DNA of 61,115 bases. Origin: Bacteroidia bacterium (GTDB lineage: Bacteria; Bacteroidota; Bacteroidia; Flavobacteriales_D; Sanyastnellaceae). The stretch spans positions 1 to 61,115 of the forward strand of contig JAUICJ010000017.1 of assembly GCA_030427925.1 (NCBI GenBank), read 5' to 3'. Shown here one piece after another: positions 1 to 61,115 of the stretch (the stretch's first letter is position 1; every line of letters begins with the position of its first letter). The translations under genes and the position numbers were made by a program. The notes below the pieces were generated by a model that worked only from the letters and a program-made list of their open reading frames with translations, was not told where the DNA came from and did not search any database.

Positions 1-810
1 GTCGCAGTCATAACCGGCGTCGGCGTAGAAGCAGGACCCGTCTTCGTCGGTCGCATCGGCGTTGTAGTTGCAGGCGGTTTCGTCCTGGCAACCGGGGATT
101 TCAAATTCGTCGCACACACCATCGAGGTCGGCATCGTTCAAGCAGACGCCGTCGCAGTCGTAACCGGCATCGGCGTAGGTGCAGGACCCGTCTTCGTCGG
201 TCGCATCGGCGTTGTAGTTGCAGGCCGAACTGTCCTGACAACCCGCAATTTCAAACTCGTCACACACGCCATCGAAGTCGGCATCGTTCAAGCAGACGCC
301 GTCGCAGTCGTAACCCGCATCGGCATAGGTGCAGGATCCGTCTTCGTCTGTGGCATCAGCGTTGTAGTTGCATGCGGTTTCGTCTTGGCAACCCGCAATC
401 TCAAACTCGTCACACACACCATCGAGGTCGGAATCGTTCAAGCACACGCCGTCGCAGTCGTAACCGGCGTCGGCGTAGGTGCAGGACCCGTCTTCATCGG
501 TCGCATCGGCGTTGTAGTTGCATGCGGTATCGTCCTGGCAACCGGCAATCTCAAACTCGTCACACACGCCATCGAGGTCGGCATCGTTCAAGCAGACGCC
601 GTCGCAGTCGTAACCGGCATCGGCGTAGGTGCAGGATCCGTCTTCGTCGGTCGCATCCTCGTTGTAGTTGCAGGCCGTGCTATCCTGGCAACCCGCAATC
701 TCAAACTCGTCGCACACGCCATCGAGGTCGGCATCGTTGAGGCACACGCCGTCGCAGTCGACATATTGCGACGGAGGGTACGTGCACGTACCGTTTTCAA
801 TGGTAGCAGC
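1..810 (-). repeat. Tandem 150-bp repeats inside the giant gene
   Basis: The landmark GTTGTAGTTGCA recurs at 61, 211, 361, 511 and 661, an exact 150-bp (50-codon) period. A slightly longer unit (about 153 bp) follows near 814. Copies are near-identical in DNA, with scattered, mostly third-base changes. The array continues past the window edge, so copy number is unknown. Confidence 0.95.
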
Positions 811-3276
811 TGGGTCGTAGTTGCACGCCAGCACGTCTGTGCAACCTTCGCCTTCGAACGGATTGCCATTCAGAATGGGGAAGCGGTGCCGCAGGTCGAT
901 GGTTTGCGCGCCTTCCGGGAAAATTTGAATGTAAATCCAGCCCGACAAGGTTCCTGAAGTGGTGATTTGGCCCAGGGTGATGGCAAAATCATCGCCAGCA
1001 AAAGCGGGGTGATCCAAATCCACAGACCCCGGGTAAGTGGTGAACAGGGCGAATCCCAAATCGTCGTTCACCACCGTGTTCTCGTTGTTGTTGAAAGCGA
1101 TGAAGGGATTGATTTCGCCCACGGCCAAATTCAAATTGTACCCTTCAATTTCTTCGGTCGCTCCGATGGTCAGCCACGAATCGTAGGCCAATTCCGGGGC
1201 GATGCTCAGCAGAGCTGGATTGAATTCACCGCCCACATCGACTCCCAAGGGGGAATTGAACCAAGCGGGGTTGCTGGTGGAATACAATTCGAACGGGTTG
1301 CTCACATCCCCGCCGATGGCCGAGATGAAGGCTTCGGCTGTGGGGGTATGCAGGACCAAACGGTAGGTCGTCAAACCGCTCAAGTCCGCAGCGCCCAGCA
1401 CGCCGGTGTGCACTGCAATGGGTTCAGCTTGGAGCCAATACCCTTCGGGCAGGCCCGCCATCAAATCCGTGCCGTCGCAGTCAAATCCGACAGCCGGGAT
1501 TTCACACGAACCGTCGTCGTCCGTCGCATCGGCGTTGTAGTTGCAGGCGGTTTCGTCCGTGCATCCGACCACTTCGAATTCGTCGCAGATGCCGTCCGCA
1601 TCGGCATCGTTGAGGCAGTTCCCGTCGCAGTCGAGGGCCAGTTCCGGATAGGTGCAAGATCCGTCGTCTTCGTTCGCTGACGGATTGAAATTGCATGCCG
1701 CGTCGTCCGTGCAACCTGGGGTGCCGAACGGCGCAGCGTTCAGGATGGGGAACCGATGACGCAAGTCGTTCGACTGGGTGCCGTCGGGGAAAATCTGCAC
1801 GTAGATGTATCCGGAGAGGCTGCCTGAAGTGGTGATTTGGCCAAGCGTTACCGCCTGGTCTTCTCCTGCGAAGGCTGGAGAGGAGGGGCTGATTTCGCCG
1901 GGGTAGAGCGTGAAAATGGCGAAACCGATGGAGTCGTTGACCAATACGTTTTGGCCTGCATTGAATGCGGTAAAGGGATTGATGGCGCCGATGGCCGTCG
2001 ACAAATCGTATCCGTCCGTGGCGGTGGTTGCCCCGATGGTCAACCACGAATCGTAGGCCGCTTCGGGGACGAACGAGAAGAGGGCAGGGGTCACGTCGGT
2101 CCCCAGATCCCAGTTCGTCACAGGGTCATTGAACCAAGCCGGCTCCGAGGTTGAATTCAGTTCGAAAGGAGACCCCGCATCGCCGCCCAACGCCGAAACG
2201 AACGCTGCAGGGGACGGGGTGTGCAGGACCAGCCGGTACGTGGTTTGGCCCGAGAGATCCGTGGCTCCCACGCTGCCCGTGTGCTCGACCAACGGCTCGG
2301 CCTGGAGCCAATACCCCTCCGGACTGGTCAGTTCACCGTTGCAGTCAAAACCGGGCTCAGCCAAGGCACACGATCCGTCGTCATCGGTGGCGTCCTGTGC
2401 GTAATTGCATGCGTCCGGATTCGTGCAACCCGCGACTTCGAACGCGTCGCAAATCCCGTCGCCGTCGCTGTCCACGAGGCACGTTCCGTCGCACGCGTAC
2501 TCGGGTTCAGCGAAGGTGCAGGAACCGTCATCCGTGGTGGCGTCCGCATCAAAATTGCAGGCGGCAGCGTCGGTGCATCCCGGCTGCTCGTAAGGGTTGG
2601 CATTCAGGATGGGGAAGTGGCAGCGCAGGTCCGTTGTTTGCGTGCCGTCCGGGAAAAGCTGGATGTAAAAGGTGCCGGAAAGGGTGCCAGAGGTGGTGAT
2701 TTGGCCCAAAACGATGGACAAATCGTCTCCGGCGAAGGCGGGATGGCCCACTGCGTTCGGACCGGGGTACAGCGTGAAAAGGGCGAAACCGATGGGGTCG
2801 TTGACCAATACGTTTTGGCCTGCATTGAATGCGGTGAAGGGATTGATTGCGCCAACGGCGTTGGAAATGGTGTAATCTGGAACTTCTGAGGTGGCGCCGA
2901 TGGTGAGCCAGCTGTCGTAGAGGTAATCGGGAAAGAAAGCCGCGAGCGCCAGGTTCGCTTCCGCCCCGATGTTCACGCCAAACGGGTGGTTGAACCAAGC
3001 GGGCTCGGAGGAAGAATTCAATGCGAACGGGTTCGACGCATCCCCGCCTACGGAACTCACGTACGCCGTTGCATCGGTGGTGTGAAGGACGAGTCGGTAG
3101 GTGGTTTGTCCGGTGAAATCCGCATCGCCCACCATCCCTTCATGGACCAAAAATGGCTGCGCCTCAAGCCAATAGCCTTCGGGAATGGGGTCAGCTGTGA
3201 AAGCGGTCGTCGGTTGGGCATGAAGTGCAGTTGCACCAAGGCAAAACAACGTGGACCAGATGGCAAGAATTCGCAT
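1..3276 (-). CDS. Giant secreted Cys/Asp-rich repeat protein, 3' part outside window
   Basis: The frame is open from the ATG at 3276 to the window edge (1092 residues seen, no stop). Residues 1-20 form a signal peptide ending LHA|Q. Three diverged copies of a roughly 190-residue domain begin with EGYWL at about residues 33, 320 and 609 and share AWFN, YDSWLTIGAT, INPF.AFN, LGQITTSG.LSG and a Phe-Pro-Ile-Leu-Asn end. Copies 1 and 2 are each followed by two units of about 50 residues, and copy 3 by at least six (from about residue 810). The units carry GC.D..ACNYNADATD, DGSCTY, YDCDG and LNDAD.DGVCDEFE. Such Asp-rich DxDxDG stretches resemble thrombospondin type 3 or calcium-binding repeats of exported flavobacterial proteins. 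An extracellular, calcium-stabilised surface or adhesive role is inferred. A T9SS sorting tail would lie outside the window. Confidence 0.85.
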   Translation of the reverse strand, partial: MRILAIWSTLFCLGATALHAQPTTAFTADPIPEGYWLEAQPFLVHEGMVGDADFTGQTTYRLVLHTTDATAYVSSVGGDASNPFALNSSSEPAWFNHPFGVNIGAEANLALAAFFPDYLYDSWLTIGATSEVPDYTISNAVGAINPFTAFNAGQNVLVNDPIGFALFTLYPGPNAVGHPAFAGDDLSIVLGQITTSGTLSGTFYIQLFPDGTQTTDLRCHFPILNANPYEQPGCTDAAACNFDADATTDDGSCTFAEPEYACDGTCLVDSDGDGICDAFEVAGCTNPDACNYAQDATDDDGSCALAEPGFDCNGELTSPEGYWLQAEPLVEHTGSVGATDLSGQTTYRLVLHTPSPAAFVSALGGDAGSPFELNSTSEPAWFNDPVTNWDLGTDVTPALFSFVPEAAYDSWLTIGATTATDGYDLSTAIGAINPFTAFNAGQNVLVNDSIGFAIFTLYPGEISPSSPAFAGEDQAVTLGQITTSGSLSGYIYVQIFPDGTQSNDLRHRFPILNAAPFGTPGCTDDAACNFNPSANEDDGSCTYPELALDCDGNCLNDADADGICDEFEVVGCTDETACNYNADATDDDGSCEIPAVGFDCDGTDLMAGLPEGYWLQAEPIAVHTGVLGAADLSGLTTYRLVLHTPTAEAFISAIGGDVSNPFELYSTSNPAWFNSPLGVDVGGEFNPALLSIAPELAYDSWLTIGATEEIEGYNLNLAVGEINPFIAFNNNENTVVNDDLGFALFTTYPGSVDLDHPAFAGDDFAITLGQITTSGTLSGWIYIQIFPEGAQTIDLRHRFPILNGNPFEGEGCTDVLACNYDPAATIENGTCTYPPSQYVDCDGVCLNDADLDGVCDEFEIAGCQDSTACNYNEDATDEDGSCTYADAGYDCDGVCLNDADLDGVCDEFEIAGCQDDTACNYNADATDEDGSCTYADAGYDCDGVCLNDSDLDGVCDEFEIAGCQDETACNYNADATDEDGSCTYADAGYDCDGVCLNDADFDGVCDEFEIAGCQDSSACNYNADATDEDGSCTYADAGYDCDGVCLNDADLDGVCDEFEIPGCQDETACNYNADATDEDGSCFYADAGYDCD
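866..3190 (-). repeat. Three tandem modules of about 860 bp inside the giant gene
   Basis: The codons for EGYWL lie near 3178, 2320 and 1450, giving two spacings of about 860-870 bp. Each module encodes one approximately 190-residue domain. The first two are followed by a pair of 50-residue Cys/Asp-rich units, the third by the long repeat array. Divergence between modules is clearly greater than between the 150-bp repeats, so module duplication looks older. Confidence 0.8.
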
Positions 3277-3474
3277 GTCGCGAGGATTTGGTTAGGGTCA
3301 GGCGACCTGTCTCCCACCAACTTACACATCAGACACGGTCTTCCGACAAGCGCAGCGGCGTGTGCTGCACTTGTGCATAAATTGGAGGCGAAAGGCAAGG
3401 CAATATCCGAACAAATCCATCGAAAAGCAAGATGAATTCGGAAATCCGGTGGACTAAGAACTTATGAACAGAAT

Positions 3475-3490
3475 GCCCGTTCCAGCGGGC
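3475..3490 (-). terminator. Weak hairpin downstream of leuS
   Basis: GCCCG pairs with CGGGC across a 6-nt loop about 27 bp after the leuS stop. No T-run follows, so intrinsic termination is uncertain. The rest of 3277-3516 shows no recognisable gene; it must hold the promoter of the giant repeat gene, but I cannot pick a convincing box. Confidence 0.3.
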
Positions 3491-3516
3491 AAATTCACGC
3501 TCAGATGGGATGGTCG

Positions 3517-6318
3517 TCAGCCCACGACAACGTTGACGATGCGTCCGGGAACCACAATGACCTTTCGAATGGTCCCTGATCCAACTTGTTTCAAGGTGCG
3601 TTCGTCCAAGCGCACAATCGATTCAACATCGACTGAATCGAGGTGGGCGGCGACATTCAATTTGAATCGAACCTTTCCATTGAAGGACACGGGGAGCGTC
3701 ACTTCATCCTGAACCAACCACCGCTCTTCGGCTTCAGGCCACGCCGCGTCAAGGACCAAATCTGCTCCCCCAGCGCTCGCCCAAAGCGCCTCCGCGAGGT
3801 GGGGTGCAAGTGGGCTCACGAGCACCGCGAGCGGCCGCAGCAATTCAGGGCTGCAGGCACCGGATTCGGTCAGTTCGTTCACCCCGATCATCAAGGCGCT
3901 TACGACTGTATTGAAGGCGTGGCGGTCGATGTCGTCGGTGACCTTTTTGATGGTTTTGTGCAGGATGCGCAGTTGGTCCTCGGTGGGGGCTTCCGCCGAA
4001 GCGTTCGCGTAGAGCCGGGTGAGCTTGCGGAGGAAGTTGTGGACGCCGCTGATGCCTTGGGTGTCCCAGGGTTTGTGCTGGGTCAGCGGGCCGAGGAACA
4101 TCTCGTAACAGCGGAGGGTGTCGGCGCCGTATTTGTCGACGAGTTCGTCCGGGGTTTGGACGTTGTACTTCGATTTCGACATCTTTTCCACCTCGTGGCC
4201 GCAGGTGTAGTGACCGTGCTCGTTGAGGATGAATTCCGCGTCGGCAAATTCACTGCGCCAGGCCTTGAAGCCCTCGGTGTCGAGCTTGTCGTTGGTGACG
4301 AGCGAAATGTCGACGTGGATGCGTTGGGTGGTGTGGGCTTTGCGCTGCTCGTAGGTGACGAAGGTGTTCGTGCCTTGGATGCGGTAGACGAAGCTGGATC
4401 GGCCGAGGATCATGCCCTGGTTGATCATGGATTTGAAGGGCTCGTCGAACGCGATCCATCCGCGGTCGTGCAGGAATTTGGTCCAAAACCGGGCATACAA
4501 CAAGTGCCCGGTCGTGTGTTCCGCTCCCCCCACGTAAAGGTCCACCTGGCCCCAATAATCCGACTTCGCACGATCGCAGAACGCCGCGTCGTTGTGCGGG
4601 TCCATGTAGCGCAGGAAGTACCAGCTCGACCCCGCCCAACCGGGCATCGTGTTGGCCTCCATGCGATCGCCGCGGAAGACCGGCCAGTCCTCGCGCCGGG
4701 CGCGGGCGAGGGGCGGTTCACCGTCCTCGGTCGGCAAGTACGCATCCACCGGCGGCAGCGTCACTTGCTCGTCGCGGATGAGCTGCGGCTCGTCCCCTTC
4801 GTAATAAATCGGGAAGGGCTCGCCCCAATACCGCTGCCGGCTGAACACCGCATCGCGCAGCCGGAAGTTCACCCGGCCCGCGCCGTATCCCCCCGCCTCA
4901 ATCAGTTCGATGGCCCGCGGAATCGCATCCGCCGCACGCATGCCGTCCAGCGGTCCGGACGCCGTCAACGTGGCGGACTTGTCGGTGCAAGCCCCCTCCG
5001 ACGGGTCATGCCCTTCGAAAATGGACGGGATGTCGATGCCAAAGGCTTGGGCGAACCGCCAATCCCGTTCATCCCCCGCCGGAACGGCCATGATGGCGCC
5101 CGTACCATACCCCGCCAGCACGTAGTCCGCGATGTAAATGGGCAGCCGGTCCCCGCTCAGCGGGTTCAGGGCGTACCCGCCCGTGAAGCACCCCGTCACC
5201 TCCTTGTCCCCTTGGCGATCGCGCTCCGATTTGCGGGCCGCCGCCGCCTGGTAAGCCTCCACGGCCGCTCGCTGCTCCTCCGAGGTCAAGGACGCCACGA
5301 GCGGGTGCTCCGGCGCAAGCACCATGAAGCTCGCTCCGAACAACGTGTCCGGCCGGGTCGTGAAGACTTCGATGCGGTCGGTTTGGCCTTCCACTTGAAA
5401 ATGAACCGCCGCCCCCTCGCTCCGCCCGATCCAATTCCGCTGCGCCTCCTTGATGCTGTCCGTCCAATCCAAGCCGTCCAACCCACTCAACAGCCGGTCC
5501 GCATACGCCGAAATCCGCATGATCCATTGGCGCATCCGCTTCCGCTCAACCGGATGGCCGCCCCGCTCGCTCAGCCCATCCTTCACTTCATCGTTCGCCA
5601 ACACCGTCCCCAGCGCGGGGCACCAATTCACCTCACTGTCCGCGAGGTAAGCGAGCCGGAAATGCATCAAAATCCCCCGCTGCTGCTTCGGCGTCATCGA
5701 CCCCCAATCCGTGGCCGTGAAGTCCCCGCTGAAGTGCTCCCCGAGGAACGGGTATTCCTCGCGTGGCAGGCCTTTCCACCAGTCCGCTTCGCACGCCGGC
5801 TCGACGTTGAACGTGCCGTTCTCCGCAAACGCCGCCTCCAATTCCGCAATCGGCCGAGCCCGCTCCGCAGCGCGGTCGTACCACGATTCAAAGAGCTCAC
5901 TGAAAATCCACTGCGTCCATTTGTAATAGCTCGGGTCGCTCGTCCGCACTTCGCGGTTCCAATCGAAACTGAAACCGAGCTGTTCGAGCTGGCCGCGGTA
6001 CCGGGCGATGTTCGCCTCGGTGGTGACGGCGGGGTGTTGACCGGTTTGGATGGCGTATTGTTCGGCGGGCAGGCCGAAGCTGTCGTAGCCCATGGGATGC
6101 AGCACGTTGAAGCCCCGGTGCCGCTTGTACCGTGCGAACACATCGCTCGCGATGTAGCCGAGCGGATGGCCGACGTGGAGCCCGGCGCCTGAAGGGTAGG
6201 GGAACATGTCGAGCACGTAGTACTTCGGGCGCGCTGGATCTTCCGTCACCCGGTAGGCGTCGCGTTTGCTCCAGGTGCGCTGGGCTTGGGCTTCAATGGC
6301 TTGAAAATCGTAGTCCAT
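3517..6318 (-). CDS. leuS: Leucyl-tRNA synthetase
   Basis: Charges tRNA-Leu with leucine in the cytoplasm. The 933-residue protein has the class I signatures: the HIGH-type motif HVGHPLGY at about residue 47 after FPYPSGAGLHVGH, the connective editing domain in the middle (TTRPDTLFGA, then YGTGAIMAVPAGDERD), and the KMSKS loop VEKMSKSKYNV. This is the usual length for Bacteroidetes LeuRS, which carries an extra insertion relative to E. coli. ATG at 6318 is supported by conserved MDYDFQAIE at the N-terminus and by a -7 box 19 nt upstream. The gene is divergent from the polysaccharide deacetylase gene. Confidence 0.98.
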   Translation of the reverse strand: MDYDFQAIEAQAQRTWSKRDAYRVTEDPARPKYYVLDMFPYPSGAGLHVGHPLGYIASDVFARYKRHRGFNVLHPMGYDSFGLPAEQYAIQTGQHPAVTTEANIARYRGQLEQLGFSFDWNREVRTSDPSYYKWTQWIFSELFESWYDRAAERARPIAELEAAFAENGTFNVEPACEADWWKGLPREEYPFLGEHFSGDFTATDWGSMTPKQQRGILMHFRLAYLADSEVNWCPALGTVLANDEVKDGLSERGGHPVERKRMRQWIMRISAYADRLLSGLDGLDWTDSIKEAQRNWIGRSEGAAVHFQVEGQTDRIEVFTTRPDTLFGASFMVLAPEHPLVASLTSEEQRAAVEAYQAAAARKSERDRQGDKEVTGCFTGGYALNPLSGDRLPIYIADYVLAGYGTGAIMAVPAGDERDWRFAQAFGIDIPSIFEGHDPSEGACTDKSATLTASGPLDGMRAADAIPRAIELIEAGGYGAGRVNFRLRDAVFSRQRYWGEPFPIYYEGDEPQLIRDEQVTLPPVDAYLPTEDGEPPLARARREDWPVFRGDRMEANTMPGWAGSSWYFLRYMDPHNDAAFCDRAKSDYWGQVDLYVGGAEHTTGHLLYARFWTKFLHDRGWIAFDEPFKSMINQGMILGRSSFVYRIQGTNTFVTYEQRKAHTTQRIHVDISLVTNDKLDTEGFKAWRSEFADAEFILNEHGHYTCGHEVEKMSKSKYNVQTPDELVDKYGADTLRCYEMFLGPLTQHKPWDTQGISGVHNFLRKLTRLYANASAEAPTEDQLRILHKTIKKVTDDIDRHAFNTVVSALMIGVNELTESGACSPELLRPLAVLVSPLAPHLAEALWASAGGADLVLDAAWPEAEERWLVQDEVTLPVSFNGKVRFKLNVAAHLDSVDVESIVRLDERTLKQVGSGTIRKVIVVPGRIVNVVVG

Positions 6319-6337
6319 GGGTTGCGATCTTTGGCCG

Positions 6338-6345
6338 CAAAGGTA
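6338..6345 (-). promoter_or_regulatory. -7 box TACCTTTG of leuS
   Basis: Exact match to TAnnTTTG on the minus strand, 19 nt before the leuS ATG. This is one of the few boxes here that leaves a conventional short leader. Confidence 0.6.
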
Positions 6346-6409
6346 GCGCCGTTGAGGACTTCGGGCGCTGTTTGGTTTCCGCTAACTTGCGCAGGCCAAA
6401 CCCTTCCCG

Positions 6410-7051
6410 GTGTACCTTTCGAAGACTCCTCCCATTCTCAAGGCCGTGGCCAGCCACCTCACGTGGAACGGTCCCCGGACCCGCGACGGGGTTCCCGCAA
6501 TTTACCTGACGTTCGACGACGGTCCGCACCCGGAAGTCACCCGGGAAGTGATGCGGATCCTCGCCCGCTACCGCGCTCCCGCGACGTTCTTTTGTGTGGG
6601 CCAAAACCTGGAGCGCTACCCCGAAGTCGCCATCGAACTGCGCGCGGCCGGGCACGCCATCGGCAACCACCTCCACCAACACGAATCGGGATGGGAAACG
6701 CCAACGTGGTCCTACCTGCGCAGTTACGTCCGATGCCGCGAGCTCGTGGGCGACGGCCGCTGGTTTCGCCCGCCGTACGGGCGCATCTCCCGGCAACAGG
6801 CCGAGGCGCTTCAAGGCCACACGCGCATCGTCATGTGGGACGTGCTCAGCGGCGATTGGGACGCTACCCAAAGCCCTGACGACTGCTTCAACCGCCTCCG
6901 AACGCACACCCGACCCGGTGCCATCGTAGTGTTTCACGATTCCGAGCGCGCCGCGCCCCGCATGCTTGCGACGTTGCCGCGTTACCTTGACTGGCTCGCT
7001 GACGAGGGCTACGGGTGCTTTCCGTTTCCCGGTGAGCACGAGGAGTGGTAA
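6410..7051 (+). CDS. Polysaccharide deacetylase (NodB domain)
   Basis: Predicted metal-dependent deacetylase of N-acetylated sugars, the CE4 / PgdA-like family. In 213 residues all NodB motifs are seen: TFDDGPHPEVT (metal-binding Asp-Asp), NHLHQH (the H-S/T-xx-H motif with Leu in place of Ser/Thr), RPPYG, WDVLSGDWD and VVFHDS. There is no signal peptide or membrane anchor, so it is either cytoplasmic or exported atypically. Short NodB proteins of this type are common in Bacteroidetes. The start is GTG at 6410; no in-frame ATG precedes the NodB core. A TAACTTGC box lies at 6383. The substrate cannot be read from sequence. Confidence 0.88.
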   Translation: MYLSKTPPILKAVASHLTWNGPRTRDGVPAIYLTFDDGPHPEVTREVMRILARYRAPATFFCVGQNLERYPEVAIELRAAGHAIGNHLHQHESGWETPTWSYLRSYVRCRELVGDGRWFRPPYGRISRQQAEALQGHTRIVMWDVLSGDWDATQSPDDCFNRLRTHTRPGAIVVFHDSERAAPRMLATLPRYLDWLADEGYGCFPFPGEHEEW

Positions 7052-7067
7052 GCTTCAATTGAAATTA

Positions 7068-7102
7068 AAAACCCCTGTAAAGCTTGGCCTTACAGGGGTT
7101 TT
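7068..7102 (+). terminator. Bidirectional intrinsic terminator
   Basis: A perfect 13-bp stem (AAAACCCCTGTAA with TTACAGGGGTTTT) with a 9-nt loop sits 16 bp after the deacetylase stop. It has A-rich and T-rich flanks on both sides, so it can act in both directions. Without the inserted IS it would lie 16 bp from the stop codon of the convergent DUF349 gene. Confidence 0.9.
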
Positions 7103-7119
7103 AATTATTGAATGAAAAT

Positions 7120-8110
7120 AATGCTTATCCGTTTGAATGTAGGACGTAAATGGGTTACGATGTGAGGGGTGTGATTTGGTCTCAAATCGGAACCCATGAC
7201 GACCCCAGAATTTTTCAAACGCTTCCCTGATGAGGCCAGCTGCATCCACCACATGAGGACCCTTCGCGAAGAAAATGGACTGACTTGCCGGGCTTGTGAC
7301 TCCAAGCGCATGAGCTGGCTTTCGACGTGTAACCGTTGGGAATGCATGGATTGCAGAGCGAAGACCACCATTCGGAGCGGAACGATCATGATGCACAGCA
7401 AGTTGCCCATCCATACGTGGTACACCTGCATGTTCTTGATGACGAGCACGCCGAAAGCGGTTTCGGCGAAGGACATGCAGCAGCGGTTGGGGTTTAAGCG
7501 TTACGAGCCGGTTTGGTACATGATGCAGAAAATCCGCCAAGCGATGGGCAAGGCGAATGAGTCGGTGGTACTTTCCGGGGAAATCGAACTCGATAACGGG
7601 TATTTCACTTCGCACAAGGAAGCAAAAGAGGGCGATCACCTGTTCAATTGCGGACGGGGCAACATGAGAAAGGCGCCCGTGCTCGTCACCGTTGAAACCA
7701 GGAAGGGTGCCAAACGATCGGCTGCTGGCCGCTTGCGGATGACTCACTTGCCCAATCATGAAGGAGCGACCTATTCGAAACTTGCGCAGCGCTTGCTGAA
7801 CCGCAACGCCGTTGTGCATTCCGATGCGGATCCGGCATTCAAAAGCATCGAACCGCATGTTCAAGCTCACCTTCCCGAAAAATCCGCACCCAAGAAGGCC
7901 AGCCAAGCGCTGCCCTGGGTGCACATTGCCATCAGCAATGCAAAGCGAATGTTTTTGGGAATCTACCATCACCTGTCTGCGGTTTGGTTGCAATCGTACT
8001 TGGATGAGTTTTGCTTCAAGTTCAACGGTCGGCGAAGCCGTGAAACCTCTGTATTTCAACTGCTTAACATTGTGGCGACGTGTCGTCTACATCCAAGCGG
8101 ATAAGCATAA
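7120..8110 (+). mobile_element. IS1595-type insertion sequence with target-site duplication
   Basis: About 991 bp. Imperfect terminal inverted repeats of about 24 bp share ATGCTTATCCG, then TTG and ATGTAG (left 7121-7143, right end 8086-8108 inverted). ATGAAAAT occurs directly outside both ends (7112-7119 and 8111-8118), an 8-bp target duplication as expected for IS1595. It can be read as 9 bp, which shifts the ends by one base. One transposase gene fills the element. It lies between convergent genes and interrupts no coding sequence. Confidence 0.93.
7196..8104 (+). CDS. IS1595 family transposase (ISXO2-like)
   Basis: A 302-residue DDE-type transposase that moves the surrounding element. 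The N-terminus has the family zinc ribbon (CRAC at about residue 31 and CMDC at about 55). The core has ELDNGYF at about 130, HSDADPAF at about 205 and a C-terminal IYHHLS motif typical of ISXO2-like transposases. The stop codon falls inside the right inverted repeat. No frameshift or truncation is visible, so it may be active. The 334-residue open frame on the opposite strand is a shadow. Confidence 0.93.
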   Translation: MTTPEFFKRFPDEASCIHHMRTLREENGLTCRACDSKRMSWLSTCNRWECMDCRAKTTIRSGTIMMHSKLPIHTWYTCMFLMTSTPKAVSAKDMQQRLGFKRYEPVWYMMQKIRQAMGKANESVVLSGEIELDNGYFTSHKEAKEGDHLFNCGRGNMRKAPVLVTVETRKGAKRSAAGRLRMTHLPNHEGATYSKLAQRLLNRNAVVHSDADPAFKSIEPHVQAHLPEKSAPKKASQALPWVHIAISNAKRMFLGIYHHLSAVWLQSYLDEFCFKFNGRRSRETSVFQLLNIVATCRLHPSG

Positions 8111-8118
8111 ATGAAAAT

Positions 8119-9825
8119 TCAGTCCGCTTGGGTTGCTGCGCGCAACAAGCGAAGCTTTTCTTTGATTTCGTCGATTTCGCGCTTGTCTGCGCGGATGGAC
8201 TTCTCGTACTGCTCCCGGATGGCTTCGGCGCCCTTTCCCGTGAACCGTTCGATGTTCTCTTCGGTCTTTGCGACGCGGCTGCTCAAGCGATCGATTTTTT
8301 CGCGGAGGATGCTTTGTTCGCGGCGAAGCTGATTCGAATCGTTGGAGGCCAAATTCCCGACCCGTTCGCGGTAGTGTTCAATCGAACGTTCGGAGCGCAG
8401 GGCACTCAAGGCGTCGTACTTCTCGTCCATGGCCTTGCGGAACCGGCCCATGATGGCATCCAGGTTTTTCCGCGGCACGTGTCCGATGCCGTTCCATTCG
8501 GTGCTGAATTCTTTGAGCTGGTCAAGGTCCGATTTGCGGTCGCCGGTCAGCTCAAATTGTTCAATGCGATCGATGAGGGCTTCTTTCTCTTTCAAGTTTG
8601 CTGCCTCGGTTTCGTTCCGGTCAGCGAACTGCGCTTTTTTCGCCTTGAAGAAGGCGTCTTGTGCCTTGCGGAACTTGCGCCACAAACGCTGTTCTTCTCC
8701 AGCAGAACACGGCCCCACTTCCTTCCATTGCTTTTGCAATGAGATGAGTTCATCCGTGGTGGCACGCCAATCCGTGCTGTCTTTCAAGGCTTCCGCCCGG
8801 GCGATGAGGGCCTCTTTTTTCTCCCGATTCTCCTTGCCCAACGACTTGAGTTGATCGTAGAACAGCTGCTTGCGCTTGAAAAAGACATCGGCCAAATCGC
8901 GGAAGGTCGTCCACAGTTCCTCGTTCTTCTCCCGGCCTGCAAAACCGCACGCCTTCCACTGCTTTTGCAATTCGAGGATTTTCCCCGTGGCTTCCGACCA
9001 AGCGGGGTGGGAATTTTCCACTTCTTCGGCAACGAGCGCACGCAGGTCCTCGATGAGCGCGGCCTTCTTTTCCGCGGCTTCCGCGTGGGTGGCCCGAATG
9101 CCGTCGTAGTATTCCTTGACGGCGTCGTAAATCGGACGCACCAGACCAAAGAATTCATCGCCGAGCTCCTTGTAGTTTTCGCGCGGGGAAGGCCCCACGT
9201 CGAGCCATTGGCGCTGCAAGTTGCGGGCGGCTTTTTCGCGCTCCATGAGGTCTTCAATGCCCGTCAATTGCTTCGCTTGTTCGAGCAACGCCTCCTTCAG
9301 AGCCAGGTTTTTCTTGAGGTCGTTATCCTGTAACTCCTTGTAGATGTTGATGTTGTAAAAGAAGTCATCCCGCAACCGGTAGTAGGTGTCGTGGATCTCC
9401 TTGTACTTGTCGCCCGGCACATCGCCGACCTGTTCCCATTCTTCGCGAACCGCATGGAAGGCGGCAAAGGCAGCGCCGATGTTCTCTTCCTCTTGGATCG
9501 TTTTCCGCAGCCGATCGAGCATGGCCTCTTTTTTGGCCAAATTCGCTCGCTGTTCTTCGGCAACCTGGTGCCGCCAGGCTTTTTCGCGTTCCTTGAAAGC
9601 CACAACGGCTTCGTCGAACGCTTCTTGTTCCGGTGCCGGAACGTATTCGAACACTTCGTCGGGATCGCGATCTTCGCGCTTGGACCAAGCGTCGCGTTGG
9701 TTGCGGATGTCCTCGTGGTTCATCGCGCGGAAGTCTTCAATGGCACTGCGGACATCCTTGCGGATGGCCTCCAAGTCCTCGTTCTGAAGGAGGTCTTGGA
9801 TACGTTTCAAAATGTCAGACCGCAT
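8119..9825 (-). CDS. DUF349 repeat protein
   Basis: 568 residues from the ATG at 9825, highly charged and helical. Five DUF349 units are visible, each with a W..vG or W..cG core followed by an F or Y near +25: EEWEQVG, RQWLDVG, KQWKACG, KQWKEVG and TEWNGIG, covering roughly residues 125-500. A coiled-coil C-terminus follows. No signal peptide, so cytoplasmic. The family is widespread in Bacteroidetes and its function is not established. A longer frame reaching 10182 overlaps recX and has no family similarity, so I reject that start. The right target duplication of the IS abuts the stop codon. Confidence 0.88.
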   Translation of the reverse strand: MRSDILKRIQDLLQNEDLEAIRKDVRSAIEDFRAMNHEDIRNQRDAWSKREDRDPDEVFEYVPAPEQEAFDEAVVAFKEREKAWRHQVAEEQRANLAKKEAMLDRLRKTIQEEENIGAAFAAFHAVREEWEQVGDVPGDKYKEIHDTYYRLRDDFFYNINIYKELQDNDLKKNLALKEALLEQAKQLTGIEDLMEREKAARNLQRQWLDVGPSPRENYKELGDEFFGLVRPIYDAVKEYYDGIRATHAEAAEKKAALIEDLRALVAEEVENSHPAWSEATGKILELQKQWKACGFAGREKNEELWTTFRDLADVFFKRKQLFYDQLKSLGKENREKKEALIARAEALKDSTDWRATTDELISLQKQWKEVGPCSAGEEQRLWRKFRKAQDAFFKAKKAQFADRNETEAANLKEKEALIDRIEQFELTGDRKSDLDQLKEFSTEWNGIGHVPRKNLDAIMGRFRKAMDEKYDALSALRSERSIEHYRERVGNLASNDSNQLRREQSILREKIDRLSSRVAKTEENIERFTGKGAEAIREQYEKSIRADKREIDEIKEKLRLLRAATQAD

Positions 9826-9907
9826 GAGGGCGGGGTTTTTGGGAATGTTTCGACAAATATCGCAGAAACCCTTGCACGCCCCGTGATTTGGTCCCAATTT
9901 CACTTCG

Positions 9908-10351
9908 ATGAAGGAAAAAGAGGCCGATGCGGCGCGCAAGTGGTGCTCTGCGCAGGAACGCTGTACGCAGGACGTAAGGGAAAGGTTGCGGCGTCGGGGG
10001 GTGGATGCCGAAGAAATCGAGCAGCTCGTGGGGCTGTTGGTCGAGGAGGATTTCCTGAACGAGGACCGGTTCGCCGAGTCGTTCGTTCGGGCGCGCGCTG
10101 AGCACAAGGCGTGGGGTCCTGCGAAAATCCGAGCGGGTTTGCGCGCGAAAGGCGTGGATTCAGCCGCAATTGAACGGGCCATTTCGGCTCAGCGCGAAAC
10201 GGTTTTCAACGAAGGGTTGGAGCGGTTGGTGGCTCGCAGGGTGGGCGAATTGCCCGAAGGCCGCGACCGGGTGGTGCGTTGGTTGGTTGGACGCGGCTTC
10301 GGATTGAGTGAAATTTTCGCGGCGTTGGCGCGCTGGGAACGGTCGGATTGA
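9908..10351 (+). CDS. recX: RecX family regulatory protein
   Basis: Small helical protein (147 residues) of the RecX family, which binds RecA filaments and modulates recombination. The family core is seen: L.RRGVDAEEIEQLV, FLNEDRFAESFVRAR.......GP.KIRAGLRAKGV, and a third three-helix repeat ending GFGLSEIF. The length is usual. It is divergent from the DUF349 gene with 82 bp between them. RecA is not in this window. Confidence 0.9.
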   Translation: MKEKEADAARKWCSAQERCTQDVRERLRRRGVDAEEIEQLVGLLVEEDFLNEDRFAESFVRARAEHKAWGPAKIRAGLRAKGVDSAAIERAISAQRETVFNEGLERLVARRVGELPEGRDRVVRWLVGRGFGLSEIFAALARWERSD

Positions 10352-10378
10352 GGCCGTGGGGCAACGCGCCGCGTTGAG

Positions 10379-10386
10379 TACTTTTG
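10379..10386 (+). promoter_or_regulatory. -7 box TACTTTTG of prfB
   Basis: Exact TAnnTTTG ending 6 nt before the ATG at 10393. It makes the upstream TTG (10384, inside the box) an impossible start. Confidence 0.65.
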
Positions 10387-10392
10387 CAGGGC

Positions 10393-11499
10393 ATGATCAC
10401 CTTGGACCACATCAACGGCTTGCGCAGCCGCGTCAAAGACCTGAAGGGCTATTTGGCAATCGAATCGAAAATGATGGAGATTGCCGAAGAGGAGAAACAC
10501 ACCCAGGACCCGGAGTTTTGGAACGATCCGAAGCAGGCCGAGTCGGTGATGCGGCGCATCCGAACGCTTAAAACGTGGACGGAAAGCTATTCAGCGTGCG
10601 AGTCCGCTGTTGAGGACGCCGCCGTCCTTCTCGAATTCGTGAAAGCCGGCGAGGCGGAAGAGTCCGAAGTGGATGAGGCGTTCAAGGTCGCGATGGCTGC
10701 AGTGGACGAGTTGGAATTCAAGAACATGCTGAGTGCGGAGGAGGACAACCTCAACGCCGTCATGCAGATCACCTCGGGAGCGGGAGGGACGGAAAGCTGC
10801 GACTGGGCTGCAATGCTTATGCGGATGTACCGCATGTACGGCGATCGCGCGGGCTTCAAAGTCAAGGAGTTGGACTTGCAGGACGGCGACGTGGCCGGCA
10901 TCAAGCAGGTCACGTTGGAGTTCGAGGGGCCGTTTGCCTTCGGGATGCTCAAGGGGGAGAATGGGGTTCACCGTTTGGTCCGCATCAGCCCCTTCGACAG
11001 CCAGGCCCGCCGCCACACTTCCTTCGTTTCCGTCTACGTCTACCCGTTGGTGGATGACAGCATCGAAATCGAGGTGAACCCATCGGACATCACGTGGGAA
11101 ACCTTCCGTTCAGGCGGCGCCGGAGGCCAAAACGTGAACAAGGTGGAAACCGGCGTTCGCCTGCGTCACGCCCCCACCGGCATCATCATCGACAACACGG
11201 AAACCCGCTCCCAGCTGGGCAACAAGGAGAAGGCGATGCAGCTGTTGAAAAGCCAGCTCTTCGAAATGGAGCTCGCCAAGCGGAACGAGGCGCGCGCGGA
11301 AATCGAGGCGGGCAAGAAGAAGATCGAATGGGGCTCCCAAATCCGCTCCTACGTCATGCAGCCGTACAAGATGGTGAAAGACGTCCGCACGAACCACGAA
11401 ACCAGCAACGTGGACGCCGTCATGAACGGCGAGATCGAGGGCTTCCTGAAGGCCTTCCTCATGCAGGCGGGCAAGGGCGCTGCTGCGGAGCAAGATTGA
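10393..11499 (+). CDS. prfB: Peptide chain release factor 2
   Basis: Terminates translation at UGA and UAA. 368 residues, with the RF2 recognition tripeptide in [14 protein letters not shown] and the catalytic GGQ in [11 protein letters not shown]. The frame is continuous: around LKGYLAIES, where many bacteria place the programmed +1 frameshift (LRGYL then an in-frame UGA), the sequence reads straight through with no stop. The autoregulatory frameshift therefore appears absent. The start is set by the -7 box. Confidence 0.97.
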
Positions 11500-11516
11500 A
11501 TTGAAACCAACGCGAT

Positions 11517-12911
11517 ATGAATTCATTTCGAATTGAAAAGGACACCATTGGCGAAGTCCAGGTGCCCGCTGACGTCTACTGGGGAGCCCAAACGGAGCGA
11601 TCACGCAACAACTTCCGCATCGGGCCTGCGGGCTCCATGCCGATGGAAATCGTTCGGGCGTTTGCGTACCTGAAGAAGGCCGCGGCGATGACCAATGCCG
11701 ACCTCGGGGTGCTCGACCCTGCAAAGCGCGACTTGATTGCCGCTGCGTGCGATGAGGTTTTGGAAGGGAAGCTGGATGACCAGTTTCCGTTGGTGGTTTG
11801 GCAAACGGGATCAGGGACCCAGTCGAACATGAACGTCAACGAGGTGGTGGCGAACCGAGCGCACGTACTGGCCGGTGGTAAGTTGGGCGAAGGCGACCGC
11901 CCGGTGCATCCGAACGACGACGTGAACAAATCGCAGTCTTCCAACGACACGTACCCCACGGCGATGCACATTGCTGCGTACTCGCGCATCGTGGAAACCA
12001 CCTTGCCGGGCGTGCAGCGGCTGCGCGATGCCCTCGCGGCGAAGGCGGAGGCGTTTGCGGACGTGGTGAAAATCGGGCGCACGCACCTGATGGACGCAAC
12101 GCCGCTGACGCTCGGTCAGGAATTCTCGGGCTACGTGGCCCAATTGGATCACGGCATGCGCGCCCTGCGCAACACGTTGTCCCATTTGTCAGAGCTCGCC
12201 TTGGGCGGAACGGCTGTGGGCACGGGCATCAACACGCCGGCGGGATACTCCGAACGAGTCGCGGAGCACATCGCGGCGTTGACGGGGCATCCGTTTGTCA
12301 CCGCAGCGAACAAGTTCGAAGCCCTCGCCGCCCACGATGCGGTGGTGGAGTCGCACGGGGCGCTCAAGCAGTTGGCCGTTTCCTTGAACAAGATCGCGAA
12401 CGACATCCGGATGATGGCCTCAGGACCGCGTTCCGGCATCGGTGAACTGCTCATCCCCGCGAACGAACCCGGTTCTTCGATCATGCCAGGCAAGGTCAAC
12501 CCGACCCAAGCTGAAGCCATGACGATGGTGTGTGCCCAAGTCATGGGCAACGACGTCGCCATCACCGTTGGCGGCACCCAAGGCCACTACGAGCTCAACG
12601 TATTCAAGCCGATGATGGCGCGGAACATCCTCGAATCGGCTCAGCTGCTCGGCGACGCGTGCGTTTCGTTTGCAGAACATTGCGTGGACGGCATCGAGCC
12701 CAACCACGCCCGCATCAACGAGCTCGTGGAAAACAGCCTCATGCTGGTCACGGCCTTGAACACGAAAATCGGCTACTACAAGGCCGCGGAGATTGCGAAC
12801 AAGGCGCACACCGAAGGCACGTCCTTGCGCGCTGCGGCTTTGGCGACTGGCTACTTGACGGCTGAGGAATACGATGCGTGGGTGGTGCCCGCGGACATGA
12901 CGGGGAGATGA
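11517..12911 (+). CDS. fumC: Fumarate hydratase, class II
   Basis: Interconverts fumarate and malate in the TCA cycle. 464 residues, the usual length of the oxygen-stable, iron-free class. Seen are [10 protein letters not shown] at about residue 100, the [14 protein letters not shown] loop, [16 protein letters not shown] and the superfamily signature [11 protein letters not shown] at about 320. It begins 17 bp after prfB, so cotranscription is likely, and it ends at a strong terminator. Confidence 0.98.
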
Positions 12912-12928
12912 ACCTTCAGGTCTGAATG

Positions 12929-12963
12929 AAAAAAGGCCGGGTCCCTGAGGGCCCGGCCTTTTT
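12929..12963 (+). terminator. Bidirectional terminator after fumC
   Basis: GGCCGGG(t)CCC pairs with GGGCCCGGCC around a TGA loop, flanked by six A on the left and five T on the right. It lies between convergent genes and can serve both. Confidence 0.92.
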
Positions 12964-12983
12964 CGTGCCTGGGGTTCAAGGCC

Positions 12984-14198
12984 TCACTCGACCCACAACA
13001 GCCGGGCTTGGGTGCCTCGATTCGTTTTGAACTGAACCACATAGTGCCCCGGCGCCCAGCCGCTCACGTCGAGCTGTCCGCGTGCGGTGTTCAGGCCTTC
13101 GAAGGCGGCGACGCGAGCGCCCAGCAGGTTGAACGCTTCAACACCGGCCACGGTGATGCCTGCAGGAGCCGACCACTGAACCGCTCCCCCCACGGCGGGG
13201 TTGGGGAACAGGACGGGCGCCTCGAATTCACTGGATTCGGAAACGCCCACCGCGTTGCCGTTTGCGTACACATTGATGGTGAAGCCCTCCAAGAAGTTCA
13301 CGATTCCCGACTCGTCGACGGATAAGGTGTCGCAGAATTGGGCCGTACAGGCGAGCGAATCGTTCCAAATCGCGGTGACGCAAAGCAGGTACGGTCCGTT
13401 TCCATTGTACGTGTGCGAGGGCGTCATTTCCTGGCTGTATCCTTCGTCGCCGAAGTCCCACAGGTAGCTGTCGGCGTCGTCGCCTTGGGTGAGCCAAACG
13501 TCCACGGATCCCGGCACGGGCCCGCCAGCGGGAGACAGGGTTTGGCCATACTCAAACGCAATGGAACACTCCGGATCCACGCCGCCACCCGACGTCAAAT
13601 CGACGGTGATGCAATCCGTCCACGTTCCACACGTAGCAGAAATCAATTCCACGCACACCACGTTCACCGTCTCTGCGTCGAAAAACCAACCCGGGCTCGT
13701 CGCTCCCATGTCCCCGGTGACGGCGCCGTTGATGGACCACCACACCTCCGCATCCTCCGGGACGTTGGAAACCATGTACTGGTAGGACCCCGCGAACGTC
13801 AAGCCCCCGTCGAGCACGAAGGTGCAATCTGTTCCTCCCGTCGTATCGCCCGAGCAATAAATCCCGGTCAGCACGACCGGCCCCAGTCCGCCGATGGCGT
13901 TCACCGAATACGGGGTCTCCAGCGTGACCCAGAGGGAGTCACAGTCCATGTACGATGCCGCCAAGAGGCCCTGCATCGTCCCCGCGGGCAAATCCAAAAC
14001 CGTGGAGGCCACGCCGTTGGCATCGGTCACGGCCGAACCCGAAATCGCCGCGCCTGCAGCCTGCGTTGAAAAATCGACTTGCACCCCTTGTACCGGTCCA
14101 AATGCATCCAACAGGTACATGGAAACGTCCAAGGGCGTTTGCGCGACTGCTTGCCAAGCCAAGCCAAGGCCGAGGGCGAAAAGGGAAAGGTGTTTCAT
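12984..14198 (-). CDS. Secreted PKD-domain protein with type IX sorting tail
   Basis: 404 residues. The signal peptide starts at ATG 14198 (MKHLSLFALGLG, ending AVAQ); a longer frame adds 22 unrelated residues upstream. A first Ig-like domain (about 22-110) is followed by Cys-containing segments. A PKD domain with the hallmark WDFGDEG and SHTYNGNGPY lies at about 245-310. The last approximately 75 residues begin LFPNPAVGG and end in a VQFK-type strand, a type A T9SS sorting domain. It is therefore predicted to cross the outer membrane by T9SS and be released or anchored. Ligand and role are unknown. Confidence 0.85.
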   Translation of the reverse strand: MKHLSLFALGLGLAWQAVAQTPLDVSMYLLDAFGPVQGVQVDFSTQAAGAAISGSAVTDANGVASTVLDLPAGTMQGLLAASYMDCDSLWVTLETPYSVNAIGGLGPVVLTGIYCSGDTTGGTDCTFVLDGGLTFAGSYQYMVSNVPEDAEVWWSINGAVTGDMGATSPGWFFDAETVNVVCVELISATCGTWTDCITVDLTSGGGVDPECSIAFEYGQTLSPAGGPVPGSVDVWLTQGDDADSYLWDFGDEGYSQEMTPSHTYNGNGPYLLCVTAIWNDSLACTAQFCDTLSVDESGIVNFLEGFTINVYANGNAVGVSESSEFEAPVLFPNPAVGGAVQWSAPAGITVAGVEAFNLLGARVAAFEGLNTARGQLDVSGWAPGHYVVQFKTNRGTQARLLWVE

Positions 14199-14260
14199 TT
14201 GAAATGGGTTGAATGGTGTCCGTTCAAGACGCCGAAAACCCATCAAACGTTGCAATCGAC

Positions 14261-15373
14261 TCAAACAAGCGGCTCGCCGCGCTCAACTTTCAGGGCGGTA
14301 ACGAGGGATTTGACCCATTGTTCCTCGGATTTGGGACAGATCAACAACGCGTCCTCCGTGTCCACCACGATGAATCCCTCCAGCCCCCGAATGGCTACGA
14401 GCTTCTTTGAGGCCCCATCCGCCACGATGACGTTGCCCGCCGATTCGATTGCCTGCAAGTCCACGTTCGCCGTTCCGTTCGCCGCTTCATCGTGTCCGAG
14501 TTTCTCGTACAACGACGCCCACGTGCCGAGGTCGCTCCAGCCGAAATCGCTGAGCACCACAGAGACGTTCGGCGCCTTTTCCATGATGCCGTAGTCGATG
14601 GAGATGTTCTCGCAATCGCCATAAATCTCTGCGATCGCTTGCCCCTCATTCGGTGTAGCGAAAGCCTCTGCCCGCTCCGTGAAGAGGGCTTGCATGTCCG
14701 GCAAATGCGCCTCGAACGCCGCCGTGATGTTCGCCAAGCTCCAGATGAAGATGCCCGAATTCCAATAGAAATCGCCCGAATCGATGAATTCCTCCGCGAT
14801 TTTCAGGCTCGGCTTTTCCGTGAAGGTGCGGACCCTGCGGATGCGCTCGTTGATGCCCTGTTCGGCTTCTTCGAACTGGATGTAGCCGTAGCCGGTGTCG
14901 GGGCGCGAGGGCCGGATGCCCAGGGTCACGAGTTGTTGAGTGGAACGGGTTTGGTTCAAGGCCAAATCCATCGTCTCCAAAAACCCCGCCTCGTCCAAAA
15001 TCAAGTGATCGGCCGGCGCCACCACCAGCGCCGCCTCCGCTGCGTGCGCCCCCGCCTTCGCCGCCACCCAGTGGTTCGCGTACGCAATGCACGGCGCGGT
15101 GTTCCGCATGAACGGCTCGCACAGCACGTTCTCGGTCGGCAAGTCCGGCAAGTGCTCGCTCACCTGCGCCCGGTACCGCTCCTGCGTCACCACCAAAATG
15201 CGCTCGGCTGGAATCCGCTGATTCAATCGGTCGTACGTCATCCGAATGAGCGACCTCCCCGTGCCCAAGATGTCGAGGAATTGCTTCGGCCGCGCAGAAC
15301 GGGACATCGGCCAAAACCGCGTGCCCACCCCTCCGGCCATGATGACGGCGTACGTGTGTTGAGAACTCTCCAT
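14261..15373 (-). CDS. manC: Mannose-1-phosphate guanylyltransferase
   Basis: Makes GDP-mannose from GTP and mannose-1-phosphate for surface polysaccharides. 370 residues with the nucleotidyltransferase signature GGVGTRFWPMSR..RPKQF at about residues 14-31, EPFMRNTAPCI, VAPADHLI, TGYGYI, FTEKP and NSGIFIW. The isomerase (cupin) half found in ManC/AlgA bifunctional enzymes is absent, so this is the single-function form. ATG 15373 is four nucleotides after a -7 box. Confidence 0.95.
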   Translation of the reverse strand: MESSQHTYAVIMAGGVGTRFWPMSRSARPKQFLDILGTGRSLIRMTYDRLNQRIPAERILVVTQERYRAQVSEHLPDLPTENVLCEPFMRNTAPCIAYANHWVAAKAGAHAAEAALVVAPADHLILDEAGFLETMDLALNQTRSTQQLVTLGIRPSRPDTGYGYIQFEEAEQGINERIRRVRTFTEKPSLKIAEEFIDSGDFYWNSGIFIWSLANITAAFEAHLPDMQALFTERAEAFATPNEGQAIAEIYGDCENISIDYGIMEKAPNVSVVLSDFGWSDLGTWASLYEKLGHDEAANGTANVDLQAIESAGNVIVADGASKKLVAIRGLEGFIVVDTEDALLICPKSEEQWVKSLVTALKVERGEPLV

Positions 15374-15377
15374 GTTT

Positions 15378-15385
15378 CAAAGGTA
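15378..15385 (-). promoter_or_regulatory. -7 box TACCTTTG of manC
   Basis: Exact TAnnTTTG on the minus strand with the spacer AAAC before the manC ATG. Confidence 0.65.
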
Positions 15386-15399
15386 CGGCGCGCTTTGCG

Positions 15400-15528
15400 T
15401 CAGGGTTGCCGGTAGGAGGGGCAATCGCAACCTCGGGTGCGTTTTTGGTTCGCACATCCGCTGGTCAGGGTGCCCAAAACGAAGAGCGCCAGCACCGCCC
15501 AAATCCCGGCTGTTGGAAATCGCTTCAT
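15400..15528 (-). CDS. Small Cys-containing lipoprotein (42 residues)
   Basis: Too short for routine gene lists. It starts at ATG 15528 with MKRFPTAG, followed by a hydrophobic stretch (about residues 9-20) and a lipobox LTSGC with the lipidated Cys at 25. The mature part is only 18 residues, contains several basic residues (NQKRTR) and CDCPSY near its end, and stops with TGA at 15400. A -7-like box lies 5 nt before the ATG and the codons look normal for the genome, so I think it is real. Tiny lipoproteins with a CxCP end occur in Bacteroidetes, but I know no function for them. It sits between manC (same strand, 26 bp) and a divergent permease gene. Confidence 0.65.
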   Translation of the reverse strand: MKRFPTAGIWAVLALFVLGTLTSGCANQKRTRGCDCPSYRQP

Positions 15529-15533
15529 GTCCG

Positions 15534-15567
15534 TGAAGGTACAGCAATCGCTTCGGATGTACCTTCG
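15534..15567. promoter_or_regulatory. Back-to-back -7 boxes, small lipoprotein and MlaE-like genes
   Basis: TACCTTCA on the minus strand (15534-15541) ends 5 nt before the lipoprotein ATG. TACCTTCG on the plus strand (15560-15567) ends 4 nt before the permease ATG at 15572. The two transcription units face away from each other with overlapping control regions. Confidence 0.6.
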
Positions 15568-15571
15568 TGGC

Positions 15572-16309
15572 ATGCGGTGGATTTTTCACATGGGTCGGTA
15601 CGTGGATTTGTTGCGGTTGACCTTTCGGATGCCGGAGCGCGGGCGCGTTTTTCGCCGTTCGTTCCTCGCGGAGTTGGAGGCCATCGGCACGCAGTCCATC
15701 GGCATTGTGGCGCTGTTGTCGGTGTTCATGGGCGCCGTCATTTGCATCCAAACCGCGCACCAAGTTTCCGGCTGGATCCCCGTGTACACCATCGGCTTCA
15801 CCGTCCGCCAAAGCATGATCCTCGAGTTCTCACCGACGCTCATTCCGGTCATCCTCGCGGGCAAGGTCGGTTCGAACATCGCGTCGCAGCTCGGCTCGAT
15901 GCGCGTGGGCGAACAGGTCGACGCCTTGGAAATCATGGGCATCAACAGCGCGGGCTTCCTCATCCTCCCGAAAATCCTCGCGGGCGTCCTCATCATCCCT
16001 TTCCTGGTCATTTTGAGCATGGCCCTCGGCATCGGGTCGGGCGCTTGGGTCGGCGTGACCACGGGCGTGAGCAGTTTCGCAGACTTCCTGTACGGCATGC
16101 GCATCGACTTCAAGCAGTTCGATGTCGTGTATGCGCTGTCGAAGACGACGGTGTTCGGGTTCATCATGACGAGCGTTTCGGCGTACCACGGGTACTATGC
16201 TTCGGGCGGGGCGTTGGAAGTGGGGCGGGCGAGCACGCGGGCGGTGGTCTGGAGCGTGGTCCTCATCATGGTGGCGAATTTGGTCATCACCCAATTGGCA
16301 TTGAATTGA
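15572..16309 (+). CDS. MlaE-family ABC transporter permease
   Basis: Inner-membrane permease of the MlaE / Ttg2B family, which moves phospholipid between membranes with an ATPase and an MCE protein. 245 residues with about five hydrophobic segments and the family core ILEFSPTLIPVILAGKVGSNIASQLG..RV.EQ.DALE.MG. ATG 15572 (MRWIFHM) is chosen because a -7 box ends 4 nt before it. An in-frame ATG at 15527 lies inside the divergent promoter and would overlap the lipoprotein gene. It overlaps the ATPase gene by TTGA. The usual MlaD partner is not adjacent. Confidence 0.9.
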   Translation: MRWIFHMGRYVDLLRLTFRMPERGRVFRRSFLAELEAIGTQSIGIVALLSVFMGAVICIQTAHQVSGWIPVYTIGFTVRQSMILEFSPTLIPVILAGKVGSNIASQLGSMRVGEQVDALEIMGINSAGFLILPKILAGVLIIPFLVILSMALGIGSGAWVGVTTGVSSFADFLYGMRIDFKQFDVVYALSKTTVFGFIMTSVSAYHGYYASGGALEVGRASTRAVVWSVVLIMVANLVITQLALN

Positions 16310-17058
16310 TTGAACTTCGCGACATCCACAAATCCTTCGGGACGCACAACGTGCTGAAAGGCGTTTCGGCTCGCTTCGAGCCGGGCAAGGTGAACTTTGT
16401 CATCGGCCGAAGTGGAAGCGGCAAATCCGTGATGACGAAGTGCACAGTGGGCCTCATCGAGCCGGATCGCGGTTCGGTGCACTTCGATGGGCGCAATTTC
16501 ACGGCCATGAGCGGCAAAGAGCGGAAGGCGGTGCGGCAGGAAATCGGCATGCTGTTTCAGGGCTCAGCGCTGTTCGACTCCATGACGGTGCTCGAGAACG
16601 TGATGTTCCCGTTGCGGATGTTCAGCGGGGCTTCGGAGGAGGAGAACCGCGCGCGTGCGGAGGAGTGTTTGCGGCGGGTGCAGCTCGAGGGCGCCGAGGA
16701 CCGCTACCCCGCGGAGGTGTCTGGGGGGATGCAGAAGCGGGTGGGCATCGCGCGGGCGATTGCCATGAATCCGAAGTACCTCTTTTGCGATGAGCCCAAT
16801 TCGGGTTTGGATCCCCAAACTGCCATCGTCATCGACGACCTCATTCAGGACATCACGACGGAGTTCGGCATGACGACGGTGGTGGTTTCACACGACATGA
16901 ACAGCGTGATGCAGGCCAGCGATTCGATTCACTTCGTGCACGAGGGGCGGATTTTGTGGCACGGTGATCGGGATGCCTTGATGGCGGGCGGGCCAAATGA
17001 GTTGGAGGACTTCGTGTTCGCTTCGGAGTTGATGAAGCGGGTGCGCGGGCGCGGCTGA
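16306..17058 (+). CDS. MlaF-like ABC transporter ATPase
   Basis: ATPase partner of the preceding permease, 250 residues from a TTG start that overlaps the permease stop (TTGA). Walker A is GRSGSGKS at about residue 32, the Q-loop is LFQGSALFDSMTV, the signature is VSGGMQKRVGIARAI, Walker B is YLFCDEPNSGLDP, and the switch His is in VVSHDM. The LFQ.GALFDSMTV-type Q-loop is typical of MlaF-like importers of lipid. An open frame that reaches back to 15406 is artificial, because its first 300 codons shadow the permease gene. Confidence 0.93.
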   Translation: MIELRDIHKSFGTHNVLKGVSARFEPGKVNFVIGRSGSGKSVMTKCTVGLIEPDRGSVHFDGRNFTAMSGKERKAVRQEIGMLFQGSALFDSMTVLENVMFPLRMFSGASEEENRARAEECLRRVQLEGAEDRYPAEVSGGMQKRVGIARAIAMNPKYLFCDEPNSGLDPQTAIVIDDLIQDITTEFGMTTVVVSHDMNSVMQASDSIHFVHEGRILWHGDRDALMAGGPNELEDFVFASELMKRVRGRG

Positions 17059-17065
17059 AGTTCCT

Positions 17066-17073
17066 TAGTTTCG
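17066..17073 (+). promoter_or_regulatory. -7 box TAGTTTCG of the nitroreductase gene
   Basis: TAnnTTCG followed by GGGC and the ATG at 17078. The arrangement is almost identical to that before holB at 37228. Confidence 0.55.
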
Positions 17074-17077
17074 GGGC

Positions 17078-17752
17078 ATGTCACACGATGAAGGCCCCGC
17101 CATTCCCCTCGATTTCGAGCGGGTGGATGTTTTCGAAATGCAGCAGCGGGCGCGTGCCCTGAAGGACCAGTGGTCGCGTCGTCGATCGGTGCGTGATTTC
17201 TCGACCGAGCCCATTCCGTTGGACGTGGTCCGGGATTGCATCGCCGCGGCCGCTGCAGCGCCTTCCGGGGCCAACAAGCAGCCTTGGACGTTCTGCCTCG
17301 TGACGAATCCGCAATTGAAGCGCCGCATCCGGGAGGCCGCCGAAGAGGAGGAGCGAGCGAATTACGCGGGGCGCATGTCGGACCGGTGGCTGCGGGATTT
17401 GGCCCCACTGGGAACGGATGCGAACAAGCCACACATTGAGGACGCGCCCGCGCTCATCATCGTGTTCCGGCGGCCGTTCGAGTGGGCCGAAGACGGCGGT
17501 AAGGTGCCGAGTTATTACGTGAATGAATCGGTCGGCATCGCGGTGGGCATGCTGATTGCGGCGCTTCATTCGGCGGGGTTGGCGACGTTGCCGCACACGC
17601 CTTCGCCGATGGATTTTTTGGCCCAAATCCTCGACCGCCCTGCGAACGAACGCGCCTACCTGCTCTTGCCCGTGGGATACCCCGCAGATGGCGCCCACGT
17701 TCCGCAAATTCAACGGAAAAAATGGCCCGATGTCTGTGTTGAATTCAATTGA
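17078..17752 (+). CDS. Nitroreductase family flavoprotein
   Basis: 224 residues, predicted FMN-dependent NAD(P)H oxidoreductase. The N-terminal FMN motif SRRRSVRDFS (about residues 33-42), AAAAAPSGANKQPW (about 58-71) and the C-terminal LLLPVGYPA are seen. The spacing and the length of the N-terminal extension recall the BluB / iodotyrosine deiodinase branch rather than classical NfsB. The substrate cannot be inferred. It is transcribed from its own box rather than as part of the MlaEF unit. Confidence 0.85.
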   Translation: MSHDEGPAIPLDFERVDVFEMQQRARALKDQWSRRRSVRDFSTEPIPLDVVRDCIAAAAAAPSGANKQPWTFCLVTNPQLKRRIREAAEEEERANYAGRMSDRWLRDLAPLGTDANKPHIEDAPALIIVFRRPFEWAEDGGKVPSYYVNESVGIAVGMLIAALHSAGLATLPHTPSPMDFLAQILDRPANERAYLLLPVGYPADGAHVPQIQRKKWPDVCVEFN

Positions 17753-17822
17753 AAATCAGCGTTTTGTGCTGAAAAAATCAAAAAAGCGCAGCCGAGGTGT
17801 CGAAGGTCTGTAATTCCTGTGG

Positions 17823-17830
17823 TTACTTTG
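17823..17830 (+). promoter_or_regulatory. Probable -7 box TTACTTTG of the acpP operon
   Basis: One mismatch to TAnnTTTG, 23 nt before the acpP ATG, leaving a short leader. The upstream 70 bp are A-rich. Confidence 0.5.
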
Positions 17831-17853
17831 CGCCCCGAAAGAAATCCTTAGCC

Positions 17854-18087
17854 ATGTCTGAGATTCAAGAAAAAGTAACGGCGATCATCGTCGACAAGTT
17901 GGGAGTTGATGCTGGAGAAGTGACCCTCGAGGCATCGTTCACGAACGACCTTGGAGCCGACTCCTTGGACACCGTTGAGCTCATCATGGAGTTCGAAAAA
18001 GAGTTCAACATCGCCATCCCTGACGACCAAGCCGAGAAGATCAGCACGGTGGGTCAAGCGGTGGAGTACATCTCTGCGAACGTATAA
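17854..18087 (+). CDS. acpP: Acyl carrier protein
   Basis: Carries growing acyl chains on phosphopantetheine. 77 acidic residues with the attachment site [12 protein letters not shown] (Ser at about 37) and a C-terminal AVEYI helix. ATG 17854 (MSEIQEKV) is the family start; an upstream ATG at 17797 would add 19 foreign residues and overlap the promoter. It lies 12 bp before fabF. Confidence 0.97.
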
Positions 18088-18099
18088 ATCCGCACTCCC

Positions 18100-19359
18100 A
18101 TGGAGTTGAAGCGGGTAGTTGTAACGGGGCTTGGAGCCTTGACTCCCATCGGAAATACCGTTGAGGAGTACTGGGAGGGGTTGAAGAATGGTGTGAGCGG
18201 GGCAGCCCCCATCACGCGGTTCGATGCTTCGAAATTCAAGACCCGTTTTGCGTGCGAAGTCAAGAACTTTGACGTGCAGGAGTTCATCGACCGCCGCGAA
18301 GCGCGGAAGATGGACCTCTTTACGCAGTACGCCATCGTCGCATCCGACGAGGCGCTTCGCAACGCGCAACTGATCGGAGAAGGAGCTCATGCGGTCAATC
18401 CGGATCGCGTAGGGGTCATTTGGGGTTCAGGGATTGGGGGGTTCCAAACCTTCATGAACGAGGCCCGGGACTTCTATGCGGGGGACGGAACGCCGCGCTT
18501 CTCGCCGTTCTTCATCCCCATGATGATTTCGGACATCGCCGCAGGCCAAATCTCGATGCGCCACGGCTACCGCGGTCCGAACTTCTGCACGGTCTCGGCG
18601 TGTGCCAGCGGCACCAACGCGATGATCGATGCCTTCAACTACCTGCGTTTGGGCAAAGCGGACGTCATCGTAACCGGAGGCTCGGAGGCCGCCGTGGTGG
18701 AAGGAGGCATCGGGGGCTTCAACGCCCTGAAAGCGCTTTCGACCCGGAACGACGATCCAGCCTCGGCCTCGCGCCCGTTTGATGCGACCCGCGATGGGTT
18801 CGTCTTGGGTGAAGGTGCAGGGGCCATTGTCCTCGAGACCTACGATCATGCCATTGCGCGGGGCGCCACCATCTACGCTGAAATGGTGGGTGGCGGCATG
18901 AGCGCGGATGCGCACCACCTGACCGCTCCTCATCCGGAGGGCTTGGGGGCGCGCAATGTGATGAAGGCCGCGCTGGACGATGCGGGCATGGCCCCCGACG
19001 AACTGGATTACGTGAACGTGCACGGCACCTCGACCCCGCTGGGCGATGTGGCGGAAACGTTGGCCATCAAGGAAGTCTTCGGCGACCACGCTTACAACCT
19101 GAGCATCTCTTCGACCAAGTCCATGACGGGTCACCTGCTTGGAGCCGCGGGCGCCATCGAAGGCATTGCGTCGATTTTGGCGGTGCGCCACGGAATTGTT
19201 CCTCCGACCATCAACTTCGAGCATCCGGACGAGCAGATCGACCAGCGGCTCGACTTGACGTTGAACCAAGCGAAGGTCCGCCCGGTTCGTGCGGCCCTTT
19301 CGAACACCTTCGGATTCGGCGGGCACAACGCCTCGGTGGTGTTCAAAGCCCTCTCCTGA
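18100..19359 (+). CDS. fabF: 3-oxoacyl-ACP synthase II
   Basis: Elongating ketosynthase of fatty acid synthesis. 419 residues, full length, with the catalytic Cys in VSACASGT at about 164-171, the two active-site histidines in VHGTSTPLGD and MTGHLLGAAG, and the C-terminal SNTFGFGGHNAS. It is the second gene of acpP-fabF-rnc, a conserved order in many bacteria. Confidence 0.98.
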   Translation: MELKRVVVTGLGALTPIGNTVEEYWEGLKNGVSGAAPITRFDASKFKTRFACEVKNFDVQEFIDRREARKMDLFTQYAIVASDEALRNAQLIGEGAHAVNPDRVGVIWGSGIGGFQTFMNEARDFYAGDGTPRFSPFFIPMMISDIAAGQISMRHGYRGPNFCTVSACASGTNAMIDAFNYLRLGKADVIVTGGSEAAVVEGGIGGFNALKALSTRNDDPASASRPFDATRDGFVLGEGAGAIVLETYDHAIARGATIYAEMVGGGMSADAHHLTAPHPEGLGARNVMKAALDDAGMAPDELDYVNVHGTSTPLGDVAETLAIKEVFGDHAYNLSISSTKSMTGHLLGAAGAIEGIASILAVRHGIVPPTINFEHPDEQIDQRLDLTLNQAKVRPVRAALSNTFGFGGHNASVVFKALS

Positions 19360-19362
19360 TTC

Positions 19363-20385
19363 ATGCCACAGCGCGTGGTGAATTGGCTGAAGCGATTGGT
19401 CCCTGGGCAGGACAAACCTGCCACCATCGATCAATTGGTGAAGCGCGAGTTTGGCTTGCGCATCAAGCACCGAGCCCACTACGACGAGGCACTTACCCAC
19501 GCGTCCCTGCTCGACGGCGACGAAACCGGCCTCCGGAGCAATGAGCGCTTGGAGTTTTTAGGCGATTGTGCATTGGATTTGGCCATCGCGAGTTACTTAT
19601 TCGATTCCTTCCCGGATGATCAGGAAGGGGCCTTGACGCAGCGCAAATCGAAGATTGTCAACCGCAAAACCCTCAATTTGCTCGGAGACCGGATGGGGTT
19701 GCCTGCGCTGATTCGATCCAAGATGCGGCGCCAAGACATCCAAGACACCGTCGTCGGCAATGCCCTCGAAGCGCTCATCGGTGCCATTTATTTGGACCAC
19801 GGCTTTGAAAAGACCCGTCGGGCGCTGCTGCGCATGATCAAGCGCCACGGTGCCGACGAAAAGGTTCACCAAACCGTGGACTTCAAGTCGAAGTTGTTTC
19901 ATTGGAGCCAGAGCCGCAAAAAGCGCTTGACGTTTGACGTGGTGGACGAGTCTTCCGTAGACGGGGAATCCGTCTATGTGATGCAAGCGCGCGTGGATGG
20001 GGTCGTATTTGGAGAAGGGGAAGGCCGCTCAAAGAAGTTGGCTGAGCAGGCGGCCGCTCGGATTGCTTGGAAGGAGGTGTTCGATCGCGGTTTGTTGGAG
20101 GATGGGGAGCCGGGACCGGTCGAGGAAAAGCCCGCTCAGCCCAAGGGTCGGCCACGCGGACCTCGGGGGCAGGGAGCTCGCGAAAAAGCCTCGAAGAAGA
20201 AGCTCGAACCGGCCACTCCGAAGAAAGACACCGAACCCCAAAGCCGTTCGCGTCGGAAGCCGCGCGTAGAAAAGCCAAAGGAGCCCTCAAAGCCTCGTCC
20301 TGCGCGCAAGCCGAAGGACGCGCCTGAATCCTCCCCTCCGCCTCAGGCGCGCCGCCGCATGCGCAGGAAGCCGTCGGATTCATAA
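19363..20385 (+). CDS. rnc: Ribonuclease III with long basic tail
   Basis: Cleaves double-stranded RNA in rRNA and mRNA processing. The RNase III domain (about residues 25-165) has the signature NERLEFLGDCALDL with its metal-binding acidic residues and a second site in VVGNALEALIGAIYLD. The dsRNA-binding domain follows (about 170-235, ending RSKKLAEQAAARIAW). Residues from about 240 to 340 are a low-complexity tail of Lys, Arg, Pro and Glu, making the protein about 100 residues longer than the usual form. It starts 3 bp after the fabF stop. Confidence 0.96.
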   Translation: MPQRVVNWLKRLVPGQDKPATIDQLVKREFGLRIKHRAHYDEALTHASLLDGDETGLRSNERLEFLGDCALDLAIASYLFDSFPDDQEGALTQRKSKIVNRKTLNLLGDRMGLPALIRSKMRRQDIQDTVVGNALEALIGAIYLDHGFEKTRRALLRMIKRHGADEKVHQTVDFKSKLFHWSQSRKKRLTFDVVDESSVDGESVYVMQARVDGVVFGEGEGRSKKLAEQAAARIAWKEVFDRGLLEDGEPGPVEEKPAQPKGRPRGPRGQGAREKASKKKLEPATPKKDTEPQSRSRRKPRVEKPKEPSKPRPARKPKDAPESSPPPQARRRMRRKPSDS

Positions 20386-20427
20386 ACGGTTAACGCACGG
20401 GTGTGCAGGGCGCATCGTTCAAATCCG

Positions 20428-20435
20428 TATTTTCG
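20428..20435 (+). promoter_or_regulatory. -7 box TATTTTCG of the IPExxxVDY gene
   Basis: TAnnTTCG ending 6 nt before the ATG at 20442. It excludes the earlier in-frame start. Confidence 0.55.
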
Positions 20436-20441
20436 CCGCGC

Positions 20442-20894
20442 ATGCAATGGTTGGAAGGCGATTTTGAGGAGAGCTGCGATTTCAGGCTATTCGGGTTGAC
20501 CTCCCATGCGGGGAGTCACCGGTTGTGCTGGGAAATGAACCGGTTGCTCGGTTGGTCGTTGGCGTATCACATGGAATTGGTCCCCGATGAACGTGCAGGG
20601 GATGTGCGCTATGTGGTTCACCGGTTCGTGTCGGAGGACACGGGGGTGGATGTTGCGCTGATTGCGAACCGCTTGCCCGAGTCGCAGTTGGTCAGTGGAT
20701 TGCCGCGGGTGGATTTCCTGCTTCGTTTGGGCGAAGACACGGAAGAGGTGGACCAAATCGTGCGCACCATACGAGGAATGAAGCTCGTGACGTTGTTGGC
20801 CGAAGTCAACCCACTGAAAACCGGGGCGTTCGAGCGCGTCGCCTTCCTGGACAGACCAGAGGACTTGAGGCCTGTGAGTAATGGATTACCGTAA
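20442..20894 (+). CDS. IPExxxVDY family protein
   Basis: 150 residues, cytoplasmic, no catalytic motif recognised. The family is a Bacteroidetes-specific small protein usually encoded beside rnc and pyk; the position here matches. The name-giving motif is altered: NRLPESQLVSGLPRVDFLLRL contains LPE and a VDF in place of IPE and VDY. The start at 20442 (MQWLEGDFEES) is chosen from the -7 box. The gene overlaps the longer possible start of pyk by 14 nt. Function unknown. Confidence 0.7.
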   Translation: MQWLEGDFEESCDFRLFGLTSHAGSHRLCWEMNRLLGWSLAYHMELVPDERAGDVRYVVHRFVSEDTGVDVALIANRLPESQLVSGLPRVDFLLRLGEDTEEVDQIVRTIRGMKLVTLLAEVNPLKTGAFERVAFLDRPEDLRPVSNGLP

Positions 20895-20904
20895 ACAAGG
20901 ACCG

Positions 20905-22323
20905 ATGAAACGGACGAAGATTGTAGCAACGATGGGACCGGCTTCGGCCCCACGTGAAGTGATGAAGGAACTGGTGATGGCGGGCATGAATGTGGTGCGC
21001 TTGAACTTTTCGCACGGAGAGCACAGCGTGCATGGACAGGTGTTGGACACCATCCGGAGCATTGACGAGGAATTGGGGACGCACACGGCGACCTTGGCTG
21101 ACTTGCAAGGCCCGAAGCTTCGCGTAGGCGAGATCGAGGGCGGCGTGATGATGCTGGAAGTCGGTTCGGAACTCCTCATTCGCACGGGCAAGGAAGTCGG
21201 CAAGGACGGCGTCGTCTACACGAACTACATGCAGTTCGCATCCGACGTGAAGCCGGGGGAACCCGTGCTTTTGGACGACGGGAAGTTGCGCTTGGAAGTG
21301 CTGGAAACGAACGGTAAGGATGAGGTGCGCTGCCGCGTGACGTATGGCGGTCCGTTGAAGCCGCGCAAGGGCGTGAACTTGCCCAGCACGGCCATTTCGT
21401 TGCCGTGCATTACTGAAAAGGACGCCAAGGATTTGGCTTTCGCGTTGGAGCAAGGCGTGGATTGGATCGGCTTGTCCTTTGTGCGCCGCGCCGAGGACAT
21501 TCGCGAATTGCGGAAGATCATCAACGAGGCAGGAAGCCACGCGCGCATCGTCGCGAAGATCGAGAAGCCCGAAGCGTTGGACGACCTCGAGAACATTTTG
21601 CGCTGCACCGATGCGGTGATGGTCGCCCGAGGCGATTTGGGCGTGGAGGTGCCGATGCAGGAGGTGCCGATGATTCAGAAGTCCATCATCAAGCAATGCA
21701 TGGAGCATGGTCGTCCGGTCATTGTGGCGACCCAAATGATGGAGTCGATGATTGAGGCCGCGGTGCCGACCCGTGCGGAGGTGAACGACGTCGCGAATGC
21801 GGTCCTCGATGGCGCTGACGCCGTCATGTTGAGCGCTGAGACGAGCGTGGGCGCTTATCCCGTCAACGCCGTTCGCGCCATGACCGAAATCTGCACCTCG
21901 GTCGAACAGCACGACACGATCTACCACCACGAGCGCCCGCCATTCAGCCCGGACGAAGACCGATTCATCAGCGACAGCATTTGCTACAACGCGTGCCGAT
22001 TGGCCAAACGCGTCGAGGCCCAGGCCATCATCACGATGTCCTTCTCGGGCTACACGGCCATGCAGGTCGCGAGCCAACGTCCTGCTTCAGCCATTCACTT
22101 GTTCACGGCGAACAAGCGGATTTTGAAGCAGATGAGTTTGGTGTGGGGCGTGACCGCTCACCCCTATGTGAAGATGGTGAGCACCGACCACACCATTGCC
22201 GACATCAAATACGTCCTGAAAAAGGATGGGCACGTGCAGCCCGGCGATTTCATCATTCACCTCGCCTCGATGCCCATCGCCGATGCGGGGATGACGAACA
22301 TGCTGAAGCTGGGCCGCGTTTAA
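20905..22323 (+). CDS. pyk: Pyruvate kinase
   Basis: Last ATP-yielding step of glycolysis. 472 residues from ATG 20905 (MKRTKIVATMGPAS, the usual family N-terminus). ATG 20881 would add eight residues and overlap the previous gene, and cannot be excluded. Seen are LNFSHG, the catalytic MVARGDLGVEVP.EEVP-type segment, the K+/phosphoenolpyruvate region IEKPEAL and the signature TQMMESMI..PTRAEVNDVANAVLDGADAVMLSAETS. A C-terminal domain ending in LGRV is present, so the enzyme is complete. Confidence 0.97.
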   Translation: MKRTKIVATMGPASAPREVMKELVMAGMNVVRLNFSHGEHSVHGQVLDTIRSIDEELGTHTATLADLQGPKLRVGEIEGGVMMLEVGSELLIRTGKEVGKDGVVYTNYMQFASDVKPGEPVLLDDGKLRLEVLETNGKDEVRCRVTYGGPLKPRKGVNLPSTAISLPCITEKDAKDLAFALEQGVDWIGLSFVRRAEDIRELRKIINEAGSHARIVAKIEKPEALDDLENILRCTDAVMVARGDLGVEVPMQEVPMIQKSIIKQCMEHGRPVIVATQMMESMIEAAVPTRAEVNDVANAVLDGADAVMLSAETSVGAYPVNAVRAMTEICTSVEQHDTIYHHERPPFSPDEDRFISDSICYNACRLAKRVEAQAIITMSFSGYTAMQVASQRPASAIHLFTANKRILKQMSLVWGVTAHPYVKMVSTDHTIADIKYVLKKDGHVQPGDFIIHLASMPIADAGMTNMLKLGRV

Positions 22324-22345
22324 GGCAGGCCTGCGCTCGACGGCG

Positions 22346-22353
22346 TATCTTTG
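22346..22353 (+). promoter_or_regulatory. -7 box TATCTTTG of ileS
   Basis: Exact TAnnTTTG ending 6 nt before the ATG at 22360. The TTG at 22351, which overlaps the box, is therefore not the start. Confidence 0.65.
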
Positions 22354-22359
22354 CCGGCG

Positions 22360-25300
22360 ATGAGCAAGCGATTCCCCGAACGCGGCGCCCTGAATTTGGC
22401 GGCAACCGCGGATGAAATCCTGTCTGTTTGGGAGCAAGAACAGACCTTCCACCGAAGCGTGGAACAACGGCCCGCGGACCGTCCCTTCGTGTTCTTCGAG
22501 GGGCCGCCCTCTGCGAACGGAATGCCCGGGATCCACCACGTGATGGCCCGGGCGCTCAAGGACATCGTGTGCCGCTACCAAACCCTCAAAGGCCACCGCG
22601 TCGAGCGCAAAGCCGGTTGGGACACCCACGGGTTGCCGGTCGAACTCGGCGTGGAGAAGGAACTCGGCATCACGAAAGAGGACATCGGGAAGAAGCTCAC
22701 CATCGAGGAATACAACGATGCCTGCCGCAAGGCCGTCATGCGCTACACGGACGTTTGGAACGACCTCACCCGCAAGATGGGGTACTGGGTTGACATGGAT
22801 TCGCCGTACGTGACGTACGAGCCGAAGTACATGGAGTCGGTGTGGTGGTTGCTGAAGCAGCTTTACGACAAAGGGCTCATCTACAAGGGCTACACCATCC
22901 AGCCCTACAGCCCCAAAGCGGGCACGGGCCTCAGTTCGCACGAGCTCAACCAGCCCGGTGCCTACCGCGACGTGAAGGACACCACGATCGTGGCGCAGTT
23001 CCGGACGCCGGTGGATTGTGCGAACCGCATCAAGGCCCATGCCGGCGAGGGCGCAAAGGCGCTGGCGGATTTGCCCGTGGATTTGTTGGCGTGGACGACC
23101 ACCCCGTGGACGCTGCCGTCGAACACGGCACTGACCGTCGGTCCGGAGATCACCTACGCCCTCGTGCGCACCCGCAACCGCTACACGGACGAGGAGGTGC
23201 TCGTGGTGCTCGCCGAGGCGCTCATCGGGAAGCATTTCGGGGGAAAGAAGGCGCCGGAGCATGAGGTGGTGGCCACGTTCAAAGGCCAAGACCTGTGCGG
23301 CGCGCGGTACGAACAGCTGCTGGACTGGGCGAGTCCGTTGGAGGACGTGGCCGATGCGTTCCGGGTGATTCCGGGCGACTTCGTGACCACCGAGGATGGA
23401 ACGGGCATTGTGCACACCGCGCCCACGTTTGGGGCGGACGACGCGCGGGTGGCTGCGGCTGCGGGCGTGCCGCCGCTGTTGGTGGAGGACGAGCACGGCA
23501 ATGCGGTTCCGTTGGTCGATTTGCAAGGCCGGTTCCGCGTGGGGCCGCTCGCCGGACGCTACGTGAAGGAGGAGTATTACGACGAGGGCGAGGCGCCTGA
23601 ACGATCGGTGGACGTGGAGATTGCCATCGGGCTGAAGGAACGGGGCAGGGCGTTTTTGGTCGAGAAGTACGAGCACAATTACCCCCACTGCTGGCGGACG
23701 GACAAGCCGATTCTGTACTACCCGCTGGACAGCTGGTTCATCCAGGCGACGGCGGCGAAGGAACGCATGGCGGAGCTGAACGATACGATCCGGTGGAAGC
23801 CGGCGAGCACGGGGACGGGCCGCTTCGGCAAGTGGCTGGAAAACCTGAACGATTGGAACCTGAGCCGGAGCCGGTTTTGGGGCATTCCGATTCCGATTTG
23901 GCGGACCGAGGACGGGTCGGAGACGCGGTGCATCGGGTCTGTTGAGGAGTTGCAGGCGGCGTGTGAGGAGGCGGTGGCGGCCGGGCTGATGGCGGCGAAT
24001 CCGCTCGCGGGCTTTGTGGCGGGCGACATGAGCGCCGAGAATTACGCCCAGGTTGATTTGCACAAGCATTTCGTGGACCAAATCGTGCTCAAGTCCAGCA
24101 CCGGCGCCCCGATGCGCCGGGAGGCGGACCTGATCGATGTTTGGTTCGACAGCGGCAGCATGCCCTACGCCCAGTGGCACTACCCCTTCGAGAACCGCGA
24201 CAAGGTCGACGCGGGCAACGCGTTCCCCGCCGATTTCATCGCGGAGGGCGTGGACCAAACCCGCGGCTGGTTCTATACCCTCCACGCCATCGCCACCATG
24301 GTCTTTGACCGCGTGGCTTATAAGGCGGTAATCAGCAACGGTTTGGTCCTCGACAAGAACGGCCAAAAGATGTCCAAGCGGCTCGGCAATGCGGTCGATC
24401 CGTTCGCCACGCTGCAACAGCACGGCCCGGATGCGACCCGCTGGTACATGATTTCCAACGCCCAACCTTGGGACAACCTGAAGTTCGACGAAGCGGGCAT
24501 CGGGGAAGTCACCCGGCGGTTCTTCGGGACGTTGCACAACACCTACAACTTCCTCGCCCTGTACGCGAACATCGACGGATGGGACGGGAGCGAAGCGGCA
24601 CCCGCTGTGGCCGACCGCCCGGAAATCGACCGGTGGATCCTGTCGCGCCTCCATTCGCTCATCGCGGAGGTGGACGCGGCGTACACAGACCTTGAGCCGA
24701 CGCGTGCGGCCCGCGCCATCCAAGACTTCACGGTCGACGAGTTGTCGAACTGGCACGTGCGCCTCAGCCGGCGCCGGTTCTGGAAGGGCGAAATGACGGC
24801 GGACAAGCTCAGCGCTTACGCCACCCTCACCGAATGCCTTGAAGCGATCGCGTTGATGTCTGCCCCGATCGCGCCGTTCGTGATGGACCGGTTGTACCGG
24901 GACTTGGGGGCGGCGATGGCCCGACCGCAGACCGCCGCGGATTGGGCGGATTCCGTGCACCTCGCGGACTTCCCCGTTTCCGACGCTTCGAAAATCGACC
25001 CGGAACTCGAAGCGCGCATGGCCTTGGCGCAGCAGCTCACGTCGCAGGTGCTGAGCTTGCGCAAGCGGGAAAAACTGCGCGTTCGCCAGCCCTTGCGCCG
25101 CATCATGGTGCCTGCGCTCACGTCCGAACTCCAACAGCGCTTGGCTGCGGTTCAGGAACTCGTGTTGGCGGAAGTGAACGTCAAGGCGCTGGAAGTGCTG
25201 ACCGACGGAGACGGAGGCATCGTGAAGGTGGTCAAGCCGGATTTCAAGGCGTTGGGACCGCGTTACGGCAAGCGAATGAAGGCCCTCGCCGCCGCGGTGA

Positions 25301-25752
25301 ATGCGCTCACGGCCGATGAGGTGGCGCACTTGGAGCGCGATGGCCGCATCGAGGTGGAGCCGTCCGATGGCCTAGGCGCTGCGGAGGTGCTCCTTTCGGA
25401 TGTTGAAATCCAAACCCAGGACATCCCCGGCTGGACGGTCAGCGTTGAAGGCGGCGTGACGGTGGCCCTCGACGTGGTCCTCGACGACGCGTTGCGGGCC
25501 GAAGGACTTGCCCGGGAGCTGGTGAATCGCGTCCAAAACCTCCGCAAGGACAGCGGCCTGGAGGTCACGGATCGCATTGCGTTGACGGTTTCGGTCCCGG
25601 CTGATTTGCAAGGGGTTTTCCAACAGAATTTGGAGTATATTCGGGCCGAAGTCCTGGCTGAGGAAGTGGATTGGAACGGAGGCGGCGCAGGGACAGAAGT
25701 GGAGCTGATCGATGGGGTGACTGTCGGTTTGGCATTGAAAAAACTGGTTTAA
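22360..25752 (+). CDS. ileS: Isoleucyl-tRNA synthetase, long (type 2) form
   Basis: Charges tRNA-Ile. 1130 residues from ATG 22360. Class I motifs are GPPSANGMPGIHHVMAR (HIGH-type) at about 50-65, WDTHGLPVE, the editing domain in the middle, and KMSKR in GQKMSKRLGN at about 675. The length and the motif set match the eukaryote-like type 2 enzymes standard in Bacteroidetes, a group known for low sensitivity to mupirocin. The resistance itself is inferred from the family. It heads the run ileS-dksA-like-lspA with gaps of 13 and 7 bp. Confidence 0.97.
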   Translation: MSKRFPERGALNLAATADEILSVWEQEQTFHRSVEQRPADRPFVFFEGPPSANGMPGIHHVMARALKDIVCRYQTLKGHRVERKAGWDTHGLPVELGVEKELGITKEDIGKKLTIEEYNDACRKAVMRYTDVWNDLTRKMGYWVDMDSPYVTYEPKYMESVWWLLKQLYDKGLIYKGYTIQPYSPKAGTGLSSHELNQPGAYRDVKDTTIVAQFRTPVDCANRIKAHAGEGAKALADLPVDLLAWTTTPWTLPSNTALTVGPEITYALVRTRNRYTDEEVLVVLAEALIGKHFGGKKAPEHEVVATFKGQDLCGARYEQLLDWASPLEDVADAFRVIPGDFVTTEDGTGIVHTAPTFGADDARVAAAAGVPPLLVEDEHGNAVPLVDLQGRFRVGPLAGRYVKEEYYDEGEAPERSVDVEIAIGLKERGRAFLVEKYEHNYPHCWRTDKPILYYPLDSWFIQATAAKERMAELNDTIRWKPASTGTGRFGKWLENLNDWNLSRSRFWGIPIPIWRTEDGSETRCIGSVEELQAACEEAVAAGLMAANPLAGFVAGDMSAENYAQVDLHKHFVDQIVLKSSTGAPMRREADLIDVWFDSGSMPYAQWHYPFENRDKVDAGNAFPADFIAEGVDQTRGWFYTLHAIATMVFDRVAYKAVISNGLVLDKNGQKMSKRLGNAVDPFATLQQHGPDATRWYMISNAQPWDNLKFDEAGIGEVTRRFFGTLHNTYNFLALYANIDGWDGSEAAPAVADRPEIDRWILSRLHSLIAEVDAAYTDLEPTRAARAIQDFTVDELSNWHVRLSRRRFWKGEMTADKLSAYATLTECLEAIALMSAPIAPFVMDRLYRDLGAAMARPQTAADWADSVHLADFPVSDASKIDPELEARMALAQQLTSQVLSLRKREKLRVRQPLRRIMVPALTSELQQRLAAVQELVLAEVNVKALEVLTDGDGGIVKVVKPDFKALGPRYGKRMKALAAAVNALTADEVAHLERDGRIEVEPSDGLGAAEVLLSDVEIQTQDIPGWTVSVEGGVTVALDVVLDDALRAEGLARELVNRVQNLRKDSGLEVTDRIALTVSVPADLQGVFQQNLEYIRAEVLAEEVDWNGGGAGTEVELIDGVTVGLALKKLV

Positions 25753-25765
25753 GAAACGGAGAGAG

Positions 25766-26137
25766 ATGGCAGAAACCCGTTATTCAGACAGCGACCTCGC
25801 GGAATTCGAGGCGTTGATTCAAGAGAAACTCGGAGTGGCAAAAGAGAACTTGCAGGAACTCCAACGCGCCCTCTCGCACGAGGGCGACAACAGCACCGAT
25901 GACACGTCGCCCACCTTCAAGATGATGGAAGACGGCTCGGAAACCATGAGCCGCGAGGAAACGGCACAGCTGGCGGCGCGCCAACAAAAGTTCATCATGA
26001 ACTTGGAAAACGCCCTCCTCCGCATCAAGAACAAAACGTACGGCGTCTGCCGCGTCACGGGCAAGCTCATTCCGAAGGAGCGCCTGCGCCTTGTGCCGCA
26101 CGCGACAATGTCGATCGAAGCGAAGAATCGACAGTAA
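25766..26137 (+). CDS. TraR/DksA family protein, zinc site degenerate
   Basis: 123 residues. An N-terminal coiled coil (about 8-85, including TDDTSPTFKMMEDGSETMSREE near the expected tip) is followed by the C-terminal module YGVCRVTGKLIPKERLRLVPHAT. DksA proteins bind the RNA polymerase secondary channel and act with ppGpp. Of the four zinc cysteines only one remains, a feature of the Bacteroidetes branch, so metal binding is doubtful. Its place just before lspA and after ileS is common in this phylum. Confidence 0.88.
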   Translation: MAETRYSDSDLAEFEALIQEKLGVAKENLQELQRALSHEGDNSTDDTSPTFKMMEDGSETMSREETAQLAARQQKFIMNLENALLRIKNKTYGVCRVTGKLIPKERLRLVPHATMSIEAKNRQ

Positions 26138-26144
26138 GACCAGC

Positions 26145-26729
26145 ATGCGCCTTGGCAATTTGGTGGCCGTGTGGGCCTTGCCCGTCTTGTTGGCGGACCA
26201 GCTCTTGAAGTTTTACATCAAGACCACCTTCACCATTGGCCAACGAATGCCCTTGATTCCAGGCCTCATCGAGCTGCAGTTCATCGAGAACGACGGCATG
26301 GCGTTCGGTTGGGCCTTGCCGGGCGATTTGGGCAAGTTGGCTCTGCGCATTTTTCGCGTCCTTGCGGCGTTGGCCATTGGCTGGTACCTCATACATGCCG
26401 CGAAAACGGGAGCGCACAAGGGATTTCTGAGGTCGATTGCGCTGATTTGGGCGGGAGCGGTGGGCAACATCATCGATTCCGTCTTTTACGGTCGGTTCTT
26501 CACGAAATCCGGATGGGATGAAGCGGCGCGATTTGACCCTTCCGAAGGGTACGCCCCGTGGTTCATGGCCGACGTGGTGGACATGTTCCACTTCACCGTG
26601 GAGTGGCCGCTGGGTCCATGGCAAGGGCGCGAGGTATTCCCTCCGATTTGGAACATCGCTGATGCGGCGATTTCGTGTGCGGTGATCTGGATTTTGCTGA
26701 ACCAAAAGCGCTACTTCAGCAACCCGTAA
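26145..26729 (+). CDS. lspA: Lipoprotein signal peptidase
   Basis: Removes signal peptides from prolipoproteins in the inner membrane. 194 residues, four membrane segments, and the two catalytic aspartates in GNIIDSVFYG and NIADAAIS. The start is ATG 26145 (MRLGNLVAVWALPVLLADQLLK); longer readings run into the previous gene. It is longer than E. coli LspA because of an extended periplasmic loop between the two catalytic motifs, as in other Bacteroidetes. Substrates here include GldH, the rhodanese lipoprotein and the 42-residue lipoprotein. Confidence 0.96.
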   Translation: MRLGNLVAVWALPVLLADQLLKFYIKTTFTIGQRMPLIPGLIELQFIENDGMAFGWALPGDLGKLALRIFRVLAALAIGWYLIHAAKTGAHKGFLRSIALIWAGAVGNIIDSVFYGRFFTKSGWDEAARFDPSEGYAPWFMADVVDMFHFTVEWPLGPWQGREVFPPIWNIADAAISCAVIWILLNQKRYFSNP

Positions 26730-26771
26730 CGCCTCCGCTCGACTTGCATCAGATTTAACTTGTGAGGGGGA

Positions 26772-26800
26772 TTGAATCCGGAGGGTGCCCGTTATTTTTG
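26772..26800 (+). promoter_or_regulatory. Bacteroidetes-type promoter of the LRR gene
   Basis: TTG at 26772-26774 and TATTTTTG at 26793-26800 with 18 bp between them, close to the consensus -33/-7 layout. An 18-nt stretch separates the box from the ATG at 26819. Confidence 0.65.
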
Positions 26801-26818
26801 GCCCCAAGAACCGGAACC

Positions 26819-28516
26819 ATGAAACACCTGATCGTCGCCTTGTATGCGCTGTTGATTGCGCAGCCCCTTCTCGCTCAGCGGCCTTCCACAAAGACCGCGA
26901 AATTCGATTTCACGGAAGTGCCTACCGTCCCTGAGGACCTCGTGCGCAACGTTCAGTTCGTGCTGCACGCCGACCCCAACTACTTCAGTTTGGATGATTT
27001 GCGTCGTTGGGGAGGGAACGCGGCCATTTTGAAGGCGGGTGAGCGGCTCGCGGGCATGTCGTACTACACGTTGGAACAGGAGGTGGCGTTGGTGGAATCG
27101 AACCCGACGCTGATGGTGCAAGTCGCCCTCGGTGAGGGATCGATGGGCCGCCGGACGGCGAAGAGCGAAGCGGTGAAGGGCGAAGAGATGACTTACTGGT
27201 ATCAAGTCGATTACGAGCAGCCCTTGACGGTCCAAATCACGGACGCAGCGGGCAACCTCCTCGACGGCTTTGAGTTGCCCGCCGGCGTGAACGTCCGCTA
27301 CGGCAACGAGAAGATTTCCGTCATCGAATCGGGCAAGGGCGGATTCAGCTATTCGAAATCGAAATTGGACTACCGGTCAGAGACGGAGCTTGAAACGGCG
27401 GTGCGCACCCCCGAGGCCGAACGGTTCATCCGTCGAAAGGCGGTCTTGACCCAGTTGTCCAACATGGTTGACGTTTTGGAAACCCGGTTGTATTTCAATG
27501 ACGTCAAGGCCAGCGTTGACGTGGCCTCCGCGAAAAACCGCAAGGTGGACTACACGGAATTGGACGCTGCGCAGGAGGCCGCCGTTGCGGCGTTCGAAGC
27601 GCAGAACTGGGAAGCCTTGGACGGGCCGATGGCGACGTGGAGCACCTGGTTGGAGCGTGCTGACCTGTTGAATCCGAAGGCGGATGTGAACAAGGAAGTG
27701 GCGCGGGCACTGCACCTCAATTTGGCCCAAGGCCACCTGTACCGGGGCGATTTCGCTGCGTGCGCCCGTCACCTGCAAGCGGCGCGCAGCATGACCGCGG
27801 CAATGGAGCCGGAATGGGCCCAAATCGAAGCCCAACGAACCCTGCTTGCAAACCGCCGCAAGGCCGCCGCATCGAACCCCGGATGGGCCCCCGATGAGGA
27901 CGTGGAAACGTTCAAGGCCATTGATTTGAAGGACGTTTTGGGCAAGCGTTCGGAGAACAAGGACGTGGACATGTTCTCCGGTTCTGACGTTTACGCCGGT
28001 TTCACCGAAGCCTTGCGCAACTGGAAGGCCGAGGCGGAGGCCGATGCCCCCGAGAACCAAGCTGCCGCGGAGACCGAACAAACCCTGGAGCAGCGGCTCG
28101 GTGCGCGCCTCGAGCAGACCATCGGCGGGTACATGCTGCGTTTGAACCCGCTCCTTGACCGGGATTTGATGGGCGGTGCCATGCCCGAGGAGATCATCGG
28201 CGTGGACCGGTTGGCCTACCTCGATGTAAGTGGCATGGCCTTCACCGAACTCCCCGCTTCCATTGCGCGCTGCGGAACCCTCCACACGCTGGTGCTCAGC
28301 ACCAATGCATTGACGGCACTGCCCGCGACCATCGGCGAATTGGGCACGTTGAAGAAGCTCTTGCTCCGGGGAAATCCCTTGACGGATTTGCCCGAGTCAT
28401 TGGCGAACTGTTCCGAACTGCGCGTCTTGGACCTCCGAGGAACCCAAATCCCGGCAGCTACCGCCCTTTCATGGCAGTCGAAGTTGCCGGAGTGCAAGGT
28501 GAAATACGACGAGTGA
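26819..28516 (+). CDS. Exported protein with C-terminal leucine-rich repeats
   Basis: 565 residues. A signal peptide starts at ATG 26819 (MKHLIVALYALLIAQPLLAQ); an upstream start at 26762 would lie before the promoter. Residues about 95-160 form a predicted beta-rich region, and about 200-370 are helical (possible TPR-like segment around HLNLAQGHLYRGDFAACARHL). Three to four leucine-rich repeats lie near 460-540 (LAYLDVSGMAFTELPASI, LHTLVLSTNALTALPATI, LKKLLLRGNPLTDLPESL). There is no lipobox and no T9SS tail, so a periplasmic location is inferred. Function unknown. Confidence 0.8.
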   Translation: MKHLIVALYALLIAQPLLAQRPSTKTAKFDFTEVPTVPEDLVRNVQFVLHADPNYFSLDDLRRWGGNAAILKAGERLAGMSYYTLEQEVALVESNPTLMVQVALGEGSMGRRTAKSEAVKGEEMTYWYQVDYEQPLTVQITDAAGNLLDGFELPAGVNVRYGNEKISVIESGKGGFSYSKSKLDYRSETELETAVRTPEAERFIRRKAVLTQLSNMVDVLETRLYFNDVKASVDVASAKNRKVDYTELDAAQEAAVAAFEAQNWEALDGPMATWSTWLERADLLNPKADVNKEVARALHLNLAQGHLYRGDFAACARHLQAARSMTAAMEPEWAQIEAQRTLLANRRKAAASNPGWAPDEDVETFKAIDLKDVLGKRSENKDVDMFSGSDVYAGFTEALRNWKAEAEADAPENQAAAETEQTLEQRLGARLEQTIGGYMLRLNPLLDRDLMGGAMPEEIIGVDRLAYLDVSGMAFTELPASIARCGTLHTLVLSTNALTALPATIGELGTLKKLLLRGNPLTDLPESLANCSELRVLDLRGTQIPAATALSWQSKLPECKVKYDE

Positions 28517-28577
28517 GCGCGGACTGAATCACGGTATTGGGATTTTGGTGCATCTTCAGGACCTGAATCCATTTCCT

Positions 28578-29120
28578 ATGAAGAACCGTTTTCTGTTTGC
28601 TGCGTTGGGCGGGTTGATCTTGTTCATCTGGCAGTTTTTGGCATTTGCTTTCCCCGCGTTCCACATGAGTTCGATGGAGTACACGCCGCTTCAGGATGAG
28701 GTCCTGGCCGCGCTGGACGCCTCTGGATTGGAGAGCGGCATGTACGTATTGGGCCAACCTGGACCTGAGTTGATGGAAGATGCCGCGGCGATGGAGGCGT
28801 GGCAAGCCGCTCATGAAGGCCGCAGTCACGCCCGCATCAACTTTCAGAGAAACCACAGCTACGCCGGGATGGGGATGAACTTGGTGCGGGGTTTCCTCGT
28901 GTGCATGGTCATTGCCTGGATGTTGCACGCCTTGTTGAGGAAGTTGGATGGAAGCCTCAAGCAGCGGATGCTCACCTCGGTGGGTGTGGGGGTGATCGGC
29001 TTTTTATTCATTCCGTACACCAACTTCATTTGGTTCGCTGACCCGGACATTTGGGCTTATTTGCTCGACGCCATCGTGCCATGGGCGTTGCTCGGATGGC
29101 TCAGTTCGGTCCTGAAATGA
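28578..29120 (+). CDS. Predicted membrane protein
   Basis: 180 residues from ATG 28578. A first membrane segment (GGLILFIWQFLAFAFPAF) is followed by a soluble loop of about 80 residues, then three more hydrophobic segments (LVRGFLVCMVIAWMLHALL, SVGVGVIGFLFIPYTNFIW, LLDAIVPWALLGWL). This resembles small Bacteroidetes membrane proteins of unknown function; no enzymatic motif is recognised. It follows the LRR gene by 61 bp and could share its transcript. Confidence 0.75.
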   Translation: MKNRFLFAALGGLILFIWQFLAFAFPAFHMSSMEYTPLQDEVLAALDASGLESGMYVLGQPGPELMEDAAAMEAWQAAHEGRSHARINFQRNHSYAGMGMNLVRGFLVCMVIAWMLHALLRKLDGSLKQRMLTSVGVGVIGFLFIPYTNFIWFADPDIWAYLLDAIVPWALLGWLSSVLK

Positions 29121-29189
29121 AGAACGTGGTGGAAAAATTAAGTGACAATCGGATGCACAGTTCCGAAGCCTTGGGGTGAGGAAGGGGCC

Positions 29190-29220
29190 TGAGTTGTCAT
29201 GTTTTCAGCATGACAACTCA
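29190..29220. repeat. Perfect 12-bp inverted repeat in an AT-rich gap
   Basis: TGAGTTGTCATG and its exact complement flank a 7-nt loop. An AT-rich stretch (TATATTATCA) follows but no T-run. It may be a terminator of the preceding gene or a dimeric-regulator site. The rest of 29121-29386 has no gene I can support. Confidence 0.6.
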
Positions 29221-29326
29221 TATATTATCAATTGAAAATCAGTCAGTTGAAGGTGTGTGAATGTGCACCATCATGACATGAAACGCTTTTTTGCGCTTTT
29301 TCACTTTCTTGTCAGGTCTTGCAAAG

Positions 29327-29334
29327 TAGCTTTG
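29327..29334 (+). promoter_or_regulatory. Orphan -7 box TAGCTTTG
   Basis: Exact TAnnTTTG in the gap, pointing toward the 3' end of ispG, with TTG triplets upstream but no clear -33 spacing. No convincing gene follows on this strand, so if active it would give an antisense RNA. Confidence 0.3.
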
Positions 29335-29367
29335 TCTCAAGTGAGGTTAAGCGGTCACGACACGTTC

Positions 29368-29401
29368 GAGGCCGGGGACTGGCGCATCAGACCCCGGCCT
29401 C
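29368..29401 (-). terminator. Hairpin spanning the ispG stop codon
   Basis: GAGGCCGGGG pairs with CCCCGGCCTC. One arm lies in the last codons of ispG, and the stop codon is in the loop. No T-run follows, so it may act as an RNA 3'-end stabiliser rather than a terminator. Confidence 0.4.
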
Positions 29402-31327
29402 GTCCTTTACAACGGGTTCAACCCAGTCTCCGTGCGAGCGAATGAGCTCGATGAGCGCATCCACGGCTTCCTCTGCAGGCACGTTGCGTTGGACGACATC
29501 GCGCTCCTTGTACAACGTGATGACACCCGGTCCCGTTCCGACGTATCCGTAGTCGGCATCGGCCATTTCGCCGGGTCCGTTGACGATGCATCCCATGATG
29601 CCGATTTTAATGCCTTTCAGGTGGGAAGTCACGGCGCGGATCTTCGCCGTCGTTTCCTGCAAGTCAAACAGGGTGCGACCGCAACTCGGGCAGCTGATGT
29701 ACTCGGTTTTTGAGATGCGCGTCCGCGTGGCTTGCAGGATGCCGAAGGCCGTTGAGTTGCGCAATTGGAGCGGAATGTGGTCCGCTTCAAGCCAAACCCC
29801 GTCCCCCATCCCATCGAGGAACAGCCCCCCTGCATCGGTGGCCATGTGCAGCTGGAACGTTTCCGGGTCGTGGCCATCAAACTGCCTGCGGATGACGATG
29901 GGCGCGTCGCACCCTGCAGCTTGGAGGGCCAAGGTGGCGGCGCGCAAGTCCGCCATGGCGTGCTCCGAACGGGTCTCCAGCACGACCACGGACGAAGCCA
30001 CTTCGTTCAAGCGCTGTACGAACGCAGGCCGTTCGCAATCCGCACGGCAAGCGCGGACAAAGACCGTCGCGGTCGGCAACAGGTCGGCGCGCTCGAATTC
30101 AGCAGCGTCGAAGAGCGGAATGTGCCGTTCTGCGCCCGTCCAAGCCGCGGCGTCCTGCAAAATGCTCAACGTTCCCGGCAATTCGAACGGGACTTCGCGG
30201 TCGCCCACGTAGACGACGTCGCAAGCGAATTCGTCGAGGTTCCATTTGTCCAGTGGCACGCTGTACCGGTACCCACACCCGAAGAGCGCCGCCGGCGTCA
30301 CCGGCACTTTTCCCAGCGAATGCACCACCACCGGGACCTGCTTTCCGCCGATGTTTCCCACTTCCCGCGTCACGCGACGGGTGTATTCGAACGGATTCCA
30401 CTCCGCGCCATCGACGGGCAGGGCCTGGCCTTTCGCGCGCTGAGCATAGCGTTCTACGAGCTTGCGCGCCACGGGGATTTCCGCCTCGGGAGCCTCCGTA
30501 AGGGAAACCCGCACCGTATCGCCGATGCCGTCTTCGAGCAGCGTCCCGATGCCCACCGCGCTCTTGATGCGCCCGTCTTCGCCATCCCCTGCTTCCGTCA
30601 CCCCGAGGTGAAGCGGATAGTCCATGCCTTCTGCGTCCATGCGCGCCACGAGCAGCCGGTAAGCATGCACCATGACTTGCGGATTCGAAGACTTCATGCT
30701 GATGACCAAATCGTGGTAATCGTGCTCCCGGCAAATCCGCAAGAACTCCAACGCGCTCTCAACCATCCCCTCTGCGGTGTCCCCAAACCGGCTCATGATG
30801 CGGTCGCTCAACGAACCGTGGTTGGTGCCGATGCGCATCGCCCGACCCAATTCCTTGCACTTCAGGACCAGTGGCGTGAACTTGGAACGAATCCGTTCGA
30901 GTTCTGCCGCGTAGGACGCGTCCGTGTATTCGATTTCCTCGAACTTCTTTTTGTCGGCGTAGTTGCCGGGATTGACGCGAATTTTCTCGACGTGATCGGC
31001 CGCGACTTCGGCCGCGTTGGGCGTGAAGTGGATGTCCGCCACGACGGGCACGTCCCCGTAGCCGGCCGCGGCAAGGGCGGCCTTGATTTCGCCGAGTGCT
31101 GCCGCTTCCCGCTTGGAAGGCGCGGTGATGCGCACCAGCTCGCAGCCCGCCTCGATCATGCGCAGCGACTGCGCCACCGTGCCCTCGATGTCGAGGGTGT
31201 CGGTGGTGGTCATGGACTGCAATCGGATGGGGGCGTCTCCTCCTAAGGTGAGGGCACCAATGCGAACGGGGCGCGAGGCGCGGCGTTCGTAATTGAATCG
31301 GTCGGGGCAGTAGTTGGCGTGCTGCAT
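29387..31327 (-). CDS. ispG: HMBPP synthase, long form
   Basis: Converts MEcPP to HMBPP, the penultimate step of the MEP isoprenoid pathway; [4Fe-4S] enzyme. 646 residues: a TIM barrel at the N-terminus (LQSMTTTDT, VADIHF, RVNPGNYAD), a large inserted domain of about 250 residues in the middle, and a C-terminal cluster domain with CPSCGR and GCIVNGPGE. The inserted domain marks the three-domain type of plants, Chlamydia and Bacteroidetes. ATG 31327 follows a -7 box by 4 nt. dxs is in the same window at 55225. Confidence 0.97.
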   Translation of the reverse strand: MQHANYCPDRFNYERRASRPVRIGALTLGGDAPIRLQSMTTTDTLDIEGTVAQSLRMIEAGCELVRITAPSKREAAALGEIKAALAAAGYGDVPVVADIHFTPNAAEVAADHVEKIRVNPGNYADKKKFEEIEYTDASYAAELERIRSKFTPLVLKCKELGRAMRIGTNHGSLSDRIMSRFGDTAEGMVESALEFLRICREHDYHDLVISMKSSNPQVMVHAYRLLVARMDAEGMDYPLHLGVTEAGDGEDGRIKSAVGIGTLLEDGIGDTVRVSLTEAPEAEIPVARKLVERYAQRAKGQALPVDGAEWNPFEYTRRVTREVGNIGGKQVPVVVHSLGKVPVTPAALFGCGYRYSVPLDKWNLDEFACDVVYVGDREVPFELPGTLSILQDAAAWTGAERHIPLFDAAEFERADLLPTATVFVRACRADCERPAFVQRLNEVASSVVVLETRSEHAMADLRAATLALQAAGCDAPIVIRRQFDGHDPETFQLHMATDAGGLFLDGMGDGVWLEADHIPLQLRNSTAFGILQATRTRISKTEYISCPSCGRTLFDLQETTAKIRAVTSHLKGIKIGIMGCIVNGPGEMADADYGYVGTGPGVITLYKERDVVQRNVPAEEAVDALIELIRSHGDWVEPVVKDEAGV

Positions 31328-31331
31328 GATG

Positions 31332-31339
31332 CGAAATTA
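31332..31339 (-). promoter_or_regulatory. -7 box TAATTTCG of ispG
   Basis: TAnnTTCG on the minus strand, spacer CATC, then the ATG. A TTTG lies 17 bp upstream of the box, a plausible -33 element. Confidence 0.6.
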
Positions 31340-31390
31340 GCGGACGGGTCAATGTGCAAACCCTTTCTCCAAGTTATTTGTTCCTGTACC

Positions 31391-32506
31391 ATGCGCGGAT
31401 TCCATTTTCACGAGTTCCGGCCAAATGCCGACCAACGCACGCCCTTCGAGCGCCTACTTGAACTGTTCCTCGAAATCGCCACGCACACCGCGGGCGATGT
31501 GGACGAGGCCATCGATTGGTTGCGTGAAATTGACCGCCAACACAGCCTGACCACGCCCGATTACACCGTGGACGACTTCGTGGAGGAGTTGCGGGCGAAG
31601 GGCTACATCCGGGAGCAGCGTCCCGGCGGTGGCGGCGGCCAGCGCTTGGGGGCGAAGGGCGAGCAGGGCATCCGCTCGCGGGCGTTGGACCAAATCTTCG
31701 GCAACCTGAAAAAGGGCACCTCGGGCGGCCACAAGTCCCGCCACCGCGGCGCCGGGGACGAGCCGACGGAGGACCGGCGGCCGTACCAATTCGGTGACCG
31801 CCTCGACCAAATCGATTTCTCTGCCTCCCTCCGCAACGCCCAAATCAACCACGGACCGGGCACGTTCCGGCTGACCGAGAACGACCTCGTGGTGGAGGAC
31901 CGGGAATGGAGAACGGCCACGTCGACCGTGCTGATGATCGATTTGTCCCACTCCATGATCCTGTACGGCGAAGACCGCATCACCCCGGCGCGGAAGGTGG
32001 CCCTCGCCCTGAGCGAACTCGTGCTCACGCGCTACCCGAAGGACCACCTCGACATCGTGGCCTTCGGCAACGACGCGTGGGAAGTCAACATCGCCGACCT
32101 GCCCTACCTGCAAGTCGGCCCGTTCCACACGAACACCGCGGCCGGCCTGGAACTCGCCATGGACATCCTGCGCCGGCGCAAAACCCCGAACCGCCAGATC
32201 TTCATGATCACGGACGGCAAGCCGACGTGCCTGAACGACCCCAGCGAACCCACCGGGTACTACAAGAACCCGTCGTGGATACTCGATCCGCTGATTACGG
32301 GCCGGTGTTACAATTTGGCCCGCCAATGCCGGAAGCTGGGCATCCCGATTACCACGTTCATGATCGCCACCGACCCGCAGCTGCAGGAGTTCGTCGAAAC
32401 GTTCACCGAGGCGAACCAAGGGCGGGCGTTTTTCACGGGCCTCCAAGGCCTGAGCGACACCATTTTCACCGACTTCCAACAGGGCCGCTCGCGGCGCGCC
32501 CGCTGA
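31391..32506 (+). CDS. VWA-domain protein, partner of a MoxR-like ATPase
   Basis: 371 residues from ATG 31391. The N-terminal half is charged, with a Gly-rich hinge near 78-85. The von Willebrand A domain (about 175-365) has the MIDAS motif DLSHS in LMIDLSHSM, a TNTAAGLELAM Thr site and ITDGKPT. No signal peptide, so cytoplasmic. It lies 10 bp before an AAA+ ATPase gene; such pairs resemble the chelatase/MoxR-VWA class that remodels or metal-loads targets. The target here is unknown. It is divergent from ispG. Confidence 0.85.
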   Translation: MRGFHFHEFRPNADQRTPFERLLELFLEIATHTAGDVDEAIDWLREIDRQHSLTTPDYTVDDFVEELRAKGYIREQRPGGGGGQRLGAKGEQGIRSRALDQIFGNLKKGTSGGHKSRHRGAGDEPTEDRRPYQFGDRLDQIDFSASLRNAQINHGPGTFRLTENDLVVEDREWRTATSTVLMIDLSHSMILYGEDRITPARKVALALSELVLTRYPKDHLDIVAFGNDAWEVNIADLPYLQVGPFHTNTAAGLELAMDILRRRKTPNRQIFMITDGKPTCLNDPSEPTGYYKNPSWILDPLITGRCYNLARQCRKLGIPITTFMIATDPQLQEFVETFTEANQGRAFFTGLQGLSDTIFTDFQQGRSRRAR

Positions 32507-32516
32507 ACCCGATTTG

Positions 32517-33974
32517 ATGAAACCGACCATCCAAACCCTGCGCGAACTGCGCGAATCCGGCTACACGCCGAAGCCCATTCGGGAGGAACTGCGCGCGAAT
32601 TTGATTGCAATGCTGGACCGGCGGGAGCCGCTGTTCCCGGAGGTCGTAGGCTACGGCGACACCGTCATTCCGCAGGTGCAGCGGGCCGTGCTCGCGGGGC
32701 ACAGCATGAACTTGCTCGGCTTGCGGGGGCAGGCGAAGACGCGGATGGCCCGCGGGCTGGTGGACCTGCTCGATGAGTGGGTGCCGGTGGTGCCGGGGAG
32801 CGTGCTGAACGAGGACCCGATGGCGCCGCTGTTGCGGTCGACCGCCGAGCAGCTCCACGACGACCACCCCATCGGGTGGATGCACCGGAGCGAGCGGTAC
32901 GTGGAAAAGCTGGCGACGCCGGATGTGAGCGTGGCGGATTTGATCGGGGACGTGGATCCGATCAAGGCGGCGAATTTGGGTTTGGACTACAGCGACGAGC
33001 GGGTCATCGCTTACGGCCTGATTCCGCGGAGCCACCGGTGCATTTTCGCCATCAACGAGCTGCCGGACCTGCAGCCGCGCATCCAAGTTGCGCTGTTCAA
33101 CATCCTGCAGGAAGGCGACATCCAAATCCGCGGCTTCCAAATGCGGCTGGCGCTCGACCTGCAATTCGTGTTCACGGCGAACCCGGAAGATTACACGAGC
33201 CGCGGGGCGATCATCACGCCGCTGAAGGACCGGATCCAATCCCAAATCCTGACCCACTACCCGCGTTCCATCGAGGATTCGTTGGCGATCACGGCTCAGG
33301 AGGCACGGCTGACGGCGGAACAGCACCGGCGGGTGGTGGTGACGCCGCTCGCGGCGGAGCTGGTGGAGCGGGTGGCCGTGGCGGCGCGGGAGTCGGAATA
33401 CATCGATGCGGGGAGCGGCGTCTCGGCGCGCTTATCCATCACGGCTTACGAACTGCTCGTGGCGGCGGCGGAATTGCGCAGTCACTTGACGGGCGACGCG
33501 CCGACCAACACGCGCATCACCGACCTGCTCGGCATCATCCCGGCCATCACCGGCAAGGTGGAACTGGTGTACGAGGGCGAACAGGAAGGCCCCGAAGGCG
33601 TGGCGGTGCATTTGATGAACCAGGCGTTTCGGTCGCTGTTCGCTGAGCGATTCCCTGACCCCGAGCTCGTGCGCCGCGGCAAAATGGAGGACGTCTACGC
33701 CGAGGTCGTTGCGCATTTCAACGACGAAGGATTGGAACTGTTGCGGATGGACAGCGATGCCGAACACGCGGAGAAGTTGGAGGCCGTTGCGGGGTTGTCG
33801 GCCTTGGTCGATCGCTACCTGCCCACAGAAGATGCGGAGGCGCGCCGGGGGGCGATGGAGTTTGCGTTGCACGGCATGGCGGCGCACAATCTGCTCGGCA
33901 AGGACGTCATTGACGGGGAGGTGAGCTTCAGCGATTTGATGGGAAATCTGTTCAGCGCGGACGACGAGGACTGA
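32517..33974 (+). CDS. MoxR / Mg-chelatase-like AAA+ ATPase
   Basis: 485 residues from ATG 32517 (a TTG three bases earlier is less likely). Walker A is GLRGQAKT at about 69. The Walker B-like segment is CIFAINELPDL, followed by sensor 1 in VFTANPEDYTSRG and an arginine finger region in PLKDRIQSQILTHYPR. The presence of DDHPIGWMHRSERY-type inserts recalls the chelatase I subunit. The C-terminal 130 residues are helical and acidic. With the VWA protein it forms a two-gene unit. Confidence 0.85.
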   Translation: MKPTIQTLRELRESGYTPKPIREELRANLIAMLDRREPLFPEVVGYGDTVIPQVQRAVLAGHSMNLLGLRGQAKTRMARGLVDLLDEWVPVVPGSVLNEDPMAPLLRSTAEQLHDDHPIGWMHRSERYVEKLATPDVSVADLIGDVDPIKAANLGLDYSDERVIAYGLIPRSHRCIFAINELPDLQPRIQVALFNILQEGDIQIRGFQMRLALDLQFVFTANPEDYTSRGAIITPLKDRIQSQILTHYPRSIEDSLAITAQEARLTAEQHRRVVVTPLAAELVERVAVAARESEYIDAGSGVSARLSITAYELLVAAAELRSHLTGDAPTNTRITDLLGIIPAITGKVELVYEGEQEGPEGVAVHLMNQAFRSLFAERFPDPELVRRGKMEDVYAEVVAHFNDEGLELLRMDSDAEHAEKLEAVAGLSALVDRYLPTEDAEARRGAMEFALHGMAAHNLLGKDVIDGEVSFSDLMGNLFSADDED

Positions 33975-33996
33975 TCCGGTTGCACCTTGCGGGATC

Positions 33997-34719
33997 ATGG
34001 CGTCAATCAATTTGGATGAGGACCGGTTGATCGTGCTGTCTTCCACGGTTCACGGGGACGACAGCAGCATCGTGCGGGTGTTCAGCCGCGCGTTGGGCGT
34101 GGTGCCGATTTGGGTGAAAATGGGCAAAACGCGCCGCGCACGTGGAGAGGGGGCCAAATGGCACCCGCTCGCCCTCCTCGACGCCCGCGGCCTCCACCGC
34201 AAGGGCTCGGAGGGGCTTTTTCGGGTCCGCACCGCCGACCGCGCCCACCGGCTCGACGCCCTCACCACCGATGTCCGGCGTTCCGCTGTGGCCTTTTTCC
34301 TCGCGGAATTCCTGTGGAAGACCTTTCCTGAGGAGGCCGCTCATCCGGAGGTGGTGGACTGGACGTGGCGTTGGGTGGTGGAATTGGACGCGACGCCCCA
34401 TCCTGCGAACGTCCACGTCCGGTACCTGGCGGGTTTGACGGCGTTGCTGGGACTGGCCCCCGCTTTCCCTCCCCCGTCGGCGGCTCACGGTTTGGACCTC
34501 ACCACAGGCGAATACATGCCGGTGGACACGCCGGATGAAACCCACATGAGCCCATTGGGCACGCAGGCCTTTTACACGTTGTCTCAGGGAGGGGAATTTC
34601 CGGTGAACGGGGGGATGAGGAGGGAGTTGGTGCTGGGATTGGTGCATTACATCCAGCTGCAGTTGAGCGGGGTGCGCACGCTGAAGAGCTACGAGGTGCT
34701 GGAGGCCATTTTCCATTGA
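33997..34719 (+). CDS. recO: DNA repair protein RecO
   Basis: Loads RecA together with RecR at gapped DNA. 240 residues: an N-terminal OB fold (DRLIVLSSTVHGDDSSIVRVFSRALGVVPIWVKMGKTRR) and a helical C-terminus ending in the conserved LKSYEVLEAIFH. The four-cysteine zinc site of many RecO proteins is missing, as in other Bacteroidetes. Confidence 0.9.
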   Translation: MASINLDEDRLIVLSSTVHGDDSSIVRVFSRALGVVPIWVKMGKTRRARGEGAKWHPLALLDARGLHRKGSEGLFRVRTADRAHRLDALTTDVRRSAVAFFLAEFLWKTFPEEAAHPEVVDWTWRWVVELDATPHPANVHVRYLAGLTALLGLAPAFPPPSAAHGLDLTTGEYMPVDTPDETHMSPLGTQAFYTLSQGGEFPVNGGMRRELVLGLVHYIQLQLSGVRTLKSYEVLEAIFH

Positions 34720-34786
34720 CCTAACCGGTCGATTTTAACGTTTTTCGGCACTGTTCTTGCTAAGTTCAGCGCTCGAAATGGAGGCC

Positions 34787-37222
34787 ATGAGATACGATTT
34801 GAGGCGCTTGTGCGCAGTGGGTGCATTCCTCGGATGCTTTTTGGGGTTGAAGGCGCAGCAAGTGCCCGAGGTGCCGAGGCCAGTGCAAGTTGTTGATTCC
34901 GATGGCATGACTCCGGTGCCGTTCGCGGTGGTGCTGAACAAATCCAACAACGTTGCCGTCCAAGCCGATGAAGAGGGCGTCATCGAGATGCCCCATCACG
35001 TGGTCGGGGATTCCTTGGTCATTCGGAGCGTTGGCTACATCGATTTGTTGTTGGCACCGGGCGATGCCGTGCCCGACCGCATTCGCATGGTGAACGACCT
35101 CGTGTCATTGGACGTGGCGGAAATCGTCACGGAAAATGCGGCATCGCGTGTGGGGGCGATGAGCGTCCAGGCCTTGGCTGGGCGAAGCATGGGCGTGGTT
35201 GCGCCCGTTCGCAGGTTGGAAGTTCCGTCCACTGCGGCCGAGTTGCTTTGGTCGACGGGTTCGGTGTTGGTCCAGCAGAGCCAGCAGGGCGGAGGTTCGC
35301 CGGTCCTTCGGGGGTTCGAGGCGAACCGGATTTTGCTCGTGGTGGATGGCATCCGCATGAACAACGCCATTTACCGGAGTGGCCACTTGCAGAACAGCAT
35401 CACCATCGATCCTCAGGTGTTGGCCCAAACCGAGGTCATCCTCGGACCCAACAGCGTGTCCTATGGAAGTGACGCCCTCGGTGGCGTCATCCATTACGTG
35501 ACCCGGGATCCGCGATTTGGTTCAAACGGCGTGAAGGTGAATGCCACGTCGGCCTTCCGTTCGCCCAATTCGGGATGGATGGTGCATGCGGACGTCGAGT
35601 TGATGCGCCGCCGCTTCGGTTCCTTGACTTCGGTGACGCGTTCGCATTTCGGTGACCTGCGCCAAGGTGAGCGGCGCCGACACGGGGACGCCAGTTGGGG
35701 GCTGGTCGAATCGTATGCGGCGCGAATGAACGGCGTGGACACGGTCTTGGTGAACGACGATCCGCACCTGCAACTCCGATCGGGCTACGATCAAATCGAC
35801 GTGCTCCAAAAAATCCGCTTCCGGGTCCCCGGTGGCACCCTGACCCTGAACGCCCAATACAGCACGAGCTCGAACGTTCCCCGATACGACATGTTCGACG
35901 ACGTCAGGAACGGCCTTCCGAGGTGGGCGGAATGGCATTATGGCCCGCAAGAGCGGCTGTTGACTGCGGCGCATTACCGCGGGGTCGTCAACCGGTGGGA
36001 TCTCCGGACCCACATGAACGTCAGTTATCAGCGGATCGGAGAGGACCGCATCAACCGGCGATTTGGCTCGGATACGCGCTACCACCAGGAAGAGACGGTG
36101 GACGTGCTGGGCTTCAATGCATCGGTGTCGCATCCGCAAGCCATCGGCCGCATCGCGATGGGAGGGGGCATCTCCGGAACGTGGAACGAGGTGACGTCGA
36201 TGGCGTGGAGTGAGGACATCACTACGGGAGCGCGGAACGATGCGGAGGAGACGCGCTACCCGAATGGTGGCAGCAGCATGCGCACGCTCGGCGCATTTGC
36301 TACGGCGCGCCGTCCGATGGGCCAGCACATGCTGTCCGCCGGCGCGCGTTACAGTTTCGCGGGCTTGGATTGCCGCTTCGACTCGACCCGGTTCGTGCAG
36401 TTGCCGTTCGACCGCATCGAGGCTTCGAAGGGCGCACTCACGGGAAGCCTCGCGATGCAGTGGAGGCTGAGCTCGGGCTGGTCGGCGTTCACGACCGCGT
36501 CATCGGGATTCCGCCATCCGAACGTGGACGACGTGGGGAAGGTCTTCGAAAAAGACGGGCTTGTGATGGTGCCGAACGATAGCTTGGGCGCCGAATACGT
36601 GTACTCGTTGGAGCAGGGCGTGGCGTGGAATGTGGGCGGAAGGGATTTGGCCCAAATCACGATCACGGGATTCCAAAGCTGGTGGAACGATGCCATCGTG
36701 CCCACGCTCGCATCCCTCAACGGCGACACGATGCTCTGGTACAACGGCGACAGCGCGCGGATCCAAACGAACATCAACGCAGACCGGGCGGTCATCCAAG
36801 GGCTCCGAATCGAAGGGCGCGCAAAGCTGTTCCCGCGCGTTTCGGCCGAAGCGGCGGTCAACTGGACGGCCGGTGTCAATCGCGATTCCGACACCCCGCT
36901 CGCCCACATTCCGCCCTTTTTCGGCCGGGTTTCGGCGGTGTACCAGCACCGGTGGCTGTCCATCCAAGCGTACAGCCTCTTCAACGGGGCCAAGGACATC
37001 GCAGATTACAGTCCCGACGGGGAGGACAATCCGGACGAGGCCCTGCCCACGGGAACGCCGGCTTGGTTCACCTTGAACCTCGAATCGACGATGCAAATTC
37101 ACCCCTCCATCCAGCTGCGGCTGGGCGTGCGCAACCTGCTTGACGAGAACTACCGGGTGTTTTCGTCCGGCATCTCGGGAGCGGGCCGAGGGGTTTACGC
37201 TTCGGCGCATGCTTCGTTCTGA
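34787..37222 (+). CDS. TonB-dependent outer-membrane receptor (haem-type)
   Basis: 811 residues from ATG 34787 (signal peptide LCAVGAFLGCFLGLKAQ). An ATG three codons earlier is possible. A short carboxypeptidase-regulatory-like domain (about 25-100) precedes the plug (about 115-235), with QQSQQGGGSPVLRGFEANRILLVVDGIRMNN and YGSDALGGVIHY, followed by a 22-strand-type barrel with repeated aromatic girdles to the terminal F. The plug wording matches receptors for haem or haemoglobin, but no substrate-binding residues can be assigned. It has no SusD partner next to it, in line with metal or haem uptake rather than glycan uptake. Confidence 0.9.
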   Translation: MRYDLRRLCAVGAFLGCFLGLKAQQVPEVPRPVQVVDSDGMTPVPFAVVLNKSNNVAVQADEEGVIEMPHHVVGDSLVIRSVGYIDLLLAPGDAVPDRIRMVNDLVSLDVAEIVTENAASRVGAMSVQALAGRSMGVVAPVRRLEVPSTAAELLWSTGSVLVQQSQQGGGSPVLRGFEANRILLVVDGIRMNNAIYRSGHLQNSITIDPQVLAQTEVILGPNSVSYGSDALGGVIHYVTRDPRFGSNGVKVNATSAFRSPNSGWMVHADVELMRRRFGSLTSVTRSHFGDLRQGERRRHGDASWGLVESYAARMNGVDTVLVNDDPHLQLRSGYDQIDVLQKIRFRVPGGTLTLNAQYSTSSNVPRYDMFDDVRNGLPRWAEWHYGPQERLLTAAHYRGVVNRWDLRTHMNVSYQRIGEDRINRRFGSDTRYHQEETVDVLGFNASVSHPQAIGRIAMGGGISGTWNEVTSMAWSEDITTGARNDAEETRYPNGGSSMRTLGAFATARRPMGQHMLSAGARYSFAGLDCRFDSTRFVQLPFDRIEASKGALTGSLAMQWRLSSGWSAFTTASSGFRHPNVDDVGKVFEKDGLVMVPNDSLGAEYVYSLEQGVAWNVGGRDLAQITITGFQSWWNDAIVPTLASLNGDTMLWYNGDSARIQTNINADRAVIQGLRIEGRAKLFPRVSAEAAVNWTAGVNRDSDTPLAHIPPFFGRVSAVYQHRWLSIQAYSLFNGAKDIADYSPDGEDNPDEALPTGTPAWFTLNLESTMQIHPSIQLRLGVRNLLDENYRVFSSGISGAGRGVYASAHASF

Positions 37223-37227
37223 AGCCC

Positions 37228-37235
37228 TAACTTCG
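37228..37235 (+). promoter_or_regulatory. -7 box TAACTTCG of holB
   Basis: TAnnTTCG, spacer GGGC, then the ATG at 37240. It begins 6 bp after the receptor stop codon. Confidence 0.6.
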
Positions 37236-37239
37236 GGGC

Positions 37240-38370
37240 ATGTATTTCCGGGACGTCATCGGGCACGAAGCCCTGGGGGAGCAATTGCGGGCGGCGGCCC
37301 AGTCGAATCGGGTGGCGCACGCTTCCTTGTTCGATGGACCGGAGGGGAGCGGTGCGTTGGGTTTGGCCCGAGCGTATGCGCGCTATTTGCATTGCGAAGC
37401 GCCCACTCCGGAGGACGCTTGCGGCGCGTGTTCCGCTTGCCGGGCGCACGATCAGCTTCAACATCCGGACTTGCATTGGAGCTTTCCCTTTTTCAAAGGC
37501 GAAAAGTCGGACACGGCCGTCTCCCAGCCGTTCCAAGGGGCGTGGCGCACGTTGCTCGCGGAACGCCCGTACTTCGGGCTTGAAGAGTGGGTTGAGGCCA
37601 CCGGTGCAGACCGCAAACAGCTGTTCATTTCAGTTCATGAAGCGCTGGAAATCAACCGGAAGTTGGGTTTGAAGGCCTTCAAAGGGGGGCGGAAGGTCCT
37701 GATTTGTTGGTTGCCTGAAACGATGCGGGTGGATACGGCGAACAAGATGCTGAAGTTGATCGAGGAACCGACCGATGGCACCGTCATGCTCTTCGTTTCC
37801 GAGCACTACGACCAGTTGTTGGCCACCATCCGTTCGCGGGTTCAGGCCGTTCGCGTTCCACGATTGGACGACGCGACTGCGGCGGTTGCCATTGAGCGGT
37901 TGACGGGCTTGGCGGAGGCGGATGCGCAGGAGTTGGCGGGCGTGGTGGAGGGGAATTTGGCCTTGGCGTTGCGGCTTGCTGGAGCGGGGGGAGCGGCACC
38001 GGACCACGAGTTGTTCGTGGAGTGGATGCGGGCTTGTTGGGGATTGAAGGGCGCCGATTTGGTCGACCAGTCCGACCGCTTTGCCAAACCCGGTCGCGAG
38101 GCCATGAAGCGCTTCCTCCAATACGCCTTGCACATGGTCCGTCAATGCATCGTGGGCAATTACGGCGCGTTCGATGCGGTGCGCCTGACCGCCCGGGAAC
38201 GCGCCTTTGCTGAGAAGTTCGCGCCGTTCATTCACCACGGCAACGTGCTTGAAATGCAGCAACTCATCGAAACGGCTTACCGGGACATTGCGGGCAACGT
38301 GAACGGCAAGCTCGTGTTCATGGACTTGAGCGTCAAGCTGCACGGCTTGCTCAAGCGCCCTGCGGCCTAA
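37240..38370 (+). CDS. holB: DNA polymerase III, delta' subunit
   Basis: Clamp-loader subunit of the replicase. 376 residues with the AAA+ fold: HASLFDGPEGSGALGLA in the place of Walker A (the Lys-Thr is lost, as expected for non-hydrolysing delta'), a zinc-binding cluster CGACSACRAHDQLQHPD at about 62-80, the SRC-like sensor IRSRVQAVRVP at about 206, and a helical C-terminal collar. The insert FPFFKGEKSD after HPDLHW is characteristic of the Bacteroidetes version. Confidence 0.92.
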   Translation: MYFRDVIGHEALGEQLRAAAQSNRVAHASLFDGPEGSGALGLARAYARYLHCEAPTPEDACGACSACRAHDQLQHPDLHWSFPFFKGEKSDTAVSQPFQGAWRTLLAERPYFGLEEWVEATGADRKQLFISVHEALEINRKLGLKAFKGGRKVLICWLPETMRVDTANKMLKLIEEPTDGTVMLFVSEHYDQLLATIRSRVQAVRVPRLDDATAAVAIERLTGLAEADAQELAGVVEGNLALALRLAGAGGAAPDHELFVEWMRACWGLKGADLVDQSDRFAKPGREAMKRFLQYALHMVRQCIVGNYGAFDAVRLTARERAFAEKFAPFIHHGNVLEMQQLIETAYRDIAGNVNGKLVFMDLSVKLHGLLKRPAA

Positions 38371-38429
38371 CCCGCCCTTGCCAGGTGCACAACGTGCAGG
38401 TGGCAGCGTCATCCGCTCACCAGATGCCG

Positions 38430-38437
38430 TATCTTCG
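38430..38437 (+). promoter_or_regulatory. -7 box TATCTTCG of ricT
   Basis: TAnnTTCG ending 5 nt before the ATG at 38443. It rules out the GTG at 38437 as the start. Confidence 0.6.
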
Positions 38438-38442
38438 TGCAC

Positions 38443-39789
38443 ATGGCGTGTACGAACTGCAGCAAAGGAGGGGGCACCCCAAGGGGATGCCAGAGCAATG
38501 GAAATTGCGGGGTCGGCGGATGCGGTCCGATGACCGTGTTTGATTGGCTCGAGGGCGTGGCTTTGCCTACGGGCCAAAAGCCATTTGACGTAGTCGAACT
38601 GCGCTTCAAGGCGAACCGAAAGGGATTCTACCGCGTCAGCGACGGCCTCGCGCTTCAGGTCGGGGACGTCGTGGTCGTCAGCGCCGATCCGGGCGAGGAT
38701 GTGGGCGTGGTCAGCCTGCGAGGCGAACTGGTTCGCGCCCAAATGCGCGCCAAGAAGGTCCGCGACGACCACGAAATCAAGAAGGTCCTGCGCAAAGCAA
38801 CCCAGGAAGACATCGATCGGTGGCAACAAGCGCGCATGCGCGAGGACACCACTGTTACGGACGCCCGCGCCATCATCCGGAACCTCAACCTGAACATGAA
38901 GCTCTCGGACGTGGAGTTCCAGGGCGACGGGCGGAAGGCGACGTTCTACTACACCGCAGAGGACCGCGTGGATTTCCGGATCCTGGTGCGCGAACTGGCC
39001 GGTGCCTTCGGCATTCGCGTGGAGATGCGCCAAATCGGAGCCCGTCAAGAAGCCGCGCGCGTCGGCGGCATCGGCGTCTGCGGCCGGGAACTCTGCTGCT
39101 CCAGTTGGCTCACCGACTTCCGCAGCGTTTCCACGCAAGCCGCCCGCTACCAACAGCTTTCCCTCAATCCGCAGAAACTCGCGGGCCAATGCGGCAAACT
39201 CAAGTGCTGCCTGAATTTTGAGTTGGACCAGTACGTGGAAGGGGTGAAGGATTTCCCCAGCCCCAACACGAAACTGAAAGTCGCCAGCGGTCGCGTTGTG
39301 GTGTTCAAAATGGACATCTTCAAGCGCCTCGTGTACCTCTTGCCGCTTGATGAGCAGGGCTCGGGTCCCGTGGCCGTTACGGTGGAGGACATGAAAGAAC
39401 TCATGGCGATGAACGCGCGCGGAGAAGTTCCAGCTTCCCTCAGTGACTTCGCCATTGAAGAGGAGCACAACGAAATCGACGACGTGTACTCCAACGTCGT
39501 GGGGCAGGACAGCCTCAATCGCTTTGACGAAAAGCGCCGCCGTTCGAAGAAGCGCCGCAATCCCAAGGGCAAGCCCAGTGGCAGCAACCGTTCCGGCGGT
39601 GGAGGAGCTGCGCCCAGCGGTGAACGCGCGGCCGCTCCAGCACGTCCGAAAACCGAGGCATCCTCGCCACAAGTTGCGGCCGAGAAGAAAGGTGGAAGCT
39701 CCGGAAATCGCAACCGCAACCGTTCGGGTCGCAACCGCTCAGGCCGAAACCGCGGCGGCAACAAGCCCGCCCAAGCGAAGAGCGAATGA
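38443..39789 (+). CDS. ricT: RicT / PSP1-domain protein
   Basis: 448 residues. In Bacillus RicT (YaaT) joins RicA and RicF in a [4Fe-4S]-containing complex that assists RNase Y; the same role here is inferred. The N-terminus is Cys-rich (six Cys in the first 27 residues). The PSP1 core (about 45-280) has DVVVVSADPGEDVGVV, FYYTAEDRVDFR.LVRELA and the cysteine sites CGRELCCSSWL and QCGKLKCC. The last approximately 85 residues are a basic, Asn/Arg/Gly/Ser-rich tail with repeated NRSGRN. The stop overlaps the gldH start (ATGA). Confidence 0.92.
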   Translation: MACTNCSKGGGTPRGCQSNGNCGVGGCGPMTVFDWLEGVALPTGQKPFDVVELRFKANRKGFYRVSDGLALQVGDVVVVSADPGEDVGVVSLRGELVRAQMRAKKVRDDHEIKKVLRKATQEDIDRWQQARMREDTTVTDARAIIRNLNLNMKLSDVEFQGDGRKATFYYTAEDRVDFRILVRELAGAFGIRVEMRQIGARQEAARVGGIGVCGRELCCSSWLTDFRSVSTQAARYQQLSLNPQKLAGQCGKLKCCLNFELDQYVEGVKDFPSPNTKLKVASGRVVVFKMDIFKRLVYLLPLDEQGSGPVAVTVEDMKELMAMNARGEVPASLSDFAIEEEHNEIDDVYSNVVGQDSLNRFDEKRRRSKKRRNPKGKPSGSNRSGGGGAAPSGERAAAPARPKTEASSPQVAAEKKGGSSGNRNRNRSGRNRSGRNRGGNKPAQAKSE

Positions 39790-40250
39790 GGTCGATTGCG
39801 TGGACGGTGTTCGGGATCCTGGCGTTGGCTGGATGCGGCACGGACGCGCTGCATTCGGATTCACAGGCCATCGACTCCGAAGGCTGGCGAGCCGAAGACG
39901 CGGTGGTGTTTGAATGGGATGTGAACGACACCGTGCAGGCGTGCGATTTCTTCGTCGACCTGCGCCACAACCAAGATTACCCGTTCAGCAACGTGTATTT
40001 GTTCTTGGAGTTCACGTTCCCCAACGGCAAGATTGGGCGCGATACCCTCGGGTGCGATTTGGCCGATGAGCGCGGACAGTGGTACGGCAGCGGATTTGGC
40101 AACCTGGTGGATCACCGCATCGGGTTCCGCGAAGCAACGAGTTTTCCGTTGACGGGACATTATTCGGTGACCATCCAACACGCGATGCGCTTGGACCCGC
40201 TTCCGGGCATCACCGATGTGGGATTCCGGCTCGAGGCCGCTCAGCCCTGA
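39786..40250 (+). CDS. gldH: Gliding motility lipoprotein GldH
   Basis: 154 residues. A lipoprotein signal ends LALAGC with the lipidated Cys at about 17. The mature part has the family pattern: VVFEWDVNDT, FFVDLRHNQDYPFSNVYLFLEF, then TLGCDLADERGQWYGSGFGN and a C-terminal MRLDPLPGITDVGFRLE. GldH is required for gliding or T9SS function in Flavobacterium johnsoniae, and homologues occur in non-gliding Bacteroidetes too. It is translationally coupled to ricT. It converges tail to tail, with a 10-bp overlap, on a small minus-strand gene. Confidence 0.92.
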   Translation: MRSIAWTVFGILALAGCGTDALHSDSQAIDSEGWRAEDAVVFEWDVNDTVQACDFFVDLRHNQDYPFSNVYLFLEFTFPNGKIGRDTLGCDLADERGQWYGSGFGNLVDHRIGFREATSFPLTGHYSVTIQHAMRLDPLPGITDVGFRLEAAQP

Positions 40251-40498
40251 GCGCGCATCCGGTCCCGTGCTTCAAGCGCGAGCGCCCGGATGAGCATGAG
40301 CCACGGGGTTCCATGAAGGGCCGTGTCGAACCAGTCCATCGGACCCATGCCCACGGCTCCGCCTGCAATCCAGCGGATTTTGCCAAAGAGGTGCGGCTCC
40401 GGAACGAAGGGCGCAAGGCCCAACGTCAAGCTCGCAAACACCCACGTTACGATGGAGCGTCCAAGGGGACGCGGAGTCGGCTGTTGCTCGGCGGCCAT
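40241..40498 (-). CDS. Small two-segment membrane protein
   Basis: 85 residues: hydrophobic segments at about 16-32 (VTWVFASLTLGLAPF) and about 41-55, with PEPHLFGKIRWIAGGAVGM and MDWFDTALHGTPWLML. Similar tiny proteins are found beside sterol-desaturase genes in Bacteroidetes, sometimes called RND-like without real evidence. The ATG overlaps the stop of the desaturase-family gene by one base (TGATG), so they are translationally coupled. Function unknown. Confidence 0.7.
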   Translation of the reverse strand: MAAEQQPTPRPLGRSIVTWVFASLTLGLAPFVPEPHLFGKIRWIAGGAVGMGPMDWFDTALHGTPWLMLIRALALEARDRMRAQG

Positions 40499-41391
40499 CA
40501 GTTGCGGTTCGGGATGAAGGGCGCAACGCTTTGGCCTACGAAGCCTTCCGGCATCTGCTCATCCCCGTCGTATCCAAGCACGATGTCACGCCCGTCGTGC
40601 GGGATGTAATCCGTGCCGAAGAGGTAGTCCCACAGGCTCAAGCTGATGCCGAAGTTGACTCCGTACTTGTTCTTGCCCAAATCCTTCGCGTGGTGCCAAA
40701 TGTGCATCTTCGGGTTGTTGAACACGTACTTCAGCGGACCGTAATCCCAGCCGAGGTTCGCGTGGTTCAGGTGCCCAATGGCCAAGGCGAACATGTGCAC
40801 AATGAAGAAGTCCTCAATGCCAAATCCGATCATCGCCATCGGCACGTATTGGATGCTCTTGTAGACAATGGTCTCCATCCAGTGGTAGCGCAAATGCGCC
40901 GCAAAGCCCATCTCTTTCACGCTGTGGTGCACCTTGTGGAAGTTCCAAAGGAAGGGCACGCGGTGCAGCAGGCGGTGCGTCCACCACGACAGGAAGTCCA
41001 CCAGGATGAACATGACGAACAGCTGCGTGATGTGCGACCACGAACTGATTTCGAGGGCCACGAGGTTGGTGATGCCAAAGGTGTTGGCTAGGAAATCGTT
41101 GAACAGGTTCACCCCCATGTTGCTCAGGCCGTTGTAACCCACGAGCGAAAAGAGGAAGAAGTTGAAGAACATGTAGAACACGTCGAGCCAAAAATCCTTC
41201 CGCAACGGGGCTTGGCCCTTGCGCCACGGCAGCGCCAATTCGATGCCCCAAACCACGAGGGACAACAGAATGAGCGCATAGAGGTAATTTTCGTACCACG
41301 GCTTGTAATCATACGACCAAAGCAACTCGCTCCACAGGTAGTTGCCATACTCGCTGAATCCGCGAAGGAAGGTGTCCAAGTACTGGTTCAT
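40498..41391 (-). CDS. Sterol desaturase / fatty acid hydroxylase family protein
   Basis: 297 residues, integral membrane di-iron enzyme. The eight-histidine signature is seen as HRLLH (about 138), HKVHH (about 151) and HIWHH (about 230), with an additional His in RYHWME. Four to five membrane segments surround them. The family hydroxylates or desaturates lipids; the lipid here cannot be named. The start is ATG 41391 (MNQYLDTFLRGF). It probably shares a transcript with the rhodanese gene upstream and the small membrane protein downstream. Confidence 0.9.
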   Translation of the reverse strand: MNQYLDTFLRGFSEYGNYLWSELLWSYDYKPWYENYLYALILLSLVVWGIELALPWRKGQAPLRKDFWLDVFYMFFNFFLFSLVGYNGLSNMGVNLFNDFLANTFGITNLVALEISSWSHITQLFVMFILVDFLSWWTHRLLHRVPFLWNFHKVHHSVKEMGFAAHLRYHWMETIVYKSIQYVPMAMIGFGIEDFFIVHMFALAIGHLNHANLGWDYGPLKYVFNNPKMHIWHHAKDLGKNKYGVNFGISLSLWDYLFGTDYIPHDGRDIVLGYDGDEQMPEGFVGQSVAPFIPNRN

Positions 41392-41400
41392 GGCAGGAGG

Positions 41401-41868
41401 TTATTGAATTTCAACGGGTTCTGTGTGAACGACTGCGTTTCCAGCACCTTGCCAAGCGCGGATGCCACCGAGCAGGTTGTACACTTCGGGGTGGCCAGCG
41501 GCGTTCAGCGCTTGCATCGCCTTAGCACTCCGACCGCCGGACGCGCAGTAGACCAACACCGGCCGATCCTTGGGCAGGGCTGCGAGCTGCTGGTTGAAGT
41601 CGGCGGAGGCGAACGGGATGTAGGCAGCGCCTTCAAGGTGACCTTCGGCCCATTCTCCGTCGGACCGAACATCGAGCAACAACGCGCCTTCGCGGGCCAT
41701 CAAGGTTTGGAACTCCGCCACCTTCACATCCTTCGCCACGGCCCCCTGAACGGCGGCAGACTGGGCAGTGGGTTCAGTGGGGGCGTTGCTGCAAGCGGCC
41801 AATCCCGTTGCAGCGGTGAGCACGAGCGCAATCCAAAGGCTCGTTTTCAAGGTGGACAAAGGTTTCAT
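41401..41868 (-). CDS. Rhodanese-domain lipoprotein
   Basis: 155 residues. The signal peptide ends in a lipobox (TGLAAC, Cys at about 26). A single rhodanese domain (about 48-145) has LLLDVRSDGEWAEGHLEGA and the active-site loop YCASGGRSAKA with the catalytic Cys. It is predicted to be a periplasm-facing sulfurtransferase or sulfide-handling protein; the substrate is unknown. A TAACTTGC box lies about 30 nt upstream (41899-41906). Confidence 0.88.
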   Translation of the reverse strand: MKPLSTLKTSLWIALVLTAATGLAACSNAPTEPTAQSAAVQGAVAKDVKVAEFQTLMAREGALLLDVRSDGEWAEGHLEGAAYIPFASADFNQQLAALPKDRPVLVYCASGGRSAKAMQALNAAGHPEVYNLLGGIRAWQGAGNAVVHTEPVEIQ

Positions 41869-41993
41869 GATGGGGTCTTTTCAATGCTGAAGTACCCCGC
41901 AAGTTACGCGTTGCGAGTCGGTCCCAAATGTGACACCGGTTACACGCGACCTTCCACCTGATGGGAGGAACCTTTGAGGGGGGTGGCCTGTTG

Positions 41994-42001
41994 TAATTTC
42001 G
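41994..42001 (+). promoter_or_regulatory. -7 box TAATTTCG of the LolA-like operon
   Basis: TAnnTTCG 14 nt before the ATG at 42016; the likely promoter of the five-gene unit 42016-47110. Confidence 0.55.
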
Positions 42002-42015
42002 CTTGATTGTACGCC

Positions 42016-42771
42016 ATGAATGTGAATCCCGCTTTTCGTTTGGTCCCTTTGCTGCTGCTGCTTGCGCAGGTGCTGACGTTGCCTGCCCAAACCGCGCGCG
42101 AGTACCTCGAACGCGCCGAAGAGGCCATGCGCGGCTCGGAGCTGCGCGCGGAGATGACCATGACGATCGTCCGCCCCACGTGGGAGCGCGAAATGTCCCT
42201 CACGTCGTGGGCGCTTGGTGCCGATCGGGCCATGATGGTCATCACCGCCCCAGCCCGGGACGCGGGCACGGTCTTCTTGAAGCGCGACCGCGAGGTGTGG
42301 AACTGGGTGCCGCAACTGGAGCGCGTCATCAAGATGCCTCCGAGCATGATGGCCCAGTCCTGGATGGGCACCGACTTTTCCAACGACGACCTCGTGCGCG
42401 AGTCCAGCGTGCTCCGCGATTACACCCACGCCATCGTCGGGGAGGAGGACGTCATGGGCCGCCCGTGCGCCGTCATCGAATTGACGCCGCTCCCGGATGC
42501 TCCGGTGGTGTGGGGCAAGGTCCGGATGTGGGTGGACCGCACGGATTTCCTGCAATTGAAGGTCGAGAGTTACGACGAGTTCGGGGATTTGGTCCAAACC
42601 CTCGAGACGCTCGAAATCGGCGAACTGGGTGGTCGAACGCTGCCCGTCGCCGTGCAGGTCGTTCCGGCCGATGAACCCGGCCACCGCACGGAAATGCGCT
42701 ACGACGCCCTCGATTTCAGCCCCGACCTCGACGAAGGCTTCTTCACGGTCTCGCAAATGCAGGACCTCTGA
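42016..42771 (+). CDS. LolA-like outer-membrane lipoprotein-sorting protein
   Basis: 251 residues from ATG 42016; a TTG nine bases earlier is rejected. The signal peptide ends LTLPAQ. The mature part is the LolA-like half-barrel family: MTIVRPTWEREMSLTSWALG, AGTVFLKRDREVWNWVPQLERVIKMPPSMM, WMGTDFSNDDLVRESS. These conserved segments define the sorting-protein family found with FtsX-type transporters. It is predicted to carry a lipid or lipoprotein across the periplasm. It is the first gene of the operon, and its stop overlaps the next start (TGATG). Confidence 0.88.
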   Translation: MNVNPAFRLVPLLLLLAQVLTLPAQTAREYLERAEEAMRGSELRAEMTMTIVRPTWEREMSLTSWALGADRAMMVITAPARDAGTVFLKRDREVWNWVPQLERVIKMPPSMMAQSWMGTDFSNDDLVRESSVLRDYTHAIVGEEDVMGRPCAVIELTPLPDAPVVWGKVRMWVDRTDFLQLKVESYDEFGDLVQTLETLEIGELGGRTLPVAVQVVPADEPGHRTEMRYDALDFSPDLDEGFFTVSQMQDL

Positions 42772-44003
42772 TGAACGCGCTTTGGTGGACGCTCGCGTGG
42801 CGGAACCTGTGGCGGAACAAACGACGCACCGTCATCACCGCGGGCTCAGCCTTCTTCGCGGTCTTCTTCGCCGTGGTCATGCAGTCCGTCACGTACGGGG
42901 TCTTCGGCAAAATGATCGAGGACATGGCGCGGCTTTCGACGGGCCACGTGCAGGTGCAGGATTCCCTGTATTTGGCAGAGCCGACACCGGACCACAGCTT
43001 GGAGTTGGATGCAGCCCGCCTCGCGGAGGCCCAAAAAATCGACGGGGCCATGGCCGTGATGCCGCGCCTTGAAGCCATCGTGTTGGCCTCATCAGGCGAC
43101 CGCAGCACGCCGGTGCAGGTCATCGGCATCGAACCGGCCGCAGAAGATTCCGTGAACCGGTTCACCGAACGCATTCGCAGCGGCGGCCAGTACTTCGGCG
43201 AACCCCGTGCGGACCTCCCGGAAGCGGTGGTCGGTGCGGCGCTCGGCGACCAGTTGGGACTGAGCCCAGGAGACACGCTGTTCACCATCGGCCAGGGCTA
43301 CCACGGGGTGCCCGCGTACGGCCGGTTCCGGGTAGCGGGCCTCCTCGAACTCGGCAACCCCGAACTGAGCAAGCGCCTCGTCTACGTTCAGCTCGCCGAT
43401 GCCCAGCACGCCTTTCGCATGGAGGGACGGGTAACGGGCGTCGTGTGCATGGCCGATCCCGCCGCTGACCTCGAGGACGTTCAAGCGGAACTCGCCGCCC
43501 TGTTTCCGGACCAAGCGGCGCGCCTGTGGAGCGATTTGATGCCGGATTTGGAACAAACCCTCGAAGGCAAGCTGGCGGGCAACTACATCATCCTGTTCAT
43601 TTTATACCTGATCATCGGGTTTGGTCTGTTCTCTACGGTGCTCATGATGATGAGTGAACGCCAAAAGGAATTCGGCATCCTGATTTCGGTCGGAACCGGG
43701 CGCCGCACCCTCGCTGCGATGGTGTACCTCGAGGTGGCATTGCTCGGGCTGCTCGGCGTGGGGCTGGGCAGCCTCGCGGTTTGGCCGTTCCTCGAGTACT
43801 TCGATGCGAATCCGGTTCAGCTGCGCGGCGACTTGCGCGAGCTCCATGAGCAATATGGATTGGAGCCCATCCTGCCGGTGATGATCGAGCCGTTCATTTT
43901 CTTCAACCAGGCCGCCGTGGTGCTGGGCATGGCGTTGACTGTGGGGTTGTACCCGTTGCGCGTGCTGAAGCGGTTGGACATCCTCAAAGCTTCCCGGTCA
44001 TGA
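42771..44003 (+). CDS. FtsX/LolCE-type ABC permease, first
   Basis: 410 residues: one N-terminal membrane segment after WRNLWRNKRRT, a periplasmic MacB-like domain (about 45-255), then three segments (about 260-285, 305-340 and 370-395) in the FtsX arrangement. The motif MSERQKEFGILISVGTGRRTL follows the second segment, as usual for the family. It overlaps the following permease gene by ATGA. It is a subunit of a heterodimeric transporter. Confidence 0.92.
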   Translation: MNALWWTLAWRNLWRNKRRTVITAGSAFFAVFFAVVMQSVTYGVFGKMIEDMARLSTGHVQVQDSLYLAEPTPDHSLELDAARLAEAQKIDGAMAVMPRLEAIVLASSGDRSTPVQVIGIEPAAEDSVNRFTERIRSGGQYFGEPRADLPEAVVGAALGDQLGLSPGDTLFTIGQGYHGVPAYGRFRVAGLLELGNPELSKRLVYVQLADAQHAFRMEGRVTGVVCMADPAADLEDVQAELAALFPDQAARLWSDLMPDLEQTLEGKLAGNYIILFILYLIIGFGLFSTVLMMMSERQKEFGILISVGTGRRTLAAMVYLEVALLGLLGVGLGSLAVWPFLEYFDANPVQLRGDLRELHEQYGLEPILPVMIEPFIFFNQAAVVLGMALTVGLYPLRVLKRLDILKASRS

Positions 44004-45217
44004 TGTTGCTCTCGATTGCTTACCGGAACATTTGGCGGAATCCCGTGCGGAGTTTGGTGGTCATCGGTTCGATGGTGCTGGGGATTTGGGGCGGCACGTT
44101 CATCGTGGGCTTCTTTTCGGGCATGACCCAGCAGCAGCTGGAGGACATGCTGCGCCAGGAGGTTTCCCATGTCCAAATCCACGGGCAAGGCTTCCTCGAT
44201 CAGTTCGACCCCACGGACACGTTGCACGCCACGGGGGCGCTCACGGCGGCTCTTGCCCTGGACGAGCGGGTGGAGTCGTTCAGTGCCCGACTCGTGGGGG
44301 TGGGCCTGATTGCGAGCGCGCGCCTGACCACAGGCGGGATGGTCGTCGGCATCGACGCGGACGCGGAGTCGGCGGTGACGCAGCTGGGCGATCGGGTGGT
44401 CGAGGGCGATTTGTTCGCGACGGACCGGCCGAACCAGGTCGTCATCGGGACGCGGCTCGCGGAGCGGTTGCACGTGGGGGTGAAGAATAAAATCGTGGTG
44501 ACGTTGCCCAATCGCGAAGGGGAAATGGTGTCGACGGCGTTGCGCGTGGCCGGGATTTACCGGGAGCGGGCGGCCGCGAAGGCGGGGGCGCGGATTTACA
44601 TGCCGGCGCGGGATTTGGCGGGGTTGATGGGGGTGGGGGCGGCGCGCCACGAGGTGGCGGTGTTCGCTCGGGATCTCTCGGTGGTGCAGGGGTTGGCGGC
44701 GGATTACGCGGGGCAGTTCGGGGGGGATTTGGTCCGCCCATGGAACGCGATTTCCCCGGAACTGCGGCTCATCTCCGAATCGTACGACCAATATGTGCTC
44801 ATCATCATCGCGATCATCCTGCTCGCCCTGCTGTTCGGCATCGTGAACACCATGCTCATGGCGGTGCTGGAGCGGACGCGGGAACTGGGCGTGCTCATGG
44901 CGGTGGGGCTGACGCGGGTGAAGGTGTTCTGGATGATCTTGCTGGAGACGGTGATGATCGGTTCCATCGGCGGGCCGCTGGGGCTGCTGGTGGCGTGGGG
45001 GACCATCGAGTGGACGGGGGTGCACGGCATCGACTTGTCGCGGTATGCGGAGAGTTTGGAGGCCTATGGTTTGTCCACCCACGTGTATCCGACCTTGGAC
45101 ACCGGCGGCTACGTGGAAATCCTCATCATGGTGGTGGCGGCTTCGCTCATCGCTGCCTTGTTCCCGGCCTTGCACGCCATTCGCTTGAAACCCATGGACG
45201 CGATCCGTTCTCAATGA
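44000..45217 (+). CDS. FtsX/LolCE-type ABC permease, second
   Basis: 405 residues, same topology as the preceding permease: YRNIWRNPVRSL at the start, a MacB-like periplasmic domain, and LERTRELGVLMAVGLTR after the second membrane segment. The two differ enough to be separate subunits, so a heterodimer is likely. 10 bp separate it from the ATPase gene. Confidence 0.92.
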   Translation: MMLLSIAYRNIWRNPVRSLVVIGSMVLGIWGGTFIVGFFSGMTQQQLEDMLRQEVSHVQIHGQGFLDQFDPTDTLHATGALTAALALDERVESFSARLVGVGLIASARLTTGGMVVGIDADAESAVTQLGDRVVEGDLFATDRPNQVVIGTRLAERLHVGVKNKIVVTLPNREGEMVSTALRVAGIYRERAAAKAGARIYMPARDLAGLMGVGAARHEVAVFARDLSVVQGLAADYAGQFGGDLVRPWNAISPELRLISESYDQYVLIIIAIILLALLFGIVNTMLMAVLERTRELGVLMAVGLTRVKVFWMILLETVMIGSIGGPLGLLVAWGTIEWTGVHGIDLSRYAESLEAYGLSTHVYPTLDTGGYVEILIMVVAASLIAALFPALHAIRLKPMDAIRSQ

Positions 45218-45227
45218 TTTCCTGGAC

Positions 45228-45923
45228 ATGAATTCGAATCAACAACCGGTCATCACGACCCGCGGGATTTCCCGCACTTACCAGCAAGGCCCGGTGGACG
45301 TGCGGGCGGTGGACGGCGTGGATTTGTCCATCCTTCCAGGGGAGTTCACGGCGCTTGTGGGGCCTTCGGGGAGTGGGAAGACGACCTTGCTGAACCTGAT
45401 CGGGGGGCTGGATCGCCCGACCGCAGGCGAGGTCGTGATCGATGGGACGCGATTGAACGACCTCGATGAGAACGCGTTGATCCAATTCCGCTTGCACCAC
45501 ATCGGGTTTGTCTTTCAAGCGTACAACCTGATCCCGGTGCTGTCGGCGGCGGAAAACATCGAGTTCATCATGTTGCTCCAAAAGGCTTCCGCGAAGGAGC
45601 GCCGAACGCGGACCCAGCAATTGCTGAAGGATGTGGGCTTGGAAAAGCTGGGGCACGCGCGCCCCACGCAGCTGTCGGGAGGGCAGCAACAGCGCGTGGC
45701 GGTGGCGCGGGCGTTGGCGAGCAAGCCGGCGTTCGTGTTGGCCGACGAGCCGACAGCGAACTTGGACAGCCACACGGCGGAGAGCTTGTTGGATGTGATG
45801 GAGCAGTTGAACCGGGACGAAGGCATGACCTTCGTCTTTTCGACGCACGATCCGCGGGTGATTGCGCGCGCTCGCCGGGTGGTCACCTTGGTGGACGGCC
45901 GCATCGACTCGGACGAAGCATGA
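45228..45923 (+). CDS. LolD/MacB-type ABC transporter ATPase
   Basis: 231 residues. Walker A GPSGSGKT at about 46, Q-loop FVFQAYNLIPVLSA, signature LSGGQQQRVAVARAL, Walker B FVLADEPTANLDS, switch His in STHDPRV. These exact forms are diagnostic of the LolD/MacB/FtsE branch that powers mechanotransmission rather than classical import. It is the fourth gene of the operon and overlaps the next by ATGA. Confidence 0.94.
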   Translation: MNSNQQPVITTRGISRTYQQGPVDVRAVDGVDLSILPGEFTALVGPSGSGKTTLLNLIGGLDRPTAGEVVIDGTRLNDLDENALIQFRLHHIGFVFQAYNLIPVLSAAENIEFIMLLQKASAKERRTRTQQLLKDVGLEKLGHARPTQLSGGQQQRVAVARALASKPAFVLADEPTANLDSHTAESLLDVMEQLNRDEGMTFVFSTHDPRVIARARRVVTLVDGRIDSDEA

Positions 45924-47110
45924 TGCGCACGGGGTTTCTGATTGTGCTGTTGGGCTTTGCATCGTTCGTGCAGGCCCAGCAATTGGAGTTGAGCGGTTTT
46001 TGGAAGGCGATGCCGTCGCGGACCACCATTCCATTCCTCTTGGACGAACCGATGTCACAGGCGTATTTGCACCAGCGCACGAACCTGAAGTGGCGGAGTG
46101 CGGACCGGGCGTGGACCGTTCGGTTGGAGGCGCGCACGCGGGTGTTTTTCGGAAGCCAAGTGGAACAAACCGCGGGGTTTTTCGAAGGCCTGTCCGCTGA
46201 TGCAGGTGTGTGGGACGGGAGTTGGAACTGGTGGGAGGCGGCCGACGAGAGGGGGGTGGGGAACACGCTCATCGACCGGGCCTTGGTGTCGTATCGGCGG
46301 AATCGCCTTCGCGTGGACCTCGGACGGCAGCGCATCAACTGGGGAAGGCACGCGGTTTGGAATCCGAACGACGTTTTCAATGCGTACAACTTTTTCGATT
46401 TCGATTACGCGGAGCGACCGGGGACGGATGCGCTTCGGGTGCGATGGAGCGTGGGAGAAAACGGGATGAACGAAGTGGATGTGGCTGCTCGCCCGGGCAC
46501 GCCGGAGCGCGCGCCGCTGGTGGCGGGGTTGTTCCGCTGGAATGTGCGCGGGGTCGATGGCCAAATCCTGTCCGCCTACCTCGAAGACACCTACGCAGTG
46601 GGCGGCGCCTTCAGCGCGGGCTGGGGGCCGTTGAGCCTCAAGGCCGAAGCCACGCATTTCGGAGCGGCTGCGGCGTGGGGCGATTCGGCGATTTGGAGCG
46701 GAACGATCGGCCTCGATGCGACGTGGGGTGAAGGGGCCTTCGCGCAGTTGGCGGTCTTGCGCACGCCCGGACTGGGCGGCTCGGCCTTGCTCGGTCTCTC
46801 CGCGGGAGGCCAAACCACGCAGCAGCCCTGGTCCCTCCTCCCATTCACCCGCACGTACATGACGCAACTGACCTTGCCTGCCACCGAGCGACTCCGGATG
46901 GGCGGGGCGCTGCTTTGGGCCCCCAACGACGACGTCCTCATCGCGATGCCGAGCGTGGTCTTCGACGCGGCACGGAACCTTACGGCGTCCCTCATTGTTC
47001 AACATGTGAGGGCGCGTCCGCCATTTGGACCGGACGCTTCGATGGAGACGCTCACGACGGCGGCTTTTCTCAGTTTGCAGTGGAACTTTCGCGTCCGCAA
47101 CCTCTTGTGA
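45920..47110 (+). CDS. Predicted outer-membrane beta-barrel protein
   Basis: 396 residues: signal peptide MMRTGFLIVLLGFASFVQAQ, then alternating amphipathic strands. RLRVDLGRQRINWGRHAVWNPNDVFNAYNFFDFDYAERPGTDALRVR is a conserved landmark of an alginate-export / DUF1302-like barrel family, and the C-terminus ends in aromatic-rich LSLQWNFRVRNLL. Together with the four upstream genes this suggests an outer-membrane component of the same exporter. The barrel assignment is from pattern alone. No known substrate. Confidence 0.72.
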   Translation: MMRTGFLIVLLGFASFVQAQQLELSGFWKAMPSRTTIPFLLDEPMSQAYLHQRTNLKWRSADRAWTVRLEARTRVFFGSQVEQTAGFFEGLSADAGVWDGSWNWWEAADERGVGNTLIDRALVSYRRNRLRVDLGRQRINWGRHAVWNPNDVFNAYNFFDFDYAERPGTDALRVRWSVGENGMNEVDVAARPGTPERAPLVAGLFRWNVRGVDGQILSAYLEDTYAVGGAFSAGWGPLSLKAEATHFGAAAAWGDSAIWSGTIGLDATWGEGAFAQLAVLRTPGLGGSALLGLSAGGQTTQQPWSLLPFTRTYMTQLTLPATERLRMGGALLWAPNDDVLIAMPSVVFDAARNLTASLIVQHVRARPPFGPDASMETLTTAAFLSLQWNFRVRNLL

Positions 47111-47163
47111 CCAAGATTCGCTGCTTTGCTTGTAAATTGCATGTGCAAGAAGAATTGAATCCC

Positions 47164-49257
47164 ATGTTATACCGCCTCCTCAGCGCTTCCCTGTTCAGCG
47201 CATGTGCCTTCGGCTCCCTTTTCGCCCAAAGCACGGATTCCATTCACTATTGTGGTTCATCGGAAGCGCTGGAACGCTTGTTGCAAGAGCGGCCGGAAAC
47301 GCGGTTGCACTTGGAGCGCGATGAGGCCCGGTTGGAGGCCGAAACCCAAGCGTTCAGCGATGTGAATCGGGACGAACTGGTCGTCATTCCTGTGGTCTTT
47401 CACATCATCCACGACAACGGGGTAGAGAACATCTCGGACGAGCAAGTGTACAGTGCACTGGAAGTTGCCAACCGGGATTTCCGATTGCTCAATACGGACG
47501 CGAACACCATCGTCGATGAGTTTGCGGGCATTGCTTCGGACATCGAGATCGAGTTTCGTTTGGCACAACGGGACCCGGATGGGAATTGCCATTCGGGCAT
47601 CAATCGGATTGTCAGTGATTTGACCTATGACGGTTCGAATGCGGTGAAGGACCTCATTCAGTGGCCGCGCAACCAATACATGAACGTGTGGGTCGTCAAT
47701 TACGCCAACGGAGCCGCGGGCTACACGTACCTGCCGGGCTCGGTTTCAGGCTTCCAAAACGCAGACATCGACGGCATCGTGCTCAAGCACGACTACACCG
47801 GCGACATCGGCACGAGCAACACGTACCGGTCGCGCACGCTGACCCACGAGGCAGGTCACTGGATGAACTTGCGGCACACCTGGGGCAATGGGAATGAACC
47901 CGGTTTGGACAGCAACTGCGATCAAGACGACAACGTGGACGACACGCCGCTCACGATGGGGTGGGTCACGTGCAACTTGAACGGTTCCTCGTGCAATTCC
48001 TTGGATAACGTCCAGAACTACATGGATTACAGCTACTGCGGCCGCATGTTCACGGAAGGCCAGCGGACGCGGATGCGGGCGGCGATGTACAGCAACACCG
48101 CCCAGCGGAACCAGCTTTGGACACCGGGCAACCTTGCTGCAACGGGAACCGATGGGGTGGACGTCTTGTGTTCCGTGACCTTCGATGCGGATCGCCGGAC
48201 GATTTGTGCAGGAGACAGCGTGCAGTTCACGGATTTGAGCTTCCACGGCGTGAATGCGTGGGAATGGGATTTCGGCGACGGGAGCCCCGTGAGCACGGAG
48301 GAGAGTCCGTGGCACACTTTCGAGCAGCCCGGGTTTTACACGGTGAAGTTGACGGCGAGCAACAACAACGAAACGGCAGAAGGCAGCCAAACCGATTTCA
48401 TCCATGTTTTGGAGGACAATGCCATGGACCTGCCCTTGACGGAAGGGTTTGAATCGGGGTCGGTGCCCGCGGCGGATTGGTTTGTGTTGGACGAAACCGC
48501 CGATGGGGTCACGTGGTCCATCACGTCAACCACGGCACTCACGGGTGATTATTGCCTGAAAATGAATAACTTCGCGGTTCAATCGGCGCAAGCCACGGAC
48601 CAATTGATTTCCTCGACCATGGACATGAGCGGGGCGACGGAAATCCACATCACTTACAGCTGGGCGTACGCCTACCGCGGCCAAGATCCGGATGAGGACG
48701 ACACGGACGACCGGCTCAAAGTCTACGCGTCGGCGGATTGTGGCAAAACCTGGTCCTTGCGGCGCATGCACCGCGGGTTCACGGACCTGCCTTCGGCGGA
48801 TCCCCATCCGTTTCCGTTCGTCCCAGTCGGTCCTGAGGAGTGGAGCACGTATACGTTGGTGTTGCCGTATGAGCAGTTTTTGACGGAGAATTTCCGGTTG
48901 ATGTTTGAATTCGAGAGCCGGTTGGGCAACAATTTGTACCTCGATGACATCAACATCCAAGCGGTGGGGGTCAATGACGTCGCGGACTGGACGGAAGCGG
49001 GTCAATTGCCGTTGCAGCTGTTCCCGAATCCCACAGCGGGCACCACGACGTGCACGTTCCGAACCGTGAAGGAGCACGATGCGTTGGTGGTGGTGCGGGA
49101 TTTGGTCGGTCGGGAAGTGGCGCGGCCTCTAGACGGCCGGTTGCCAATGGGAAACCAACAACTGGAACTGGACGTCCAAGGATGGGCGCCAGGGGCTTAC
49201 TTGGTCTCGGTGGTTCTCGATGGGGTGCCGAGCACGGCTCGCTTGCTCGTCGAGTGA
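47164..49257 (+). CDS. Secreted M43-type metalloprotease with PKD and T9SS tail
   Basis: 697 residues from ATG 47164 (MLYRLLSASLFSACAFGSLFAQ). The catalytic domain has HEAGHWMNLRH at about 228-238, a Met-turn in NYMDYSYC, and paired Cys; this is the pappalysin (M43) class, which often processes or degrades extracellular proteins. A PKD domain is seen at about 345-420 (WEWDFGDGSP, FEQPGFYTVKLTA). A jelly-roll-like segment follows (about 430-610), then LFPNPTAG and the terminal sorting domain. No transcription terminator separates it from the converging gene. Confidence 0.9.
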   Translation: MLYRLLSASLFSACAFGSLFAQSTDSIHYCGSSEALERLLQERPETRLHLERDEARLEAETQAFSDVNRDELVVIPVVFHIIHDNGVENISDEQVYSALEVANRDFRLLNTDANTIVDEFAGIASDIEIEFRLAQRDPDGNCHSGINRIVSDLTYDGSNAVKDLIQWPRNQYMNVWVVNYANGAAGYTYLPGSVSGFQNADIDGIVLKHDYTGDIGTSNTYRSRTLTHEAGHWMNLRHTWGNGNEPGLDSNCDQDDNVDDTPLTMGWVTCNLNGSSCNSLDNVQNYMDYSYCGRMFTEGQRTRMRAAMYSNTAQRNQLWTPGNLAATGTDGVDVLCSVTFDADRRTICAGDSVQFTDLSFHGVNAWEWDFGDGSPVSTEESPWHTFEQPGFYTVKLTASNNNETAEGSQTDFIHVLEDNAMDLPLTEGFESGSVPAADWFVLDETADGVTWSITSTTALTGDYCLKMNNFAVQSAQATDQLISSTMDMSGATEIHITYSWAYAYRGQDPDEDDTDDRLKVYASADCGKTWSLRRMHRGFTDLPSADPHPFPFVPVGPEEWSTYTLVLPYEQFLTENFRLMFEFESRLGNNLYLDDINIQAVGVNDVADWTEAGQLPLQLFPNPTAGTTTCTFRTVKEHDALVVVRDLVGREVARPLDGRLPMGNQQLELDVQGWAPGAYLVSVVLDGVPSTARLLVE

Positions 49258-50181
49258 TCAGCGATTCAACGGCGCAACGCACAGAATCGATGCGCCGGTA
49301 TTGAGGGGCTGATTGACGCGCGCTGCGGGCAATTCACCTCCGACGATGCTGAAGATTTGGCCTTTAGGGTCCTCGGTCCAAATCGCTGCAGAACTGCCCC
49401 AAAAGTCAAACAATCCATCATCCGATGAACGGAATCCCCCGGGAACCAAGTTCATCCCTGAGGCATTCGATCCGTCCCAATCCCCACTTTTCAGCGAGGA
49501 GGCATTCGGATGTTCGTTCAACAAGGCGTTCCAATCTTCCAAACGGCTGACGTGCCAACCTTCGGGGCACATGCCCCCGTGTTCGCGGGTCGTTGCCGCC
49601 CAACCGTTGTATAACAGACCGGCCATGTCCACGTGGTTTCGGACGTTGTCGTAGACACTCCAAGCCGGCGACGAGGTGGATTTCCAAGCGGCATCTTCCC
49701 GCAACTCCTCGAGTTTCGTGCCATCGGCGTAAGCAAGGGCCCGAAGGGGCTCTGCGAACCAGCACTTCCCTCCAGCGGCTACGGTGGCGTAATTCGTGCC
49801 TTGATGATGCAGCGGGTCTCCGCACGTACGGAACACCGCAGGAGCCTCCCTTTCAGGGGTCACAGGCGACAACTCGGAGGCCGAATAGCCCGATTCTCCT
49901 TCGAGCACCCGCACCACAAGCAGTTCGACTGCGGCGTTGAGCGCCCGGCAATCAGCGATTTCGTAAGAACGGTTTTCCCTGGTTTCTCGCGTCATGTAAT
50001 CCGAGCGAACAAATTCTTCTCCCAAGGCGAATTTCAAATCCCGAACTTGCTGAATGAGGCGGTTGCAGCTGTTCTGCTCGAACACTTTGTCGCTGGTTCG
50101 TTCAACGTTTTGAGCAGACAAATCGGTCGCCATTCCGACCACCGCAAGCATGATAAAAAGGATAAATCTCGGTCCAAGCAT
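49258..50181 (-). CDS. FISUMP-domain exported protein
   Basis: 307 residues from ATG 50181 (signal-like MLGPRFILFIMLAVVGMATDLSAQ). The start is supported by a -7 box 5 nt upstream. The C-terminal half matches the Fibrobacter succinogenes major paralogous domain: CWFAEPLRALAY, GLLYNGWAA, GMCPEGWHVSRLEDWNALL, and a terminal ASILCVAPL. Such domains are extracellular and of unknown function. Its stop codon directly abuts the stop of the M43 gene (TGA|TCA). Confidence 0.82.
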   Translation of the reverse strand: MLGPRFILFIMLAVVGMATDLSAQNVERTSDKVFEQNSCNRLIQQVRDLKFALGEEFVRSDYMTRETRENRSYEIADCRALNAAVELLVVRVLEGESGYSASELSPVTPEREAPAVFRTCGDPLHHQGTNYATVAAGGKCWFAEPLRALAYADGTKLEELREDAAWKSTSSPAWSVYDNVRNHVDMAGLLYNGWAATTREHGGMCPEGWHVSRLEDWNALLNEHPNASSLKSGDWDGSNASGMNLVPGGFRSSDDGLFDFWGSSAAIWTEDPKGQIFSIVGGELPAARVNQPLNTGASILCVAPLNR

Positions 50182-50186
50182 AAGAT

Positions 50187-50194
50187 TAAAGATA
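50187..50194 (-). promoter_or_regulatory. -7 box TATCTTTA of the FISUMP gene
   Basis: One mismatch (last base) to TAnnTTTG on the minus strand; spacer ATCTT, then the ATG. Confidence 0.55.
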
Positions 50195-50246
50195 CGACGA
50201 ATGGAGGACTCGGTCGTATCATTCGGTTTTTTTATGAGCCGAAACA

Positions 50247-50276
50247 ACAACGCCCGCTTCGAAAGGCGGGCGTTGT
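50247..50276 (-). terminator. Hairpin terminator of the secreted-protein pair
   Basis: ACAACGCCCGC pairs perfectly with GCGGGCGTTGT around an 8-nt loop, 70 bp after the stop of the gene at 50347. A short T-rich stretch follows on the minus strand. Confidence 0.7.
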
Positions 50277-50346
50277 GTTAGGATGGAAGGACATCAAAAA
50301 AGCCGAGTCTGGCAAGTCATCGGTCGTTTTGATTCGGGGGTGTTCG

Positions 50347-50775
50347 TCATTCTTTCGAACCGAGCAGGATGGTCACGCAGCCTTCGTGCAGGATGGCCGA
50401 ATCCGATTCCGGAACGTACACGTGCACCATCAACTGCTGCGATTTTTCCACGCGGAAGTCGACGTGGTTGCGTCCGCCCGCCTTCGCGCTGTTGAACAGC
50501 ACCTTGCCTTTTGCGTCGCGGACTTCGAATTGGACTTCACCGAGCACGGGGTGGCTGCACACGAGCAACCGGTAATCCATTCCTGCAAGGAAGGTGAGGG
50601 TCAACTCGGCCTCGTCACCCGGGATGAGGACGGCGCTGTTGTAGTTGTCGTTTTGGACGTACCCTTCGAGTTCCGTCAGGCAGTTCTTTTTCGTAAAGGA
50701 GCGGCACTGGGCGGAGGCGTCAAACGTGGCCACCAGGCCCAAGGCCAAAACGAGGAGGGGGGCGTAAAATTTCAT
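50347..50775 (-). CDS. Small secreted protein of unknown function
   Basis: 142 residues from ATG 50775; the signal peptide ends DASAQ. A beta-rich mature part has two Cys near the start (CRSFTKKNCL) and two further on, with LPGDEAELTLTFLAGMDYRLLVC-type strands. It resembles a small C2-like or pre-peptidase fold. It follows the lipoprotein gene by 17 bp and is presumably cotranscribed. No homologue with a known role is recognised. Confidence 0.72.
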   Translation of the reverse strand: MKFYAPLLVLALGLVATFDASAQCRSFTKKNCLTELEGYVQNDNYNSAVLIPGDEAELTLTFLAGMDYRLLVCSHPVLGEVQFEVRDAKGKVLFNSAKAGGRNHVDFRVEKSQQLMVHVYVPESDSAILHEGCVTILLGSKE

Positions 50776-50792
50776 GATGGGGAGTTTGACGA

Positions 50793-51716
50793 TCATTGGA
50801 TGCAAAATGTCCGGACTTCGGCCACAGCCGCAGCGATGGCAGCCACCGTCGCATCGTCCGCGGTGTATTCATCGCCACCTCCGAGGACGTACGTGTTCTC
50901 GCCTTCTTGGGTGACGTTTCCTGCTGCTTCGGTCATGGTGACCCCGGCGTAGGCCGCTTCGATGGCCTCCATGCGGCCCAGCAAGGCGGTCAATTGCGGC
51001 GTGGCTTCGTAGCTGCGGCACAACCGCATGACGTCATCGAGGGTCATCTTTTGTTCTGCAATGCGCGCCTTCAATTCGACCGGGGCCTCGTCCAGGTGCT
51101 GCGTTGCGAGGTACATGCCTTCGACCCAACCGGCGGCCACGAGGAGTCCAGCGAGGTCTTCCGTCCCGTTCGACTTCAGCCGCTCGTTGAGGTCGTAGAA
51201 CGTCTCCGAGACGATGCGGATGAGCGCCTTGCGGTCTCCGCGGTTGGCCTCAGCATCCTTCAACACATCGTCCGTGATGACGTCGCTGATGCCAAGTTGC
51301 GCGCTCAGGTCTTTGATGACGTTCAAGTATTCCAAGCTGGCCGCGTTCTCTTCAAAGATGGTGGAGTAGGACAAATCCGCTCCGTACACGCCGAGGTTGA
51401 TGGCCTGCCGATCGCTCGTGTTGTATCGCGCACCAGCCGACGGAGCGTTGCACGCTGCCGCATCAAAGGTCGCTCCACTGCGGTGGATGAGCTTGGCCAT
51501 CTCCACCGGGGACGGAGCGGCGTGGAAAATCTTCTTCAGCGTGCCCGTCCGCGAGGTCACCGACATGCCGTCGGCATCGTGCTGGGGTTGGGCGGTTTCC
51601 GCGGCGGGCGTTTCAGCCGGCGCATCGGAATCGGAACAGCCGTTGGCTCCGAAGAGCACCAAGGCGACCAAGGCGGGGGCCAAAGCTGCGAGTTTGAGGG
51701 TCTTGCGCGTTTTCAT
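50793..51716 (-). CDS. Lipoprotein of unknown function
   Basis: 307 residues. The signal peptide ends FGANGC with the lipidated Cys at about 27, followed by an acidic Pro/Ala/Thr linker (about 30-55). The rest is a largely helical domain with SPVEMAKLIHRSGATF, RQAINLGVYGADLSY and SLEYLNVIKDLSAQLGI. I recall similar Bacteroidetes lipoproteins of no known role. It lies just upstream of the small secreted protein. Confidence 0.75.
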   Translation of the reverse strand: MKTRKTLKLAALAPALVALVLFGANGCSDSDAPAETPAAETAQPQHDADGMSVTSRTGTLKKIFHAAPSPVEMAKLIHRSGATFDAAACNAPSAGARYNTSDRQAINLGVYGADLSYSTIFEENAASLEYLNVIKDLSAQLGISDVITDDVLKDAEANRGDRKALIRIVSETFYDLNERLKSNGTEDLAGLLVAAGWVEGMYLATQHLDEAPVELKARIAEQKMTLDDVMRLCRSYEATPQLTALLGRMEAIEAAYAGVTMTEAAGNVTQEGENTYVLGGGDEYTADDATVAAIAAAVAEVRTFCIQ

Positions 51717-51830
51717 GGATCTGAGTTGTGCCGCTCAAAATGCGACGTCTCCTCATGGATACGGATGCGAGCCCAAAAAGTTCCAAACAGGCAGTCGTTC
51801 AGGATTATTTCTTTGTCAAATCGCTGAATA

Positions 51831-54659
51831 TCAATGTGCCTCTAGCCAGTCTTCGCCGGTATTGACTTCGACCACCAGCGGCACGTCCAAGGTCGCAGCG
51901 CCTTCCATGGCCCGCTGAATCGCTGGAATGACCTGGTCGAGTTCGGCCTTGGGAACGTCGAATACGAGTTCGTCGTGGACTTGCATGATCATGCGAGTCG
52001 CCCAGCCCTCCCGTTCGATGAGGTCCTGGATGCGCAGCATCGCCACCTTGATGATGTCGGCGGCGGACCCTTGGATCGGCGCGTTCACGGCGTTCCGTTC
52101 GGCGAAGGCGCGCACGTTCGTGTTCGCGCTCGTGATGTCCGGGAGGTAGCGTCGGCGGCCCATGAGGGTTTCCGCGTAGCCGGTTTCGCGCGCGCGGTCG
52201 ACGCAGGCTTGGGTGAACGCCTTCAGGTCCCGAAATTGAGCGAAGTAGGCGTCGATGATTTCCTTGGCCTCGGAGCGGGAGATGTTCAGGTTTTGGGCCA
52301 AACCAAACGCGCCCTGCCCATACAGGATGCCGAAATTCACGGCCTTCGCCTTGCTCCGCATGGTCCGGTCCACCTCGCCGAGCGCCACCCCGAAGACGCG
52401 GGCGGCCGTGGCCGTGTGGATGTCGTGCCCCTCCTTGAAGGCCTCCACCAGCCCGGGGTCGCCGCTCATCGCGGCCGCAATGCGGAGCTCGACCTGGCTG
52501 TAATCCGCGGCGACGAGCACGTGGTCGGCATCGCGGGGCACGAACGCTTTCCGAATCGCGCGGCCCTCGGCGGTCCGGATGGGGATGTTCTGCAAGTTCG
52601 GGTGGTTCGAACTGAGGCGTCCCGTGGCGGCCACGGTTTGCATGTAGTGGGTGTGGACCCGGCCGGTTTGCGGATCGATGAGCTTGGGCAGGGGCTCGAC
52701 GTAGGTGGAGCGGAGTTTTTTGAGCTTCCGGTACTCGAGGATGAGCGGGATGATGGGGTGCTGTTGTTCGAGCTTGATGAGGACTTCCTCGCCGGTGGGG
52801 TATTGGCCGGACTTGGTGCGCTTGACCTTGGCTTTGATGCCGAGGTGCTCGAACAGGATGGGCCCGAGTTGCTTGGGGGAGTCGATGTTGAAGGGCCGCT
52901 CGGCGAGGCGTTGGATGTCGTCGTCGAGGGCGGCGATTCGCTCGGCGAGGTCGACGCTGTAGGCCGCGAGGCGCTCACGGTCGATGTGGACGCCCTCGCG
53001 TTCGACTTCGGCAAGGACCGGGACGAGCGGGAATTCGACTTCGCGAGCGAGTTCCGTCGCGGCGACCGATTCGAGCTGCGGGCGGTAGAGGGCCGCGAGG
53101 CGCCAGGTCAGGTCGGCGTCCTCGCAGGCGTAGTCGGTCCAGCGGTCGGCCGGGACTTGGGCGGGCGAGATTTGGCCTTTGCCCTTCTCCCCGATGAGCG
53201 ACGAGAACGGAATCGGCTGGTAGCCCAAATCCACTTCCGCCAGCCGATCCAGCGCATGCCCCGACTCCGGCTGGAGCAAGTAATGCGCGACCATCGTGTC
53301 GAACACGCGGTTCTTCATGCGCACCCCATGGCTCCGCATCACCTGGTAATCGTACTTGAAATTGTGGGCGATCACTTCCTTCTGCTCGTCCTCCATGATC
53401 GGCCGGAACGCCTCCAAGTATTCCTCGTGGGTCCATTCACCGCCCTCCACGGGAACCCACCACGCTTCGCCCGCGCCCAGTGCAAACGAGCAGCCGATGA
53501 GGTCGACGTTCCGCGCATCGAGGCCGGTGGTTTCGGTGTCGAAGGCGTACGAATCGGCGGCGGTCAGTCGCGCAATCAGCGCGTCAAGGTCCGCTCGGGT
53601 CAAGACCGCGTGGTACGCGTGCTCGCTGCTCTCGATTGAGCTCAGATTGGGGTCGAGAAGGTGAAGCGTTTGGTTGTCGTCAGCCGGAGCGTCGAACAAC
53701 CCGAGCTGCCCGTCATCCGGAGCCACCGGTGCCGAGGCCTTCTTGGGCGCATCTGCCGGCGCCTCCACCCCGAAGTCGGTCAGCACCCGCCGCAACAGGG
53801 TCCGAAACTCCAATTCCTCGAACACCTCCTGCACCGCTTCCACCTTCGGATGGCCCATTTCCATCGAGGGCAAATCCACTTCGTACGGCAAATCGAGCTT
53901 GATGGTCGCCAATTCCTTCGAGAGCAGGGCCGATTCCCGCCCGGCTTCCACCTTCTCCTTCATTTTGCCCTTCAACTCGTGCGTGTGCTCAAGCAGGCCT
54001 TCGACGCTGCCGTACTGTTGGATGAACTTCGACGCGGTTTTGGGTCCCACACCCGGAATGCCTGGAATGTTGTCCACGCTGTCGCCCATCAGCCCGAGCA
54101 AGTCGATGATCTGCAACGGCTCATCCACCCCAAACCGCTCGCACACTTCTACCGGCCCGAGCACCTCGGGCGGATTGCCCCCTTTCGCAGGCTTGAACAT
54201 TTTGATCCGGTCGGTCACGAGCTGCCCGAAGTCCTTGTCCGGCGTCATCATGTACACGTCGAAGTCCTCTTTCGCGGCTTGGTGGGCCAAATACCCGATC
54301 AAATCATCCGCCTCGTACCCGGGCAACGTGATGATCGGAATGTCGAACGCCTCGAGCACCCGCAAAATGTAGGGCACCGAGCGCTTGATGTCTTCGGGCG
54401 TTTCATCGCGATTCGCCTTGTATTCGGGGAACAGCTCGTTCCGAAATGTGTCCCCGGGCGAATCGAACGCCACGGCGAGGTGGGTGGGCTGTTCGTTGCG
54501 CAGCACCTCCAGCACGGCGTTCGTGAAGCCGAAGATGGCCGAGGTGTTCAACCCTTGGGAATTGATGCGCGGGTTTTTGATGAAGGCGTAATAAGCCCGA
54601 AAAATCAAGGCATACGCGTCAATCAAAAACAGCTTTCGGGGAGATTCGGGCGTGATCAT
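51831..54659 (-). CDS. polA: DNA polymerase I
   Basis: 942 residues from ATG 54659 (MITPESPRKLFLIDAYALIFRAYYAF). The 5'-3' exonuclease domain (about 1-300) has SVDNIPGIPGVGPKTA. The 3'-5' exonuclease domain retains FDTETTGLD and HNFKYDYQVM, so proofreading looks intact. The polymerase domain has DYSQVELRI (motif A), RSKAKAVNFGILYGQG and the motif C VHDELVF. A TAACTTGC box lies 20 nt upstream (54680-54687). Confidence 0.98.
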   Translation of the reverse strand: MITPESPRKLFLIDAYALIFRAYYAFIKNPRINSQGLNTSAIFGFTNAVLEVLRNEQPTHLAVAFDSPGDTFRNELFPEYKANRDETPEDIKRSVPYILRVLEAFDIPIITLPGYEADDLIGYLAHQAAKEDFDVYMMTPDKDFGQLVTDRIKMFKPAKGGNPPEVLGPVEVCERFGVDEPLQIIDLLGLMGDSVDNIPGIPGVGPKTASKFIQQYGSVEGLLEHTHELKGKMKEKVEAGRESALLSKELATIKLDLPYEVDLPSMEMGHPKVEAVQEVFEELEFRTLLRRVLTDFGVEAPADAPKKASAPVAPDDGQLGLFDAPADDNQTLHLLDPNLSSIESSEHAYHAVLTRADLDALIARLTAADSYAFDTETTGLDARNVDLIGCSFALGAGEAWWVPVEGGEWTHEEYLEAFRPIMEDEQKEVIAHNFKYDYQVMRSHGVRMKNRVFDTMVAHYLLQPESGHALDRLAEVDLGYQPIPFSSLIGEKGKGQISPAQVPADRWTDYACEDADLTWRLAALYRPQLESVAATELAREVEFPLVPVLAEVEREGVHIDRERLAAYSVDLAERIAALDDDIQRLAERPFNIDSPKQLGPILFEHLGIKAKVKRTKSGQYPTGEEVLIKLEQQHPIIPLILEYRKLKKLRSTYVEPLPKLIDPQTGRVHTHYMQTVAATGRLSSNHPNLQNIPIRTAEGRAIRKAFVPRDADHVLVAADYSQVELRIAAAMSGDPGLVEAFKEGHDIHTATAARVFGVALGEVDRTMRSKAKAVNFGILYGQGAFGLAQNLNISRSEAKEIIDAYFAQFRDLKAFTQACVDRARETGYAETLMGRRRYLPDITSANTNVRAFAERNAVNAPIQGSAADIIKVAMLRIQDLIEREGWATRMIMQVHDELVFDVPKAELDQVIPAIQRAMEGAATLDVPLVVEVNTGEDWLEAH

Positions 54660-54712
54660 GGGCAACGGGTCAAGGGTCAGCAAGTTAACCCGCGCACCCG
54701 CGCCGACGCCCG

Positions 54713-55222
54713 TCAGCGGCGGGGCTTTTTATAAACAGGAACCGCGCTGCAGGCCTCGCCGTACATCAGGGATCGGACGATGGGCTGCAGGCGCTCGACC
54801 ACGGCCACCAAGACCGGCGTGCCGCCCACCGAGGCGCATCCGCGCAGCATGACGCGCGCGCCTTCGAATTCCGAAACGTCCGCCGCTTCCACCGCCCGCA
54901 AAAAGCACCGCTGGCGCACCGTTTCCAGGTCGCCGACCACGGGCCGCCCCCCCAACTCGACAATGCGCGAAGCCGCGACCATCCACGCCCAATCGGGCAC
55001 GATGGCGTCGGCGCTGCAGAACAGCGCCACGTTTTTGTCTTCAAAATCAGCCGACTTCCAACCCGCTACGGCTTCGCGAAACGGCTTTTCCATCAACACG
55101 AATCCATCGATCAATTCGGTGGCCAAATCGCACGCCACCACCTCCGGGGCCTCCAACCACTTCTCCAATTCCAACTGGATGATGCCGCTGGCTTCCACCC
55201 GGTTCAGGATCGGTTCTTCCAT
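54713..55222 (-). CDS. DUF2480 family protein
   Basis: 169 residues from ATG 55222, only 2 bp after the dxs stop; a start further upstream would run inside dxs. The family pattern is clear: ILNRVEASGIIQLELE, DLATELIDGFVLMEKPFRE, VALFCSADAIVPDWAWM, and a C-terminal SLMYGEACSAVPVYKKPRR. DUF2480 is nearly restricted to Bacteroidetes and has no known function. The conserved Cys-Ser-Ala-Asp-Ala segment could be catalytic or metal-binding. It is translated with dxs. Confidence 0.9.
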   Translation of the reverse strand: MEEPILNRVEASGIIQLELEKWLEAPEVVACDLATELIDGFVLMEKPFREAVAGWKSADFEDKNVALFCSADAIVPDWAWMVAASRIVELGGRPVVGDLETVRQRCFLRAVEAADVSEFEGARVMLRGCASVGGTPVLVAVVERLQPIVRSLMYGEACSAVPVYKKPRR

Positions 55223-55224
55223 GG

Positions 55225-57195
55225 TCAGGCGGTGCGCATGCTGGTGGCTGCGGCTTCGGCCATCAGGGCTTCGGCGGTGGCCGCGATGCTTGTTCGGTCG
55301 TAGCCGCACTCCTTGTAGAGTTGGGCTTGCGAACCGTGCTCGACGTAAGCGTCCGGCATGCCGAGCCGCTTTACGCGGGCGCTGTAGCCCGCTTCCGCCA
55401 TGAATTCCGTCACCGCGCTACCGAAGCCGCCGGTCACGGTGCCGTCCTCCACGGTGATGACGCGTTTGAACTTGCCGAAGACCTCGTGGAGCATCACTTC
55501 GTCGAGCGGCTTCACGAACCGCATGTCGTAGTGGGCGGCGTTGATGCCTTGTTCGGCAAGGGCTTCAACCGCTGCGGCCGCTTCCGTGCCGATGGCGCCG
55601 ATGCTGAGGATGGCCACGTCCGTGCCCGCTTTGAGCCGGCGGCCTTGACCGACTGGGATTTCGGCGAACGGTTGCCGCCAGTTGACGATCGAGCCATTGC
55701 CACGCGGGTAGCGGATGGAGTAGGGGCCGGATTGTTTTTGGCTTGCAGAGTACATCATGTTGCGCAGCTCCACCTCGTCCATCGGCGCAGCCACCACCAT
55801 GCCCGGCACGCAGCGCATGTAGGCCAAATCGTACGCGCCATGGTGCGTAGGGCCATCCGCTCCCGCAATCCCTCCCCGATCGAGGCAGAAGACCACGTGC
55901 AGGTTTTGCAACGCCACGTCGTGGATGACTTGGTCGTACGCCCGCTGCATGAAGCTCGAGTAGATGTTGCAGAACGGAATCTGCCCACGCGTGGCCATGC
56001 CCGCGCTGAACGTCACGGCGTGTTGCTCGGCAATGCCCACGTCGAATGCACGGTCCGGCATCGCTTCCATCATGAACTTCAGCGAGCAGCCCGTCGGCAT
56101 GGCGGGCGTCACGCCCACGATGCGCCGATCGGTTTCCGCCAACTCGATGATGGTGTGTCCGAAGACGTCTTGGAATTTCGGGGGCGCAGGCTTCGTCGAT
56201 GCGCTCGCAATCACCTCGCCCGTTTCCTTGTTGAACAGCCCCGGCGCGTGCCATTTGGTCGGGCTGCCGGCTTCGGCGGGCGCGTAGCCTTTGCCTTTTT
56301 TCGTCACGCAATGCAGCAGCTTCGGCCCCGGGATGTCCTTCAAGTCACTCAGGATCGAGGCCAAATGTTCCACGTCGTGCCCATCCACCGGCCCAAAGTA
56401 CCGAAAGTTCAGGGACTCGAACAGGTTGCTTTGCTTCAGCATGGCCGACTTGACGGCGTGCTCGACCTTTTGGGCGATGGCCTGCGCGTTGGGACCGAAT
56501 TTGCTGATCCGCCCGAGTAGGTGCCACACCTCGTCCTTGACTTTGTTGTAGGTGTGCGACGTGGTGACGTCCGTCAAATATTCCTTGAGCGCGCCCACGT
56601 TGGGGTCGATGCTCATGCAGTTGTCGTTGAGGATCACCAGCATGTTGGTGTCCTCGACGCCGCCGTGATTGAGCCCTTCGAAGGCCAAACCCGCTGTCAT
56701 CGCACCATCCCCAATCACCGCCACATGTTGTCGTTCCCGGTTGCCCTCCAGCCGGCTTCCCACCGCCATGCCCAGCGCTGCCGAGATGCTCGTGCTGCTG
56801 TGCCCCACACCGAACGTGTCGTACGGGCTTTCGCTCCGTTTGGGGAATCCGGAAATGCCTTTGTATTGGCGGTTCGTGTGAAACACGTCGCGTCGTCCCG
56901 TCAGGATCTTGTGTCCGTAGGCTTGGTGTCCTACGTCCCACACGATTTGGTCTTCCGGGGTGTTGAAGACGTAGTGAAGCGCCACGGTCAATTCCACCAC
57001 GCCGAGGCTCGCGCCGAAATGGCCGCCTTTTTCGGACACCACGTCGACGATGAAGTCGCGAAGTTCATTGGCAATTTGCGGCAGGTCTTCGGTTTTGAAG
57101 AGCGTGCGCAGGTCCGCAGGTTCGTGGATGCGGGAAAGGAGGGGGCCGGCAGCGTATGCGTTCATGAGAAGGTGACGGGGTTCATTGCCCGACAT
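55225..57195 (-). CDS. dxs: 1-deoxy-D-xylulose-5-phosphate synthase
   Basis: First step of the MEP isoprenoid pathway; thiamine diphosphate enzyme. Seen are GHFGASLGVVELTVALHYVF, WDVGHQAYGHKILTGR, the ThDP motif GDGAMTAGLAFEGLNH...LNDN, the AEQHAVTFSAG segment and DRGGIAGADGPTHHGAYD. From ATG 57195 it has 656 residues; a -7 box lies 4 nt before it. ATG 57165 (MNAYAAGPL) fits the usual N-terminus better and would leave a 34-nt leader, so the first ten residues are uncertain. Confidence 0.96.
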   Translation of the reverse strand: MSGNEPRHLLMNAYAAGPLLSRIHEPADLRTLFKTEDLPQIANELRDFIVDVVSEKGGHFGASLGVVELTVALHYVFNTPEDQIVWDVGHQAYGHKILTGRRDVFHTNRQYKGISGFPKRSESPYDTFGVGHSSTSISAALGMAVGSRLEGNRERQHVAVIGDGAMTAGLAFEGLNHGGVEDTNMLVILNDNCMSIDPNVGALKEYLTDVTTSHTYNKVKDEVWHLLGRISKFGPNAQAIAQKVEHAVKSAMLKQSNLFESLNFRYFGPVDGHDVEHLASILSDLKDIPGPKLLHCVTKKGKGYAPAEAGSPTKWHAPGLFNKETGEVIASASTKPAPPKFQDVFGHTIIELAETDRRIVGVTPAMPTGCSLKFMMEAMPDRAFDVGIAEQHAVTFSAGMATRGQIPFCNIYSSFMQRAYDQVIHDVALQNLHVVFCLDRGGIAGADGPTHHGAYDLAYMRCVPGMVVAAPMDEVELRNMMYSASQKQSGPYSIRYPRGNGSIVNWRQPFAEIPVGQGRRLKAGTDVAILSIGAIGTEAAAAVEALAEQGINAAHYDMRFVKPLDEVMLHEVFGKFKRVITVEDGTVTGGFGSAVTEFMAEAGYSARVKRLGMPDAYVEHGSQAQLYKECGYDRTSIAATAEALMAEAAATSMRTA

Positions 57196-57199
57196 TCAA

Positions 57200-57207
57200 C
57201 AAAACTA
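57200..57207 (-). promoter_or_regulatory. -7 box TAGTTTTG of dxs
   Basis: Exact TAnnTTTG on the minus strand, spacer TTGA, then the ATG at 57195. Confidence 0.6.
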
Positions 57208-57250
57208 AACGCTCTTTGGTTCATGGCATTGCCCAAACCGGAAATTCGTG

Positions 57251-57943
<693 letters not shown>

Positions 57944-58014
57944 GGTGCGAAGTTCGGCAATTTTCCATCGGATGGAGGGCTTTTTCTCGCGGATTTTCCA
58001 CACGTTGTGCCCGC

Positions 58015-58935
58015 TCAGGCAGGGACGAGGGCGAGGGCGATTCCGCTGAGCCAAACCCCGAGCAACAGCGCCCAAAGGCCGCCCCGAATCCACCGTTCGG
58101 CTCCGTGCACCCGGTCGGAATGGGGTACGAGCCAAACCCAAGCGAACGCGACCGCCACCGCCGTCAGCCGCCACGTGTGGGGCTGTCCAGGCGCCGTTGC
58201 GAGGGCCCAAATCGCGGAGAGTCCCGTCAAGAGGGCGAGGTTGAGGCGGGCGGCCTTGCGTCGAATGCCCGCGCTGCGGGATTGAAGGGCCGCGCTGATC
58301 CATCCCGCAGCGGTGAGGAGGGCGGCGAGGACGGCCCATGCTTGTTCGGTCAAGGAGGGGAGCACCCAGGGCTGTTCGGCGCGCGCGGGCAGGTGCCAGC
58401 CGTTCCAGGTCAGGACGAACGCCGTTGCGGGAATCCACGCGGTACCGAGCACGAGGAGCACCCATTCGCGGAGGAGGAAGGTGCGGGTTTTGGCCAGCAC
58501 CACCGCGGCCGCCAAGGCCACCCCGAAGCTGCTCGGCTCCAACCACCACGCGACCCCGGCCAGCGCGCCCGCTCGAAAGGTCAGTCCACTCACCCGCGGC
58601 TGCCGGTGCACGCCGAGCATCCACCACGCACTCCCCAACCCCGCGGCCAACGCGCTCCACGACCGCCAAGCCGCCCCTCCGGTTCCCGCCCATTCCGCCG
58701 CCGCCAAGCACCCCACAAGCACCCAAGCCAACGCCGGATCCCCGCGCTCCGCATAGTCGAAACTCCGGTACAACAGGTGCCCCAACGCCGCGGCCACCAG
58801 TGTGCCCGTTCCCCACTGCACCAACCGATCCACTTCCCAATGCCCCCACCAGAACGCCCCGCCGAGCACCATCAACACGGTCACGGGAACGATCATCCAC
58901 GCAATTGGTTGATTCGAACGGAGGAGGGTTAGCAC
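58015..58935 (-). CDS. Polytopic membrane protein, possibly DUF6427 family
   Basis: 306 residues from a GTG start with about eight to nine hydrophobic segments, rich in Trp, Ala and Leu, and no soluble domain. The placement (between purQ and a small membrane protein next to purD) and size match the Bacteroidetes DUF6427 family; the assignment is tentative because no sharp motif exists. No function known. It is divergent from the 62-residue protein gene. Confidence 0.7.
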   Translation of the reverse strand: MLTLLRSNQPIAWMIVPVTVLMVLGGAFWWGHWEVDRLVQWGTGTLVAAALGHLLYRSFDYAERGDPALAWVLVGCLAAAEWAGTGGAAWRSWSALAAGLGSAWWMLGVHRQPRVSGLTFRAGALAGVAWWLEPSSFGVALAAAVVLAKTRTFLLREWVLLVLGTAWIPATAFVLTWNGWHLPARAEQPWVLPSLTEQAWAVLAALLTAAGWISAALQSRSAGIRRKAARLNLALLTGLSAIWALATAPGQPHTWRLTAVAVAFAWVWLVPHSDRVHGAERWIRGGLWALLLGVWLSGIALALVPA

Positions 58936-58943
58936 GGAAGTTG

Positions 58944-58951
58944 TATTTTTA
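58944..58951 (+). promoter_or_regulatory. -7-like box TATTTTTA
   Basis: One mismatch to TAnnTTTG, 17 nt before the ATG at 58969. It lies between two divergent membrane-protein genes. Confidence 0.4.
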
Positions 58952-58968
58952 CGCCGAATTTACGCAGC

Positions 58969-59157
58969 ATGAACACGCAAGAAATCATCACCCCGGTCGC
59001 AAAGTTCATTGAATGGACCTTTGAAAACCTGTTGGTTCCCATCGCCTCGCCGATGAACACGGCGGTCGTCGCCCTCGGCCTCGTGGGCTTGGTGTTTTGG
59101 TTGCGCTTGCAGAAGAAATACACGGAAAAGGCGAAGCAAGACGGCACCATCATGTGA
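58969..59157 (+). CDS. Small single-pass membrane protein, possibly DUF6341 family
   Basis: 62 residues: an amphipathic N-terminus (AKFIEWTFENLLVPIASP), one membrane segment (TAVVALGLVGLVFWLRL) and a charged C-terminus (QKKYTEKAKQDG). Similar short proteins sit next to purD in many Bacteroidetes and are called DUF6341; the match here is by size, topology and neighbourhood. It is followed by a strong terminator, supporting a real transcript. Function unknown. Confidence 0.72.
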   Translation: MNTQEIITPVAKFIEWTFENLLVPIASPMNTAVVALGLVGLVFWLRLQKKYTEKAKQDGTIM

Positions 59158-59184
59158 GGTCCGGTTCGCTCTGAACCCATTGCG

Positions 59185-59212
59185 AGCGCTCCCTTCGGGG
59201 GGCGCTTTTTTT
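59185..59212 (+). terminator. Strong intrinsic terminator
   Basis: AGCGCTCCC pairs with GGGGGCGCT (9 bp, one G-U) around TTCG, then a run of seven T. It ends the small membrane protein transcript just before the converging purD. Confidence 0.93.
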
Positions 59213-59221
59213 GGTCCCGGG

Positions 59222-60508
59222 TCAAATGGACTCCATCACGTCGGCGCCGATGTCGTTGCGGCAGAATGCGCCGTCGAAGTTCACCCGCGCAGCGAGTTGG
59301 TAGCTGTTCTTGAGGGCCGATTCGAGGTCGAGGCCAAATCCCGTCAACGCCAACACCCGCCCCCCGTTGCTGAGCACCTTGCGCCGGACTTCTTTCGTCC
59401 CCGCGTGGAACACCATGCCGTCGATGCCGTTCAACGCGTCCAGCCCTTCGATTTCCATTCCCTTTTCGTACGCGCCCGGGTAACCGCCCGACGCCAGGAT
59501 GACCGTGCTGGCCGCCCGCTCCTCGATGACCACATCCACTTCCGTGAGCATGCCCGTGCAGAGGCTATCGAATACGTGCAACAGGTCACTCTGAACCCGC
59601 GGCAAAATCACCTCCGTTTCCGGATCGCCCAACCGGCAGTTGTATTCAATGACAAAGGGATCCCCGCCCACCTTGATGAGCCCGAAGAACACGAACCCGC
59701 AATAGGGGATGCCGTCCTTCTCAAGGCCTTTGATGGTGGGAATGACGATTTGGTTCATCGCCTTCTCCTGGAACTCGGGGCTGACGAAGGGAACCGGAGA
59801 GATGGCGCCCATGCCGCCTGTATTGGGTCCGGTGTCGCCTTCGCCGACGCGCTTGTAGTCCTTGGCCGAAGGCAGCATCTTGAAGTGGTGGCCATCCGTC
59901 ACACAGAACAAACTCACCTCGATGCCGTCCAAGAATTCTTCAATGACCACGCGGCGACCGGCATCCCCAAAGGACGTTCCGCTCAGCATGTCCTTCAACG
60001 TGGCCTCTGCCTCCTCGCGCGATGAGGTGATGATGACCCCCTTTCCCGCAGCCAAGCCGTCGGCTTTCAGCACATACGGGGCTTCGAATTCGTCGAGGAA
60101 GGCGATGGCGGCGTCGAGTTGCTCTCCCGTGAAGCTGCCGTAGCGCGCCGTGGGGATGTTGTGCCGCTTCATGAATTGCTTCGCAAACTCCTTGCTGCCT
60201 TCGAGCTGTGCACCGGCGGCGCGCGGCCCCACGACTTGCACGTCGATTTTATCCGAGTCGAGCAGGTAATCCGCCAAGCCCGCCACCAGCGGCGCTTCGG
60301 GTCCCACCACCACCTGGTGGATGTCGTTGCGCTTCACGTACCGCTCCACCGCAGCAAAGTCCATGGGGTCGAGGTCGGCAAGCGTTCCCAATCCGGCCAT
60401 TCCGGCATTCCCAGGGGCGATGTGGAGGGAAGTCAGCAAGGAGCTTTGGTGCAACTTCCAAGCCAAGGCGTGCTCCCGCCCGCCGCTTCCAATGAGCAGT
60501 ACATTCAT
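59222..60508 (-). CDS. purD: Phosphoribosylamine-glycine ligase
   Basis: Second step of purine synthesis. 428 residues, ATP-grasp fold. The N-terminus LLIGSGGREHALAWKL, PGNAGMA, GPEAPLVAGLAD, KADGLAAGKGV and the metal-site RLGDPETEVILPR are all seen. The start is fixed by a -7 box 4 nt before the ATG. No fusion to PurM or PurN is present. It is separated from purQ by two membrane-protein genes. Confidence 0.97.
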   Translation of the reverse strand: MNVLLIGSGGREHALAWKLHQSSLLTSLHIAPGNAGMAGLGTLADLDPMDFAAVERYVKRNDIHQVVVGPEAPLVAGLADYLLDSDKIDVQVVGPRAAGAQLEGSKEFAKQFMKRHNIPTARYGSFTGEQLDAAIAFLDEFEAPYVLKADGLAAGKGVIITSSREEAEATLKDMLSGTSFGDAGRRVVIEEFLDGIEVSLFCVTDGHHFKMLPSAKDYKRVGEGDTGPNTGGMGAISPVPFVSPEFQEKAMNQIVIPTIKGLEKDGIPYCGFVFFGLIKVGGDPFVIEYNCRLGDPETEVILPRVQSDLLHVFDSLCTGMLTEVDVVIEERAASTVILASGGYPGAYEKGMEIEGLDALNGIDGMVFHAGTKEVRRKVLSNGGRVLALTGFGLDLESALKNSYQLAARVNFDGAFCRNDIGADVMESI

Positions 60509-60512
60509 GCCG

Positions 60513-60520
60513 CGAAATTA
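60513..60520 (-). promoter_or_regulatory. -7 box TAATTTCG of purD
   Basis: TAnnTTCG on the minus strand, spacer CGGC, then the ATG; a TTG lies 20 bp upstream of the box. The box is identical to that of ispG. Confidence 0.6.
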
Positions 60521-60553
60521 GCGCGCAACCCCACCGGGTGCAACCGCAGGACG

Positions 60554-60561
60554 TACCTTCG
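60554..60561 (+). promoter_or_regulatory. -7 box TACCTTCG of the glycosyltransferase gene
   Basis: TAnnTTCG ending 5 nt before the ATG at 60567; divergent from the purD promoter with 33 bp between boxes. Confidence 0.6.
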
Positions 60562-60566
60562 CGGTC

Positions 60567-61115
60567 ATGCCCGTTGAAATTCGCGCGTCCGCTCCGAAGA
60601 AGCCGCTGGTTTCAGCAGTGGTCATCGCCTTCAACGAAGAGCGCAATTTGCCGCGCTGCCTCGCTTCTTTGCGGTTGGGTGAAGTGGTCGACGAGGTCGT
60701 TGTAGTGGACAGTGGGTCCACGGATCGGACCGTGGAGCTCGCCACAGCGGCGGGTGCGCGCGTGCTGCACCACGATTTCGAAGGCCACATCGAACAGAAG
60801 AATTGGGCCCAGGCCCAAGCGCTCGGGTCGTGGATCTTGAGCCTGGATGCCGACGAGGCCCTTTCGGACGCCTTGCAGGCGGCGTTGCTCGCGTGGCGCA
60901 AGGTGCCCGAGTCGGAGCGCGCCGAAGCATACGCCGTGAACCGGCTGACGAATTATTGCGGGCATTGGGTGCGGCATTCGGGGTGGTATCCGGATCGCAA
61001 GGTGCGGCTTTGGCGCGCGGGGCAGGGGACGTGGGCGGGTGAGAATCCGCACGATCGCTTGGAGGCGCAGGGTCGCGTGGACCGGCTGACGGGGGACCTG
61101 CTCCACTATTCGTAT
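60567..61115 (+). CDS. Family 2 glycosyltransferase, 3' part outside window
   Basis: 183 residues are seen before the edge and the frame is still open. The GT-A core has VSAVVIAFNEERNLPRCLASL, VVVVDSGSTDRT, KNWAQAQALGSWILSLDADEALS (the metal-binding DxD) and VRLWRAGQGTWAGENPHDRLE. This arrangement is typical of the WaaE / KdtX type, which adds glucose to the LPS inner core, though other acceptors are possible. No signal peptide, so it acts at the cytoplasmic face. Confidence 0.85.
   Translation, partial: MPVEIRASAPKKPLVSAVVIAFNEERNLPRCLASLRLGEVVDEVVVVDSGSTDRTVELATAAGARVLHHDFEGHIEQKNWAQAQALGSWILSLDADEALSDALQAALLAWRKVPESERAEAYAVNRLTNYCGHWVRHSGWYPDRKVRLWRAGQGTWAGENPHDRLEAQGRVDRLTGDLLHYSY

Follow-up and report, generated by a model that had tools for sequence, protein, structure and literature searches.

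To our knowledge, the canonical Lol system includes no outer-membrane barrel, as an earlier note on this DNA had also pointed out. A Lol-like ABC transporter, a LolA-like protein and an outer-membrane barrel encoded in one cluster have, however, already been proposed for BBJ23-29 of Borrelia, a seven-gene cluster that according to its authors occurs in Borrelia only (PMC13078400). In the accessible portions of the respective reports, deletion of AmeABCD in Castellaniella defragrans lowers monoterpene tolerance (PMC6394551), growth of P. putida on Tween 20 requires the DUF1302/DUF1329 pair PP_0765/PP_0766 (PMC10866462), and the E. coli aryl polyene cluster combines a LolA-like protein with an RND pump and a LolB-like protein (PMC8253772). 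Further, PG1175-PG1181 of P. gingivalis, annotated as TetR, MMPL, a lipoprotein-sorting protein, a hypothetical protein and two ABC genes, show strong induction when iron or hemin is low (PMC10434189, PMC10470040). The system reported here is related to transporters already known for lipoproteins and terpenes; we found no published description of it. The routes by which free lipids and hydrophobic molecules pass through the periplasm and outer membrane are understood mainly in a few model systems.

In the window, the whole 61,115-nucleotide stretch of DNA that was analyzed, five genes lie on the + strand at 42016-47110. The first encodes a LolA-like periplasmic shuttle (PF17131; 42016..42771, 251 aa), whose translation shows by eye a signal peptide without a lipobox cysteine; we placed its start at the ATG at 42016, three codons downstream of the TTG at 42007 chosen by the ORF caller. 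It is followed by the LolC/LolE-type permease FtsX1 (42771..44003, 410 aa; assigned by predicted fold and sequence), a second LolC/E-type permease, FtsX2 (44000..45217, 405 aa; PF02687 and PF12704; TIGR02212 at 2.5e-25, under the cut-off), a LolD/MacB-type ATPase (45228..45923, 231 aa; TIGR02211 at 3.7e-67) and a predicted outer-membrane beta-barrel with a signal peptide (45920..47110, 396 aa). The junctions, read directly, are TGATG between the LolA-like gene and FtsX1 (TGA at 42769-42771, ATG at 42771), ATGA at 44000 between FtsX1 and FtsX2, 10 bases between 45217 and 45228, and ATGA at 45920 between the ATPase and the barrel. Thus, all five reading frames of the operon described in the earlier note were present with the overlaps and the 10-base gap given there, and its statement that every envelope layer is encoded held for the ATPase, two permeases, LolA-like protein and predicted barrel, as judged by Pfam and the barrel model. 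The overlaps suggest that the five genes may be translated together. On balance, we think it probable, if by a limited degree, that the set is an ABC-driven shuttle exporter whose cargo is a small hydrophobic or amphiphilic molecule or else a free lipid.

Pfam detected FtsX and MacB_PCD domains in both permeases and ABC_tran in the ATPase (1.5e-35), whose motifs are intact by eye (Walker A GPSGSGKTT, signature LSGGQQQRVA, Walker B region LADEPTANLD). The ATPase scored 226.1 bits against the LolD model TIGR02211, under its cut-off of 307.75. In NCBIfam, the permeases scored 68 and 89.3 bits against the LolCE equivalog TIGR02212, under the cut-off of 362.45, which is strict here because the other LolC/E-like permease of the genome, on another contig, also fell under it (130.7 bits). 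When the predicted FtsX1 structure (pLDDT 88.8) was compared with known structures, LolCDE chains ranked top (best, 9xro_E; Z 29.2, 6.1 Å over 374 residues), and the heme exporter HrtB (Z 22.4, 7.7 Å over 332) stood above full MacB (5lj7_A; Z 19.1, 7.3 Å over 337). By sequence, FtsX1 was likewise closer to LolF/LolE/LolC than to MacB, its top relative in the PDB being LolF (1.6e-29). The predicted structure therefore assigns a LolC/E/F permease fold to FtsX1, the one permease that was modeled.

This likeness counts against the exporter reading, as LolC and LolE move lipoproteins. Together with the presence of a LolA-like carrier, it favors a second Lol pathway that would sort a special lipoprotein destined for the outer membrane or cell surface, the barrel serving as insertase or flippase. 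The genome, however, encodes a separate housekeeping LolA1 on another contig (NF053572, 148.9 bits; cut-off 100), which speaks against such a pathway. LolA1 and the LolC/E-like permease encoded elsewhere also rule out that the window set is the housekeeping Lol system, from which it is thus distinct; the earlier note had suggested a comparison with LolCDE of the same genome.

The window LolA-like protein matched PF17131 LolA_like with an E-value of 2.1e-53 in the Pfam scan, and no model of LolA proper (PF03548, TIGR00547, LolA1_Flavo) matched it at E<=1. It also matched MucB_RseB, a regulator family with a LolA fold, at 24.9 bits (cut-off 22.3), and scored 16.5 bits against DUF1329, under the cut-off of 23.1; that it lies over the former cut-off and under the latter counts against the exporter reading. 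Among 33 members of the LolA-like family, 22 matched DUF1329 at E<=0.1 (best 7.8e-8). Related solved structures were 9tp6, 3buu, 4z48 and 3bk5.

The product of the last gene was modeled by AlphaFold2 as a beta-barrel (pLDDT 92.4, pTM 0.86), in agreement with the outer-membrane barrel predicted in the earlier note; a soluble fold, which would have contradicted that prediction, did not occur. The model resembled OpdQ (3t24_B; Z 24.1, 3.1 Å over 300 residues) and AlgE (7acg; Z 22.5, 3.7 Å over 304). OprD/Occ entries matched at Z 22.5-24.1 over about 300 residues with 5-10% identity; MOMP and chitoporin tied with OprD and other porin families scored near, so that the predicted fold is best described as OprD-like. 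The 50 structural matches listed included no Omp85 chain, an absence that excludes nothing. The window barrel matched no Pfam family at E<=1, hence belongs by sequence to no Pfam porin family, which also counts against the exporter reading; it had no NCBIfam match, and its sequence profile (A1) found nothing in the PDB at E<=10. PF06980 DUF1302 was matched at E<=1 by 31 of 71 barrel family members (best 2e-6), a set that includes the window protein, which was not among the 31.

The most conserved stretch of the barrel, residues 138-168 (46331..46423, + strand; RINWG...WNPND.FN...FDFDY.ERPG), forms the third long inter-strand loop in the model. Its mean conservation was 0.68 versus 0.43 elsewhere in 58 similarity-found sequences, a set not free of bias, as its weakest members matched mainly across this region. 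The value of 0.85 in set A3 is inflated because the A3 loci were fetched by the motifs GRQRINWG and WNPND[LI]FN. Similarly, R72 was present in 71/71 sequences of the motif-fetched A3 versus 33/58 of the similarity-found set.

Proteins of the OprD/Occ-type fold are uptake channels, whereas ABC transporters of the MacB/LolC type are export machines or mechanotransmitters. The barrel fold would suit a retrograde route in which a hydrophobic nutrient enters through the barrel and is carried inward by the LolA-like protein, and the Tween 20 requirement of PP_0765/PP_0766, in the available part of that report, fits uptake as well and so counts against the export direction (PMC10866462). We regard uptake as very unlikely, given the ABC type and the role of AmeABCD in tolerance as described in the accessible text of PMC6394551.

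The same 296 genomes of the phylum were searched for FtsX1 and the barrel. All 65 genomes in which FtsX1 scored E<=1e-38 also had the barrel, as did 66/66 at 1e-28 and 67/68 at 2e-26; the barrel gene thus co-occurs with the rest of the set, as the earlier note had proposed. Among 115 loci in which 4.5 kb or more precede the barrel, 103 carried the five genes on one strand in the window order. The largest gap between neighboring frames in these 103 was <=100 bases in 72 and <=1000 in 99, and reached 3081 bases at the most. Of the four loci with another order, two (L056 and L081) look like artefacts of best-ORF picking. L144 of F. limicola and L127 of M. polysiphoniae are loci that carry the five genes in order. 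A barrel match occurred in 68 other genomes, for 57 of which the surroundings were fetched, and the own-genome control loci (L095-L097) were left out of the neighbor, gene-order and regulator counts. Co-occurrence (65/65) and kept gene order (103/115) rule out that the barrel is a chance neighbor. The set was patchy across the sampled genomes of the phylum; the single sampled genome of the same family lacked it, as did the single one of the same order. The genome collection holds at least 576 barrel relatives, at part of which the other four genes were checked.

Regulators often sit ahead of the operon in relatives: a TetR or MarR gene adjoined 50 of 109 loci (44 TetR and 6 MarR), loci with <700 bases upstream of LolA being left out of this count. 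The window operon has neither, and neither was detected at 59/109 loci, which counts against the exporter reading. Among the neighbor clusters listed for 137 loci, the only frequent one was TetR (46 loci, any position), followed by clusters of <=11 loci each; no substrate or biosynthetic gene and no lipoprotein gene recurred beside the five-gene operon. The database name "outer membrane lipoprotein-sorting protein" is questionable, as we found no evidence at these loci for the cargo that it implies.

The inner-membrane engine varied among relatives. Two genomes with the barrel and no strong FtsX1 (G005 and G087) encode TetR, PF17131, a barrel relative and an RND pump in a row. At 40 further PF17131 loci, which were hand-picked (at least 20 more of similar score lie outside the sample), the engine was RND at 14, each with an MMPL match, a two-permease ABC transporter in a different arrangement at 9 and a single-permease ABC transporter at 9; one was a window-type system cut by a contig end. 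No engine was found at 7, a number probably understated because most of the at least 20 unsampled places fall in the score range of that subgroup. Several barrel assignments among these loci were weak (14-30 bits). One locus counted as ABC (L185) is also adjoined by an AcrB-type RND gene (ACR_tran, 868 bits). Of 5 RND-type barrels scanned, 3 exceeded the DUF1302 cut-off. At L091, the RND relative scored as HpnN (4.8e-102) and BstA (7.4e-80), both under cut-off; HpnN and BstA are hopanoid and sterol transporters. Further, genes for a ketoacyl synthase, a KAS III/chalcone-synthase-like protein and a FabG-like short-chain dehydrogenase lie beside or inside the single-permease ABC loci L211, L212 and L213. 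These are neighbors of a distant variant and not of the window operon.

The lipid-synthesis-type genes beside these three variant loci lower the probability of lipoprotein sorting and raise that of a role in membrane building, in which a structural or specialized envelope lipid (such as a sulfonolipid, hopanoid, polyketide pigment or glycolipid) would be delivered and inserted by the barrel into the outer leaflet. The RND relative at L091 and, in the accessible part of PMC8253772, the aryl polyene cluster of E. coli also agree with delivery of an envelope lipid. Its patchy occurrence, TetR/MarR control and the lack of a biosynthetic gene recurring beside the five-gene form (137 loci, among the clusters listed) make this rather unlikely for the window set. 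Sorting of a lipoprotein appears quite unlikely: RND pumps also accompany PF17131/barrel pairs, the regulators are TetR or MarR, no lipoprotein gene recurred among the clusters listed, and a pore fold like that of OprD/AlgE gives no hint of a protein flippase. Of the cargoes named in the earlier note, a lipid or a special lipoprotein moved to the surface, the lipid is likely and the surface lipoprotein the less likely half.

We therefore return to the ABC-driven shuttle exporter, which draws support from co-occurrence, gene order, the barrel and permease models, engine variation, matches to the Ame families, regulators and patchiness. Neither a cargo nor a phenotype is known to us for the ABC form; we infer cargo, direction and the hand-over from the LolA-like protein to the barrel, and the fatty-acid/polyketide-type synthesis genes at L211-L213 give a hint of the cargo from the single-permease variant. 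The LolA-like half-barrel would take the cargo at the periplasmic domains, ferry it across the periplasm and dock on the barrel, in which the conserved third loop together with four conserved arginines (R53, R120, R136 and R138) may gate cargo release into or across the outer membrane. TetR or MarR in many relatives would make the exporter ligand-inducible. More tentatively, a LolA-type half-barrel paired with a dedicated barrel of the OprD/DUF1302 kind may form the standard delivery module of one unrecognized class of shuttle exporters. Their engine could be an RND pump or an ABC transporter with either one or two permeases, and hydrophobic cargo would pass both membranes with no continuous tube. 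If so, delivery by a LolA-type shuttle into an outer-membrane pore would be a general mechanism. The compact, conserved five-gene set, with one candidate per step and natural engine swaps, makes LolA-to-barrel loading directly testable.

The window set shares with LolABCDE/LolF the permease fold (tested for FtsX1), the ATPase type and a LolA-type carrier. In contrast to that system, it includes an outer-membrane barrel and, within the operon, no LolB; its occurrence is patchy, its scores stay under the cut-offs for LolD and LolCE, and the genome has a LolA1 of its own besides. It shares the type VII ABC fold with MacAB-TolC. MacB, however, is a fused ATPase and permease that works with an adaptor and TolC, whereas the window ATPase and permeases are separate genes and the operon holds no adaptor or TolC. 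Borrelia BBJ23-BBJ29 likewise cluster a Lol-like ABC transporter, a LolA-like protein and an outer-membrane barrel, but with an Omp85-type barrel, one homodimeric permease and TPR proteins; the latter are echoed by a TPR gene beside LolD in the single-permease relatives L204, L214 and L215. PG1175-PG1181 of P. gingivalis carry the same product names, and the gene order at L184 is that of PG1175-PG1181 with a DUF1302 protein replacing the hypothetical one; the P. gingivalis engine, however, is RND, and PG1178 would be the barrel from gene order alone. AmeABCD and other DUF1302/DUF1329/HAE3-RND cassettes, as described in the available part of PMC6394551, also encode an outer-membrane barrel, a LolA-superfamily periplasmic protein and an energized inner-membrane pump together. 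Unlike the window set, AmeABCD has an RND pump and a second periplasmic protein, AmeC (same portion of PMC6394551), and its barrel family, DUF1302, was not reached by the window barrel. The window engine is ABC and not a HAE3-family RND pump, MMPL-type RND occurring in relatives only. On the exporter reading, the window system would be the ABC-powered counterpart to RND-powered DUF1302/DUF1329 systems such as AmeABCD.

The window carries five genes on the forward strand at 42016-47110, with neighbouring ends that overlap or almost touch. Pfam assigned the first gene to the LolA_like family (PF17131, 2.1e-53), and this gene also exceeded the MucB_RseB cut-off (24.9 vs 22.3 bits). The second and third genes encode FtsX permeases carrying MacB-like periplasmic domains (FtsX1 and FtsX2) and the fourth encodes an ABC ATPase, while the Pfam scan gave no match for the fifth. 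In NCBIfam, the permeases were nearest LolCE and the ATPase nearest LolD, every score lying under the curated cut-off. Among solved structures, PDB 9tp6_A stands nearest to the LolA-like protein (2.4e-17); its deposited name is outer membrane lipoprotein-sorting protein.

The earlier note had proposed that the last gene (45920-47110) encodes an outer-membrane barrel, and structure prediction agreed. AlphaFold2 with 71 sequences yielded a barrel model (mean pLDDT 92.4, pTM 0.86), with 18 strands counted in its secondary structure. The top structural matches were OprD/Occ porins (e.g., 3t24_B, Z 24.1, 3.1 A over 300), nearly tied with chitoporin (Z 23.9), MOMP (23.5) and AlgE (22.5), and Foldseek ranked the same porin families first. 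The most conserved stretch, residues 138-168, had a mean conservation of 0.68 compared with 0.43 elsewhere among 58 sequences found by similarity, the weakest of which were detected mainly via this region. Because short turns and long loops alternate in the model and both chain ends lie on one side, this stretch probably forms the third long loop, a position where, in porins, the pore is often narrowed by an inward-folded constriction loop. Further, R53, R120 and R138 were each conserved in 55/58 sequences, R136 in 52/58, and D213 and E243 in all 58.

FtsX1 was likewise modelled (pLDDT 88.8). Its best structural matches were LolC/E chains (9xro_E, Z 29.2, 6.1 A over 374), although two LolCDE entries scored only Z 20.1-20.6, compared with 23.9 for a streptococcal MacB-like permease, 22.4 for the heme exporter HrtB and 18.2-19.1 for full MacB. 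Profile matches descended from LolF (1.6e-29) through LolE (8.5e-25) and LolC (2.7e-13) to MacB (3.9e-11). The structural list and the profile matches therefore indicate that the pump is Lol-like in build, which favours a lipid-like cargo extracted from the membrane. This build also keeps alive the suggestion that the cargo is a lipoprotein, which we nevertheless regard as improbable.

Of 296 phylum genomes searched, 69 held the barrel, including the source genome. FtsX1 matches spread over a wide score range; at E<=1e-38, all 65 genomes with FtsX1 also held the barrel, in accord with the earlier view that the barrel belongs with the other genes. At this threshold, the barrel occurred without FtsX1 in four genomes (G005, G087, G223 and G254), and at 2e-26 a single genome (G120) had FtsX1 without the barrel. 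Gene order was examined in 57 stretches around these matches and in 80 loci from a motif-based scan, which are the best 80 of at least 576 confirmed relatives and thus biased to close ones; these 80 bore Bacteroidota-type names, apart from a "Chlorobi" entry and a MAG called simply "bacterium". Among the 115 loci that extend 4.5 kb or more 5' of the barrel, 103 showed the order LolA-FtsX1-FtsX2-LolD-barrel on one strand (45/53 stretches from the genome search and 58/62 motif-scan loci). The largest gap between neighbouring frames in these 103 was <=100 bases in 72, <=300 in 83 and <=1000 in 99. The remaining 12 comprised four with all five genes in another recorded order, two of which look like ORF-picking artefacts, two with an RND pump and six incomplete loci. 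Three of the last group had the barrel alone (L068, L103 and L125), FtsX1 lying on another contig in the L068 genome. The 22 loci with less than 4.5 kb upstream were complete in four cases and cut or incomplete in 18. Two loci stood apart: in L053 (G223:C11) the operon looks decayed, with fragmentary permeases, no LolD, and long LolA-like and barrel ORFs, and in L056 (G119:C101) a second FtsX1-FtsX2 pair directly 3' of the barrel represents a partial duplication.

The five-gene set is accessory. The barrel was not found in the sampled genomes of the same family (n=1) and the same order (n=1). The source genome encodes its own LolA1 (NF053572, 148.9 bits against a cut-off of 100) as well as a LolC/E-like permease, both on contigs other than that of the operon, so the set is distinct from the Lol system of the same genome, and PF17131 passed its cut-off there only once.

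Ligand-type regulators are frequent beside the set. Of 109 loci in which 700 bases or more precede the LolA-like gene (two RND loci included), 39 had a TetR gene directly upstream on the same strand, five had TetR on the opposite strand, six had MarR and 59 had neither. The window operon has no TetR or MarR gene directly upstream. Pfam instead identified there a divergent pair (40498-41868, reverse strand) encoding a rhodanese-like lipoprotein and a membrane protein of the fatty-acid hydroxylase family; such a pair was not among the recurrent neighbours listed for relatives. Farther upstream, a PSP1-domain gene overlaps by four bases the gene for the gliding-motility lipoprotein GldH (38437-40250, forward strand; GldH at 39786-40250). 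Directly 3' of the operon (47164-49257, forward strand), with a likely ATG 53 bases past the barrel stop, lies an M43 (PAPP-A type) metalloprotease with a PKD domain; its C-terminal sorting domain, of the T9SS type, scored 26.6 bits against a cut-off of 27. Together with GldH, this sorting domain gives the gene content a Bacteroidota appearance. The window also carries two MEP-pathway genes, a long GcpE/IspG (646 aa; 29387-31327) and DXP synthase (55225-57195), both on the reverse strand.

The engine of such loci varies. In L091 (G087) and L092 (G005), a row of genes begins with a TetR regulator and continues with a PF17131 protein, a barrel relative that matches the window barrel at E 4.1e-6 (L091) or 1.2e-5 (L092), and an RND pump. 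The L091 pump scored best against the hopanoid and sterol transporters HpnN (4.8e-102) and BstA (7.4e-80), both below the family cut-offs. PF17131 exceeded its cut-off in 118/296 genomes, and profiles were used to classify 40 further, hand-picked PF17131 places: 14 had RND, nine had two permeases and LolD in another arrangement, nine had one permease and LolD, seven had no engine detected by the profiles, and one was the present system interrupted by a contig end. The RND component carried MMPL (Pfam) in all 14, split into two pieces in L195. A barrel-like gene adjoined 27/32 other-engine loci, several with weak scores (RND 11/14, two-permease 7/9, single-permease 9/9). Three of ten scanned variant barrels passed the DUF1302 cut-off (L178, L184 and L186, all RND), that of L193 fell just under it, and six had no informative match. 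Among barrels of the five-gene system, 31/71 matched DUF1302 at E<=1 (best 2e-6), and its LolA-like proteins matched DUF1329 at E<=0.1 in 22/33 and MucB_RseB in 28/33. The seven places with no detected engine (L199-L201, L205, L206, L216 and L217), where neither ABC nor RND was seen nearby, form a PF17131 subgroup.

In three single-permease loci (L211, L212 and L213), LolD-FtsX-LolA-barrel sets are embedded in synthesis genes. A KAS III/chalcone-synthase-like frame lies between LolD and the permease in L212 and L213, two FabG-kind short-chain dehydrogenases lie 5' of LolD in L211 and L213, and L211 additionally has a beta-ketoacyl synthase. These neighbours resemble those of a fatty-acid or polyketide pathway, and a lipid made by it would be an obvious candidate for what these loci carry, which offers a lead towards a lipid cargo. 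A TPR protein gene adjoins LolD in L204, L214 and L215. These six loci are distant relatives of the five-gene form, beside which the neighbour survey found no recurrent synthesis or TPR gene. That the cargo is a structural or specialised envelope lipid appears unlikely to us, if less so than a lipoprotein.

On balance, we lean towards a shuttle exporter whose cargo is a free lipid or a small hydrophobic compound. The pump would move a hydrophobic cargo outward, the LolA-like protein would hand it to the barrel, and loop 138-168 with the arginines may gate its passage. The opposite direction, an uptake system, seems to us very improbable.

Published systems offer partial likenesses. The RND-driven monoterpene exporter AmeABCD has a DUF1302 barrel and a DUF1329 periplasmic protein, the families matched by part of the five-gene-system proteins, and its deletion is reported to lower monoterpene tolerance (PMC6394551). 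A DUF1302/DUF1329 pair of P. putida, PP_0765/PP_0766, was reportedly modelled in mutual contact and needed on Tween 20 (PMC10866462). The gene order of L184 (TetR, MMPL pump, LolA_like, DUF1302, two ABC genes) is that of P. gingivalis PG1181-PG1175, a likeness limited to the RND form; these genes are reported to rise 13.4- to 136.2-fold when iron is low (PMC10434189). In another paper, the list of hemin-repressed genes is headed by TetR, MMPL, lipoprotein-sorting and hypothetical genes, taken to be this same set (PMC10470040). Titles and abstract openings among the open-licence matches listed gave no description of an ABC-driven five-gene set in Bacteroidota, and Lol papers on F. johnsoniae and P. 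gingivalis (PMC11885536, PMC13103446) do not discuss it in the sections available. The nearest published idea is that of Borrelia BBJ23-29 (PMC13078400), a cluster that includes TPR proteins, as do L204, L214 and L215.
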